The position numbers and the translations under genes are program-made. A stretch of 64,000 nt of DNA from Plicaturopsis crispa FD-325 SS-3 (lineage: Eukaryota > Basidiomycota > Agaricomycetes > Amylocorticiales > Amylocorticiaceae), in NCBI GenBank assembly GCA_000827205.1, contig KN832567.1:844540-908539 (forward strand), in the 5' to 3' direction. The notes beneath the pieces are model-generated. The model saw nothing but the letters and a program-made list of their open reading frames with translations. It searched no databases and was not told the DNA's origin. Positions 1 to 64,000 of the stretch are shown piece by piece. Every line of letters starts with the position of its first letter. Position 1 is the first letter of the stretch.

Positions 1-3000
1 AGTATACTATCGTGGTGTGAGGCGCACTTATCGTCGACTCGTTGTGCGCAATTTTCGTGAGCGGCGATGACGCGGACGACCGTCGACGGCATCGGTGAGG
101 TTGTGGAGGGCAGCATCAAGGCTGTTTGCGAGCACGGACCGGGGAAGACGCATCGGCGCGGTGTAGGTGACCATGGTGGGAGGAGAGGGAGAGGGAGACT
201 CGCAAACTGCGAAGGGAAAATTTCGGACCAGCTTTGGTCCTGTTTGGTGCGAGTCCAGTATCGACATCGAAATAGGTCGTTAGTTCGACGTGATTCACTG
301 GGAATCGATGGACGAAAGTAAGAACAAGAAACGCAAAGCACAGTGAGAAATTCTGAAGAAATTTTGTGAATTGTGCAACGACTTCGGATCCATTCGAACG
401 GATATCTGATGTTCGGAGGAACTTCTCTGTTCCGCAAAATGACAATTTTGTCGCTTGTTCGTCCTAGTTCAATTTCGTTCACTCAAGTTAGATGGCACTT
501 GATGGCACTGATTTTGGTTCGATCAGTCTCACTAGCATTCATTCTGCTTCAAGCCGGTTTTCACTGGGGATTACGTTTAGGTTCGATGAAGGTTCCCGGG
601 AACGTGTTTTTTGACCTGCCTTCGACGGTTCGACTGGGACTTGCGCCTGTTTTTGGACGCTACGCCCGCTCTAATGCCGTTGTGTCCACCGAGGTATGTT
701 TGCGAGTACATCGCCCTATGTAATTTGACAGCTTCACTGCAGCGTCGCCGTCGGCGGACAGACATAGACCGTTGATCTGTAGCCGGCGCATCTATGGCAC
801 GGTTCTAGTTTTTGAGGCGGCGCACTTATCCAAGTCCTATCTTGTAGTACGTTCCAATTGATCGTTCATTCTCACATACATCTGGTTAGATCTCTTGCTT
901 TTGGCATAGTATTCTCGCGCAATTGATATCATAGGCCAGGCCATTACATTGTGCCGCCCGGCGCCCAGTCGACGAAATCAACTGGGTGAGTCGTTTCTGC
1001 GCGTATACATCGCGTCTCACCAAAGGCGCCCGTGGCTCATGGTTTGCCCAGGCATACCCAGAAAACAGGAAATACGGCGGCGTCGCTGGGAAAATAATCA
1101 ACTGCCGCGGAGGCTCCGTGAGTATTGTCGGCAGGTCAGGCGACTCGACACTTCTGCAGTCGGCCGCTGTAATGGCCCATGGCTTTGGATGGGAGCTGCC
1201 ACGCAAAGAATACGTGGCATGATTCCTCGATCGACTCATCTCCCGCCCAGAATGCTACGTGTCGATCCTTGGCCGCAATTCTGAAGTCCCGAGGCTTGCC
1301 AGTGTCCTTTTCATCCGCTGTATATCCACGCCGAGCGCGTCAAGTCACCGATGCTGCTCCTTTCGAGGCATGAAAGCTGTGCGACAATCATCCTTCGGTG
1401 TACGCCGCGTCGGGAGCCTCGCTTCCCTCCTCCCCCTTCTATCGCACAGGTCCAATTACTTTCTCATACTCGAGGATCGTCGCCCCATCGGATAAGGGTG
1501 CAGCACGCAAACCCTGCTCACTGCATCGCACGACGACCCTCTGGGATGTAATCGGCCCCCGCCGGTTCCGTGTCCCTTGTCCCTGGTCCTTCTATCACTT
1601 CTTCAAACCGCTGCTATCGGCGCCGACTAGGTTGGGCTTCGGTGCGTGTTGCCTGCTTGCGTGTAAATCTTCCCGCGCGCGCAGGTGTTAATCACCATCG
1701 AAGGTGCCGCACCGCCGTCCCTAATTGACCGGCGATTGCTGTGTGGCGTGCCGGTATCGTCGTCCCATCGCATCTACGTGCAAGACATTCTGCTCATGGG
1801 CAGAGGGCGTCCGAGTGTCGCGACAGTGAGAGCGCGCCCTGCAGCCAAGCCGAACACGCACTTCGCTGCAGGCATCACGTCTACGAGAAGAGACGGTGGG
1901 GGACGACGGGCGCGGGAGCAGTGCTCTCCGCCGGCGGGTGCGTGCACAGGATCCAGGTTTCTTTAACATTTTACTCTGGAATGGAAGTTCTGTATGATAA
2001 CAGATGTGCGCAAGTTGGTAGTGCTCATCTGTGATCCACCGTCGAGACTACTATCTGTATACTTGGTATGCTTACTATCATGCAAATTAATTGTATTGAG
2101 TACAGCATTTCTAACGAGGTCTAACGGTCCCTGGGTAATTAAACACTCAAGCATGTTACCAGTAGCGGATCCTATCATGCTTGCGATGGCTCCCGAGTCC
2201 TTCTATCGACAAGTCACCATCTCGCGCTGGGCCATGACTCGACCCGGAGAGTCGGAGAATAGCTATAGCAGTACCCTGAGATAGATTTACGAAGTGTGTG
2301 CGCGAGTAGGACAAGCAGTTTCACGATATTCGACCAAGCAATGTCGGTGTTTAGTCAGTAGGAGCGTTATGGAGCACACAAGTGGAGCGTCCAGCGAGAG
2401 TGTGTCACACACGCCGGTGGTCGAATACCAGACGCAAGCCAGTCTTCAGCAAGCCGATTGAAACAGGGTTGGAACTTCTACGCCAAGAAGCCCAGGTGTG
2501 TGTCCGATGTATTAGGGCTCAGAAATAAGCGCGATGAGTGGGATATGCGATGAACGGATATAGAACATACAGTGAACAGTCGCGTGAAAGCGCTCGCAGG
2601 ACAAGCCGATTGTGACAGACGTCTGCGACTTCTTTTGCAATACTCGTATCCGATACTCTTATCGCCCCGCGTTCGAAGGATATCGATCCTTGTCGCCGAT
2701 GTGTCCGACGGCGCTATCGTGGGGGTCCATGAGCACAACGAGCGCATGCGGATTTGCAGGAACAGATATGCATGCTTTGTGGACACGCCGCACCGACATG
2801 ATTTATTTCTATCTATCGGGAGTGAAGAATGGGGCTTGGTAAATGGGGATGCAATACTCATATGAATCGATTACTTACATATCGAAGTCTGGAGAGGAAC
2901 GCATTGTCCCAATATTTCTCTAACGCCGATCACTTAACGGAGCGCAATTTAGAAAGGCAATGGAAAATCAGGACGCAGGGAGACTCACGAAGCCCCACAA

Positions 3001-4912
3001 GGTGGAGACAGAGCCCCATGCCCGAGCTCTTGCTATCCGCTCATGGCATGCATGGCGTAAAGTTGAGGCGTAAGAGTCTGGGAGAAACAGTCGAGGCAGA
3101 AGCCCGTGCTCGCAAGAAGCGCTCAGAAGGAGCCTTGTGTGTGAACCGTGCGCGTACGGGCTTTGCTTTTGCGTGGAGTGCATTTTGGCTATCCTAGCAA
3201 CAATGCCATGTCCGTGGACGAGGAGAAGCAGGCGGACTACAGTATGAGAAATACTGTCGGGCACCCGATATTCCAGAGCGCTTGACCATCTCTTAGCATA
3301 TGTAATATTGCTCATCGGCTGCCTAAGACGAGAGCATTGAGCTGAGAAAGACACGAAAGAGCATGGAACACGACTCTACCATCCCATACAAACCAGATGG
3401 GCTCGCCGGCCCCCATTACCATGTGTGGTATCGCCGAAACCGTCCTGTTGCCCTGTCAAGCGTGTCTGCCATGCATGCATCCCCATGCACATCGATTGCA
3501 ACGTTATTTTATATTTGAGCACATGGATTCAGCAGCAAACGAAGAGGCGTACCATGCGCACTGTTATATTAATAATTCCCATCTTATCATCAGTGTAGCT
3601 AGCGACCTCCGCGACGCTTGCAGCGCTCGAGATGTCGCCGCCCTCGACACAAATGAGCCTGGAACGCGAGAGCTGCGGCCCTCTCGTCGTTGACACGAAA
3701 TCACACGACGCCCTGTACGGAGGCCGCTGCCAGTGCGAAACCTGGCGGTCCTCAGTGATGACGATAACCATTGGATGATGTGACAACTCGACATCTTCTG
3801 TGCTATAGAGTACGATATCCGCTGACCGAGGCCGTTCTTTTCCCAAGTGTTTTTCATTTTGTGAAGCAAGCCAGCGACAAAAGCAGTGCGGCGAGTTCTC
3901 GCATAACGATGAGCGAGGTTTCGACGATGTTTTATACGCGAACGACTCGAGGCTGTTGCAAGGGCGCCTCGATATCGAACCACACAAGCCGCCATCAATT
4001 GCCAAGCCTGTGGATGCCAAGCCTTTGATCCTGATCTGGGTTTCTTTCATTTTGTGGTAGTATGTTTTCGGCTTGTTTTCGACCGTCTTTGGACGCTTTT
4101 CGTATGTTATCCTCGCCGTATTACTGCTATAGGACATACAACACCGTCTTACAGCTTACGGAGGGAAAGGATGAATGATTAGTTGCCGCTAAGTTGATCT
4201 CTTTCCCAAGACTTTTCGCCATTCGCCCGTTAGTGACCGTGCTTAATCTACAGCGCCTGTATGCTCTTCCCGCCATATGTCTTCTAGTTTCTAGAATGGG
4301 ACTGGCGGCCCCCAGTCTGCGACATGACAGGCCTTCGACCCTTGCCTGTCGCACAATAACGGACTACTTTTCGGACCGTTCTAATAAACGCACACCGTAA
4401 AGGCCGCATGGATGCCCGGCTCGAGGGGATATGGTTTCGTTATCTTATGGATAACGCCATGAATTCCAGTACGAAACGAGCAGATGGCAGTATGGTCATC
4501 CATCGCAGTCCATCTCCAGATCCGTACCCTTGGATACGTTCATGTAGAAATTGCCAAGAAAGGATGAGAACGAGGGCGTTCAAAGTCCGTCGAAGGTGCG
4601 AATCTAGTTGAACCGCGAGACACTAGTCTGATTCCTTCTAGTTGCTCCGCAGCGATATGCTATGCATCGCGTATTAGCATGCTGTTTGCGATTCCGACAA
4701 CCCAGGCCGCTACCACGGCTCCCATTTTCAGACGTTAGTCTGCGGGAACGCTCGGTAGCAATCTATGCGGTCATTGTATCATCGCCCATGCCATATGCTC
4801 TTCGGCCGTATCGTTGATACATAAGGCCTGCTACTGATTTTTTCCGGTTTGCCCCTCCTTCCCGCGTCTTGGATTAACACTCTCGCGGCCTTACCAGTCG
4901 AGCCGAACGATC
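1..4912. other. Gene-poor left end, nothing recognised
   Basis: About 4.9 kb with no protein family I can recognise. The open stretches are short (the longest is about 200 codons, minus strand, 3529-4137), overlap each other on both strands and show no domain motif or convincing splice chain. I saw no reverse transcriptase, integrase or transposase motif, no long direct repeat and no terminal inverted repeat. Part of it (about 4600-4912) is presumably the promoter of the NRPS-like gene that starts at 4913. A diverged or low-expression multi-exon gene could be hidden here. Confidence 0.5.
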
Positions 4913-7900
4913 ATGTCTGTTCCACTGACGTTCCTCCGCGCCCTTCCTAGCCCTCAGGCTGGTGCTTCACTCGGTGACCACCTAGCCCAACAGGTCACGG
5001 ACTCCGGACGGGTTACTACGCTCCTGGACTGCCTGCCATCCACCTCCCAGCCAGCGATCTACGCTGTTGACGCCTCACGACCACCCTTACGCCACGCCAC
5101 CATCCATAATTTCATCTCCCATTTTGTCCTTCCGTCTTCGCCTTCCGCTGCTCCTCTGGGTCCCAATGACAGAGTAATGGTCGTTCTGCCCACCGGCGCT
5201 GCAAACGCGCTTGCTCTTCTCGCCCTCGCCAGCTACCACACCTGTGCACCCGTCAATGCTAGCTGCACGGCATCTGAGCTGCGAGAGGATGCAGAGCGCT
5301 TGCGGGCGAAGGCGGTTTTCACTACGAAGGACACGGAGAATCGGCTCGAGCTACGCAAGCTGCAGGCCGAGCTTGGATGCGAAATTATCTACATGGAAGA
5401 GCGGATATCTGGCGAGGCTGGTCTTTTCGATATGCGCCTCATAGACGAATCGGACGATTCCTCCTCTGACGGCGAACGCGTTTCTCAACGCCAGCCGTCG
5501 CGGCTGCACGGTTTGCGCGATCAGTCGCTTGTCCTTCACACTTCTGGCACGAGTGGGAAGAAGAAGGTTGTACCGTACACCTTACGCTCTTTGATTGTGG
5601 GCACATGTGCTGTAGTTCAGTCGTGGGACATTTCGACGAGCGACATCAACAGTGAGTCTATCAGCCATTGAATGCGATTTCTCCGCTAACTCAGAGTTTA
5701 GTGAACATGATGCCTCTGTTCCACGTTGGTGGCATCGTTCGGAATTTATTCGCGCCCATGATGTCCGGTGGCAGTGTAATTATGTGCGGTGGTTTCGATG
5801 CCACGACGTTCTGGACTCTTGCCCAAGAGCTCGGTGCGACATGGTATGCTTAGCTCGACTCCATTTTTGCGCGTTGTCCAATGGCTAACGAACACGTGAT
5901 TGTACAGGTACTATGCTGCGCCCACGATGCACCATGCTATTTTGGCCTCGCGGCCGGAAGGCGTGGTCCCGTCAAGAGACACCCGTATTCGCATGATCTG
6001 CAATGCCGCCGGCGGTCTTCTACCCACTCTCGCGGTCGAGCTACGCGACACTTTCGGAGGCGCGGTGATTCTACCATCCTATGGGATGACTGAGTAAGTC
6101 CCGAGATCCACCCGTCTATTCAATCCCTCTGTGTCTTGGCGTTTTGTTGACTGAATTGTTACGGAAAATTAGATGCATGCCCATCGCGTCGCCCCCTACC
6201 ACCTACGCGCTCGACCGCCCCGGCTGCTCAGGCCTCGCCTGCGGCCCTTACCTTTCTATTCGGGACCCGTTCAATCTCGAACGCGAGCTCCCCTGCGGCC
6301 AAACCGGCGCCGTTTCGGTCCGTGGCCTTCCCACTTTCGAGGGATATGAGACATCCCCCGATATCAACGTTCCTTTGGACACGTCGACCTTCTCGTCGGA
6401 GGGTTGGTTCGACTCGGGCGACATGGGTTACATGGACGCGGACGGGTACCTCTACATCACCGGTCGTTCCAAGGAAATTATCAACAAGGGCGGAGAGGTC
6501 ATTTCTCCGTTCGAAATCGAGGAAGCGATCATGATTGTGGCGAAGGAGCGAGTCAAGGTGCGTGCTTTGCCGTCCGCAGTTTCTCTTTTCCTGATGCGAT
6601 TATCGATTTAGACTACGCTCGCATTTGCTATCGAACATGATGTGCTTCAGGAAACCATCGGTGTGGTGATCGTTCCCGCACCTGGTACCAAGCGCATCGG
6701 CCTTCCTGCCCTGCATGAGCTGCTCAGGTATGTATAGCACAAATATGCGGAGATTGTGCGGCCCACTGATTGAATCGCACAGAGATCAGCTACACCCGTC
6801 GAAGTGGCCCTTCGCCATCGTGTACATGGACGATGTACCGAAGAATCAAGCTGGGAAGCCCCTCCGCATCAAGCTTGGTTCGCGTCTGGGCATCGGCTGT
6901 CTCTCCGACCAGGTTCCCGCTCTCCAGCGTCACTTCGAAGCGGAGACTCCCGATCGCGAAGTTCCTCTGTCTGCGCCAATCGCCTGCTCGCGCGTTACGC
7001 TAGACCTCCAGCAAGTTCAACACGCCATCTTCAGCGTCTCTGGGATCACGGACGCTGCCATTCGTCTTCGTCACGATGGCTCCCCCGAAGGCTTCGTCTC
7101 GACACACGCTACGTCGACAATGGATGCAGCGGAGGTCAAGTCTCAGCTGTCCAACTGGCTCGACGACTTCTGCGTCCCCGAGCACCTCCACGTCTTCCAC
7201 AAGCCCCTCGTCAGGTCATCGTCTGGCGCTATCGATTTCCACACTATGGAAGAGGAGATCGAACGCGCCAATGTCTCGAGCATGTCCCCTCGGGCTTTGG
7301 TTGTTCGCGACATTGTTGCAGAGCTGCTTCTCACCGAGCCGAGCACCATTAGCGGCGACTCGGATTTCTTCCTCCTCGGCGGCAACTCCCTCCTCCTTGG
7401 TCGTCTGGCGTATTTCATCCGAAAGGAGACCGGGGTCAATGTCAACATGTCCTCGCTGTTCACGAAGAGCACTATCAACGGTATCGCGCGTCTCATTGAC
7501 GATGAGGAGGCCGGTATCAGCTCAAGCCAGGATGACGAGTCGACGCAGCTCGACGACATGAAGAGCGAATTCAGCTTCGAGGCGCCTTCGCTCGCGTACG
7601 GCGATGACCGCGTGAAGAAGAGCCGAGGACAGACCCACCCCGTGGCTCTCATCGTTCAGTCCATCCCGCTCTTGTTCTTCTATCCCTTGAAGGCCGCTTT
7701 AACCTGTACGTCTCGCGCATGTCTTTCTCTGCATATCTTTCTGACATTCATCTAGGGGCTGTTCTGCTCTACCTCCTCTCGGTGCTCACTGTATTCACGA
7801 ACGCGGGCTTCTGGGAGCGTATCGGTAGTCTGCTCTGTGCTATCGTCGTGGCTCGTTTGGCATCCCGTATCATCGCACCCCTCGGCGCAATCCTGTTCAA

Positions 7901-10445
7901 GTGGATCGTCATTGGCCACTACCGCGCCGGCGAGTACAAGCTTTGGAGTGCTTACTATCTGCGGTGGTGGATCGTCAACCAGTCCATTCGCGCTGCCGGA
8001 CGCGGCATCTTCTCCGCTCACCCGTCCCTTGAGAAGCTCTACTACCGTCTCATGGGTGCCAAGATCGGCAAGAACGTCTTCATTGAGAAGAGTGCCAAGC
8101 TCGGCGAGTTCGACCTCCTCAACCTCAAGGACGGTTGCCGCATCGATTCCAACACCCTCGTTCGTGGTTTCTGTGTCGAGCGCGATGGCTACTTCCGCCT
8201 CGGCAAGGTTACGGTTGGCCGTAAGGCGGTCATCAACACTTATACCCAGATTGCGCCTGGTGCTGAAATACCCGACCACACTGTCTTTGGCCCTCACGCA
8301 TCGTCGCACGACCAACCATTCCCTCGGACGTACGCCAACTTCAACCGCACAACGTTCGTCCAGCCGCACTTCATGCTCAAGCTCCTCGTCGGGTGGCCTA
8401 TCATCTTCCTCGTCATCTTTGCTTCATGTATGTGGTATATGGTATTGCGCCTTTGATTACTGTAACTGACGTCGGCATCTTCTTTGACAGATGTTCCATG
8501 GCTCGCTTGTATCTGGCTGATGCTCGACCAGACGGTGGTCCTGATTCCTAACCTCAATTCCCTCGAATCCGTCATCTACTGGTTCGCATCGCCCCAGCGT
8601 GTCATCTGGCATGCGGTCGCTCGTATCGTCAGGGCTGTGCTCACTCCCCTCGTGCAGCTGGTCCTCGGTCTCATTGTCAAGCGCATCCTCGGTCTTAACA
8701 AGGAAGGCCCGATTTCGGAGGCTAGTCAATGGTCGCATCTGCGCCGCTACGTCAACGGTGTCCTCCTCTCCCAAACCGCTCTCAAGCACGCCTTCGATAT
8801 CCTCGGTACACACTACGAGATGACGTCGTGGGTCTGGCGTGCTATGGGCGCTAAGGTTGGACAGCGCGTGTACTGGCCCGGCTCTGGTCTTGACTGCCCG
8901 GACCCCGAACTTCTCGAGATCGGCGACGATGTTGTGTTCGGCTCTCGCTCAGAGCTTTTCACGACAGACAGAATCGGCTCCAAGAAGATCCGCATCGGTT
9001 CAGGATCGATGATTGCAGACCGTTGCGTCCTTCTCCCCGGTGTACGTGTCGGCAGACGCACTGTCATGGGATCCGGTGCTCTTGGTAAACGCGATGGACA
9101 GTATGAAGACAACTCCACCTGGATGGGTAACGGTACGTGGTTCTCAATTATTTTAGTCCGCGCCAAGTACTCAAGGTTATGTTTTCAGCTCGTGGACAGG
9201 CTATCCGCTTCGCTGCTGGCTTCAAGGACGTCGACCCCAACTCCGACACAACGACGCCTTTCGGACGTGCCTTCTACAAGCGCGAGGCGGACTACTTCGT
9301 CTTCCCTTACTTCTTGCTGGTCCTCATCAATATCATCGTAGGCGCTTGCTCTGCTGCCTACTGGTCGATCAGTGCAGTCGCCGCCGCTCAAGTTCTGCGT
9401 CAACTGCAGATCCACCTGCCTCAGCTCCACCTCTTCAAGGACAGCTGGTACCGGTTCGGAACTGTCTACGGTCTTATTGCAGTGTCGTTCGTCATCGTGC
9501 TCAACCTTCAAGCCCTTGGAGCGCTGCTGTGGGTCATCTTGACTAAGTGGATAGTCATCGGTCGCCGACGTGAAGGGCCTTACCACTGGGACAAGAGCAG
9601 CTACTGTCAGCGCTGGCAACTGCACCTTGTTCTATCTCGCCCTCTGCATCGTGGCTACGGAAACGGCGGTGTCCTTGCGCCCCTTACTGGCTCTGCCTAT
9701 ATCGTGTGGTACCTTCGTGCTCTCGGCGCTACCATCGGCAAGAACTGTGCCATATACCCTGGCGGTAAGGCAGGTTTGATGACGGAGCCTGATCTTGTTC
9801 AGGTGAGTATCATATCTAGTTGAAAATCAAAAAAAAGTATGCTCATGCCATGTATTCTAGCTCGGAAACAACGTCTCGTTGGATGCTTGCTCCGTCGTCG
9901 CGCATATCAACTCGAGAGGGAAGTTCGCTTTGAACCCATTGAAGATCGGTGATGGGTACGCCGTCTCTTCCGTCTACCTCTCTAACGGCCGAACTAACTA
10001 GTCACTCGTAGATGTGCCATGAGATCTGGATCGCGACTTCTCTCCGGTGCTTCGATGGAGGATAGCAGTATACTCCTCGAGCACACGCTCCTTCCTTCCG
10101 GGGAGATTGCAGAGTCTGGTGGCACTTACTTCGGATGGCCCGCCCGCAGACAAGATGCCTCTTACGACGAGAAGGACGGCGACGACAAGGTCGACGTCAC
10201 TGGCGCTCGCATCATCTGCCCCCTCTGCCGCCAATTCCCCAAGAGCAGTGTCGTTACTGAGTGTGGTCACCTTTTCTGCGAACCGTAAGTCTATGCCTCT
10301 TCACATGGTTGCCGTATGTTAAACATGTATATTTAGGTGTATCACAAGGGCACTCGGCGACAACAAGCGATGCCCTGTATGCACGGCCGAGGTTGCATCC
10401 AAGCGCCTCTCGCCGATCTACCTCTCCTTCCGCATGAATGTATGA
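4913..10445 (+). CDS. NRPS-like synthetase (adenylation-carrier-membrane/LbH) with C-terminal RING finger
   Basis: Twelve exons: 4913-5651, 5702-5843, 5908-6093, 6173-6557, 6612-6727, 6783-7705, 7756-8427, 8491-9132, 9189-9802, 9861-9955, 10012-10284, 10337-10445; 4896 nt, 1631 aa. ANL adenylation domain: HTSGTSGKKK near residue 209, SYGMTE near 351, GDMGYMDADGY near 437, NQAGKPLR with the catalytic-type Lys near 543. Carrier domain with GGNSL (pantetheine Ser about 724). Then several hydrophobic segments alternate with three left-handed beta-helix blocks starting near 930 (GAKIGKN), 1173 (GAKVGQR) and 1448 (GATIGKN). This order is that of Pls/PosA-type synthetases, which include epsilon-poly-lysine synthetase. 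The PLFHVGG core looks more like an acyl-CoA ligase than an amino-acid A domain, so the substrate is open. No condensation or thioesterase domain is seen. The last 60 residues are a C3HC4 RING (CPLC, CGHLFC, CPVC) followed by SPIYLSF, as in RNF4/Slx8 ubiquitin ligases. A membrane-anchored acyl or aminoacyl polymerase or transferase is the inferred role. Confidence 0.88.
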
Positions 10446-10793
10446 TTCATCCGCACTTGTTGTTTACCTTAACGCTTGCCATTCCCCGAGATGCCCAACT
10501 ATAGACGCAGTATTTTATGTATCATTCAATGGTGTTCATGTTCACACTTCCCCTCTTTTGTTCTGTTGTCGCCCCGGCATAGAGGCAATGCACAAAGTTG
10601 TACTTATGTGTGTAAGCCATAGTAATATTATCGAAGATGTTGAAACATGTTCATTATCGTCGTGCGAGGGTCATCGTTCAAGGTACATGCGCTACATATG
10701 AGTTCTCGAGATCCAGAATAGTGTGCTCTTCAGTCTCCCTGTACCGGTGCAGTATACAGCCGTATGTCGCATCGAAATCCCCGCACGCGAGCC
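10446..10793. other. Intergenic, 3' region of the NRPS-like gene
   Basis: Follows the TGA of the NRPS-like gene. It is relatively T-rich and probably holds its 3' UTR. No gene is seen. Confidence 0.4.
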
Positions 10794-10995
10794 TCACAAT
10801 AACCGCACCATGACTCCATCCTCGTCCCCGGACGCGAAGACATTGATGTCAAAACCATCATCCTTCAGGCGTCGGAGAGGTGCGAGAATGGACACCCACT
10901 CAGGTTCAGGTTCAGATTCAGGCTCGAGGTCAAGCTCCGCCGAGTCGGAATCTGTCTCAGAGGCGTCGATTGAAGAAGTCATCGACTTGTGATTA
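10794..10995 (-). pseudogene. 3' fragment of an F-box gene (duplicated C-terminus)
   Basis: The minus strand encodes an acidic run, then EPEWVSILAPLRRLKD and GFDINVFAS before a stop. This parallels the C-terminus of the complete F-box gene at 11207-13063 (EPDWVSILQPLRRLKD, GFDISIFSG, stop). The DNA is also clearly similar over about 75 bp. No F-box or LRR region accompanies it, so it is a left-over of a tandem duplication or of an unequal exchange with the neighbour. It could be a short expressed ORF, but nothing supports that. Confidence 0.65.
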
Positions 10996-11206
10996 CGAGG
11001 CGTAGGCGCCGGGAGGTAGACGCTGGCCGCAGCTGCCATCAAGCAATACCAACCCGATGATATTGAGCATACGAGAACCAATCCATACATGTACGTTTCG
11101 AACGTCTGCACTCAGCTTTTGGCTCACAACACCAGATCCGCAATGCTGCCCCGGCCGAGCGCACAGCTCGTGACGGCGGGCCTGGTATCGCCATCGTCCC
11201 CAGTGC

Positions 11207-13063
11207 CTACAATATCCGCGTGACCGTATTCTGCCTCCCCGAGAAAATGGAGATGTCGAACCCGCTATCCTTCAGTCGTCGGAGAGGCTGGAGAATCGAC
11301 ACCCAGTCAGGCTCGAGGTCGAGGTCCAAGTCGAAAACTATCTCGTCCCTGTCTTCAGGCACGACGACGAAGCGAGCGGAGAAGATGGATATCCGTTCAA
11401 GATACGCCAGCGGTTCTCCGTCTACCCCCGCTCGCGGTACAGTCGGGTCACCCACATCAGCTGGAGGTGCTATACGCGAGGTGATCACCCTTGCCAGGCG
11501 CTCGCAGCGGTTGGCATCGAGGCCCACTAGATGGAGCTGGATGGTGCGCAATTTCGGGAGGACTTGCACCGCATTCGTATACGCCCGGCGGTCTAGTATC
11601 CTCAGGACCTCCGGGTGCGTGAACGTCCACTGTTGGGATGTATGCTCCTCGCCAGAATCGGACTCCCAGTCCGAGTATGTGGAGCTATCGTGCCTAGAAC
11701 CCTGCTCACCAACCTCGAGGTGCTCGATCGAGGGAAAGTTGTCAAAACACTGGGAATATTGGGACAAAGAGGTGGTGAGACGGAACAAGGAAAGTTTCTG
11801 GAGGTGGACACGGGAGTGCTTGCAGAAGTCGATAAAATCCCTCCACGGGAAAAGCGTGTACGTCCCATCTCCGTTCGTGTTTGTGAACTTGAAGGATTGG
11901 AGAGCAGGGAAAGTCATCGTGCGCTGGGTGAATAAATCCCAGCACGCTTCATCCTCATTGGAGTGGCCTATCTCTGCTTCTGCTTTGACGTGCATGTGCC
12001 GGAGTCGTGAGTGCTCCACGGTCTCAGGCGAGTGAATCGAAAAAACCCAAGGACGACCGAGTGATATCACCAGCGTGACGTCCAATATGCCAGTAGAGCG
12101 ACAGATAATCCGGCTGAAGGCTTCGACGCTGCCGCAGTCGCGTATGGTGAGGGACGATAACTGCCCCCACGGGATGTCCAAGTGCTCCGCGACGGTGGAG
12201 CCCGCACAGGAGAGCGAACGTAGCGATGGCGAGTCGCGAAACATCGTCACTGACCCCGCAGAAAGATCCTCTGGGCGAGAGTCGGGGACGTCGATGTCCA
12301 GATGTATGAGGTGCGAGAAACAAGGGATCTTGTCATTAGAGACATCCTCGTGGTGGACCCTGCCTGAAAGATGGAGGGACCGCCAGCGATGTGCACGGGA
12401 CACGATGGTCGCGATAAATGGTTTCAGCTCTTCCGTGGATAACCAACGCAAATAGGGATTTCGCGGGCGGGTAATATTCAATGAGAGCGGGAGACTGCCG
12501 GCGCGTGCAAGCCATTCTTCAACCTTGGATGGAAACAGACTAGTAGTGGCTTTGAAGTATACTGCCGTCCACAATGCAGGCGTTGATAGAGCGATGGCGC
12601 GCCACTTGCGGCAGACGCGCGTGAGGAGAAGCGGTGCCTTATCTGGTTGGGGCACCACTTTCGCTGCCGGAAGGCAGAACGAAAAGATCTCGGAGAGCAG
12701 TTCGGCTGGGAGTCGACGACACGGCGAGACGATGCTTTCGTGTCCTGTTATCGTGCGTTTCAATATGGCCTGCTCGCCCAATAGCCACCTACGGGCGTCA
12801 TCGATGCGAGCCAACTCCGTCTTTACACACGAAAGCCGCGTTTTTGCATCGTCGAGTATTTCACGAGCGCTGTGTTCCTCCATCGGGGACGGACTCTCAT
12901 TATTCATGAGGAGTTTCGGCACTGGTGAGTTGGGGAATGGTGCTGTGGTATGACAGAGGGGAGTGCCACAGGTCCTGCACGCTGGAATCTTGGGCAGGTT
13001 GTGCCCGAATTCAAGCTGTGAGGCAGCACACATGGTTCCAGCATCGACTGCCACCAAGTGCAT
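11207..13063 (-). CDS. F-box protein with C-terminal leucine-rich region
   Basis: A single exon of 618 codons. The N-terminus has a CxxC pair (CRTCGTPLC), then a predicted coiled coil (ILDDAKTRLSCVKTELARID), then the F-box core CRRLPAELLSEIFSFCLP near residue 113 and LTRVCRKWRAIALSTPALW. The remainder is the irregular LRR-like region usual in agaricomycete F-box proteins, ending in an acidic stretch. In known F-box proteins the box binds Skp1 and the C-terminal part selects substrates for SCF ubiquitin ligase; the substrate is unknown. I kept the first Met because the CxxC plus coiled-coil head is part of the family, but an inner Met at 12907 is possible. Its 3' end is duplicated just downstream (10794-10995). 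Confidence 0.85.
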   Translation of the reverse strand: MHLVAVDAGTMCAASQLEFGHNLPKIPACRTCGTPLCHTTAPFPNSPVPKLLMNNESPSPMEEHSAREILDDAKTRLSCVKTELARIDDARRWLLGEQAILKRTITGHESIVSPCRRLPAELLSEIFSFCLPAAKVVPQPDKAPLLLTRVCRKWRAIALSTPALWTAVYFKATTSLFPSKVEEWLARAGSLPLSLNITRPRNPYLRWLSTEELKPFIATIVSRAHRWRSLHLSGRVHHEDVSNDKIPCFSHLIHLDIDVPDSRPEDLSAGSVTMFRDSPSLRSLSCAGSTVAEHLDIPWGQLSSLTIRDCGSVEAFSRIICRSTGILDVTLVISLGRPWVFSIHSPETVEHSRLRHMHVKAEAEIGHSNEDEACWDLFTQRTMTFPALQSFKFTNTNGDGTYTLFPWRDFIDFCKHSRVHLQKLSLFRLTTSLSQYSQCFDNFPSIEHLEVGEQGSRHDSSTYSDWESDSGEEHTSQQWTFTHPEVLRILDRRAYTNAVQVLPKLRTIQLHLVGLDANRCERLARVITSRIAPPADVGDPTVPRAGVDGEPLAYLERISIFSARFVVVPEDRDEIVFDLDLDLEPDWVSILQPLRRLKDSGFDISIFSGRQNTVTRIL

Positions 13064-13454
13064 ACGCTCGTCACTGAGAGGCCCATTTCAAGAAAGAGTG
13101 AACGGCACACACCAGGCCTCATCAGGCAGATACGAGCCCGCGCTGATGGTTTTGAACACGTTCTAAGGGCCACTCTTCGAGACGTATACCGCGTACCGCG
13201 CGTGAGCTGAGCGGTACTACAGTAAGATGTGGAGAAGAACGCACCATCAATTACTCCAGTACTTTTCCAGTAGCCGACCGTGCGCGCTGCCTGCTGCAGC
13301 CTGAGACTCAAGGATGTCCAAGATTGAGAGCCGCGATACTTGTGTAGAACAGGTCCAACGCGAGGGTCAGGACCAAATCTGACCAAATCTACGCGAAAGC
13401 GTTTGCTTACTTCCACCGTCGAATACTCTCATCGTAGACGTCAGACTAAGCAGT
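13064..13454. other. Intergenic between F-box gene and TIR element
   Basis: No coding signal is recognised. It is presumably the F-box promoter. Confidence 0.35.
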
Positions 13455-14545
13455 CTTACAGTCCTTTCGGAAAACCTTGCCCGAGAGCCGATTCAAGAGT
13501 TTGAAAATTCAAATATTCGTTAATTCACCAACATCTGAATCTTAGCCCTTAGCGTCGTTTGCGACGCTCTCTCCCTCTAAATCGGCTCTGTAACTCCTCG
13601 TTTCATCTTGGCTTGCTCTGGGGAAAAGAACGGCGCGAAAAATGCACTTCGAACAGCGTAGGACAAGAGTGACGCGCGCACCGCACCTTGGCGCAGCAAG
13701 ACCATAACTCGCTGTTCTATTCTGCGCCCAAAAGGACTCAAATCATCGGAAGACGGCCTACAGCAGGGATAGGATGGTGGTTCGGAGTTTGCGAGCCTGG
13801 ACTAGCGACTGTGCCGGGTATCCACGGTGCGTTACGGTGTGGCTGGTGGATCCCAGCGTTTCTCGACCGTTAAACTGACGCCTTCCGAGACATGCGTGAT
13901 GCTGCACATCTATTTGACACCGCTGAGTACAGGCCATAGGGGACGTAGGGTGCCTTGTCGCGGGTAAGCATACTCACTCTTGCCTGGTCACACATCTCGC
14001 CAGCAGCTGCTACTTGCTCCTCGTCTCCGAGACTTTTGTACCAATTACTGCGAAAATAATAAGTTTTTATACAAGATTTGCTATGTATCAGACTGCAATG
14101 CCTTCAAATCAAGTTTGGGGAGGTCTGCTACTCGAGGCACAGCGCGCGACGCGCGTGCATGACCGGAAGGACGTACCACGCGATTGAGAGCACCTCCCAC
14201 TAAAATAGCACCGCTAAAATCTCCTGCTACCCCTCCGAACCCTTTGAAAGTCGCTGGGTAACATTCCTGCATCGGACGTAGCACCACTGCGTCGAATGGT
14301 GGAGTCCTGAGTTGGTGTCACTACTTCGTGTCAAATATGCCGCGCAGAGCGTTTTTTTTTCGCGCCGTTCTTGCTCCCAGAGAAAGCCTAGATGAAGTGA
14401 AGAGTCTACAGAGTCGATATCAGAGGGAGAACGCGCTGCAAACAACGCCAGGAGCTACCAACTAGACGCCATTGAATTTCTGAATATTTGAATTTTCAAA
14501 GTCTTGAATCGGCTCTCGGGCAAGGTTTTCCGAAAGGACTGCAAG
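13455..14545. mobile_element. Non-autonomous DNA transposon-like element with about 180 bp inverted termini
   Basis: The left end from 13459 and the reverse complement of the right end up to 14541 are identical for the first 39 bases (they begin CAGTCCTTTCGGAAAACC). They stay clearly alignable for about 180 bases, through TTTGAAAATTCAAATATTC and up to AGAACGGCGCGAAAAA near 13635 and 14365. A CTT just outside the core is also shared (13455, 14545). The interior of about 720 bp has no transposase-like ORF. Long TIRs resemble Mutator-like or foldback elements, but no clean target-site duplication could be found: the 9-bp flanks agree at only five positions. I cannot assign a superfamily. It sits between an F-box gene and the H1-like gene. 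Confidence 0.8.
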
Positions 14546-14985
14546 TACTACATGCCAACACCATTTAGCTTGACCAATACATATCGTTGAGGTCCCTCAA
14601 ACCAACTCGTGCATAGTCATGATTATTCATATCAACACATGAAAATTGTAGCGCAAGTCTAGCAGCATAAAAAACGATAGATAGAGGAAAAAACACCCTG
14701 TTCACAATCGTATGTACGCGAACTGACGACACACACACACAAGACACGGGCACGGGAGAAACAAGCAAAAAAACGACACGAGCAGGCGGGGCGAAAACGT
14801 GAAGCAAACGCGACGACGGGAAGCAAGAGCGACGGAAGGGAAGGAACAGACAGACACAGGGCATACACATAGCAGGCAGCAGCAGCGGACGATGGGACGA
14901 CGACGGACAAGATGGATGGGTGATCGGATATGTGCATGGCGGGCGGATAAGAGGGATTTACGCATACACAGTGGGGCAGCGCGAT
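14546..14985. other. Intergenic, 3' side of the H1-like gene
   Basis: Contains a short CA run near 14730 and purine-rich sequence. It probably includes the 3' UTR of the minus-strand gene upstream. No ORF with support. Confidence 0.35.
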
Positions 14986-15743
14986 TTATGCCTGCAAAAC
15001 AGCGAAGATGAAAAATTTGAACCGAGTGAGACAATATAAAAAAGAGACATACCGCCGCTTCGGCCTCAGCCTCAGCCTCCGGCTCCTCCGCGATGGTAGG
15101 CTCAACTGCTGCAGACGATTCACCTGCCGCAGCCGGCTCATCCGCCTGTAAAATCCGCAAACGTATTAATAAGCATGTCAGGATAATGCGAGATGAAGTG
15201 AAGCATACCTTGGATGCAGGCTTCTTCGAGCCTGCGCGCGAGGCCGGTTTCTTGGAGGCAGTGGAGGTGGGCTTGGACGCGGCGGAGGGCGGCTTGGCAG
15301 ATGCGCGCGATGCGGGCTTAGCAGACGCTCGCGATGCGGGTTTGGCAGAAGCCTTGGACGCGGGCTTCGACGACGCGGCGGCTTTGGACGCCGGTTTGGC
15401 CTTGGATGCGGGCTTGGACGCAGCAGCAGCCTTGGAGGCAGGCTTTGCCTAAGACAGAGGCCATATGAGACATAATACGGGTTGATTCTTTATCGTCCAC
15501 GACACGCACCTTCTTGGACGCAGGTTTTTCTGCGGGCTCCTCGTCGTCGTCGGCCTTGCGCTTCTTGCCGCGACTCTTCGGTTTCTCTGCCTCGTCTTTC
15601 TCCGCCTTGTCCTTCTTGGGCGCGCGGGGCTTTGCTGGGGCCTTCTTCACGGGCTCAGGCTTGGGCTGGGGGAGCTCCTTGATACGCGAGGAGCGACGCG
15701 GGGCAGCATCTGTAGCAGACGCCGAGGCAGCTTTGGGCGGCAT
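14986..15743 (-). CDS. Basic Lys/Ala/Pro-rich nuclear protein, histone-H1-tail-like
   Basis: Four exons on the minus strand: 15743-15510, 15448-15209, 15145-15053 and a last coding exon of only six bases, 14991-14986; 190 aa. It starts MPPKAASAS, followed by RRSSRIKELPQ and a Lys/Glu-rich segment. Exon 2 is a run of about a dozen degenerate KPASKA/KPASRA units, and exon 3 is acidic (EAEAEAEAA). There is no winged-helix domain, so it is not a true histone H1. Composition predicts a disordered, nuclear, DNA- or chromatin-binding protein. Its first exon closely resembles that of the peroxiredoxin gene at 39796-40803, including the KK|AK splice junction. If the last intron is retained the ORF would run on with unlike sequence, so I prefer the spliced stop. 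Confidence 0.7.
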
Positions 15744-16091
15744 TTCTGTTAATGTTTGAGTGCGGGGAAAGATGTGAAGGACGTGAAGGAGAGGAGGAAA
15801 GGAGGAAAGAAAGAGCGCGGGGCCGAAATTCCAGTTTATGAACTTTATCTGGGCATCAACAGCCTCGCACGTGAGCCGCGTCAACGTTTCAACGTTCAAC
15901 ACACGAAAAATGTCTCAGGATTCATGTTTTTTTCTTGTGAATCGGCATAAATACACGGAGGACACATACATACAGCAAGGAAATCCAGAAAAAATCGTTG
16001 TTGAAAGGTAGAAATTACTCGGATGGTCGAATATAAAATGGTTTTCTGTCAAAGTCTTTGGGAGAGCATCGTACATCGCCCTCCATTACCC
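15744..16091. other. Intergenic
   Basis: Promoter side of the H1-like gene and 3' side of the Pil1-like gene, both on the minus strand. No gene seen. Confidence 0.35.
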
Positions 16092-18842
16092 TTACCTCAA
16101 GCCACCGTCGTCCAAATTTGTGGAGAACCGTCCGCGCCCATATCCAGGCGACGAAGGCCCCGACGGCATCCTGGGCACCGAGCCCGTCTCCCGCTCAGGC
16201 TCCGGCTCATTCCCGCCGTTCACATACGCCGACAAATAATCAAAATCCTCGTCCTCCGACGGGGCTGGCGGCGGCGCAGGCGCGCGGTTGGAGTCCGAGC
16301 GCGACCGCGGCGGCTCCTGGTTCAGCGGCTCGCGCGAGGGCATGCGCTGCGGGTACGGCGAGCTCGGCAGCGGCGTCCGCTTCTTGAAGCTCAGCGGGCT
16401 CACGTCCGCGGGGCCCGCGTCTCCGCCGCTCGACGGCACGCGAGGCGAGGGGCGGCGGAACGCTGCAGCTGATATCGTCCGTGTGCCCGGGGCGACGACG
16501 GGTGAGTTCAGGCTCGACGTGGACTTGTTCATCGCCGGCGCGCGCGGGTATTCCGGCGGGGTGCGGAAGGAGGTAGTGGAGTTCATCGAAAGAGGGGAGC
16601 CGGAGCGCCCAGGGAGGTTCAGAGCCGGCATGGGAGGTGGGGGCTGCAGCGGCTCAGAATCGGTGGTTGGCGATGTGGGCTTGCTTTGCGGCAACGGTGG
16701 GGGCGACGGGATCCTAGGCGCCGGGATCTCCGGGCTAGGGGACCGTGGAGACATGCGCTGCTGCGGGGGAGACGGTGGTTTGGGCGCAGTGTTGATCTGC
16801 AGCGGCACGGTAGTACGCGGCGGGCTGAAGGTCAGCGTGTCCATCTCGCGGCTGATCTCGCGGGCGGCAGCAGCGTTGCGCGCCATCTCCTCCTCCTGAT
16901 ACTCACCATCGTTCAGAGGTGGTGGCGGTATACGGTACGACGGCGGCGTTGATGACCCATGCTGTACAGGTGGAGGAGCTGGGGGTGTCAATTCCTCCCT
17001 GGGTGTGTCGTCTGTGTACAACGTTAGCGTGATACAAGCATCGTCTTCCGCGACATACCTTCATTGTTGACTGGATAGGTCGGACTCCGTGGTGGGATGG
17101 CAAACATTGCGCTGGTCGGTGTATCTACAGGACCGGCACCAGTCCCGACCGTCTCGTTCCCGCCAAACCGCACATGTCGGCTGAAACGCTGTTGCTCGTC
17201 CTCCCCAGGCGCCGCGTACGCTAAATGGACGTCTTCTGACCCACTACCAGATATATTGTGTTGGTCCTGCTCCGTCCACGGGTTCGCGAGCGCAGGAGCT
17301 GCACCCGGTGGCGGGCCTGGCGGAGGCGCGTACACCGGCATAGTTACACCGCCACCAGTGCCTGCGTGCATGTTGCCGCTGCCCGTGGAGTCGCCGGTAC
17401 GCTGCAGATCGATCGACTTATAAGACGGCACAGGCTCGTCGAGGCTCGCGCGCTGCTCCGTGTTCAGCGCGCTCGCGACGCTCGACGAGAACGACTCGTC
17501 CCCAGCCCCAGCCGTGAGTGCCGGCGCGCCGTCTTCGCGCCTCGTGACACCCTTCACAGGGAACGTTGCGAAACGCCCACCAGGCGCGCTGGAGGGGTTG
17601 CCCACGTGTGTATTTATACCGAAATCGTCCACGGAGCCGCTAGGCCCACCGCGGTTGGCCCCTGCATACGTCTGCGCCTGTGTCGGCGGCTGTGTGAGCG
17701 ACGATTCCCACGTTGAATCGAAGGCAGCTGCCTCGGAGGCGTTCATGTTGGGGTGCTGGGTGAAGCTGGGTTGGGGGTATGACATCGAGCCGGCGGTATC
17801 GTACCCACTTGAGACGGTGCCCTCAGGGAAGGCCGGGGCGCCCTGGCCGCCCTGTTGTTTGTCGGGCGAGGAGTCGGGGAGGGTACCAGAGAATGTTACT
17901 TCGCCGATGCTACGCTGGGCCTCGGCGGCGAGTGATTCGGTGCGGGCGTGGCCAGAGTAGTAGCTCCGCGGCAGCCCTGGTTCTGTCTGGTCTTGGGGGA
18001 TTTCCTAGAGTGCAGACTTAGATGTATGCATGCTTAGACGAATGATTGTGCGTACGGCAATAACTTGCATCCCAATGTCTCCAGCAATCTATCGAACCGT
18101 TTTAAAAGGGGGTAGATAAAAATACACAGCTGCACGCACCGCGCCCTTCTGGGAGCACTCGAGGAGCCCACCAAACTTGAGCGCCATCCAGCTGCGCGTG
18201 CTGATGCGCTTGAAGTCGCCGAGGCTCGCCTCCTCGGCCATGATCTCCGCGTCGAGGAGACGGATCTGGTCGCGCAGCTGGTTGAGCATGTCCGTCTGCA
18301 TCGGAAGGTTCTTGTGCTCGGGGCTCATCTTGTTGAGCTTGCGCTCCGCCGAGTCCGCCTTCGCCGCGACGCCCTTGCGCCGCCGCTTGAGCTCGTCGAG
18401 GGCCTCCTCCCGCGTGCGCACGGACTTCATCGTGTCGCGCACGACATGCTCGTGGGATGCGTACTGCGTGAGTGCGGTAGACCAGTGTGTGAGGATGGCG
18501 GTGGACGCGGAGAGGGTGTCCTATTCAGCGACGGTGTATGTCAGTTCTGTCTTGCCCCTGATGCGCGGCGCACACGACGTACCCCAAGATCGTCGCCTTC
18601 ACCTGTGCCCCATGTCCTCAGCGCTTCTGCAGCCTTTGCGAAATCAACGCTAAGTTTCTGCAGTCTACCGCACACACTGTCAGATACGTTCACTGCGATG
18701 GTACCTCGTGGAAAGGTACTGACGAAACCAAGACCGATTTTTCGGCTGTGATAAGATCCTGAAGTGGTCTGAGATCTTTGTTACCGCCCAGGGATGGTAG
18801 CGTGGAATTGTGGGCGATCTTTGTCGCTGCTGTCTTGAACAT
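16092..18842 (-). CDS. Eisosome Pil1/Lsp1-like BAR protein with long disordered tail
   Basis: Six exons: 18842-18720, 18657-18583, 18520-18140, 18088-18065 (24 nt), 18004-17059, 17011-16092; 822 aa. The first roughly 200 residues follow the Pil1 pattern. They begin MFKTAATKIAHNSTLPSLG, continue through a helical region (LRDQIRLLDAEIMAEEASL) to ISTRSWMALKFGGLLECSQKG. The micro-exon supplies IAGDIGMQ, matching the IAGYGK position of yeast Pil1. Pil1 and Lsp1 form BAR-like scaffolds on PI(4,5)P2 membranes at furrow-like plasma-membrane domains. Yeast Pil1 is about 340 aa; here some 620 residues rich in Pro, Ser and Gly follow, with many SP/TP sites, which suggests a phospho-regulated scaffold. 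Upstream in-frame Met codons exist but the chosen start matches the family. Confidence 0.8.
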
Positions 18843-19886
18843 TGAAGTACTTCGTCGTCTGACCGGTGGAAAAGCCGTTGCGGTGGGGCTGTGAGCCGTC
18901 CACATCGTGCAGATATTTTTATTTCTTGCGCAATGCGTCCGCAGCTGGCGGCGCGGAGGGCAAGCGGATCTCGGAAGTTGGCTTTCTTGTGGCGACGATG
19001 TCCACGACAGTCCTCTTGGAAATATGCTGGTTCTCAAGATATGTTTCGTTGTCGAGGAACTCGGAGAACAAGTGGAAGCAAGTTGTGACGGGGGGGGGAC
19101 GCCGCAAAAAAAGCTGTGGAAGTCTGAAGGCCCCAACGCTGCGCATGCGGCTCTTTTTCGGTTCACGCCAACTCGAGAACCATGTCATTTTTGCCATGCC
19201 GCCACATCTTACCTTGCATTGCTGCGTCTCTTTAGGTGGACCGACGCGCATATAAGCACGCCAGACGATCTCCGAGGGATGAATCGTAAGTCGCAGGGAG
19301 CGATAACTTCCTTCCGTATGCGGTACAATGAAAGGGAGGTCCTAATCCGTTCAAAGTTCCCATGCTTATTGTACTTTCTACAGCCTATACGCAACGTTTC
19401 ACTGGACGTTGCAGCGTTTCATCGGTCCAGGGCGTTGCTAGACAAAACGCTGCGTCTGTATGAAGTGCAAGTTAAAAACAACCTAGACAAAACGCTGCGT
19501 CTGTATGAAGTGCAAGTTAAAAACAACGACAATAGGTCCCAGCGTTCGGGGCCTGGCATCCTTGTTCCCAGCTACTCACACCGAGCCGCAGTACGTGAGG
19601 ATGCAGGCAGATGATGACCCCAATTTCGCACCAAGATGGTGCGCGTTGTTCTCTTTTGTCCCGCCGCAAGCATATGTATAGGCATCCCGACGTGTGCAAT
19701 TCTCAGCAATCCTTGGGTCTCTGGAGCCCCTCGACTAGCATCGCATCAGTCCATTCGACGATATCCCTCTGGCCCGGTAGCTGCCTCGTCCTCGTCTCAA
19801 CATCAGATTCCTCCCCTCGAGTCCCTTTGTTTTCGTGCACATTTATTTTCTTATCTATCATCCCGACGGAAAATCTGTATCTCTCG
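18843..19886. other. Intergenic, about 1 kb
   Basis: Promoter region of the Pil1-like gene (minus) and of the Ser-rich gene (plus), therefore a divergent promoter. It holds a G9 run at 19090 and a perfect 45-bp tandem duplication at 19438-19527. The open frames seen here carry no motif. Confidence 0.4.
19438..19527. repeat. 45-bp tandem duplication, two perfect copies
   Basis: The unit begins CTAGACAAAACGCTGCGTCT and is present twice back to back (19438-19482, 19483-19527) without a mismatch, so the event is recent. It lies in the divergent promoter between the Pil1-like and Ser-rich genes. Confidence 0.9.
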
Positions 19887-20833
19887 ATGTCCGTGATGAC
19901 CAGCACTTACCCGCCCCCGCCGCCGACCTCGAATTCTCTGACGTCGCATCAACGCCATCACTTACTGCGCACGACGAAAAAACTGGGACAAGTGCTTGGG
20001 AGCACCCCTCGCCTCGTCGATGACTCCGTAGGTCCGTACATCTTTATAGTCCCGTCTTACATCGCAACGTCGCTAACATGGTTTGCATCTGTTCAGAGCC
20101 CCCGTCATCCGAGCGCCAGTCGTCGAAGCCGAAACAAACAATCTCCACCTCGATGCTGCGTCGGGGGAAATCTGTGTCTGCTAGCTCGGCGGAGTCTCCA
20201 TCCAGCAGTGCATCTGCCTCCCCTCGCTCCACTTCGTCCTCGCATTCCGCAAACAAATACGCAGAGTCAGTCAACACCGTCGAATCGTGGCGTACCTGCA
20301 GTCCCTCGCGTCTGCCACCTTTGCTCCGGCTCGCGCTGGACGTCCCCGCGCAGGGACCGCCATCCATCTCCGGTGCTGCCGTGAGCCCCGCCCTCGAGAC
20401 CATCCCAGCCTCCCCGCCCCCGCCCTACGCCCACACGCGCACGAAATCCTTCTCCGCCTCGCGCTACACCCTCACGCCGCCCCGCGCGGACCCGTACCCC
20501 GCAGACCCCGCAGGCGACGACCCCGCGTTCAAAGTATCCTCCACCGCGGGCCGCCGCGAGAAGATGGAGCGCCTGCGGCGGACGCTGGGCGACGGCGTGC
20601 CCGCTGAACTCGTCTTCCCCGATGCGCCTAAGCGCAAGTCGCGGAAATCGTCGCACCGCACGCGCCCGACGACGGCGCCGGGGCAGCATGGCGGTCTGTA
20701 TGAGCCCGCGCGGCCTGCGCGGGACGATGCGTCGGAGGTGCCGCTCCTGAAGGCGCGCAGGCGGGAGGAGCGGCGCGTTTATTCCGCGAAGAACTTGAAC
20801 GAGCCTGTTGGCTTCCTGACTATGGGTTTTTAG
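19887..20833 (+). CDS. Ser/Pro-rich basic protein of unknown function
   Basis: Two exons, 19887-20031 and 20097-20833; 293 aa. The donor that keeps frame is GTCCGT at 20032, six bases downstream of a GTAGGT that would shift the frame, so the exact donor is inferred. The protein begins MSVMTSTYPPPPP (an inner Met at 19896 is possible). It has long Ser stretches, then a conserved-looking segment GRREKMERLRRTLGDGVP and a basic C-terminus ending SAKNLNEPVGFLTMGF. It has no recognised domain, signal peptide or TM helix and is probably largely disordered. Confidence 0.65.
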
Positions 20834-21796
20834 GTTATATGTTGGCACATGTCGTGTTGGGCGGGCCCATACGAGCATGCGCGTCTCTTTTCTTTTCTCT
20901 TTTGCTCCCGTTTAATCTTTCTGCTCTCAAAAGTTAGTGACATGTATTTTTACGCCCCCTGTATCCTTCATCCGCCTATGTTAGACCCGGCTTGCTTAAT
21001 GTTCTTAGATATGCACCTATGCGTATGCCCACATGCCTACATGCTTCACCGCTTTTTTCAGCGTTCTTCCCCATCATTGTCAACCGGGAACCCCGCCTAT
21101 TAGGATGGATTTCGCAATGGTCACCTTAGCATACGTTGCTGGTCGAAGAGTGGCACGACGTCCAATTGACATTTGTCAGTGGAATCATGCGCTTACTAGC
21201 GCTACCAGAGGGCGCGTCTGATGTCGTCTGCACCCCCTCCTGCAAAGAGCCAAGAGGTCCCGAACACGACAGATTGAAAGCCTTGCACGCGTGTAATTTC
21301 TGAGTACGCGGCGTCGCGCGTTTACGGAGGTTTAAACGCGTACGGGCGCGGCTGTAGCACTTTCGCCCAAACCATCATCTTTGCCGTGATATCTCTGTGC
21401 TTTTCTCTCTTTCCTATGTCGACGTCTATGTGACATCGGTCTATATATGATTCATGGAGATTTTATGGAGAATCCGGGACATAACTCGGGCGAACTCGCA
21501 CTGACGAGACCGAATTTGGACAAAGTGCGTGGAATACGTGCTCAGTTTTTCCTCTACTTATTGGTATGAGGTGTCCCAGTGTATAGACAATAGGTTTGTG
21601 CAATACCATATACGAGGAGTTACTATCTCTACCGCAATGCAGTAGGCCCGGTCGCTTGCATAGCCTCTCGCGGCTGTTTTATGAGCACACTGCGGCGCTA
21701 CCCTGCCAATCATGGGACTTATCTTCTAACGAAATGTCTACAGGATACCTCCAGCTATGCTGTGTCTGTGTCCCCCAGCTCTTACGACTCATCATC
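20834..21796. other. Intergenic, about 1 kb
   Basis: Contains the T-rich 3' region of the Ser-rich gene and the promoter of the one-TM gene. No coding feature recognised. Confidence 0.4.
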
Positions 21797-23232
21797 ATGC
21801 CCGATGTGTCTTTCGCATCCTTTTCGACGGTCATTGGTGTGCTCAGCGGGATCGTAGCGCTCCTCGGCGCGTTATATGCATTCGCCGTTTATCGTGACCA
21901 TCTTCCGAGTGCTCGGTTGAGGCACCTGGAGGAGTTACTGAAGGATGTGGAAGACCTCTACAAATCTAGCATCGAGAACCAGCTTATACCAGCACAGGAC
22001 TTTCGGGACGAAGTGCAGAACAAACTCACGCGGTGTGTACCCTATTCTACGCGTACCACCCACATCGATTCTTATGCATGCGAATGTACTGCTAGGCTTC
22101 GCGGTGCGACATACCGCCATCGCCAGCGCGCACACTGTGCCGTCAGCCTGCAGCAACAATGGGCAGAATTCTTCAAAGGCCTATCGTTCGCGATCCATCA
22201 AACGTGCACAGAGGTCAAGATTCTCCGTGCTGAAGTAACAGTGAGGCGACCATCGGGCGCTGAATAGTCCTCTGCTCGCCTTTTCTAACTCTATTTTTCC
22301 GTATCGCTCAGACTGTCACCGAAAACGAGCGGTATCGTTTGCTGAGCAGATCGTCGGATAGCGACGCCCCCACGCTGATCCCTGCGGACACCTCTCCCAA
22401 AGACAATTCCTTTTCATCCTCCTCAGAAGATTCATCGAATTCAAGCTCACCTTCACATGCAGATGGTATTAGAATTCTCCCGACAGTATCGTTGATGCAA
22501 CTAAACATTCCAGGGCCAGCTACGCCTACCATTACCCCAAGTTCGATTCCTCAGACGGATGAAGAGAAGAGTCAGGAGCATCCCTCAGATGTCCGCGTGA
22601 CTCCAGAACAACCTATTCCGAAAGAAGCTGTCTCGTCGGGCATGGCATCTGGTGTGAAGTCCATGCAACATGATGGATTGCGCGCGAGGAAACCGTCTCT
22701 AGCACATCTGCCCGAGAGTGCTCGTCACGCCGCCTTTGTCCAGTTTCTGACTGGAATAGCACATTCGGGATTAGGTGCGTGTATTCTCGCATTGAGAGCT
22801 CCCAAGTACGTGCTCGATTGACACGACGTCAGATCCCAACTACCGCACAGAGGCAAGGGGTAAACTCTCGAGGCTCTCAGCATATCAGTTCAGTGAGCTC
22901 ATAGACAATGTCTACGATGAACTTGAGCGACGGAATATGAAAGAATGTACGCGCTACTATCTCGTGTCGCGCTATATTTCTCTAACACATATCCTTCGAC
23001 CTAGCTGCCCCACTTTCGAGTCCGTCCGATTACCGCCCGAAACGTGCGGAAGCGCGTGCAAAAATGTGTACCCTACCAGATCATCGCTTCGGCGATCTTG
23101 TGGCTGTTTTCTTGCATGAACTGCGCAGACGATATCCAGATGTTGCTGGGGTATGTTCCACTCAACTTATATCACTGCCTTGCCTTCCACTGACTTTTAC
23201 ACGCATAGCCATACGCTGTGTCAAACTCGTAA
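21797..23232 (+). CDS. Single-pass membrane protein with coiled-coil and Ser-rich middle, unknown function
   Basis: Six exons: 21797-22032, 22096-22240, 22312-22774, 22833-22946, 23005-23150, 23209-23232; 375 aa. After MPDVSFAS there is one hydrophobic helix (about residues 10-32: IGVLSGIVALLGALYAFAVY). A charged helical stretch follows (RLRHLEELLKDVEDLYKSSIE), then a Ser/Asp/Pro-rich middle and a C-terminal part with FSELIDNVYDELERR and FGDLVAVFLHELRRR. The final exon encodes only seven residues and the stop. Lineage-specific proteins of this N-TM plus helical build are common in agaricomycetes; I cannot name the family. Exon phases all agree, which makes the model strong even without a function. 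Confidence 0.7.
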
Positions 23233-23446
23233 ATGCCACAGCGACAGAGAACTGCATGTTGCATGCGAGCAGTTATTCTACGATGAATATGGAGGAAATG
23301 ATTTCATTGGCAATGGCAATCATCTTGTCTACCCTTCGATCTGCTACATTGATTTCTGCCATGCATCACGGATGGCAGCAGCAGGCGGAGACATTTCTGT
23401 AAGCTTCGTTGATTTGCAGTCGTGCTGCTTCTGTCCTTCATGTCTC

Positions 23447-24348
23447 TCAACGCGCATGAGACGGCACGCCAGGGTAAAATAGCGTCGGATAGGTCGGCTG
23501 CACCGGGTACCGGTAGTATGGGTGTGTTTGCGGTTGCGGTTGCTGTACCGGATGGCCGTACTGGTAGACCTGTGGATGGACCTGTGGCGCAGCCCGTCGA
23601 TAACCGGGTGCAGGGGGTAGCGGCGGCGCGTTCTGGTACCCGCTTTGCGACGGGTGGAGTGCCCCAGGAGGCGGGGCCATCGGCTGGGCCATTTGCCATG
23701 GCTGGTAGAAGGGCTGGTATATTCCGTTCATCAGTCTCGAGATCAAATATCATGCTGAAGGCTAAGGAAACGTACCACGGGACGATAGATGACGGGAACG
23801 ACCTGAGGTGCGGCGTTCTGAGGCGTCTGAGCCGTGGATGTTGTACCTGCAGCGGGCGTAGGCACCTCGAGCGACGGGGGCGACTCCACTGGCGCCGCGT
23901 TCGCCGCCATCGGCGCGCCCTGTGGCGCCGAACCGGGCCCCTTCTTCAGGCGCCTTTTCTCGCGACCCACCCTCCGCTTCTTCTCCTCCTTGGCCAAGTC
24001 GTTTGCCCGCTTCTTGTCGGCCTTTGCGAGCGCTTTCTGAAACCGCTGCTCTGCCTTCTCCTCGTTCGAGGGGGGTTCAGCGTCGGAGAGCAGTCGCGAG
24101 GGCTTGAGCCGAGGGGGTTTCTCAGAGATGGTGGTAGTGGTGGTGGTGACTGTGGTTGTCGTGGTCATCGTCGTGACTGTGGTTGTCGTGGTCATCGTCG
24201 CGACTGTGTTTGTCGTGGTCATCGTCGCGACTGTGGTTGTCGTGGTCGTCGTCTCGACGCCATCGGAGGCGTCGTTGGACGACATCGTGTGGCTGATTGG
24301 GATAGTGGTGGCAGATCGCGTAGGGAAGTGAGAGAAGTTCGAACTCAA
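23447..24348 (-). CDS. Thr-repeat, Lys-rich and Pro/Tyr/Gln-rich disordered protein
   Basis: Two exons, 24348-23776 and 23713-23447; 279 aa (258 if the second Met at 24285 is used). Near the N-terminus a 27-bp minisatellite encodes repeats of the TTTTTVTTM type. Then comes a basic coiled stretch (EKAEQRFQKALAKADKKR, EEKKRRVGREKRRLKKG) and a C-terminal region of PFYQPWQMAQP and YQYGHPVQQPQPQTHPYY type. The intron ends at the CAG before CCC, which is the only acceptor leading into the Tyr/Pro/Gln frame; another acceptor 27 bases upstream would give an unlike Ala/Thr-rich frame. Low-complexity composition resembles phase-separating RNA-associated proteins, but this is inference only. Confidence 0.6.
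24146..24253. repeat. 27-bp coding minisatellite, four copies
   Basis: Four back-to-back units of the type GTGACTGTGGTTGTCGTGGT plus CATCGTC (24146, 24173, 24200, 24227). The first two are identical and the last two differ at a few bases. The period is a multiple of three, so copy-number change keeps the frame of the Thr-rich protein it encodes. Confidence 0.9.
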
Positions 24349-25854
24349 GTACCTGTGAGCGCGAGTGAACGAGAATGTATTCTGCGAGGGAACAGCACTT
24401 TATAGAACGATGTGCCAAATCGTAGATCGGCCACCCTCAGCAAAGTGCACCACAAAACAAGGCAAACATAGGGACCCACAAACGCGCTTTCAAAGGGACG
24501 AGCTGAAAGACGTGAGCTCCTTTGTCTTTTACTTTGTCCAGAACTTATTTCAAGGGAAAGGTAGGGCACGTTAATGTCGGGAGAGCCGAGCGAGCAGGAA
24601 CAAAGGAATTACTACAACTGGGCAGACGCGCCAAATGAAATGTGTGGACTCCCTATGCAATGAGATCAGTATCGTTAGAAGATGTATGTAGCAGTGCCCA
24701 CCAAAAAAGTTCTCGTTCTACGCGTTTCAGCACACAGAGCTTGTAGTAGTAGCGCTCAATAGCGCGTACATATGGCTCGGTAGATGTTCAGGAGACACAT
24801 CTTTCACGAATAAATCGCGATGCGGTTGCACACGTGGAAGAAAGGTCGCAGTAAGCTCCGCTTTGGAGACTCCGGTGGCCTCTCCAATAGTCATGAGCAG
24901 TGTACACTGTACAGGCCTTCGCCGGCCTGCGCTTCTGAAGGTCTGAAAGCTCTTGAAAGCTTCCATTTGCATCAGGTCGACTTGACGCCTACTCCCCGAG
25001 TTGGACTAAATCATGCGAGTGGTCTGGAAAGCCCTCTATGTTATGCGAGCGGTAAAGCCGAAAGAAAGAGAGAGAGAAAGTCGTGGAGAATCGAGGAGGA
25101 CAAGGACACACAAAGGACACAAGGGTCATGGCGTGACGGCCGATTGCCGATTCCGATATCCGGCGCGTTGGCGCGCTGCCTCGAGGCTCGCGACTTTACT
25201 TCGACTCAACGCCAATGGACGACGTTCAGCTATCCACCATACTGGACAGGACACCTTCACAGAATGACCGATGGCTTAGGCTGCAACGTGCGTAGTGATT
25301 CTGCGTACAAATCGACTTGGACTCACTCAGATCCTGCGATAAGTGCGATACGAATGATCACCAAGTGAGTATGACAGAAAGACTTCAAAGAGCGACTGGC
25401 ATAATCATCGATAAAGATACGCTAACATTAAATCCTAGAATAGATGGGGCATCAGGTCAACCGACCGTCTACCCGCGGAATGTTGCAGTCTGCAGGTCGC
25501 ATTCAAGGCCTGCTAGGAGGCCACGTATGCCGCCACGTAGGCATTGGTTAGACTCACTTAGTAAGTTCGACCAAAAAGGCATCTGCCATCGATACACCCC
25601 CGCTGACCTTCGGTACCGGAATGGTGGCGGAATCAAGTTGGCCCATGGACCGCCGGCGGTCGCATACAGGATTCCCTCAGTCACTATAGCACTGATAGTG
25701 CTTACTGAGCGGTGTGTATGCATGTTGACGCAATATCAAGGACCTCCACGCCCTGCTTCAGGCTGAGCCCGAGAAAGTAGAGTATAAAGCAGAGCGCTCG
25801 TATTGACAGGATTGAACAGCAAGCGTCTGCACGTCCATTTCTACACCTGCAAAT
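24349..25854. other. Intergenic, about 1.5 kb
   Basis: Divergent region between the Thr-rich gene (minus) and the serine hydrolase gene (plus). Open frames here (for example 24820-25368 plus) have no motif or coherent splice chain. A decayed gene cannot be excluded. Confidence 0.4.
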
Positions 25855-27684
25855 ATGACATCTAACCTCCAACTCAAAGTCGACGCCCTGATCCAGGAAG
25901 CAGCGAAAGGCGTACTGTGAGTGCCATATTTATCTCGCAGAATTGCTATATTGACACTTCACGCTGCTCGTAGACCGGTGGTAGGATTCCAGGCGTACGC
26001 GCGGGATGGTAGCCCCATCGTGACCTCGTTCGCCGGTATTCAGTCGAGGGAGGACGACCCCCCTATGCCTGTTACCCCCGAGACAGCTGGACTTCTCGCC
26101 AGCTGCACGAAGCTCATAGTTTCCATCTCGGCACTCCAATTGGTCGAGAGGGGCTTGATAGCGCTGGACGACCCCGTCGGAAAGTTCTTGAAGCAGGTCG
26201 ATGAATTGGAGATGTAGGTGTTGCTTCACGTCTCATGCGGCGATATTGATACTGATGAGGGTCGCAGTCTGGAGGGCTACGCAGAGGATGGGAAAGCTAA
26301 GCTGAGGAAGCCAAAGCGCCGGTCCGTTTATCTTCTGCGTCCGTCGTGCGTCGCACTCAATGACACCGCGGCTCCATAGGATCACTCTTCGCCATCTCTT
26401 GACACATTCGAGTGGCCTTGCGTACGGCTTCTCTAAGTAAGTCAATTAGTGATTCTACATACATATTCGAAGGTTGCTTACCGCTTTTGTAGCCCGGACA
26501 TTACTACATGGTTGAACCAAAACAAAGGAACAGGCGACCCTGATTACCAGGCATTCGAGGTATGAGCGTTGTAGTCTGTGACCGTGTAGCTGGAACTCAT
26601 ACCCAAATTTAGGGACCTCTCTTTCGGCCCCTCATCTTCGAGCCTGGCGAGGGTTTCGTGTACGGAGTGAGTCTCGATATCGTTGGTCTGGTGAGTATTC
26701 CACGACTTGAGACAAAGATTCCATTGTCTTATGCTTGCAATAGCTGGTGGAGAAGGTGTCCGGCCTCACTCTCGAAGAATACATCCGGGAGAACATCACG
26801 AAGCCACTGAAAATTGAGCAGCACCTCTCTTTCTTCCCCGAGGGCTTTGCGAAGGAGGGGCGGCTCGCCACGCAATACAACCGCGGCCCTGACGGGCAGT
26901 TTAGTGTCTTCCCGACGCATATTTTCTTCAAGAGGGAGGGACCGTACGCATTCCCTGGTGGACATGGTAAGATCGTACGTCGACTATCGATTCAGTATAT
27001 CGTGACTGATGATGTACGCGCATGTGCACAGGCTTATTCGGCACTTCGCCTGCGTATATACAGATCCTGCTGACCCTGGTCAACGGAGGCGCGCATCCGA
27101 CCACACACACTCGCATCCTCAAGCCCGAGACCGTCACTCTCCTGACGACCCCCCAGTTCGATCCTGTCACCCAGCCCAACGCCTTCTCCGGCCTTGACGA
27201 GACTGGATTCATTAGAGAACCGGAGACGGTTCCCGGCCACTCCGTATGTTCCCCTGTGCTAACTACACCGTGCCGAAGTCTAACACATTCGCGCACTGGC
27301 AGTGGCACAACTTCAAATCCGTGAAGAAGAACCACGGGCTCGGAGGCATCATTATCGGGGAGGGATGGAAGACCGGACGGTCAGGACATGTAAGTGTTGC
27401 CTGCTGCTGTCCCCGGTAGCATCGCCAACGTCATTCTTTTTCTAGTCCCTTTCCTGGTCCGGCATGTTCAACAGTACGTCTATCTCTCCCCGTACGACTG
27501 TGAATCATCTACTGACTCTGGCTCCTTCCTTCTTCTTCCAGCCAACTGGTGGATAGACCTCGACAAGGGTGTTGTTGGCTTCTACTTGGCCCAGGTTTTC
27601 CCTTTTGGAGATCCGCACGCTTTCGGGCTGTTTGAGCAACTGGAGACTGCCGTGTACGAGGATCTTGCTGCGCGTAATGCGTAG
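25855..27684 (+). CDS. Beta-lactamase-fold serine hydrolase (class C / esterase-type)
   Basis: Eleven exons: 25855-25916, 25974-26213, 26268-26321, 26380-26436, 26493-26559, 26613-26690, 26744-26966, 27032-27243, 27303-27389, 27446-27473, 27542-27684; 416 aa. The nucleophile motif SxxK is SCTK (Ser64, Lys67), followed by the helix LIVSISALQLVERG. HLLTHSSGLAYGF carries the conserved HSSGL and the Tyr of the second catalytic motif; WSGMFNTNWWID is the C-terminal motif that forms the active-site wall. No secretion signal is visible, so it is probably cytosolic. Relatives include fungal transesterases (LovD type) and EstB-like esterases; the substrate cannot be read from sequence. All junctions preserve frame, and the fold is complete for the family (about 400 aa). 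Confidence 0.88.
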
Positions 27685-28034
27685 CAATATTTCTGCGACT
27701 TTTCCGTTACACCGTTACACGATGTCGAATCATTATCCCAGTCCGTATGATATGTTTACAGAGAAATAGATAGATGTACTTGCATTATTGCTTATCATTA
27801 CAGTTGCGACGACATGCCCTGAACTGGTCCCCCGAGTTGGGACGCGATCTCGAACGCGAACGCGACCTTCAAAATGCTCACGTGGTTTATTGATTTGGTC
27901 ATTCGTGGCACGTTCCCGACGCGTTTTCAAGTACTGTCGCAAATTGTAATTATTTATGTATTTCGTCGTTTCAGTACTTGAGCACCGTCGACGCCAACGT
28001 TAACAAGACCAGTCACAGCCAGAAACTGAGAAAG
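27685..28034. other. Intergenic between hydrolase and paralogue A
   Basis: Short tandem-orientation spacer of about 350 bp. It includes an in-frame upstream Met at 27978 for the next gene, which I did not use because paralogue B has no matching residues. Confidence 0.4.
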
Positions 28035-30200
28035 ATGGCAAGGCAGCCCTCAGAGCTCCTCGAGTCTCTAGCATCGGTGCACCAACCCGCGGCCTACCAA
28101 AAAATCATACGGGAGGATGTCTATCCTTTCCTCGACGGGCTCCCTACCGATGCAAAGTCATCTCTAGTGGGCATCTTGGAGAAGGCATACGCCCAGTATG
28201 AAGGCATTGGTTTAGTCGCATTCGAGTCGCGCTCGAAAGCTATCGCCTCGGAAATCAAGGACCTCAAGAAACACGTCAAAAATGACTGGCACGATGGATA
28301 TGAGGAGCAGGTATGCAGGATATGTACTGGCGCTTGCCCTCAGAAGAAGAAATTTTCTAATACGATCCATCGTGCTAGGCAGAGATGATGGAGATTATCG
28401 CGCAGAAGATTGCCGAGTGGGTTCCAATACTATGGACCGTCGGCGTCGAAAAGGGTGTCGAGCTCGAGCTCATCCACAAGGCCCTACAATTCTGTTATAA
28501 TAACATCAACGCAGCGCAAAGCACAAACAGTAGGTGCGTAATGTTGGCATCCTTTCGCACACTCTTACATATCTGTACTCTAGGGCGGATTGGGGCGACG
28601 CGGTGGACGACGTCAAAGTCACGATCTTAAACGCTGCCGGCGAGGTGGTCTACAAGGTCGACCACGTGTACGAGTACAATCTGGTCGAGACGTCTATCAT
28701 GTGGGTGTGGCGGGAGCTCCTGCTGTCGGCCATTGTGCACCGGGACGACGAAGCGCTGGCAAAGACGTTTGTAGCGGACATCGTGAAGTTGAAGCTTGTA
28801 CCAGAAATGCTAAAGCGGCTGAGCGATGAGATCGTCAGTGAGTCAATGGGCTCTTCTTGACAGGATTGCCTAGTCTAACATATCTACAGCGGCCCCTGGT
28901 CAGCCTATGCCGGTGGAAACACGTCCGGACGAGAACCCGTGGCGAGCCACCGATCGTGCGCAGACGCGCAGGGACACTCTCATGAATGCGCATTGGACCC
29001 CGGAAATGCGCGCCGCTGTCCCCAGGGTCAAGGCGCTCTTCGTCTCCGACCAGATAGCGCAATTCAAAGAAAAGCCCCATCCAAATGTCTACGACACCCT
29101 CGTCAAGGCGTCGCCCGACCTCCAAGAGGATCTCCTCGCCCACATGCGGTCGTGCGTCTTTCAGACCTCGAGAGTGGAGCCGATGCGTGACGATGACGAC
29201 GAGGCTTACTTTGTTCCGCCGCGAGGGTACGGTACCTCTCTCAGGAGTATGCACCCTGCATTCTATGTCTTCCTCGCTGCGCATTCCGAGGAGGATCTGC
29301 TTTGCCTCCTCGATCTCTCTGAGACGGGCACCCAACGTCATCTATGGGAGGGCCAGGATGATAACAAGCAGAAGGCGGTATCGTTTCTCATGACACGCTC
29401 GAACGACGTACGCGCCCGCACCCGCCCGCACCTCGAGCACGCTCTCCGCCGCGCTCAAGAAAACGTGAAGTACACAATGTACGACGTATTCCCCAGCCTC
29501 CCAGACGCCTGGCGCTATCTCGAAACACAGGTGCACGAGGGCCATCTCGCAGCGAGTGTGCCCTACTCCCCCCCGCCGCCGCCCTCACCTCCGAGAATGT
29601 ATGCGTTCGAGGTCGAGAAAGTGCACAACGGCGTCCACCCGCGCCCGGCGGACCCCGCTCGTGATCCTATCCTCAAGCAGTTCTGCGACAAGGCGGGCTG
29701 GGATATGGGCTATCTCGCGTACTCGGATGATGATGAGAGTGACTCCGAGGATAGATACAGTGACGAAGAACGCTACGACGACGGCGAGGCGAGCGAGGAC
29801 CGTGCGGAGCAAGAGGATATTGCCGTAGACGCCATTAAAACGCTCATTGCCTGGGCCAAGATACTAGAGCAGTGGCCGGATGCTCGAGAACGGGATGAGA
29901 TCAAGGAGAGGATGCGTGCAGAATGGGACGGCGAACCCAACGGCCCAGGGCGCTCGTTCTTTGATGTAGACGGTGCAGCAGATGCGCTTGCTCGCCGGTG
30001 AGTTTATCTCCTCAGACCCTGATAGCTTGATGGCTCACCTGTTTGCGTATGGCAGATGTGACTGGGGCTCGAAGCCGTGCCGCCAAAGGCTCGGGAGAGC
30101 CATACGGCAGGTGTACTACTCCTTCGCAAAGGACGGCGCAGAGAAGGAAAGGGTGCAGAGAGACTTACCGGAGGATTTGAGTTTCTATGTCGTTTCGTGA
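28035..30200 (+). CDS. Unknown agaricomycete protein, paralogue A (long form)
   Basis: Five exons: 28035-28310, 28379-28533, 28584-28837, 28890-29997, 30056-30200; 645 aa. Start chosen at MARQPSELLESL because it aligns with MSTKLPSDILATLE of paralogue B at 60280; a Met 19 codons upstream is also in frame. The N-terminal 250 residues are helical and charged (KKHVKNDWHDGYEEQ, IMWVWRELLLSAIVHR). A central block contains LMNAHWTPEM, followed by a long C-terminal region with Pro-rich and acidic stretches (DDDESDSEDRYSDEERYDD). No known domain, TM helix or signal peptide is recognised. Intron positions 1-3 coincide with those of paralogue B, so the two share a common ancestor gene. The function is unknown. 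Confidence 0.75.
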
Positions 30201-31099
30201 GCAGGTTCCCGTTCATCCAATACCCGTCGCAGCCACTCATGCAGACCCCGATAGTGCTGATAATCCTGGAATGTCCTATGGTAAAATTTCATATTCGACG
30301 ATTTACATTAATTAGGTAGGGAAGACCACCTTTAAATCTGAATTCATCTCTTACTTCTTGAACTTTGGCACACACGCCACCGATGAGGGGTGGGCATCTT
30401 GAACAGCCCTAGCCTAGACGTACTTGTTACCACCTCTGGAAGAACCTAGCAAAAACAAGGCCCGCCTACTAGTAGGCAAAGTCCCCGGGATTGGCCGAGG
30501 TCTGTCCATGCGTGGTGTCCAGTGAGACACAGTTATGTAGACATCCGGGGCCACCACAGGCCCTTACGAACGATCTACTAGCCATGCCACACCTTCTTTC
30601 GCCACCGCAGAACACCTTGTTGAACATATACGGTGGTAAAACGATGTCGTCGGTGCAGATTTCAATTGTGTTTGACCGGCGAGGTGCGCTCGGGTGTGAT
30701 TGCTACGCTTCGCCGCGAGGTTGTGAGCCTCGAGGCGCTCGGCTATGGCGTGGGAATGTTCTCTCGGGACCAAACTTGCACGACATTCAAGTTGTTTCAC
30801 TTTCACTGGAACGCCGCACTGTTAAACTTGACAGGACACAAACCTGGCAACAATATCAGCCTGCTTTCGTTGTGCGAGAGACCATGTTCTGCCGAAAAGT
30901 TACGACTTTGCTCAAGCACAGTGGTCTGAAGCGTCAGCGATGCAGAGACAAGTCGAACGACAGCGTTGTCAATGCCCATTCTGAATTAACCTGTCCTTAG
31001 ATTCCTGGTAGCTCACTGACGATCCTAGGGCAGTCCACCAAAATCGTGCGTGTTCCAAATATCCCATTAAAAATTGAAGCGGCATAGTATGCACTAATT
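30201..31099. other. Intergenic between convergent genes
   Basis: About 900 bp between paralogue A (plus) and SDR copy 1 (minus). Overlapping short frames only; nothing recognised. Confidence 0.4.
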
Positions 31100-31968
31100 C
31101 TAATTCAGTAACGCTCCTCCATCGACTACCGCGTACGTTCCCGTCACAAATCCTGCCCTCATGAAATAGAGGAACGCCTCCGTAGTGTCCTCCACCTCGC
31201 CGACCCTCTTCACCAGAGTCTTCTCCGCGAAATCCGACAAGATCTTCTCTCTCACCGCCTCTGGGAATGGATTCCACAGCTCTGTGCGAATTGCGCCCGC
31301 TTCGACGATGTTAACGCGGACGGGTGCTAAGTCGACCGCAAGGCCCCTCGTGAGGGTCTCGTTTGCTCCCGCGGCCGCGTTGGTCACAGCCCATCCCTTT
31401 GGAGGTCGCTGCACGTACATGCCGCCAGTGAGCGTGATGCTTCCCTGCTGGCTTATGTACGGGGATGCAACTTTGGCCACAGAGACGCCTCCCCAGAACC
31501 GGACGTTGAACACGTCCTTCAGGCCTTCTACAGGGGTGTCATGGAGGCCTCTGACGGCAAGCGCGTCTACAAGAATCGCGCAAGTCGTTAATTACACGAA
31601 ACGAGATGAAGAGGAAGATAACGAACCTCCAGCGGTATATACGAGGTGATCAAATTTTCCCACTTTGCTGAATAGTTTTCCCACGTTCACCTCGTCCAAA
31701 CCTTCTAGCTGAATGCCCTCCACGGTTCCGCCGTTCGTAGGCGCAGCCTTTGCACGTGCAACCGCGTCGGATACTTTCTGGCTGTTGGACGACGAGATGA
31801 TGACATGTGCGCCCAATGAATATACCGCCTGTGCGACTCCAAACCCGATACCTATCATTTAGACATGGTGAGTCGACTGTTCAATGGCATGCACGCATAA
31901 TGCGGACCTGATGAACCGCCTATGACTACGATTTTTCTGCCGAATAGTTTGTCTTGAGATGTAGCCAT
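31100..31968 (-). CDS. Atypical short-chain dehydrogenase (SDR), tandem copy 1
   Basis: Three exons: 31968-31908, 31851-31627, 31566-31100; 250 aa. Rossmann start GGSSGIGFG, then FDHLVYTAGG in the place of the NNAG motif. Next comes GSITLTGG, and then RPPKGWAVTNAAAG where classical SDRs carry the YxxxK dyad; neither Tyr nor Lys is there. The C-terminal part VRVNIVEAGAIRTELW and VTGTYAVVDGGALL is typical of SDRs. It probably binds NAD(P)(H), but the chemistry is uncertain. First of three same-strand copies with identical intron positions (61 nt first exon, 467 nt last exon). Confidence 0.88.
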
Positions 31969-32667
31969 TGCAGAGGGGATAGAAGGGATGTTTGTCGGTG
32001 GCATATTTCCCTCCACTGGATGCATTATATAGGTATACGGGCTGTTTACGATGCTGACTACGATGCGTCTCATCCCTGACCCACATACAAAGACCCACGC
32101 GCAACTCCGCAATGTCCGACCTGACACACCTATCCGCCGCGGAGTACGGAACGCGATATGAGGTATGTATTCAGTACCTCTGTTAATGAGCATACCGTTT
32201 TGACATGTTTCGCGTAGCAGAGAATATCCGACCCGCTAAGCTGGCGAGCATGGGTGCCTGTAATCAAGCCGAAGGAAGGGATCTCTGAAATACTTGTCTG
32301 CCGCTCTCCTCTCACCCCGACGCAGACTCTCTTCGTGTCTTAATGTGCTCAGTTGTGAGCCTCTCATTGTCTCATAGCTCCCAAACTCTCCAAGACAACG
32401 CTTGGTCCACCGCCGTGCCGCCCGCGAGCGTAATGATGGCCTGCACGCTGAGATACGGCCGTGCGCTGTTCGTGGCGGAGAAGAATGTCCTCAGAAGCGG
32501 GCCGTGAAGGTGTCTTCATCGCAAAGGAATACCATACACGTTTCTGGAGCAGATTGGTCGATCCCTCATTTGCCTTCGATGCGAGTACTGATATTCTTGA
32601 ACTTTAGCTTCGCGATTCCTTGCTTGCGCGCGTGCAGATGGTACAAATACAGAATCAACAAACGATT
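31969..32667. other. Spacer between SDR copies 1 and 2
   Basis: About 700 bp holding the promoter of copy 1 and the 3' side of copy 2. No gene recognised. Confidence 0.4.
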
Positions 32668-33532
32668 TCAGGCCAGCAGAAGCCCACCGTCCACGATAGC
32701 ATGCGTGCCCGTGACGAAATCCGCCCTCAGCAAGTACAGGAATGTCTCCACCACATCATCTACCTCACCGACCCGCTTCGCAAGCGACTTCCCCGCAAAG
32801 TTCGCCAATATCCCCTCGCGCGTCGCTGGGTCGAATTGACCCCATCGCTCCGTGCGTACCGCGCCGGGCTCGACGACGTTCACGCGGATGGGCGCAAAGT
32901 CTACCGCGAGGCCGCGCGCGAGCGTCTCGAGGGCGCCCGCGCCCGCGGTCACGACAGCCCAGTTCTTCGGCGGGCGTGTGCAGTACATGCCGCCCGTGAA
33001 GGTGATGCTGCCCTGTTGGCTGAGGTGTGGGTGCGCGTATTTGGCAGCACTCAGGGCGCCCCAGAATCCGACCTCGAATATAGGTCGCAGGTTCGCTAGC
33101 GGTGTCTCGAGGACGGGGAGAACATCCAATGCGCCTGGAGATGCACGGTTTCATGAGTGGTTAGGTATGGATCAAATAGTGCGGAGATGATTACCGCCGG
33201 CAGTGTATACGAGGTGATCGAACTTCCCGACTTTTTCGAAAAATGCCTTCATGTTGACTTCGTCTAGGCCCTCCAGCTGGATGCCCTTCACGGTGCCGCC
33301 ACTGCTTGATGGTGCGGCAGAAATGCGTTGAACGGCATTACTGACATTCGTCGCGTTTGAAGACGAGACGATGACATGCGCGCCCAGAGAGTACAGCGTC
33401 TTCGCGAGGCCAAATCCCATTCCTACAAAGGGTCAATACCTCGCCCATCTACACTTTGAGAAGGTACGCACCGGACGAGCCGCCAATGATGACGGCTTTC
33501 TTCCCAGCGAGCTTGTCTTGTGTCGCAGACAT
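32668..33532 (-). CDS. Atypical short-chain dehydrogenase (SDR), tandem copy 2
   Basis: Three exons: 33532-33472, 33422-33195, 33134-32668; 251 aa. It begins MSATQDKLAGKKAVIIGGSS and keeps GMGFG and FDHLVYTAGG. It continues GSITFTGGMY and RPPKNWAVVTAGAG, again without the YxxxK pair, then IRVNVVEPGAVRTERW and VTGTHAIVDGGLLL. Exon 3 has exactly the length of copies 1 and 3. Reading frames are intact, so it is probably functional. Confidence 0.87.
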
Positions 33533-34061
33533 AGCAGTCAGAGACTAGACGACCAAAGTCAACGGTGGGGATGTATGTGTTCTCTTCCTTCCACTCCGCC
33601 CTTATATGCAATTGACGTTGACCCACCTCGTTGACCCACCTCGTTGACCCACCCCCTGTTCTCAGCATCCACCTCTCTCCGGGCTGTCGAGTCCTGCAGT
33701 ATACAAGATGCCAATATGCGATTCACGGGAAGTAACCACATCCACTTTATTTCATGTTGTACGCTGTCGTTGAAATGTTATGCATCGACTTCAGCTTCAG
33801 GGGAAATTAGCATTGCGATTTAAACCAAACCACTGCATTCGATCGACCCACTCCATTTGCGCTTGACCCACTTGTCATATCGATGATCCACCCGCTTCCC
33901 GTTGAACAACTTCAACCTCAGCTAAGCTCGCAATCAAGATACCAACGGAACTAGATCGACGGGACTACCTATTGTCAAGTCTTCATTTCAATTCAAGATT
34001 CCAAGTCGTTTCCGCCACTTCATCTCGTGGAATGTACACATATTAACTCGGCCACAAATGT
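33533..34061. other. Spacer between SDR copies 2 and 3
   Basis: About 530 bp. It contains three copies of a 13-bp unit (GTTGACCCACCTC) at 33617-33655, shortly upstream of copy 2. Nothing else recognised. Confidence 0.4.
33617..33655. repeat. 13-bp tandem repeat, three copies, upstream of SDR copy 2
   Basis: GTTGACCCACCTC at 33617 and 33630 and a near copy at 33643. It lies about 85 bp upstream of the start codon of SDR copy 2 (minus strand), in the promoter position. Confidence 0.85.
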
Positions 34062-34931
34062 TTAAGAGAGCAGAGAGCCTCCATCAACAACGGCGTTGGT
34101 GCCCGTCACGAAGTCTGCCTTCATGAGGTAGATGAACGTCTCCGCCGTATCCTCAACCTCGCCCACCCTTCCCAGCAGGGTCCTCTCCGCGTACTGCGCG
34201 AACGCCGTGTCCCGCACCTCGTCCGGCAGCGCACCCCACATCTCCGTGCGCGTCGCACCCGGCTCGACGAGGTTTACGCGGATCGGCGCGAGGTCGACGG
34301 CGAGCCCGCGCGCGAGCGGCTGCAGCGCACCGGCGCCCGCGGCGACGATGCTCCAGCCCTTCGCAGGGCGGTGCGCGGAAGTGCCGCCAGTGAGGGTGAT
34401 GCTTCCCTGCGGGCTCAGGTGCGGGTGCGCGGCCTTGACGGTGGCGACTACGCCCCAGAGACGAACCTCCCACTGCGCCTTAAGCAGCTCTATGGGTGTC
34501 TCCAGGAACGGCCGGATGGCGAGCGCATCTGGTAGTTGTGGCCAGTGGGTTAGCGTCGATGCTGCTGCTGTGGAGTAGAAGACGTACCTCCGGCAGTGTA
34601 GATGAGGTGGTCAAATGCCCCAACTTTGTCGAAGAAGGCTTTGAGGTTGGCCTCGTCAAGACCGCCTAGCTGGATCCCTTCTACGGTGCCGCTCCCCGCA
34701 GCAACGAAAGGCTGGAGACGCTGAACGGCATCATCAACTCGGGACTTGTTCGAGGAGGATATGACCACACGGGCTCCCAATGGAAGGACCGCTTTCGCGA
34801 CGCCGAATCCCATGCCTAAATGCAACGCAGTCAGCTCTAGTGTATGCATATGAGCATAGGCGTGACTGACCTGAGGAGCCCCCTATAATAACGATTTTCT
34901 TTCCGAACAGCTTGTCCTGCGTTGTAGCCAT
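34062..34931 (-). CDS. Atypical short-chain dehydrogenase (SDR), tandem copy 3
   Basis: Three exons: 34931-34871, 34815-34588, 34528-34062; 251 aa. It begins MATTQDKLFGKKIVIIGGSS, with GMGFGVAKAV, FDHLIYTAGG, GSITLTGGTS and RPAKGWSIVAAGAG. The YxxxK dyad is absent as in the other copies. It ends VTGTNAVVDGGSLLS. Head-to-tail orientation and identical intron phases show that copies 1-3 arose by tandem duplication. Confidence 0.87.
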
Positions 34932-35638
34932 GATGGATGAGAGTGTAGTAGTGGGTTTATGGTGCCATTGCTTTCTGTGCAGCGGCCCATATTTATAGTA
35001 AATGCTTTACGCCCCCTCCTCGCATTTACGGGTACATACTGGGAGCGACCGAGGAGCGAACTTACTAAGTTGCGACTTACAAACTCGCGCGAATGAACGC
35101 GTCCATTGGACAACGACAAGGTCAGGGGGCGGAGTGCCCGAGTAGGTTCAAAGATAGGTCATCGAGACAGGTCAGGTCGACGGATTCGGCTCGATGAATA
35201 CAACACTTTACTGAGGAGGCGTACATGAGGGCTTGCCCCCGGCGGTCAGGTCGATGGATTCGGGTAAGGGTCAGGTCTAAGCCGTCAAATGTTCTGATCT
35301 AAGTACCGTGATACTTCGTCGTTGCTCCGGTACTTGGTTGTTGCGCAATTGCACATGGAGCGTCAATCGATGAGGGTCGCAACGCCGAATATGAATGCTG
35401 TCAACTTGTAAGTAGGAAACTCGGAAATGGTGCAAAACTGTACGCCGCAATGAACCAGTCGCGCACTTTGCACGTAGAAGCAGTCAAGACCCAGACCCAA
35501 AGCACCGGGACATTCGGGAGCGCAAATCCAGTCGAATTACAGAGACGTCTACAAAAAAACATGACAGGATCGTGGTCGTAATAGTTGAACACTCTCGTCG
35601 CATGCATAATCCCACAGCCAGAACCAAAACGAGCACGC
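34932..35638. other. Intergenic, about 700 bp
   Basis: Promoter side of SDR copy 3 and 3' side of the peptide transporter. The sequence CAGGTCGAYGGATTCGG occurs twice (about 35170 and 35248). No gene recognised. Confidence 0.4.
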
Positions 35639-37921
35639 TCAGTGCCTCGCCTCCACGTGCCCCTCGTCCAAGTTGTTCAGCTCGTCCTCCGCCGCGTCCA
35701 GGTGGCGCACGGAGAGCCAGAAGCCGATACCCGCGATGAACGAGAGGATGGCGACCGAGCCGTAGTTCCACACGAGCAGCGGGTCGAGGGCGAGCGACAC
35801 CCACGCCTCGGAGAGCGCGGACGAGATGGCGGTCGTGAAGAGGAACACGGACATGACGAGCGAGCGCATGTTCTTCGGCGCCTTGGTGTACGCGTATTCG
35901 AGACCGGTAATGGACGCGAGAATTTCGGACGCGGCGACGAGGATGTACGACCCAGTCTGGATCCAGATGTTGAGGTTCGATGTCACTGGGTTGTCGTCGG
36001 CATCCGTGCACGTGCCGACGTAGTTGCCGCAGGGGTTGGTCTATCGCTCTCGTTAGATACTGTTGCACACGGTGAGTAGAGACGGTACGACGCACCTTGT
36101 AGATGTAGTGCTGGACAACGGCAGCCCATATCATGGCTGCGGTTCCAGTCCAGAAGCCCCAGGCGATCTTCTTGAGCGCGGAGAAGTTGAAGCCTGCCCG
36201 GCGGAGGGCAGGGTAGATCAGTCGGTCGCAAATCTATACGCGAGTCGTCAGCGCTATGCAGTGATGACTGCGCGAATCGACTTACAGGAATGCCAACAAT
36301 CAGGAAGAACGGGTCAAGGTTGGAGATGACGTCGTTGGGGAGACCGTGTGTAGCCATTGTTGCGGCCTGGGATACAAGGTTGTTGTTAAGCTGGTTGTAA
36401 GTGAGCCCTGCACATGCAGTCGTCAGCCCTAGTTGCACCATGAGGAGATGATCAAAACATACACCAGATGGGGTACCAGCCGAACACGGCGCACGCCTTG
36501 GCACCACGCTTGACCTCGTCGACCCAGACATCGTCGAACGTCATCCACGCGGGAATCTCACCCTTCTGGTTGCTCGGCTTGGCGTTCTCCCAGAAGTCGT
36601 CCGTGTTCATCTGGCGCCATGTCTTCAACGGGTTCCACGACCAGCGGCCGCGAGCGGCGAAGCGGAAGAGGCGGATAGCAGTGGCGAGGACGGAGCCGGT
36701 GGGCGGCGACTCAATGTACCTACCCTTTCCGATCCAGAGCACGATCGGGCAGAGCAGGAAGACGGCGGTGGGGAGAGTGTACGCGAGCCAGAAGCCGACG
36801 TACTTCTCGGTGTAGGTCATGGCGATCTGGCCAACCAGCGCGCCTACATTGATGAGGAGGTAGAAATACTGTATAGTGGGTAAGTAAACAGTAAAGGAAA
36901 GACACGAGTACACTTGCCATGTAGATGCGGGCGGTGGTGAGGGCAGGGTCGACAATGACGCGCTCGCCGCTTTTGGTGGTGATAACGAAGAGCTTGGTGC
37001 GCTTGTACTGCTCGGCGATCAAGGGGGAGATGTTGGCCTTGAATCCACCTGTACCAATGCCCATGACGACCAATGCAACGCAGAAGCAGGCCATGGAGCC
37101 TTGGGTGTTCTCAATGACTCCAGGAACAGCGGAGACGACTGGAAGGCACATCATATCAGTACGATGAAAAAGCGGGCGCAAGAGGCGGAAACTTACTGAG
37201 GAGGATGTGACCGATGAACGCAACAAAGACGGACCAGCAGATAGTCTTGTAACGACCCCAGTAGGTGTCGGCAATGTATGCACCGTAGAGGGGGACAACG
37301 TAGCACCAGAACTGGTAGAATGTCGTGAGACCAGTCGAGGCACGCTGACCGTACCCAAGGGCACCGGATTGGCCATCCGGACCGCCCGCACCTGTGTGCG
37401 AGTTGGGAGGGAGAGGTTGTTGGATGAAGTTCGTCTGGTTGAGGGTTAGACTCAGCGTGTCCAAAATTTGCGCTATGAGAACTCACGAAGACAACCGAGC
37501 TTCCTTCATGCCCAAAAAAGATCAGTATGAGTGCTCAGTGTGTATGTTAAGAACAGCTAACCATAGAACTAGAAGCAGCAGGTTAGTTATTTGAAGACTT
37601 CCGACATTGGCATTGGACTCACCGAGAAACGCTCTGCCGCTTCGATGATAGCGATCACTAGAAATGAGACTCAGTGCGTGCCCTGTTTTGCGAAGAGGTA
37701 GAGAGCATACGGTATGCATTCCAGGGGACAGCATCGGCCACACGCCTCAGAGTTTCCCGCTCCTCATCGGTGGGGAACTCGAGTCCGTCGTGGATGCCGT
37801 CGGGCTCGTGTACATCGCTGTACACGCCGTCGACCGAGTGGTGAGTCTTCTCATCGAACTCATCCTTCTTCTCTTCGCTGGGGGCAACGGCAACGAAATC
37901 GTCGGGTTGAAGTCCAGCCAT
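35639..37921 (-). CDS. Proton-coupled oligopeptide transporter, POT/PTR2 family
   Basis: Ten exons: 37921-37711, 37657-37623, 37568-37562 (7 nt), 37503-37487 (17 nt), 37434-37197, 37138-36918, 36868-36463, 36407-36286, 36233-36096, 36040-35639; 598 aa. After an acidic cytosolic head come IIEAAERFSFYG (the ExxER-F-YYG proton/peptide signature, assembled across the 7-nt exon), FYQFWCYVVPLYGAYIADTYWG, GIGTGGFKANISPLIAEQ and YFYLLINVGALVG. YPIWWLTYNQL and the last helices SVFLFTTAISSAL and YGSVAILSFIAGIGFW follow. The family imports di- and tripeptides across the plasma membrane with protons. Intron 6 appears to be GC..AG (GCAAGT at 36917). Length and motif order match the family. Confidence 0.9.
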
Positions 37922-39795
37922 TTCGATGAGAAATTTGGGCGGGGGCGGACTGTAACGAAGTAAGTTGCAGGTAAAAGGGGGCCAACTTGAAGCGTCGCAT
38001 TGAGAAGGTTCCGAGGTTTTATCTCATGTGCCATTGGTTGCTGTCGAGTGTTGATTCACCGCATGGTCAGGTCCTTTGGATAACGGCTCGCAGATCCAAG
38101 AGATCGCCATCAATTTTCCAGATCGTTTTCGTTTGACCGGTCGGCCCTTGCCAGCGTGGGCCCGCCACACCCCGCCACAACCATGCTGCCACCGCAGCGG
38201 ACCGCGCGCATTCGACGCCTTTCGCCGCGCGGTATGGCCACACCCACGTCGACGGCTGTCAGTTGTGCAAGAATCTGCTTGAACGCGAATTTCCGTGTCT
38301 CCGACTGCAGCTCCACGCGTCTTATCATTTCAGGTTGGTGCATTGCGCCTCCTGTGGTAGGCTCTGGACCTCATGATATGTCTCGGGCGCTATGCTGGTT
38401 ACGTCGAGAGCAATGGACCCGTCTTTTCCGGCCGTAGTTTCTGTGAAAACTTGCTTGAAGGCTTCGTGCCTGCGTGTTCCTGATGAAGATAGCTTCGGAG
38501 CACACACCTCCATCAATGCCACGAACGATAACCTTCCTCAGACAGCCTCGGATCTTCTTCAAGTTCTCCATGCATTCCCAGCTTCCGTGCTGTGCCCAGT
38601 CCTTGAGAGAGCCTGCGGAAGAGGTGGGTCATGTATCAGAGCAGCCAAGGCCGTGCTAGGCGCTGAGCATCGTGCGGCCTGTCCGTTTCGTGGCTTCTGG
38701 ACCGGGCGACGTGCAGCCACTCCGGCCGCGTACGCAGCCCATTCCGCGTGCTCGCTGGGACTGTTCTGCCTGCTAGCGAGTCGAGAGCGGTTTTCAAGGT
38801 CTCTGTCGGTGTCCGGCCATTGCACGAACCGAGTAAAACGGGGGCAGGAGGAGAAAATTTTAAAATTATCTTTGTTTCCGTCGTCGGTTACTTTCATACC
38901 GGCGTCGTCCGCAGCCCCGGGTCCGCCGCCTACTTGGGCATTGACAGTAATTTCCGACGCGGCGCCCGTAGCTATACATCTCGACGTGTAAGGCATTATC
39001 TGGCATTATAGAGCATTATAGTTCATAGTACCACACACATAGACTGGCGAGACTGTCGAGGAACAGATTGAGCAGTGGTGCAGAAGTGGTCAGGAAAACG
39101 TGGACCGTTCTGTAGTGACTATCTGGGAGATTCTGATCGTTTCATTAATCAAGATAAACGAATGAGCGTCGAGATAAATGACAACCGATTCATATGTACT
39201 GCAGTCTGCAGATGATACCGTACCCACAGTGATAAGTATCAATTACTTAAAGGCAGCTTAAAGGATGTCAAAGAGTAACTGTTGGTTGTGCGTGCCAAGT
39301 GTCTTGATGCGGACAGCAAGCTGACTGACTGTAGGACCCGGGGCCATTGCAAGAATCCCCGAGCCCTGCCCGAGCCCGTGAGGTTGGACGACTTGGAACT
39401 GTCTCTCGTCTGCGAAAGGAGACTATCCGGGCAGTGTGCACTGTACCAGCGCATGAACGATGCACGGATTTCACGGATTTCGTATGTTTATTTATAGGTT
39501 CCTGCAGATCCTTCCTTGTATGTTAGACTTGATCATGGAGCGATAACGAAGAGGGCCCACTTTGACTAGTAGCCAGGCACGAAACGGCGGTGTATATGAC
39601 GACGGCCAAGTACGATTATCTGCCAGATAGACGGTCATGCATGTGCTTGATATAACTAGGAATTCCAGCATGGTAGATATTACAATTATGTACTGTGTCA
39701 AACCAAAACATCATCTCAAACACGATATCCAACAGGCGTATAGTAGGAACGTACAAAGACGCTCTTAGATCCATCCATCCAAAATCGACCGTGTG
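37922..39795. other. Intergenic, about 1.9 kb
   Basis: Promoter of the transporter plus unexplained sequence. Short open frames exist on both strands (for example 38392-38991 plus, 38371-38571 minus) but none has a motif. A small GCATTATA-type repeat lies near 38995-39020. Confidence 0.4.
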
Positions 39796-40803
39796 TCATG
39801 CTTGCTTCAGGCCCTTTATGAACTCGAGGGCCAATTTGGGGCTGGAGGTCAACCCGTCAGATGTGGCAGATAAGTAGTAGTATGAGATGGGTGATACGCA
39901 CCTATCCGCGGGCTTGACAGGATTCTTCCTGTCCACGAGCACGCCGCCTTTCTCGAATATGAAATGGCTGCGCTTGGTCTTACCGCCCTCGCCCGCACCG
40001 AGGGCTGTGATCAGAACCCGCTTCGGGTCAGACAGCAGAGGGTACGGCAGCTCTTTCTGCAAACGCGAAGGGGTAAATGCTCAGGGATCTACTGGGGCAT
40101 GTGTAAAGACGCGGGGACGCACCTTGGTCTGCCATTTGGTCTGCGCAGCAGGGGTATCCGCGCTGAGGCAGTATACATCGAATCCAGAGGCTGTGAAATC
40201 GGGATAGACGTCTCGGAACCCGCAGGCCTGCGTAGTGCACCCGGCTACACGAGAAGAAAATTGGTTTGCAAAATGAGTTTTCATTCTTGTGCAGACAGCG
40301 GCTGAAGAAGGAAGGCTCGGGGATCAGACGTACGCGTATCAGCCTTCGGCACCAGGAAGAGCACGACGCCCTTTTCTGCCGTTAATGTCGCGACATCTAC
40401 GTCTTCGCCCTTCTCGTTTTTGAGCGTCACAGATGGCAGCGATCCACCAAGATCAATGGCCTCAACCGCAGGCGCAGCATCCGCCTCTGGCTCGTCTGCG
40501 GCAGGAGCGTCATCTGCGTTCCCTTTTGCCTATAACACGAGGTTTTGTTCAGTAGTCATTCGCAAGTTATCCGGTACCATCACAGCAAAAAAAAATAGCA
40601 AGATTGAAAGATAAATTGGACAGGCGTCTCACCTTTTTGCTCTTCGTCGCAGTTTCTTCCGCCGAATCGTCCACGCTCCGTTTCTTGACGGGCGCCTTCA
40701 CCTTTTTCTCAGCCTTTTCGACTGCGGCCTTGGGCAAAGACGAAATGCGCGTCGACCGTCTCGGGGCCTCGGCATCTGCAGCGGGAGCCTTTCTGGGCGG
40801 CAT
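39796..40803 (-). CDS. DOT5/BCP-like nuclear peroxiredoxin
   Basis: Five exons: 40803-40633, 40529-40334, 40244-40123, 40056-39902, 39841-39796; 229 aa. A basic N-terminal exon (MPPRKAPAADAEAPRRSTRI, then KKVKAPVKKR) looks like a nuclear-targeting tail. The peroxiredoxin fold follows: LPSVTLKNEKGEDVDVATL, then PGCTTQACGFRD with peroxidatic Cys125 and Cys130 (the CxxxxC pair of atypical 2-Cys BCP types). LSADTPAAQTKWQTK, LPYPLLSDPKRVLI and KRSHFIFEKGG complete it. The closest known relative is yeast Dot5 (nTPx), a nuclear thiol peroxidase. It reduces hydroperoxides with thioredoxin. The basic exon 1 resembles that of the H1-like gene at 14986-15743. Confidence 0.9.
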
Positions 40804-41339
40804 ACTTGGCTGTTGCAGGGGAGTAAATGGAGAACTGTATGAGCAGAATTTCTCAGGATTCGATATCCGGGCGAGCGTAGTAATGCCGCAAATAGACGCC
40901 TACAGTATAAGTTGTTCAGGGGCTATCGATCATAGTCAACGAGCAGTGTCAGGTCCCCATTCCTGTCATTTACACCGGTACTCCCTTCCTTCTACAACGA
41001 TGTCAAGATGTCTCAAAGCAAACAATCACTGCGAATCACCTGGATTATGGTAACATAGACGCGGAAGACGCCCCCATGGATAGAAATTGTAAGTACTAAA
41101 AGCGATGTAGATAACGTGGTTCCGGAGATGAAGGGAGCGGAAGCGAAGAAATGAGATGACAGGAAGGGGGTAGCACCGTCTATGTGTGGTCACGACAGGG
41201 ATGCAGATAAAATACGAGCGGGGATGTAGTAGGAAGCAGTGATGCACAGATTGAGCGTCCACGAGGAAGTTATAAGTTTATGTACTTTTCGTTCCAGCAG
41301 ACGACGAGGAAGCTGTAGCAAAGCCGCGTTAATGGCTGT
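40804..41339. other. Intergenic
   Basis: About 540 bp: peroxiredoxin promoter and 3' region of the PPP1R37-like gene. No gene recognised. Confidence 0.4.
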
Positions 41340-44300
41340 TTAGCATTTGGGGACTGAGAGGTGAACCGTACCAGATGGCTGCCGCGACATCGACTCTAAA
41401 GAGTTCGCAGACGGTGACCGACTCCCTGAGAGGTAAGGCCGTGATGAAGAGGATGGCGAGGCAGTGAGTGGACTCTGGGATGTCGAGCCCTGAGCAGTCG
41501 TAGGCGACGTGACGGTCAAGATTGACGATGAAGAACGCGAGCGTGGCATATATGGCCGTGGTGGTGGCTTCTTCTGTTCTGCGGGAGAAGTTGGATGTTG
41601 CTGCTCTAAGTGCTCCCCGTTTATGGGCAATTCTTCGTCAAAGACAGGTCGAGGAGGCGGTCGCTCCACCATGGCTTCCAGAAGCTGTCGATGTGCGACA
41701 AAGTGAGTCGCAAGCACGATCGAAAGTAGGTGAGACAAACCTCTTTGCGCAAGTCCTCGCCAGCATACTCCCCTTCCATCTCGTCTGGTCCTAATAGAAC
41801 CGTGCCTTTCCTGAACACCTCTCCTTCTTCCTCTACCCAGCTTCTGGACCTATGTAACCTACATTGTCAGTTCTCCCCGGACATGCTCAACACGACTACG
41901 AAGGACTCACCTGTCCGTGGGGGATGCGACACCACCCCGGCTGAGCTCTTCCTCCGCCCTAAGCTCTGCACGGAAGCGCCGGTTCTCCTCGTCTTCATCT
42001 TCCGATTCGATCAAGAAATTGGGGGTCAGTACTTTCTCGGGCTCCTCCGGCTCGGGTGGCGCCCTGCCTTTGCCCTTGTCTACTCGAGGCGTAGGCGGGA
42101 ATTCCTCGTCATCTGAATCCCCCGCATTGTAGGCATTGACCGCTTGGCCGTTACCCCCGTTTACGCCTGCAGCAGCATTATTGTTTGAACCTGCCGCCGC
42201 GTCGTCAAGTTTGAGCCCGAGCCCATGCAGTTTGAGTCCGCGAGTTCCTGTTCCCGACGGTGCACGGACAAGGAGTGCAGTCAAGACATCGTTGGCGTCG
42301 AGGAGTTCCTCTAATTTCCCGGCGTCGGACGTTGTTTGGATAGCAGACGCAAGCTGAGCTGTCAGAGACTTGGCTCTCTCGAGGACGTCCGCAGGTGGCT
42401 CTGCTTTAGGCTCCGTGGCCTCGAGCTGGGCTATGCACGCCCTCGCTTGAGCTACCAGATCTGACTCGACCTGCCGCCCACATCAGCTGGCTAGGACATA
42501 TATGAGCTATCTAAACGTACCTGTTTCTCCTCGCCCAACCTGATTGTCTTCGCCAGCTCACTCTCCTCGATCATGCCCCACACGCCTTTCCCTAGTCCGC
42601 GCCCACTTGCGGCACCGTTGGGGGCTTGCTGTGCGTTCCGCTCTGCCTCCTCCGTGTTCCGCACACACGAGCTCAAGATATCCCTGCACATCCTGGCGAA
42701 CTCCTCGTCTCCGGGTGGGATATTAAGGTCGAGGCAGCGCATCGTATGATTTGCTTTCAGCCCGGAGCTCAACGCCATGACGCCTGCAATATCGAGGTTG
42801 TTCAGGGTGAGGTCGAGGTGAAGCAGCGACGTCGATTCTGGGAGGAATTCAGCTAGGGCGATGGCACCGGCGGATGTCATGGATGTTGACGACAGGAACA
42901 GCCTTCTGAGGGCAGTGTTCAGCGTGAACGCGGTACGAAGAGATTGAATCTACAGTCCATGAATGATGAGTCGTGCAACTATGCTAAGAGTATTGCAAAG
43001 CCACCCACCCCTTCCAACCCAGGACCTGAGCATGGGTTCTTACTCAGATCTAGGGTTTCGAGGTTAGAATTATATTTCTAGGGACGCTGAACGTCAGAGG
43101 CAGGACACAAGGAACGGAACAAGCGACTCACGAGTGCCTCCGCGATCGCAACTAAGCATTGGACATCAAGCTTGTTCTCGCTCAAGTTCAATACCTTCAG
43201 TGTCCGGTTGCGTTTCAGCACTTGCGCTATATAAGAAATTCCTGACTAAGTAGCATATTGATTAATATCGTCGCACGAATACGAGACTGCAATGCTCACG
43301 CGTAGATCATTCCCCCGCAAATCCAATGTTCGTAGGGCGCCCAATCTCGGCAACGCGTCTAATGCGCGCACCTTATCCAGTAGCGCCGCACTAGGCCCGT
43401 AATCATGTTTCGGTCCAGCGTGGGCATTCCCATTGTGCGCGTGACCATCCGATGCGGGTGCGGTAGGATGTCGTGTCGTGACACCGCCCTGCGACGACGA
43501 GGTGATGATAGGTATTGGCTGACCCGTTGACGAAAGAGGATTGGGAGAGGTAGGGCCGGCAGAGCCCGCTCCACGCCGGGCACGGGGAATATACGGTGTG
43601 TATGTCGTCTGCGGTGCAGCAGATGCGGGGTGACGGGGCGGAGGGAGAGGCGGGCCTGCGCGGGCCGGGGAGAAAATGCTTGTGCGAGGGGATGAAGGAA
43701 CGCTGAGCTGCGGGGAAATCGAGCTTGCTGGAGATACGGCCGAGGAACTCGTCGGAGGAAGACTGGAGGGATTGGGCGACGGCGATGAGGGTACTGAAGT
43801 GGGAGGCGTAGATCCTGGGACTACATCAGGGTAGTCCTTTATCATTAGTGCGAGCGCCACGGCCCCAGTGGATGTGATCTTATTATGTCGGAGGGAGATG
43901 TTGCGAAGAGAAGACGTACGCACGGCATGCGCTACTTAGCATGTTAGGTCACATCTAAGCATAACAAAATCCCGAACTCACCGAGGGCCTCAAGAGCTGC
44001 TGGCCGTAGTGAGCAGTCATCCAGGCGCAGAGATACTAGTCCAGGTTCGGGCGCTGGGACCAGTGCAGCGACAACATATTCGATAGATTTTTTGTCCAGC
44101 GGATTCTGCGACAAATCAAGGAACTGAAGGCTTTTTGCCTGCAACGTAGATAGGTAACATGAACAATGCCATTCAGCGGAAAGCGCACCTTCGCAACGTA
44201 GGCCCCGATAAGTCTGAATGCAGGTGTTTTGAGCCGCCTATTAGACGAGACGGAAAGGAACGACAGTGTTCCAGGTATCAACAACGCGTGTAGCATCGGT

Positions 44301-44991
44301 TTCAATTTCTGGATGATTCTAAGATATCGTTCACAACTAGAGTGGGCATAGTCCGACTTACATGATCGTCGAGGTCACACTCCCGGAACACCAGCTTGCG
44401 TAGGCCCCATTCGATGGTAAACACATCGGACAGGATAGACGCGGAGGCGTCTGTCAGCTGCACTCCAGATAGATCCACCGTGCGCGGATTAGTGCCCGCT
44501 GCATGCTAGAATGCGCGTTAATTGAAGGATTGGCAATTTCATATGGAACACACCTTGAAAGCCGCAGTTATTGCAGGATCTGGTCGCTCGTCGCAGCCCG
44601 CACAACATTCACGATAAAAGGACTCGACCTTGTCGAGTGTCCACCACTCCTCGGTCTCGTTGACGCTGATCGAATTTCCTCTGACCACCCGTCTCCGTCG
44701 CTCTGCCTCCCGGTCGTCTATTGCCTTCTTCTCGTCACGCAAGTTCGGTGTCGACGGTGGGTTCAACGACGATATCGGATACACTGTCGCGATTTGCGGC
44801 AGAATGAAGTGCGCGCGCTTGAGCGGTTTGCTCTCATCACTGGACGGAGGGGGTTGTGTCGGGAGGATCCTGATGAACCGCGAGAACAGAGATTGTTGTG
44901 CCGGCGGAGGGCGCTTCAGAATCGATTTCCCGGGAATTGGTATTGTCACAGCAGAGGAGGACGGCGAACCAGAGGAGGAGGAGGATGCCAT
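41340..44991 (-). CDS. PPP1R37-like leucine-rich-repeat protein (candidate PP1 regulator)
   Basis: Eleven exons: 44991-44554, 44505-44362, 44308-44189, 44138-43982, 43931-43300, 43245-43132, 43077-43009, 42949-42521, 42470-41911, 41858-41741, 41684-41340; 1041 aa. The N-terminus carries SILK (residues 23-26) and KRAHF (58-62). Human PPP1R37 has KRVTF in this region; SILK and RVxF are protein phosphatase 1 docking motifs, but here the Val is Ala. RNI-type LRRs follow (LQFLDLSQNPLD, LRNISLRHNKI, LRTLDLRGNDL, LKVLNLSENKLD). They are interrupted by an insert of about 170 residues rich in Ser and Pro. The last repeat (AIALAEFLPESTSLLHLDLTLN, MALSSGLKANHTMRCLDLN) matches human PPP1R37 closely. The C-terminal 350 residues are acidic, Pro/Ser-rich and disordered. 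The role is inferred: targeting or inhibiting PP1. Confidence 0.82.
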
Positions 44992-45105
44992 GAAAAGTCT
45001 ACGTTTATGTTACCATTTACTGTGGAAAGTGGAAAGTTACATGTGCATTGCGGTCAAGTTCGCGGTCGCGCTGTGCCGGTGGCGTTGTTCGCGTCCTCGT
45101 TTCTC
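44903..45105. repeat. Source copy of a roughly 200-bp duplication (promoter and first codons of the PPP1R37-like gene)
   Basis: This segment covers the first about 29 codons and roughly 110 bp upstream of the PPP1R37-like gene. It recurs in the same orientation at 46564-46764 with only small differences (ACGTTTATG versus ACGCCATG, and a four-base insert near 46733). Weaker similarity continues outward (GACAACTCTGTGCTCGAA near 45158 versus GACAACTGCGCTCGAA near 46815). Confidence 0.9.
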
Positions 45106-45977
45106 TTCCTCCTTGACTTGACTTGATATATCGGACAATCAGACTCGAACCGGAGACAACTCTGTGCTCGAAATATAGCGTAGTGAATGGGCCTGGTCAA
45201 CAACAGCTGCAATGCATCTATTTTCGAGCGAACAGTGTTTGACGCTGAGCAGCCGCGGCCAAGTATTTTCTAGTACTTGACTTGCATGTTCACGAAATGT
45301 TGAACGGCTTAAAGTTGCCATAAGTACTAGAGAATGTACGTTTCAAAGTGAGCTGCTTCTCCTGTGGACGACTATATCCACTATGCCTTACGGTCGTAAA
45401 GCGCTGCATTATTCCAGGTTCACCCTCGCGCGCAGGAAATTCAGGCTCTGGTTCGGCGGGAACACCGTCTGCACCATCAGTCCCGGCTCGCGACGGGGGA
45501 TGCTTCCTGCGCCTGTGGTTGCGCTGTATGGCGAGCTGTATGCGGGGGACGTTCAGGAGGGATAGCGTGCCTCTCGCTTGTGGCCCCGCCGTGGCGGCGC
45601 TGGACGTGATCGTGTCTATGTGAACGTATGTGTGTACGAATGACGGAGCCTTGCGACTTATTGGTACAGTCAAATGCAACGAAATGGCATGGGTGCATAA
45701 GAAAATAGGTTGAACTGAGGCAACTTTGACAAAAGCGTTTACAGGATACTGGGTAATTGAAAGATGAAAAACCTCGCGGCAGACACATCGGGCATGTTCA
45801 CAGGACGGGGTACTGATATGTACGCGGCAAGAGCGCCTCATGCTATGAGCGATGATGTGGCGGCGAAGAGAAAAGTGCTCACCTGACAGCCCTCACCACC
45901 TCCGGTAAGTCTCCGCGAAGACCGTCTGAAACTCGCCATGCTCTATACCTATAACGTAGTGCCTTAGCACCGAAACG
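44992..45977. other. Promoter of PPP1R37-like gene and unexplained sequence
   Basis: About 1 kb. Besides the duplicated promoter segment there is a 184-codon minus-strand frame (45290-45841) with no motif and biased composition, which I do not call. Confidence 0.4.
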
Positions 45978-46397
45978 TCAAACAAACGCGGGCAGCCACG
46001 AACCAGCATCGTCCAGCAGCTTCTCCACGCGCGCCGTAGCCTCATTCGGCGCAAACTGGTAAGAGGGCGGCACGACCCCGCTCTTGAGGTTCTCCTCGTG
46101 TAGTTCTATGTCGAAGGCTCTTCTCCGGCGATGGGAGCACGCGATGTACTTGTCCCCGGCGAAGGCGCCTTGGAACCCGCACCCTGCCCCGCCGACGGCC
46201 CGGATGGCGCCGTCGAGGATCACGACGATGTTGCCGGAGTGGCGCTCGGTCGGCGTGAGGTCAAAGGGGCCGGGTCCACGGATGGTCGTGGCCCATTTGC
46301 ATGCAGCCTCGCCCGATATGATAAAACCGCCACGCAAGACTTGGACAGTTGTGCGGGATGGTCTGATGGAAGTCGCAACGGTGGTTGTGTTGGACAT
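45978..46397 (-). CDS. Small protein of unknown function
   Basis: A single open frame of 139 codons with stretches that look protein-like: VLRGGFIISGEAACKWA, ERHSGNIVVILDGAIRAV, GFQGAFAGDKYIACS, then a basic patch HRRRR. No signal peptide, TM helix or known domain is visible. It lies directly downstream of the duplicated promoter segment at 46564-46764, in the same orientation, so that copy could drive it. It could also be a fragment of a larger decayed gene; there is no homologue I can recognise. Confidence 0.45.
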   Translation of the reverse strand: MSNTTTVATSIRPSRTTVQVLRGGFIISGEAACKWATTIRGPGPFDLTPTERHSGNIVVILDGAIRAVGGAGCGFQGAFAGDKYIACSHRRRRAFDIELHEENLKSGVVPPSYQFAPNEATARVEKLLDDAGSWLPAFV

Positions 46398-46502
46398 GTT
46401 AGAACGGTGACTACAATGTCCCTGTGTTAGACCGAGGTATACGACAAGAGTCTGCGCTTACGATGGGGCTGACTTGTGGAAAGGACGAGAGAGGTGTAGC
46501 GT

Positions 46503-46530
46503 CGTTGAACGTTGAACGTTGAACGTTGAA
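46503..46530. repeat. 7-bp tandem repeat, four copies
   Basis: CGTTGAA repeated four times without mismatch, between the duplicated promoter segment and the small gene at 45978-46397. Confidence 0.85.
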
Positions 46531-46563
46531 ACCAACCTGGATTCCGAATTCGGAAGTATTTAT

Positions 46564-46764
46564 GGCGGAGGGCGCTTCAGAATCGATTTCCCGGGAATTG
46601 GTATTGTCACAGCAGAGGAGGACGGCGAACCAGAGGAGGAGGAGGATGCCATGAAAAGTCTACGCCATGTTACCATTTACTGTGGAAAGTGGAAAGTTAC
46701 ATGTGCATTGCGGTTAAGTTCGCGGTCGCGCTCAGCGTGCCGGTGGCGTTGTTCGCGTCCTCGC
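46564..46764. repeat. Second copy of the PPP1R37-like promoter and first codons
   Basis: Near-identical to 44903-45105. On the minus strand it retains the start codon (46651) and the first 30 codons, including SILK, and then stops at once, so it encodes at most a 30-residue peptide. It lies upstream of the small minus-strand gene at 45978-46397, as a ready-made promoter would. Confidence 0.88.
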
Positions 46765-47840
46765 GGCTTCTTCTCATCCTTCTCCTCGAACACTCGTCAA
46801 GTTTTGACCGGCGACAACTGCGCTCGAATTGTCGTAGGAAGTAAGTTTGTTCAACGAATTGCACATATTGCCTCTGGTTTGCTAACCTGATACACCATCT
46901 CGAACAGCCGCCGTAGCCGAGTACAACGTGACTACTTACAAGTTACTCGCACCTTGTCGCGCAAGACCTGTTCGTGCCATCATGATTGCATATGAAACGG
47001 TGTCAAGGCTGTCATGCCAGACAAATGTACGTAGCAGCGCGCGCAATGTTGATCTCTTCTACTATAGGCATCTTGTATTGCGTATGATTTTGATGCGAAA
47101 GTCGATGCCACCAACGATGAAGTGGAGGTCCTGCGTAAACATGCATCGCGGAATCTCGATCAAAGTGAGCCGCTGGTCCTGTGTACGACCCCGTATACAG
47201 TTGTCGAGTGCTGTATCTTCCAGGACCCACAGCTTTTCGTCACATAACTGGCACGCCGAGCGCTACGCAAGATTGAATCACTGCGGCTATGTCTTCAAAA
47301 AGACACGCTGTGTATATCAGTGCCCTTTCAAGGTGTCTCTGACTGTTCGCTCAAAGCGCGTGCGTGCGTGCTGCCACTGCGGCGTCGTGCGGCGAAACGG
47401 CGAAACGTCGATCTCACGCGCTTGCTAGCCAATGACCGCCCCGATTAATCAACAGTAAGCTCACGGGTACGAGAGCATATGGACGATGTATCTTCTCTGT
47501 AAGATGATCCCAATTTTTGACCGTTGCGTTTGGGTCCCACACCACATTTTTATGGAAAAACTTGGGTATGTTATGTTTTCGTGCTGCGTCTTACCGTGAG
47601 ATTGCTTACCCGGCGACTTATAGGCTGTATAACTTCCTCCCGGACTCTGCGGCAAAACGCGAGCGTTTGCGCATTCAGAGAAGTGGGAAGATATCACATT
47701 TCCGACAGTACCGGGTTACTGTCGAGAGGGAAATCCATGATATCATCGAACAGAATCAATACGTGGCACGTCGTAGGTATATACAATGTATCTATAGTCA
47801 GTCCGCTGTATTCGTCTACGCTATAGCGAGAGTTGTTTCA

Positions 47841-48644
47841 CTAAAAGACATCCATATACTCCCTACATTTCTCGCGGAGCCTCGCCCACCGCCCTCCATT
47901 CCACTGCCTAATTCTGGCCCACCCGTCGTGGGGCGCCATCCGCTCAATCCAAATGAGCACCGAGCACAACGCGAAATCTGCGTACGTGAGCTCTTGGCCC
48001 ATCACCACCGTCCCGTCTCCACCCGTCCCCGTCCTGTTCTTGTCTAAAATGGTGGCCAAGAAATCGAACTGCTCCTTAACGGCCCACCATGCCTGCTCGC
48101 GCTGTGGACCAGGGGGAAGCCCGCCGGGTTGTTGAGGGTGTCCGCCGCGCATGAGGTGCGATTGACTGCGCGGGGGCAGATTCTGGTGGCTTACGGGAAC
48201 CATTATAGGCAGAAGAGGCTTTGCAAAGACCTCTTGGATGTAGTGAACGAATAATCCTTGGACTGCTCTCGAGCCCTCGGGGAATATGGACCGTGCGGGG
48301 TAGGTGTGTTCGAGGTAGTCGGCGATCGTGTTAGCATCGGATAGCACAATCGGCCGGTGGGGGTCAACAATGACGGGAAGGGCGTAGACTGGTCTGCCGT
48401 CACTTCGAACTGAGCTAGGTGGCGCATTTAATGAGCGCATCGTTCCCTCAACGTCGGGAAACTCGACCCAGACAGTGTGGTACGGTAAGCGCTTGTAGTT
48501 CAGTATAAATCTGTTACGGTGCAAATGAGTCAAAATGGGGGAAAATAATTATACATTCACTCACCGCACACGCCATATATTAGGTGCCCACGGCTGGGGA
48601 GAATGAGACGGTGCGTCGTATAGAGTAATGATGGGTTGAGACAT
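47841..48644 (-). CDS. Glutathione S-transferase, fungal GTE (etherase-related) class
   Basis: Two exons: 48644-48565 and 48510-47841; 249 aa. The thioredoxin-fold N-terminus begins MSQPIITLYDAPSHSP, followed by WAPNIWRVRFILNYKRLPY and VWVEFPDVE. YALPVIVDP (the cis-Pro of the GSH site) and LSDANTIADYLEHTYP follow. The C-terminal helical domain includes ELTYADFALCSVLIWIERM. The pattern T/S-W-x-P-N-xW-K/R-xR-x-LNYK is that of GTE transferases, basidiomycete relatives of bacterial lignin beta-etherases LigE/LigF. Such enzymes conjugate or reduce xenobiotics, and in wood-decay fungi may handle plant phenolics. There is no signal peptide, so it is cytosolic. Confidence 0.88.
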
Positions 48645-51122
48645 GGCCTTGTTGCTTGCCATACTTTCCTTGGAGACCAGGGATTATAAGGGCAGGCTGA
48701 GCGGATAGTTCCGGACCTCCACAGGCTGACTGGTCCTGAGCTGAGAGAGTTCGCCGTCGCTATAACGAGTAAATTATTATGCGTAGAGTCATGGTGACTT
48801 AGGTGGTGCGATTTTACAGCCTCACCTACGGAGATCCTTTCCAGCCGTGAGCGCTTAGATACATCTGTGGCATACAGTTTTGACGTACACACCTCCAAAC
48901 CCCTAGTACAACTCTACGCGGGGACAAAACCATGTCTATGACTACGAGCAAAAGAGTGAGCACCATGTTTCACAGCTTGGGAAGCGGCTCGGCGAATATA
49001 CTTTCCACGTTCGCAAAGAGCAGTCGGCGAGATGTAAATGTCGGGAATCACCTCTAGCCGCCGCGTCTTTCTGGCAACATGCTCTGTGAAGCTGTATAGA
49101 TCGGACGAAAATAAAACCCAAGATTCGAAACGTACCACGACTACCAAATCGGGCCCTAGAGCGCCCTGGTGTTGCACAGCCACTACAACGCCTATACGCG
49201 CAGACTCGAGCGCTGCCGCCCGAATCAAGCCGGCCGCTTTATTCGATCAAAGGGTGGAGGTCTTCCGTGTGTTCCAGGATTTTTTGGACATCAGCGCAGC
49301 CAACGCGGCTCTTGTCTGTAGATCGCTGTTTCGGTAGGTAGCCACTTTGAGAGCGCTCTGTGCCAGTGGCGGCTGTATCCCCGAGTCACCTCACACATGC
49401 TCTATATCCCGCATTGTTCATAACGGCGTCGCAAGCAGATGTGCTATAGACTCACAGCTTGACGGCGATCTTATCACTAGTGCTTGCTCCGACCCGGTTG
49501 CTGAGAGAATTGCCTCACAACGAGCAGGAAGCGATCCTCTCGCGAAGCGGCGATCAGGAGGTTCCATCCTACAGAGAGGGGAATCTGCAAACAAAGTTCA
49601 ACCGATGAGGCAAGACCGAGTCAAGAACTTACAGCGCGCAGAATCTCACTCTGTCTTCCTACAGCGCCGCGAAGCTTTGAAATTGATGCGAAGCATTTAT
49701 CCCCTTAACTTGGTGGTATATGGTATACCGCGGCGTGATGGTGGCGGTGCATAATGATGAAAACAATAGGCCTGTGCAGAATAGAAAAGTGCGGAAATCC
49801 CTCAGCGGCGGGCGCTTATTGGGTCCACGCAGAAGCGCATGAAGCGCCCACGTATGCTGATACATTGTCGGCTGGATGGAAAAAATCCGTAAGTGCATAA
49901 TTGCACGGACACTCACTGAGAAAGCAAGGATTCGATGCGCACTATAGTTGCAGGTATAAGCATCCGGTCGTATCCATGCTAAGGCTCGACGTCTGTGGGG
50001 GCTATACATAAGTAATTCTTACGCAACTCGGTCGAAAGAAAGGATACCGTCAAGAATGCCAGCAGTCAGCGACTGTACCAACTGAGTCGTAGACGGGCGC
50101 TTGATGAGCGGCCACTGATCGAAAACTGGGTGTATTTGCAGCGCATGGTTCAGATCCGCGCAAGGTAGTCTAACCAAGAGGGCGTACACGAAGTGGTTAG
50201 CCGAAGCGTGCGGGACCGAAGCTCGAGATGCTGGGTGCTCACCCTTTTCTCCTTGCTATTACTCCATAAGAAGACAGTAATAGAGAATGGATTGTCGAAT
50301 GAGTGCGCGAAAAGCTGCTGCGGATGAAACTTTAAAGTGTCTCAGGAGACACGCACTGATTCACCCCAATCTCCGAAGCGCGTGTCCTGTATACGACAAG
50401 CTAGGCCACTGTCGCACCTAGCCAGCAGAGTAAGTCCACCAGCGACAATAAACACCATAAATAGTCGATCGACGGTGCGTCCCAAATCAGAAAGGAAGTG
50501 CTACTTCCAGCGCTCTATGCACAGCAAGAGTCAATGATACGGGCGATCGACATCTGAGAGGACTCACAGTACGCGACTGTATCCGGAGACTCTAACGTGG
50601 CGCCTATTCTGTTACTTGGGACGCTCAGTCGAATGCGATCAGCGGAGAGGAACATTGGAGGAGGAAGCGCCATTGTGATGCAAGATCCGGACTGGGATGT
50701 CTTGCTGCTTTCGGTAGAGATGCCTAGAGAACTTGGTGTGTTGATTCAATGGAAACGCGAAACTAGATTCCCTTGCTGTGCTCAGAGCCATGAAAAAAAT
50801 AGGGAGCGCCCGCAGTGGGCAAAATCTTTACGTATACATTATTTCTGGAAGAAAAGAATGGTCTCAGTTTAGGAGCTGGCATAGGAGACGAGGAACGCGC
50901 ACCAGTATCTACGATTACGCGGCTCCGTTCAGAGTCATATATGGGCGCTCGGGGTGGGCAGTGAAGATAGTTTGTAAATTAATATTGGCATCCGGAGCAA
51001 TTTTTCGATGCTCTAGGAGTACCTGAGAAGACGAAGAATAGTTAGAACAGGCGACACTAAAATATGAAGCACGCGGAGCAAGGTACTCACCCGGATAAGA
51101 TGGCGAACAACGAGCCTACGTA
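48645..51122. other. Gene-poor stretch, about 2.5 kb, possible decayed gene
   Basis: No complete gene. On the minus strand, 50250-50019 is open for about 75 codons and reads like protein (NHFVYALLVRLPCADLN, HALQIHPVFDQWPLIK, ending ILSFDRVA and stop). Upstream of it, around 50345-50250, another open block reads FAHSFDNPFSITVFLW. I could not join them into a gene or name a family. On the plus strand, 49248-49337 reads VFRVFQDFLDISAANAALVC, faintly F-box-like. These are probably remnants. Confidence 0.35.
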
Positions 51123-52562
51123 TCATAGTACACGCAGGACTGCCGGTAGGTCGCCAGGTGGATAAAGACTCGCAAGAAAATCATCGTAGTCGGAGACGTG
51201 GGACCAAGGATGATCGGAATCAACCAGGAGTTGCCTGACAGCATCGGGATTTACGCCACGAGGTAAAGCAGGTTTCCAGACTGGTGCGTCGCGGCGGCCT
51301 TGCGGATCAATGCGCCATTCGATCAAGTCAGAAAGCTGGATGTGAACAGCGTTCGGAAAAGTTGTGAAAAGCTTGTCGACACATGTTTTCTGCCGCCTGA
51401 GTTCGATGTTGAACCCATGCGATATGCCATGGTCAAAAGAGATACTGTGAAGCGATTCGCTTGTCGGCCAATCACATCGGCCCTTGAAATACGCGATCTA
51501 GATGGGATGTTAGAAGGTCGACCTGTCAGGGAATGCAAGAGGTTTACTGACGCTGTACAGGAGAACACTTGGTGGTACGTGCACGCGCAACAATTTGATC
51601 GAGTGCCTCTGCAAGACACTGGGTACACAACAAGCGAAACATTCCACCTCTTCTACGCTAGGAGGCCATTCATTGGTAGCTCTGTGCGCGGCGCTGTGGA
51701 AGAAAGCGATTTTTTTGAGCGAAGGGTAGTTACGAAGAACGCCCATGGAGACGAAGTCGCTTGCTTCAGTGCTGAATTTGAGGTCCTCGAGGGCAATAGA
51801 TTGGCAGCGCTTTTCGAGAAGTGCAGGAGGGAAATGCTCTGTGTGGAGTTTACGAAGGGACTGTGTGCAGGCAGCATCACCAAGGTCACACACCAACGAA
51901 GTATCGAGTCTAGAGCTCGTAATGTCGAGTGAAACCAGTTCCTTGAAGAGCTTTTTCGGCAGTGTGCCAATAGTCACATTAGTGCATCTCGTAAGGGTCA
52001 GGTGTTTGAGCCTCTTGATCATTGATATAGCCTTGAAGTGGATGGGCTGCATCATGACGTGCGAGAAATGTAGCGTTTCCAGGTTGTCGAAGCGGGTAAT
52101 GGCGCGCAGATGCAGGCTCGTGAAGGCGTCGAAGACCTCCTTCAGCAGCTTAGAGTCGTTCGACCAGTTCCTGAACGTGCACTTCTTGACGAAAGGCGCA
52201 AGCGTCCCGGCTTGTTTCGTGCCCTTCAGGAGGGCCCGCGAGAACGGCGCATGGCTCGGTTCGTCTTTGGAATTGCCCTTGAATTCGCCGTCGTATATCA
52301 AGGACTTGAATGCGCGGGGCAGGCACATGGCGGAGAAGAACCTGCAGACGAGCGCGAGTTTGCACATCGTGGCCTTGTATTCGGCGGCGGAAATGTCTTC
52401 GGACGGTTCGAGATAGTCAAATATTTCGAAGTATATCTCGTTGGGTATATTGGGGAGAACATGTATCCCGGCTCGTCGGAGGGGGGCTGAAGACCATGGG
52501 TACTCAGTACTGAGGCCCTTGGCATTTTGAAAAGACAACTTACTTGTCCATTTGATCGCCAT
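51123..52562 (-). CDS. F-box-like protein
   Basis: Two exons: 52562-51552 and 51482-51123; 456 aa. The F-box-like core is VLPNIPNEIYFEIFDYLEP with KLALVCRFFSAMCLPRAFKSL near residues 35-85. LRR-like segments follow (LETLHFSHVMM, LKHLTLTRCTNV, LVSLDITSSRLD). The intron donor is GTCAGT at 51551; splicing joins a second exon whose frame reads LSDLIEWRIDPQGRRD and ends AVLRVL. Without splicing the frame stops 13 codons later. It is an SCF-type adaptor by family inference. It is not closely similar to the F-box protein at 11207-13063. Confidence 0.75.
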
Positions 52563-53321
52563 GCTATCTACGAGTCGAGCAGCAGGTTATTGTTTAACAA
52601 AAATCCGTCCCTTCCAAGTATGCGCGAGGTCTACGTTAGGTCGTGTATGAGAACAAGTAGTAGATATAACTCACAATACCGGATCCAAGACTGCACACCG
52701 AACGCGACAAAGAAACCGTTGCCCTCCAAGCAGTATCCCACCAGCGGGTAGCGCACGAACACCTCAATCCTCCGACGAGTGTATCCTGTTTCAGCTCCAC
52801 GTCGCGCTCCCGTCAACTCCGAGTTTCGCGACAAGACCTTCACAGTCCCAAATCGAAGGTAAATTCTGACGTATTTGGTGCGGTTGCTCTGGCTGGTCGT
52901 TGCAAAAGGTAGACGGTCGTTGAGAGGTGTCGAGCAGATGGCGCGGACGCTGCACCAGTCCGGTCTGAGTCCGGTAGAAAGCAAGAGAACAAAAACGTCG
53001 ACGTTGGAGACAAACAAGAAACAAGTTATTTCGCGCGGAGTAAACGCGGACAATGCAGCTCTGTAATGAAACTCGCGTGGCTACCCCGCCACCGGCCCTC
53101 CTCCGCCTCCCGTGTTCCCCAAAACTGTGCTATCTATTTTATCTGATACAAACACGATACATCGAAATCGAACGAAACAGCAACACAACATTGAGTTCAA
53201 AATTTATTGCCATGAATACAGGTCATACAAAAGACTTTCTTCATTACTTCTCCATCCATCCGTCAACGAGTCATTCTACATAGATCTACAATGAGAGCGG
53301 ACGGCCATATGCAGTCAGCGT
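52563..53321. other. Intergenic, about 760 bp
   Basis: Divergent to neither neighbour (both are minus). It carries the F-box promoter and the 3' side of transaldolase. A 140-codon minus-strand frame (52631-53053) contains FVRYPLVGYCLEGNGFFVAFG, which looks protein-like, but I cannot support it as a gene. Confidence 0.4.
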
Positions 53322-54628
53322 TCAGGCAGAAAGCTTCTCCTTGAGGAGCTTCTTGAGCGTCTCGCCATCCTCAGCGAACTTCTTGATGCCCTCGTGGAGC
53401 TTGTCGAACGCCATCGAGTCCTGGAGGAGTGCCCACCGGAACTCGGGCTCATTATCGACGAAGGTCACCTTGGCGATAGGGGCGTCTTTCGCAGCTACGG
53501 ACATTTACTCAGCATGGGCGCTGACAGAAGAGAGGCGTAACGTACCGAACTGCGCGTCGAGCTTCTTGGGCACAGGATCCGTGGATTTTTTGAGCTCCTC
53601 GAGGAGAGCAGGGGCGATGGTAAGGAAGTCGACACCTGCGAGCGCTTTGATCTCGCCCACCTAGAGTGATGTTAGTAGATGAAATGAGGCCGAAATGAAT
53701 ACACGCACGTTACGGAAACTAGCGCCCATGACGATGGTCTTGTAGCCGTGCTGCTTGTAGTAGTTGAAGATCTTCTTCACGGACTGGACACCAGGGTCCT
53801 CATCGCCCTCGTATGTCTTTCCTGTGCTCTTCTTGTACCAGTCGAGGATACGGCCGACGAACGGCGAGATCAGGGTGACGCCCGCCTCGGCGCAGGCAAC
53901 AGCCTGGCCGAAACCGAACAGGAGCGTCAGGTTGCAGTGGATGCCGTCGTCGCGCTCGAGCTCGCGTGCAGCCTGGATACCCTCCCATGTCGAGGCGATC
54001 TTGATCAGGATGCGCTCCTTCTTGATGCCAACCGACTCGTACAGCGCGATGAGCTCCTTGGCCTATCGATCGATTGCATCATCGGTTAGCCGCTTCTTCG
54101 TGCTACGCGCGGTGTGGAGACTCGCCTTCGCCTTGGTCGCTTCCTTGTCGAAGGACAAACGTGCATCGACTTCAGTGGAGACACGGCCGGGGATGATCGC
54201 GAGGATCTCCTTGCCGAATTCAACGAGCTGTGCGCGCATCAGCGAGCTGGACGGCATAGACAGCTAATCGAAACCACATACCAGCCTGTCAATGGCGGCG
54301 TTTGCCTGGGCGTCGATGTCGCCACCCTTGCTCTTGCCGTGCTTGATGGCAGCGTCGATGAGTCGGGCGTAACCGGGCTTGTTCGCCGCTGCGAGAATCA
54401 GCGACGGGTTCGTCGTCGCATCCTGCCGTCAATGTCAGTATCTTCATTCCGTCTCATGCGTGCCATGAGACAAACCTGAGGCTTGTAAACGTCGATCGCT
54501 GTGCGGATGAGTTTTGATTAGATTTAGATCGTTCAAGAGCGAATATGGGCAGGCGTACACTCGAAGTCACCAGAGTCAGATACGACAACGGTGCCGGTTT
54601 GTTTAAGCAGGTCGAGGGAGGTCGTCAT
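53322..54628 (-). CDS. TAL1: Transaldolase
   Basis: Seven exons: 54628-54559, 54498-54476, 54422-54282, 54227-54126, 54062-53709, 53660-53546, 53494-53322; 325 aa, the normal length. Motifs: [56 protein letters not shown] with Schiff-base Lys133, [32 protein letters not shown] and [19 protein letters not shown]. The enzyme moves a dihydroxyacetone unit between sugar phosphates (sedoheptulose-7-P and glyceraldehyde-3-P to erythrose-4-P and fructose-6-P) in the cytosolic pentose phosphate pathway. The fourth intron appears to use a GC donor (GCGAGT at 54125); a GT donor three bases on would break the frame. Confidence 0.96.
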
Positions 54629-56125
54629 TTTGTGATGTTGGTGTAGGGGATGGGTGAGTGGTGGTGGTAGCGGATGAAGGGGAGAAATGACAAACGATGA
54701 ACTTTGAACCTCTTGCGACCGCCGGTGACTTCATCCACGTTCGGCCCGTTAACTCCGTCGCGGCTGCATTTCCTTTTTCCGCTCAGCCACATCGTTTTCC
54801 ATGAGCGCCAAGCAGCTCGCACATAACACAATGTTCTACATCAGGTCTGGCGAAGGTCTAGCATGCAAGGAATTACCCAGGCAGTAATGGAATACCTACG
54901 ACAGGGTACTACCCGTGCAACAGCGTACAGGATCCCCAAGCGTCTCCACGATCGTGGATACGTGCCTTGATCTGTGCGGAATAAACGTTGCCTACCGTCC
55001 TGCCTGCTCCAATCGAACATATTCTCTCGCGACATGGGCATTGAGCAGGAAAGGGCAGGAAGAATGAAAGTTGCTCGATTTGCATGCCCGGAACGCCTGC
55101 TTATCCCAGCGACACCGCTGACAGCCGGATTCGACGTCACGTTCTTGCTCAGAACGCATGTGTCGGTCAAACAAGACAAGCTGTTGGGGAAACTGGTGAC
55201 TCACCTGGGGGCTAAGTAGTTGGCATAGCTGTCATCAATGATATTTACGAGCAGTTCTTTAGGATGCAAAAGCGCGTGAAATGGTCAGTAGGCTGCACAC
55301 AATCGAAATCGCGACGATCTACACAGACAGAATATCATAGTAGTCAGTCATCGCAGATCATTTAAACGAGTACACACTGACACGCACCAAGATCAGCTAC
55401 ATAGGACAGCACTTGTCAAACGAGAAAAGATTGAAGCTCATAGTTGCGGAAAATGCAGACGATACGAGGCTAAGACTGGAACGCGATTTCTCAAGGCGAG
55501 AAACATATCAAATTCGAGGCTTTGGCACTCGCATTTGAGGTACTTGTCACCAGGTGGTAGCAGGACCAGTATAGTAGCAAAGTATGGACGACAAGAAAGA
55601 AGGTGGAAGACTCACAAGATTGGGACCTCCGAGTAATGGTCTGACTCTGTATAATTGTTGCGTACAAGACGGATCCCCCAGTGTTGGTTGAGGTATATGA
55701 GTTGACTCCGTGCAGAGTTGAGAAGCAAAATAACTCAGCAAGAAAGGCGGACGCTACATGCGAGCGAGCGCTTGGTGTTTCTTCGACGTATTCCTCCAGT
55801 ATTCCTCAATACCCCATAATCCGCGCGCACCTAAATTTATTATGCGGGGACTGCACGTGCACTGAACTCGTGCTAAGTACTTACTGCGGTCTGTCACTAG
55901 TGAAGGCAAAGAGCCTCGGAACTGCATGTGGGTCGACGACATTAGATGGACTAGGCTTGTTGAATAAATCGATGCAGCACTCACTTCCAAGGCCATGGAT
56001 CTGGGTGTGGAGATGTGTAATCGGAATCGGACTGGGAGTGGGTCGATGCTTCAAATGCCATCTCGAATGCCGGTCAAACAGCACTCCTCGTTATTTTCCT
56101 TCACCAGAAACCATCTCTTGGCGCG
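54629..56125. other. Intergenic, about 1.5 kb
   Basis: Divergent promoters of transaldolase (minus) and SDR copy 4 (plus), plus about 1 kb in between with no recognisable feature. Confidence 0.4.
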
Positions 56126-57007
56126 ATGGCTACCACACCGGACAAGCTCGCTGGGAAAAAAATCGTCGTGATTGGGGGATCGTCAGGTTAGTGTCTCTCG
56201 ATGAAGGGATTGGTTGCGCACTCACTGTGATTTGATAGGCATAGGATTCGGTGTAGCGAAAGCGGCGTACGCCCTGGGCGCTCACGTCACGATCTCGTCT
56301 TCGAACATTCAGAAGATTGAGGCCGCCGTCGGGCGTGCGAGCAGCGTGCCGTCGAGTGGTGGTACCGTGCAGGGCGTTCAGCTGCAAGGCCTCGACGAAG
56401 CTAGTCTGAGCGCACTCTTCACTAAGGTTGGAAAATTTGATCACCTCATATACACTGCCGCAGGTTCGCACTTGCCTCTTCCCTCCCATAACAGCCTAAT
56501 GACGGTGATTGATTGGTTGAATCCGCGGTCACAGATTGGGGATCATTGCCCAACCTTTTCGAAACGCCTGTGGAAAAGATGAAAGACCTCTTCAACGTCC
56601 GATTTTGGGGCGCCATCGCCGCTGTGAAGACTGCACACCCGTTCTTGAGCCAGAGCGGTAGCATCACCCTGACGGGCGGCAGCGTCGTGACGCGCCCGCC
56701 CAAAGGCTTCGGCATCACGGTGTCCTGTTCCGGTGCCCTCGAGACACTGACACGTGGCCTGGCCGTGGATCTCGCGCCCATCCGCGTCAACGTCGTGGAA
56801 GCTGGTGCGATCCGCACAGAGATGTGGGATAACATGCCAGATGGTGTGCTAGAGAAACTTGCCGGGGAATGGGCCAACAAGTCGCTGGTGAAGCGGATGG
56901 GTGAGGTGGAGGATACTACGGAGACGTATCTTTATTTGATGAAGGCGGATTTTGTGACGGGGACGAACGCGGTTGTTGACGGAGGGAGTTTGCTGTATAC
57001 CGCTTAG
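56126..57007 (+). CDS. Atypical short-chain dehydrogenase (SDR), dispersed copy 4
   Basis: Three exons: 56126-56186, 56239-56463, 56535-57007; 252 aa. It begins MATTPDKLAGKKIVVIGGSS, with GIGFGVAKAAYALGAH, FDHLIYTAAG, GSITLTGGSVVTRPPK and GFGITVSCSGALETL (no YxxxK). It ends VVDGGSLLYTA. First exon length (61 nt) and both intron positions equal those of the tandem copies at 31-35 kb, about 21 kb away, but it is on the opposite strand. The last exon is six bases longer than in the others. Confidence 0.88.
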
Positions 57008-57566
57008 GTCTTGTATTCGATGCAGTGGTACACGCTGAAACATGGAATTTTACAGAAAAAGATCGGAGGGAAGTATGTTATGCAACCCGCGCAAGCCTTA
57101 AAAGCGTCCCCGGGCCAGTAAATGAGATATGTACTCGTCAGATTTTGCGCAGGATCCGAGCATTTGAAAAGCTCACGGATTTCGGTTTGTACAAGAGGGC
57201 CGTGAAGGCGCTACTATTACAGAGAGAAAATATGCAGTATTCTGGGATAGTCACTAGTCGGTAGGTACTAATGAAAACGAAGTATAAACACTCACGTCGT
57301 ACTGAGCATGCACCGCGAAGAATCAAGACGAAATCGAGATAGAGACAAAAGTGGACTCGGGGACAAGGCAGAGCATTTCAGCATATATGTCTCGGGAAAG
57401 CGGTACCCTAGACTAAGCTAGCTGTTGAGCTATGCTGCATACGAGACGGAGTTAGTACTCGCCAACGTCACAATTCGAAATACGCACCGACATAGTACGA
57501 CTGAGGGGGAGGAACCCATCCCAGCCGTCCTTGTTACGCAATGGGCTATTCTTCAACTCGATTGCA
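57008..57566. other. Intergenic between convergent genes
   Basis: About 560 bp between SDR copy 4 (plus) and the DUF6534 gene (minus); nothing recognised. Confidence 0.4.
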
Positions 57567-59226
57567 TCATCTGACTGCATGAATTTTGGTCCGCTTCACT
57601 GTGATCCAACCAAGACGAGGACAAGATGCTCGCACCATTTGTAACGGCTGGATACGAGGGGGACTACGTATTCCGTCCTCAGAGCTCTCTACGATAGTGT
57701 CAATTGTGACGACGAGATGTGCGTCTTGGTTCATTTGCCGAAGTGCCTCGCGGCCGTTTAGACTAGACCAATGCAGAATTAGCGGCGCAATGTGTCCATG
57801 GACATGTTATTCGCACTCACGTAGCAAGTAGTGCATTGGAATATACTGTCCGTTCAAGCTGTAAATTAGTAACCGCATATCGAGTAGGCAGTGTCGACAA
57901 GACTCACATTTGGCGATGATGAATTGTGGTGTAAGCCAGACAACTAAAACACTATAAGAGCCCAAGTCCAGCGCTATTGCAAGTATTGGTCGAGACTTAC
58001 ATGTGACGGGCATAATGACAAACTGTGCGGGCACGGTTAGATTAGCGTTATGAACCAAAAAAACTTGTGGAAGCAGTACACATACGCATAAAAGCGCGCT
58101 CGTGGTCACAACACTTCAAGGCCTTGTCTGTAAGCTCCCACAGGGTGCGAATACTCTCCGCCTAACTTACCTCGTAAGCATGCCTGTTTCTAACAGATGG
58201 CGGTGATTAGTAGTCGTTCCGGGCATCGAAAACGAGGTCACTCACGAACTGTCCAGTACATAATCCGATCCAGGAGAGCAGCGGTGCTGATGAAGGGGTT
58301 AATAGACACTCATCTTCATCTAGTACAGTCCTTTCTGACTGACCCGCAAAACACGTTCTGTCGACCTCTTCTGAGATAAAAACACATCGAGGCCTATATG
58401 TCGTCAAAGTCACCAAACAATGTACACGGGGGTGGCTTTCGAAGAGGACATACCGCGGTGATGATGTCGGTTGCTGCCGATAAAGCCATTGTGGCGACAA
58501 AGAGCCAAGGCACCTTAGCCTCAAAATCCTGACTGTTGTCGCTCCGGAACGCGATCACGATCAGCGATACGACGCCAACTGCGCGTGCGAGAATGAGCCC
58601 GAAGCACACGATTGTGATTGAAAGTGTGTCCGAGAACAGATGTATACGCCACGCGTAGTAAGCCTATAGAGTAGAACATGATGAGTGTACAGCACGAAGT
58701 CAGGTAGTGGTCCCTACCTGGACTGATGGACTGATAACGTTTTGAATCAGGGTGGAGACGTAGAGGCCAGACATGGTGTGTGTCTTGAATAGTTCGTCGG
58801 GATGCCCGAAATCAGCCGTCGTCATATTCCATATTGTTCCGCAGCTGCTGACGGTATGCACCACCTCGGATGCCCTTGTTATATAGATCAGCAAGTTAGT
58901 ATGTTGAGGATGATACGACGAGCATCGCTAGGAAAAGTGTCTACCAAAGAAAAGCAATCTGATAGATCTCGAGGGTTACTTTTCTTCGCTCCTGTTCTCA
59001 GATATAGACACATACCCATAGCTTTAGTCTCCATGTATCGGCAGAGGACCTCTGCGTGAAGTAGGAATATGTTTGGAACTGTGAACGGGAAGATGTACAG
59101 GTCAGCTCAACGATAGCGAGTTCCGCGTAGCGGACCACTCACCGTAAGGCAGCCGCAAAGAAATGTGGATAGCCACGCGCCAATCTCGAGCGCACCCACA
59201 GTATCGTAGACGGTAGTCGTAGACAT
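57567..59226 (-). CDS. Seven-helix membrane protein of the DUF6534 family
   Basis: Twelve exons: 59226-59143, 59078-59016, 58958-58945 (14 nt), 58874-58718, 58663-58454, 58393-58344, 58286-58246, 58189-58171 (19 nt), 58113-58001, 57943-57908, 57845-57821, 57762-57567; 335 aa. Family landmarks appear only after splicing: VGALEIGAWLSTFLCGCLT, FQTYSYFTQRSSADTWRLKL, WIAFLWASEVVHTV, AYYAWRIHLFSDTL, AASMCFYLRRGRQ, LLDRIMYWTVQTGMLT and FIIAKLYSNALLATLNGRE. These match the basidiomycete-specific, multi-copy DUF6534 membrane proteins, whose function is unknown. The third intron has a perfect TACTAAC branch site about 25 nt before its acceptor. A cytosolic Ser/Pro tail ends the protein. Confidence 0.85.
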
Positions 59227-60279
59227 GACGTTGGGGATGAGTGCAAGAGAGATGGCAAGGAGCGAAGTTGGCTGGGAGACACTATATAGCAAGGAGTTGG
59301 CCTACAGCGCTGTACAGCCCGTGCTAATTGACAAGCGGACCTGCCGACGGAGCCGGAGTGCTGCCAAAATGCGCATGGATAAGCACCCAATAGAGTGAGA
59401 ACCAGAGCAAACAAGGCGACTTCATTTCTACAACTAGATCGGTATCTAGCGCCCGACCACGCTTTCACAGCCTCGGAGAACGTCGAACAGAAATATCACA
59501 GGTCGATTCGAAGAGGGGGCACACACCGGCGGTGCACAATAGTCCTAGTTCCAGGAAAACCGAAGGCAGAATCAAAGTGGGCGTTCAAGAGTCAAGACGA
59601 TAGCGACGGGGCGAGAACCCCATCGGCGATGAAACGACAGCCAGCTCATTCGTCCGCGGCTTTAGGGCCCAATCAATGTGCATGACTTGTGAGGTGTAGT
59701 GGTGCAGTTCTTCATCGGGGGAACGTAAGTAATTCAGGGTGAGCGAAATCGCTCTGCAAGCAGTCTTCGTCGGTCGAGTGAAATAACCGGTACCCTGCCT
59801 GTGGAATGAATATGTACTATCGCATAGAACAAAGTGTCTCAGTAGAACAACATGCGATAGAAGGAGTATGGCATTTAGATGCAGACGCGCGTACCATTTT
59901 TTCCCTCGATCCACGACACTGGCAGCTCGTCGAGTCCGTGCGGGCCCCCAAGCTGGAAAAATCGCAGTGTAACCATGACTGCAAGAAAATGCAAGAGAAC
60001 ATCTCGTGTTGGTGTTCATATCGCGAATCGTTTTTGTTACCAAGCCATGGTAGGATGCGCAAAGTGCAGCTGAAAGCGTTGACCGCAAGACATTAGACAA
60101 GGGTGGTCGTTTTGTGCAAGGCTTCCGAGGCATCGGAACCAGTTGAACGATATCTATCGGAGCTCGGGACACGCTTGTGGCTGAAGCCAGGCAGTGAATT
60201 CGATGCGGCTGCCAGCCTGAGATTGTCACGGTATACTTCTGCTTTCATTTTACTCTCGGAGTCGCAGCAAACAGTCGTC
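59227..60279. other. Divergent intergenic region, about 1 kb
   Basis: Between the DUF6534 gene (minus) and paralogue B (plus). A 214-codon minus-strand frame (59585-60229) has no motif and is not called. Confidence 0.4.
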
Positions 60280-61278
60280 ATGTCTACCAAATTGCCCTCC
60301 GACATCCTAGCGACGCTGGAATCTAGTCATACCCCTGCAGAGTACAAGAAAATACTCAAAAAACACGTTTACCCGGCCCTGGACCGCCTCCCAGCGAAGG
60401 AAAAGACAGCCCTGGTAGACGCCTTGACCAAAACATCTGACGATCACAAGGACGCAGAACTGGTCAATTTCGATGGAATGAAGACGTCGCTTTCCGACCA
60501 ACTCAAGGCGCTCGCCAAATCGGTGCGATCGGATTGGAAAAACGGTTACGAAACGCAGGTGCGCGTACCATACTCATCGCGTCGGCGCGTCAACTGACGC
60601 GAACCTGCATGTCTGTATAGGGTGAAATGATGGGCCAGATAGAGGGGGAAATAGCGGAATGGCTTCCCACCTTATGGAAGGTGGGCGTGGAGGACGGCAA
60701 GGAGCACAGACTCATTCACAAGAGCCTCAAGCTCTGCAAGTCGACTTACGATGCGCTCAGCAAATCACACAGCCGGTCAGCATGCCACTCTACTGTACTG
60801 TGCATATATATTGACTGGTCATTTCTACTACAGTGCAGAGTTCAGTGACATGGACGGTCCTGAGATCACGATTAAGGATGCGACCGGGAAAACTGTCTAC
60901 TTCTATGGCAGTTACTCAGGTTCAACGATACACGCGATACTTTGGATATGGCGCGAGCTTCTACTCTCCTCAGTCGTGAATAGTCGCAACGACACTCTTG
61001 CAAAATCACTGGTGGCCGACATAAAGAAGGACTCATCCTTGAAGAGTGACATGCTAGAACGTCTCAATGAGGAGATTTCACGTGCGTTCCTAGCTTCTAC
61101 CTCATGCCGCATCCCTGACGGACCCGTAGCTCCTCCTCAAATCAAGAGAACGCCTTTTTTCGACGCCACAAGGGACTACGAAACGGAGGAACGTCATCAA
61201 CTACTCATGAATGCCCACTGGACGCCGGAAATGCTTGCCGCGGTACCGCGAATCAAGGCACTTTTGGCCGATGGCTAG
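60280..61278 (+). CDS. Unknown agaricomycete protein, paralogue B (short form)
   Basis: Four exons: 60280-60558, 60621-60775, 60834-61081, 61130-61278; 276 aa. It aligns along its whole length with the N-terminal part of paralogue A at 28035: EYKKILKKHVYPALDRLP versus AYQKIIREDVYPFLDGLP, IAEWLPTLWKVGVEDG versus IAEWVPILWTVGVEKG, and LMNAHWTPEMLAAVPRIKAL versus LMNAHWTPEMRAAVPRVKAL. Introns 1-3 are at matching sites. It stops just after this block (LADG, stop), so the about 370-residue C-terminal region of A is missing. The third intron could be read through without a stop, so its use is inferred. It may be a truncated copy or a genuine short form. Confidence 0.72.
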
Positions 61279-61700
61279 CATCCGTTGGCGCTTACTTGCA
61301 ACACCGAGTACGATACATGCACTTCCTCTCATCCATTCCTACGACTTAATCACGTATAATTCATTCGACTCCCCGCTAATCCATTTGACATATGATAACA
61401 GCATGTTATGGCTTCCAGATAACAGCATGTTATGGCTTCCAGATAACAGCATGTTATGGCTTCCAGATAACAGCATGTTATGGCTTCCAGCAGTAGTACC
61501 ATTTGCTAAGACCTGCTTCAGTAGTGTATACACGAGATTCCTTTGAGAACTAAAGACCTTCAGACTGAGAACTGAAGTCAAGTCCTGAATTTTGACCGTT
61601 AACGTTGTCTACGCCTCCGCCGCGGAGTTCAAATTCAGGGCGTCATGTCGAACTTGTGTCGAACGCCGCAGAGTACAGTACTTCGTGCTTTCTTCCCCTC
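61279..61700. other. Spacer with palindromic minisatellite
   Basis: About 420 bp between paralogue B and the M14 gene, both plus. It holds the 24-bp repeat at 61395-61490; otherwise nothing recognised. Confidence 0.45.
61395..61490. repeat. 24-bp tandem repeat with internal palindrome, four perfect copies
   Basis: Unit ATAACAGCATGTTATGGCTT plus CCAG, four times without mismatch (61395, 61419, 61443, 61467). Each unit contains ATAACA-gca-TGTTAT, a perfect inverted repeat with a 3-base loop, so the array can form a row of small hairpins in DNA or in the 3' UTR of paralogue B. Confidence 0.92.
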
Positions 61701-63657
61701 ATGTTCTCGCGGCTCCCGCTGGCTGTCTCTGTTTTCCTACTTAGCTGCCGTGGTTATGTGCTTCCGGGACAGCAAATACTCGATGCCAGCGCTGGTGATC
61801 GAACTTCTGGGGCGGGGTTGCTGCGACGATTCGTCGTAAACGGGTCACACGACCTCGAAGGATTCATTCGTGTAGCACAAGTGAGCCTGTTTGTCCGTAG
61901 AAATGGGACTGGGACTTAATTCTTCCGCTCAGAATGAAGACATGGACCTATGGCAAGCTACGCCTTCCCATGTCGACGTGTTTTCGCCAACCTTTGGATT
62001 GATACCCGAATCCCTGTCCAATTACTCTTACTCCGAAACATTTGTTCCAGCACTACCTCTTCGAGACCCTCAGATATTGTCGGGTGACTGGAACTTGTCC
62101 TCATTCACCAATTCGACTTATCACACCGTATACCATCCGCTATACGAGGTTGACAACTTCATGCACGAGATCGCAAAATTGCACCCCGCGTCTGCTCAAG
62201 TTGTTAGCCTGGGGCACAGCGGTTTGCAACGGGAAATGTATGGCCTTACAATCTCGCAGCCTGCGAAAGACACGGTCCAGAAATTTGGATTCGTTATAAT
62301 GGGTGCGCAGCATGCACGCGAGGTCCGTGACTTCCCTTGTATGCCCTTTTCGCATGACCATACCAAGCGCAAGTCCGCAGTGGGTGGCGACAGCCACGTC
62401 ACTTTATCTCGCACATGCACTGGTCGCAAACGCGTCCGAGACGCATTCGTTGTCTCACCTCCTCGAAGATTTTGTGCGTCCCGCGGCGATTGTGGCAGTC
62501 TTGTGTGCAGTCTTGTGTGCTCATGCTCGTGGCATTTAGGATTTCTACATCATCCCATCTCCAAATCCAGATGGTTATGAGTATACGTGGGAAAGCGACC
62601 GCTACTGGTAAGTACGTGAGATAGGATGGTTCATGATGGCATCCCATTTATATTCTGCTGTTCACTTCAGGTACAAAAATCGTGTGTTATTACAAGCCAT
62701 CGACTCTATATAGACTTTGACATCCGCCAAGGTATGGTTCTAGGTCCTGATGCTAAGTGCGTGGGCTTGGACATGAACAGGTGCGCGTTTCGTGGTTCAC
62801 AGAGAATCGAGCTAATCCCACGAAAGAAATTGGGTGTGTGTGCCTTCCACAGCATAGCAAATCGACTGACCACATGCGAAGGGATACAAGTGGAAACCTA
62901 CCGCCACCAACTTTGCAAAGGGCCCACCTACGGACCCGTGCTCGCACTGGTATCCCGGCGGCCGCGCTTTCGAGGCCCCAGAGGTCAACAATATCGCAAA
63001 TTATATCAGCACACTTCCGAATATCGAAGTATTCATCGACCTCCGAAGTTATGGCCAGATGTGTCCGTCCATACCATCACTGTCTTATTCTTTATCTCGA
63101 ACGCTGATCTCTGTCCGCACCCAAGTGTCTGCACCTTATTCTTTCTCTTGCAAAAAGATACCCGGCGACGCAGAGGATCAACTAGAGGCCGCACATGGGG
63201 CTACTCGCGCTCTGAAAACGGTGCACGGTACATCGTTCATGGTCTGTCTACATTTTTACCTTCTTCGCTATCTCATTCTGAAGCCGTCGTCTGCAGACAG
63301 GTAGCCTGTGCTCCATGCTGTATCGGTGCGTGCAAAACATCGAAACGTACTGCTTTGGCTGACCCTCCCGCAGCGCACCCGGAAATGTTATAGACTGGAT
63401 GTACAAAAGGGCAGGCATCAAATACTCATACGTTGCACATCTACGCGATACGGGAACCGTGCGTGCTGACCCAGCTCTTATTTCTGTATGCTGACCTTTG
63501 AGTCTCTAGTACGGCTTCTCGTTACCCTCCAGGTTGATCCGACCCGTTGGTGAAGAGACCGGAAAAATGGTGGAATACCTGTCGAAATTCATAGTGGCCA
63601 AAAGTACGTTGAGTCTATGCTAGAACGCCTGCCATCGCTGACACTTGGGCAGAATGA
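61701..63657 (+). CDS. M14 metallocarboxypeptidase with one zinc ligand replaced (putative pseudoenzyme)
   Basis: Thirteen exons: 61701-61880, 61933-62322, 62381-62473, 62540-62607, 62671-62681 (11 nt), 62732-62780, 62827-62833 (7 nt), 62882-63062, 63126-63245, 63301-63325, 63374-63458, 63510-63603, 63653-63657; 435 aa. Signal peptide MFSRLPLAVSVFLLSCRG, propeptide-like region, then GAQHARE (zinc His187, Glu190), PSPNPDGYEYTWESDR, LDMNRNWGYKWK (assembled across the 7-nt exon), DTGTYGFSLP and VGEETGK with the catalytic-type Glu419. The third zinc ligand, His in the usual DLHSYGQ, is Arg321 here (codon CGA at 63044). It is secreted or vacuolar by family habit. The frame is open throughout, so it is either a non-catalytic family member or a recently inactivated gene. 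Confidence 0.85.
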
Positions 63658-64000
63658 GGGTCTATTACGACCATGCGTTACCTTGCGATTTTGGGATGAA
63701 GGATGGACGCGACAGTGCCGTCGCTCTCTGTACTTGCTAAGTAGTCTTCATGATTCGCCAGTGTTGTATTATTACTTTTCGATGCACAGTACCCAATATA
63801 CCACGATATGGATGATCGCTCGCATCATGCTTCAGATAAGTGAAACAGCAATGCCATTGCAGTACGTTGTGGCGCAGTGCACAAAGTAAACAAAGCTAGC
63901 GTCGACAGTAGGGACGTCATGTACGGGGCATGGTATCGTATGTGTGGTACGTATGTATATATATGGTGTATGTGAATGGACAGAGCGTTCGAAAGAAAGC
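63658..64000. other. Right end of window, 3' of the M14 gene
   Basis: About 340 bp including a TA-rich stretch near 63950; nothing recognised. Confidence 0.4.

Follow-up and report, generated by a model that had tools for sequence, protein, structure and literature searches.

Can a membrane-bound biosynthetic synthetase carry a RING finger of its own in the same polypeptide, and what would the RING do there? The question is raised by a gene of the fungus Plicaturopsis crispa, found in a 64,000-nucleotide stretch of contig KN832567.1 (the window, whose numbering is used throughout). The degradation of metabolic enzymes is normally the task of separate ligases, and we know of no adenylation/carrier enzyme that has been described with an E3. 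None of the titles and abstract openings listed by our searches of the open-access literature mentions such a fusion, which may nonetheless be present in subscription papers or annotation databases as a domain arrangement without a name. If our reading is true, a single gene would encode both a synthetase and its RING in one compact feedback device, and could serve as a natural model for engineered self-limiting pathways.

Judging from the DNA, the chimeric membrane synthetase and its RING appear to be encoded by one gene, at positions 4913 to 10445 of the plus strand. Its 12 exons, which mark the window as eukaryotic in character, encode 1631 amino acids followed by a single terminal stop, in agreement with the length implied by a previous sequence-only reading of this DNA. 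Exon borders were picked by eye, using reading frames and splice signals, and were then verified by translation; the 11 introns are all of the GT...AG type and measure 50 to 79 nt. The protein contains, in this order, an acyl-CoA-ligase-type adenylation domain, a degenerate second lid, a carrier domain, a module with six transmembrane (TM) candidates and three beta-helix segments, and the RING.

The junction that matters lies in exon 11 (10012 to 10284), which is open throughout in the frame of the synthetase. It encodes the last beta-helix turns, ending in GTYFGWPA (residues 1542 to 1549, last nucleotide 10144), then a charged linker of 24 amino acids devoid of methionine (RRQDASYDEKDGDDKVDVTGARII, 10145 to 10216), and the first five of the eight zinc ligands of the RING, four Cys and one His, carried by CPLC (10217 to 10228) and CGHLFC (10262 to 10279). 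Intron 11 (10285 to 10336, 52 nt, GTAAGT...TAG) is located inside the RING and splits the Pro codon before the sixth ligand, Cys6. Exon 12 (10337 to 10445) supplies ligands 6 to 8, the tail TAEVASKRLSPIYLSFRMNV, which aligns with KRYHPIYI of RNF4, and the stop codon; CITRALG, which includes Cys6, is found at 10338 to 10358, CPVC at 10371 to 10382 and SPIYLSF at 10410 to 10430. The sequence-only reading had placed the last beta-helix turns and the first half of the RING in exon 11, had assigned CPVC and SPIYLSF to the next exon, and had proposed an in-frame fusion within one gene. The exon model agrees on each point, a single open frame running through exon 11 and across a canonical splice into exon 12.

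Could the RING nevertheless belong to a separate gene? The last beta-helix residue and the first RING Cys are 72 nt apart, with no stop and no in-frame ATG between them. In exon 11, Met codons in frame occur at 10019 and 10055 only, both inside the beta-helix; a separate RING protein would thus be without a start of its own, and a separate RING gene is ruled out. Taking the gene's own splice sites as a model, we found no GT donor above 2 bits in 10047 to 10283 that would be able to splice the RING away. Intron 11 itself scores 6.85 bits at its donor and 8.15 bits at its acceptor (leave-one-out), the latter being the best of the eleven acceptors. A donor-like site of 7.08 bits is present at 10376, within exon 12, together with weak candidate acceptors at 10511 (3.19 bits) and 10637 (4.78 bits). 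Splicing from 10376 to either acceptor would break the last zinc pair, and an isoform with a broken RING is therefore conceivable. By codon statistics trained on residues 1 to 1500, the spliced tail obtains 0.28 in the gene's frame; its other two forward frames give -0.41 and -0.31, and its best antisense frame 0.096. Flanking segments taken as non-coding, part of which also served to set the background, score at most 0.003, and segments of the training part, which belong to the training set, have a mean of 0.41 (sd 0.14, minimum 0.10). Exon 12 alone scores 0.065 in frame versus -0.078 and -0.64, and is too short to decide.

What kind of synthetase precedes the RING? The sequence-only reading had called it a Pls/PosA-type NRPS-like synthetase, a label that fits the carrier, membrane and beta-helix half (TIGR02353, E 1.3e-50) and does not fit the adenylation half, which resembles acyl-CoA ligases, with oxalyl-CoA synthetases as closest solved relatives and FHVGG at core A4. 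The carrier (T) domain (residues 697 to 761, 7303 to 7497; PF00550, E 1.1e-10) has a GGNSL that aligns with LGGHS, the corresponding motif in four bacterial Pls. The module that follows (7654 to 10144, up to the final GTYFGWPA) was identified from TIGR02353, TM peaks, Hexapep and tblastn. TIGR02353 matches it in three stretches at 172.5 bits, below the family cut-off of 423.1, and Hexapep occurs in three segments, the third of which is below the Pfam cut-off. Between the carrier and the last beta-helix, hydrophobic peaks come in three pairs (residues 827-845 and 853-871, 1046-1064 and 1100-1118, 1305-1323 and 1364-1382); a seventh, at 88-106, lies inside the adenylation domain and was set aside. 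This is the Pls/PosA layout, in which three TM pairs and three C (beta-helix) domains come after the carrier. The fungal protein is colinear with the four bacterial members: the A and T domains lead, and TM pairs then alternate with the three C domains, arranged in tandem. Six TM segments are described for bacterial Pls, and the A, T, TM/C architecture is shared by the fungal Epls of Epichloe festucae (PMC7179176). Synthetases of epsilon-poly-lysine (NAPAA) are known from fungi (PMC7179176, PMC10989895), and the yeasts Aureobasidium and Papiliotrema figure in a list of NAPAA clusters (PMC12866564). Identity with the four bacterial members, aligned over their length, is only 21 to 25% in the membrane half. 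In the last beta-helix segment, the invariant His of the bacterial QTHLFEDR motif aligns with a His of the fungal protein, and the acidic pair that comes next does not align, so that any transferase chemistry there would be uncertain.

The adenylation domain (residues 82 to 554, 5156 to 6876) is recognised by PF00501 over residues 82 to 414 (E 1.2e-39). A P-loop-type motif and the lid Lys region both align, and the closest solved relatives found by phmmer are oxalyl-CoA synthetases/oxalate-CoA ligases (6qjz, E 2.9e-56 over residues 78 to 552; 5ie0, E 2.2e-55; 8aff, E 1.3e-47), after which come malonyl-CoA ligases. The likeness to oxalyl-CoA synthetases covers the whole ligase core (residues 56 to 552, E 2.9e-56 to 1.3e-47); in the fungal protein, carrier, membrane module and RING come after this core. 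The best NCBIfam match of the adenylation half, FadD7 fatty acid-CoA ligase, reaches 212 bits for a cut-off of 650, and is one of many sub-cut-off matches. The RSCSASL stretch of the solved oxalyl-CoA synthetases, which we take to be their oxalate-binding residues, is found opposite CNAAGGL. At core A4, the fungal FHVGG faces FD in four out of four aligned bacterial Pls; as FDxS presumably marks an adenylation domain of the amino-acid type, the protein lacks this feature of a Pls/PosA synthetase. By a crude pattern, FD is present in only 42 of 84 bacterial frames, and the mark, as defined by that pattern, is not universal.

Another difference from bacterial Pls is a second, degenerate adenylation lid (residues 586 to 679, 6970 to 7251), which has no Pfam match and was recognised as Pls-like by hhalign and by alignment with the four bacterial Pls. 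Compared with 49 bacterial lids (of the 84, the other 35 did not fit a simple pattern and were left out), it obtains a score of 33.0 and a probability of 74, versus 27.5 and 45 for the first lid; none of five shuffled controls scored above 13.3, and none of four regions elsewhere in the protein above 14.9. The position of the conserved lid Lys is occupied by Ala (SGAIDF). We read the second lid as what is left of a Pls adenylation domain that the protein originally had, and whose core would have been replaced. The enzyme is a chimera of three parts and is unlikely to be a poly-amino-acid synthetase. It looks like a record of module exchange, in which an oxalyl-CoA-synthetase-type ligase has come to stand before a Pls-type lid remnant, and a RING has been added at the far end.

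Does the RING belong natively to the Pls family? A tblastn search with the C-terminal 875 amino acids matched 64 plasmid records. Among the 25 matches listed, 9 are annotated as Pls/PosA family, and 9 stop at query positions 793-794, where GTYFGWPA is completed (residues 1549-1550); the remainder stop at positions ranging from 749 to 838. We then compared the C-termini of 84 bacterial relatives, made up of the best 80 of 575 confirmed relatives from a genome scan, for which an alignment of four Pls from plasmid records was the query, and 4 of the 64 plasmid records. The end motif GE...[WFY]xGxP is present in 83 of these 84 relatives, with a single exception, and the frame stops 3 to 36 amino acids later (median 5). 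None of the 84 frames contains a RING pattern. The RING is therefore placed past the point at which members of the bacterial family natively stop: the fungal protein runs on for 83 amino acids beyond the end motif, into the RING. For the bacterial members examined, a RING native to the Pls family is thereby excluded. The RING tail gave no tblastn match in plasmid and phage sequences, and one scan of viral contigs with six peptide patterns found no relatives. Inside the window, a search for a second NRPS or RING copy retrieved nothing besides the gene itself, all other RING matches being at chance level (E 1.7 or worse).

The RING (residues 1574 to 1611, 10217 to 10382 with intron 11 included) is complete and of the C3HC4 type, its eight zinc ligands being spaced C-x2-C-x11-C-x1-H-x2-C-x2-C-x10-C-x2-C. 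On the full protein, PF13923 scores 39.9 bits (cut-off 27) and PF00097 34.7 bits; five Pfam RING models exceed their cut-off, and a sixth, PF13445, falls below. Pfam scores, and the absence of the RING pattern from all of 200,000 shuffles of the 82-amino-acid tail, rule out a chance RING. With RING E3s of the PDB also among the matches, its identification as a RING of the E3 type seems to us well supported.

The more specific label of an RNF4/Slx8-like RING, given by the sequence-only reading, is compatible with the C3HC4 RING and with the C-terminal KR-x-x-PIY[IL] tail, in which SPIYL aligns with HPIYI of RNF4, but the comparisons do not single out RNF4/Slx8 as its group. The aromatic C-terminal tail of the RNF4 type has a role in dimers; the alignment with BRE1A reaches the same tail. 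Whole-sequence scores are alike for the single-RING chains of the PDB (COP1, 40.1 bits; RNF4, 39.5; BRE1A, 37.8; RING2, 37.7). An RNF4 chain, 4ap4, does occupy the top row, with an E-value that is due to two RINGs in one chain, and Slx8 is not named among the 60 of 138 PDB matches listed. Loop 1 has 11 residues here and is longer in RNF4 (57 query residues versus 64 of chain 2xeu); with a shorter query, the RNF4 alignments begin beyond loop 1. Across the 1631 residues, three types of SUMO-interaction motif gave no match. A looser pattern for the hydrophobic core gave six, at residues 88, 475, 500, 502, 1070 and 1315, none of them in the linker or the RING. In addition, the residue after the last ligand, Cys8, is Thr1612, and the alignment has Arg at this position in RNF4. 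An identity as SUMO-targeted ligase is not supported by these comparisons. The residue following the last zinc ligand is termed the linchpin in PMC7667886.

How might the two halves work together? We lean, tentatively and with a little less than even confidence, towards a six-helix membrane synthetase whose cytosolic RING recruits an E2 for the regulated turnover of the enzyme itself. What the adenylation domain would activate and load on the carrier is a small carboxylic acid, probably one other than an amino acid, and the Pls-type membrane and beta-helix module would present or transfer the acyl group. With six spans, an even number, the adenylation and carrier domains and the C-terminal RING would all face one side of the membrane; this side would be the cytosol, as ATP and E2s are needed there. 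Such a topology is deduced from the parity of the hydrophobic peaks, the charge of the flanks not being decisive. The RING would then recruit an E2, and the synthetase, or close neighbours, would be ubiquitinated, so that the enzyme would contain a switch for its own turnover, after the manner of ER-associated degradation. Coupling of synthesis to ubiquitin, as the sequence-only reading proposed, seems to us reasonable. As a model of how the protein could work, we have in mind Hrd1 and Doa10, multispanning membrane proteins with a cytosolic RING; the difference is that the membrane part here is a biosynthetic module. A bolder version, on which we place distinctly less weight, makes the biosynthetic enzyme its own E3 in a regulatory sense: the RING would be gated by how far the carrier is loaded, or by the membrane module, so that the synthetase would measure its output and set its own half-life.

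Should the ubiquitinated proteins be others, the membrane synthetase half would serve as an anchor or as a sensor, with carrier load or substrate level as the signal, and the RING as an E3 would remove partner enzymes, transporters or misfolded membrane proteins. The domain arrangement would permit action on such clients, and the membrane RING E3s Hrd1 and Doa10, which have many clients, offer a precedent. However, no client-binding region was noticed beyond the recognised domains, and the linker before the RING is only 24 amino acids long; we consider this scenario unlikely. To the same low degree we would credit a RING devoid of E3 function, which would be a tail, stabilised by zinc, through which the synthetase dimerises or docks. 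BMI-1, which acts as a partner RING and is itself little active, is also among the PDB matches, and the linchpin Thr1612 points in the same direction, as a Thr is expected to be weaker than an Arg. In contrast, the eight ligands are intact and the tail aligns with that of RNF4; moreover, linchpins other than Arg are common, being found in at least half of human and yeast RINGs according to PMC7667886, where the ER ligase Doa10 is described as having a His linchpin and using Ubc6 for priming. As for a fusion that is accidental to the strain, is due to faulty assembly or is never transcribed, in which a missing stop or start makes two neighbouring genes look joined, the fusion is known here from the DNA of one strain alone and a duplicated F-box fragment just downstream (10845-10911 and 11252-11319) indicates that the region has been rearranged, but the mere 72 nt without in-frame ATG from beta-helix to RING, and codon statistics and splice signals that carry on across the junction (exon 12 alone being too short to decide), make this quite improbable.

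A few other features of the window were recorded. The duplicated F-box fragment belongs to the 3' part of the F-box gene that neighbours the RING gene (minus strand, 11210 to 13087); the duplication has 81% identity over 68 nt and lies immediately downstream of the RING gene. A minus-strand frame (14705 to 15448), which has no Pfam match, starts with low-complexity KPASKA/KPASRASA repeats. Four related copies with 64 to 71% DNA identity are found at 31116-31857, 32704-33425, 34078-34692 and 56233-56985, three of them in tandem and one about 21 kb away on the opposite strand; three have short-chain dehydrogenase Pfam matches, and the fourth is related by DNA similarity only. The two arms of an inverted repeat (13455-13642 and 14356-14545), separated by about 700 nt, have 82% identity over 190 nt; this may be a small mobile element. 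Finally, a direct repeat of about 200 nt with 96% identity (44903-45099 and 46564-46763) may reflect a recent duplication or an element.
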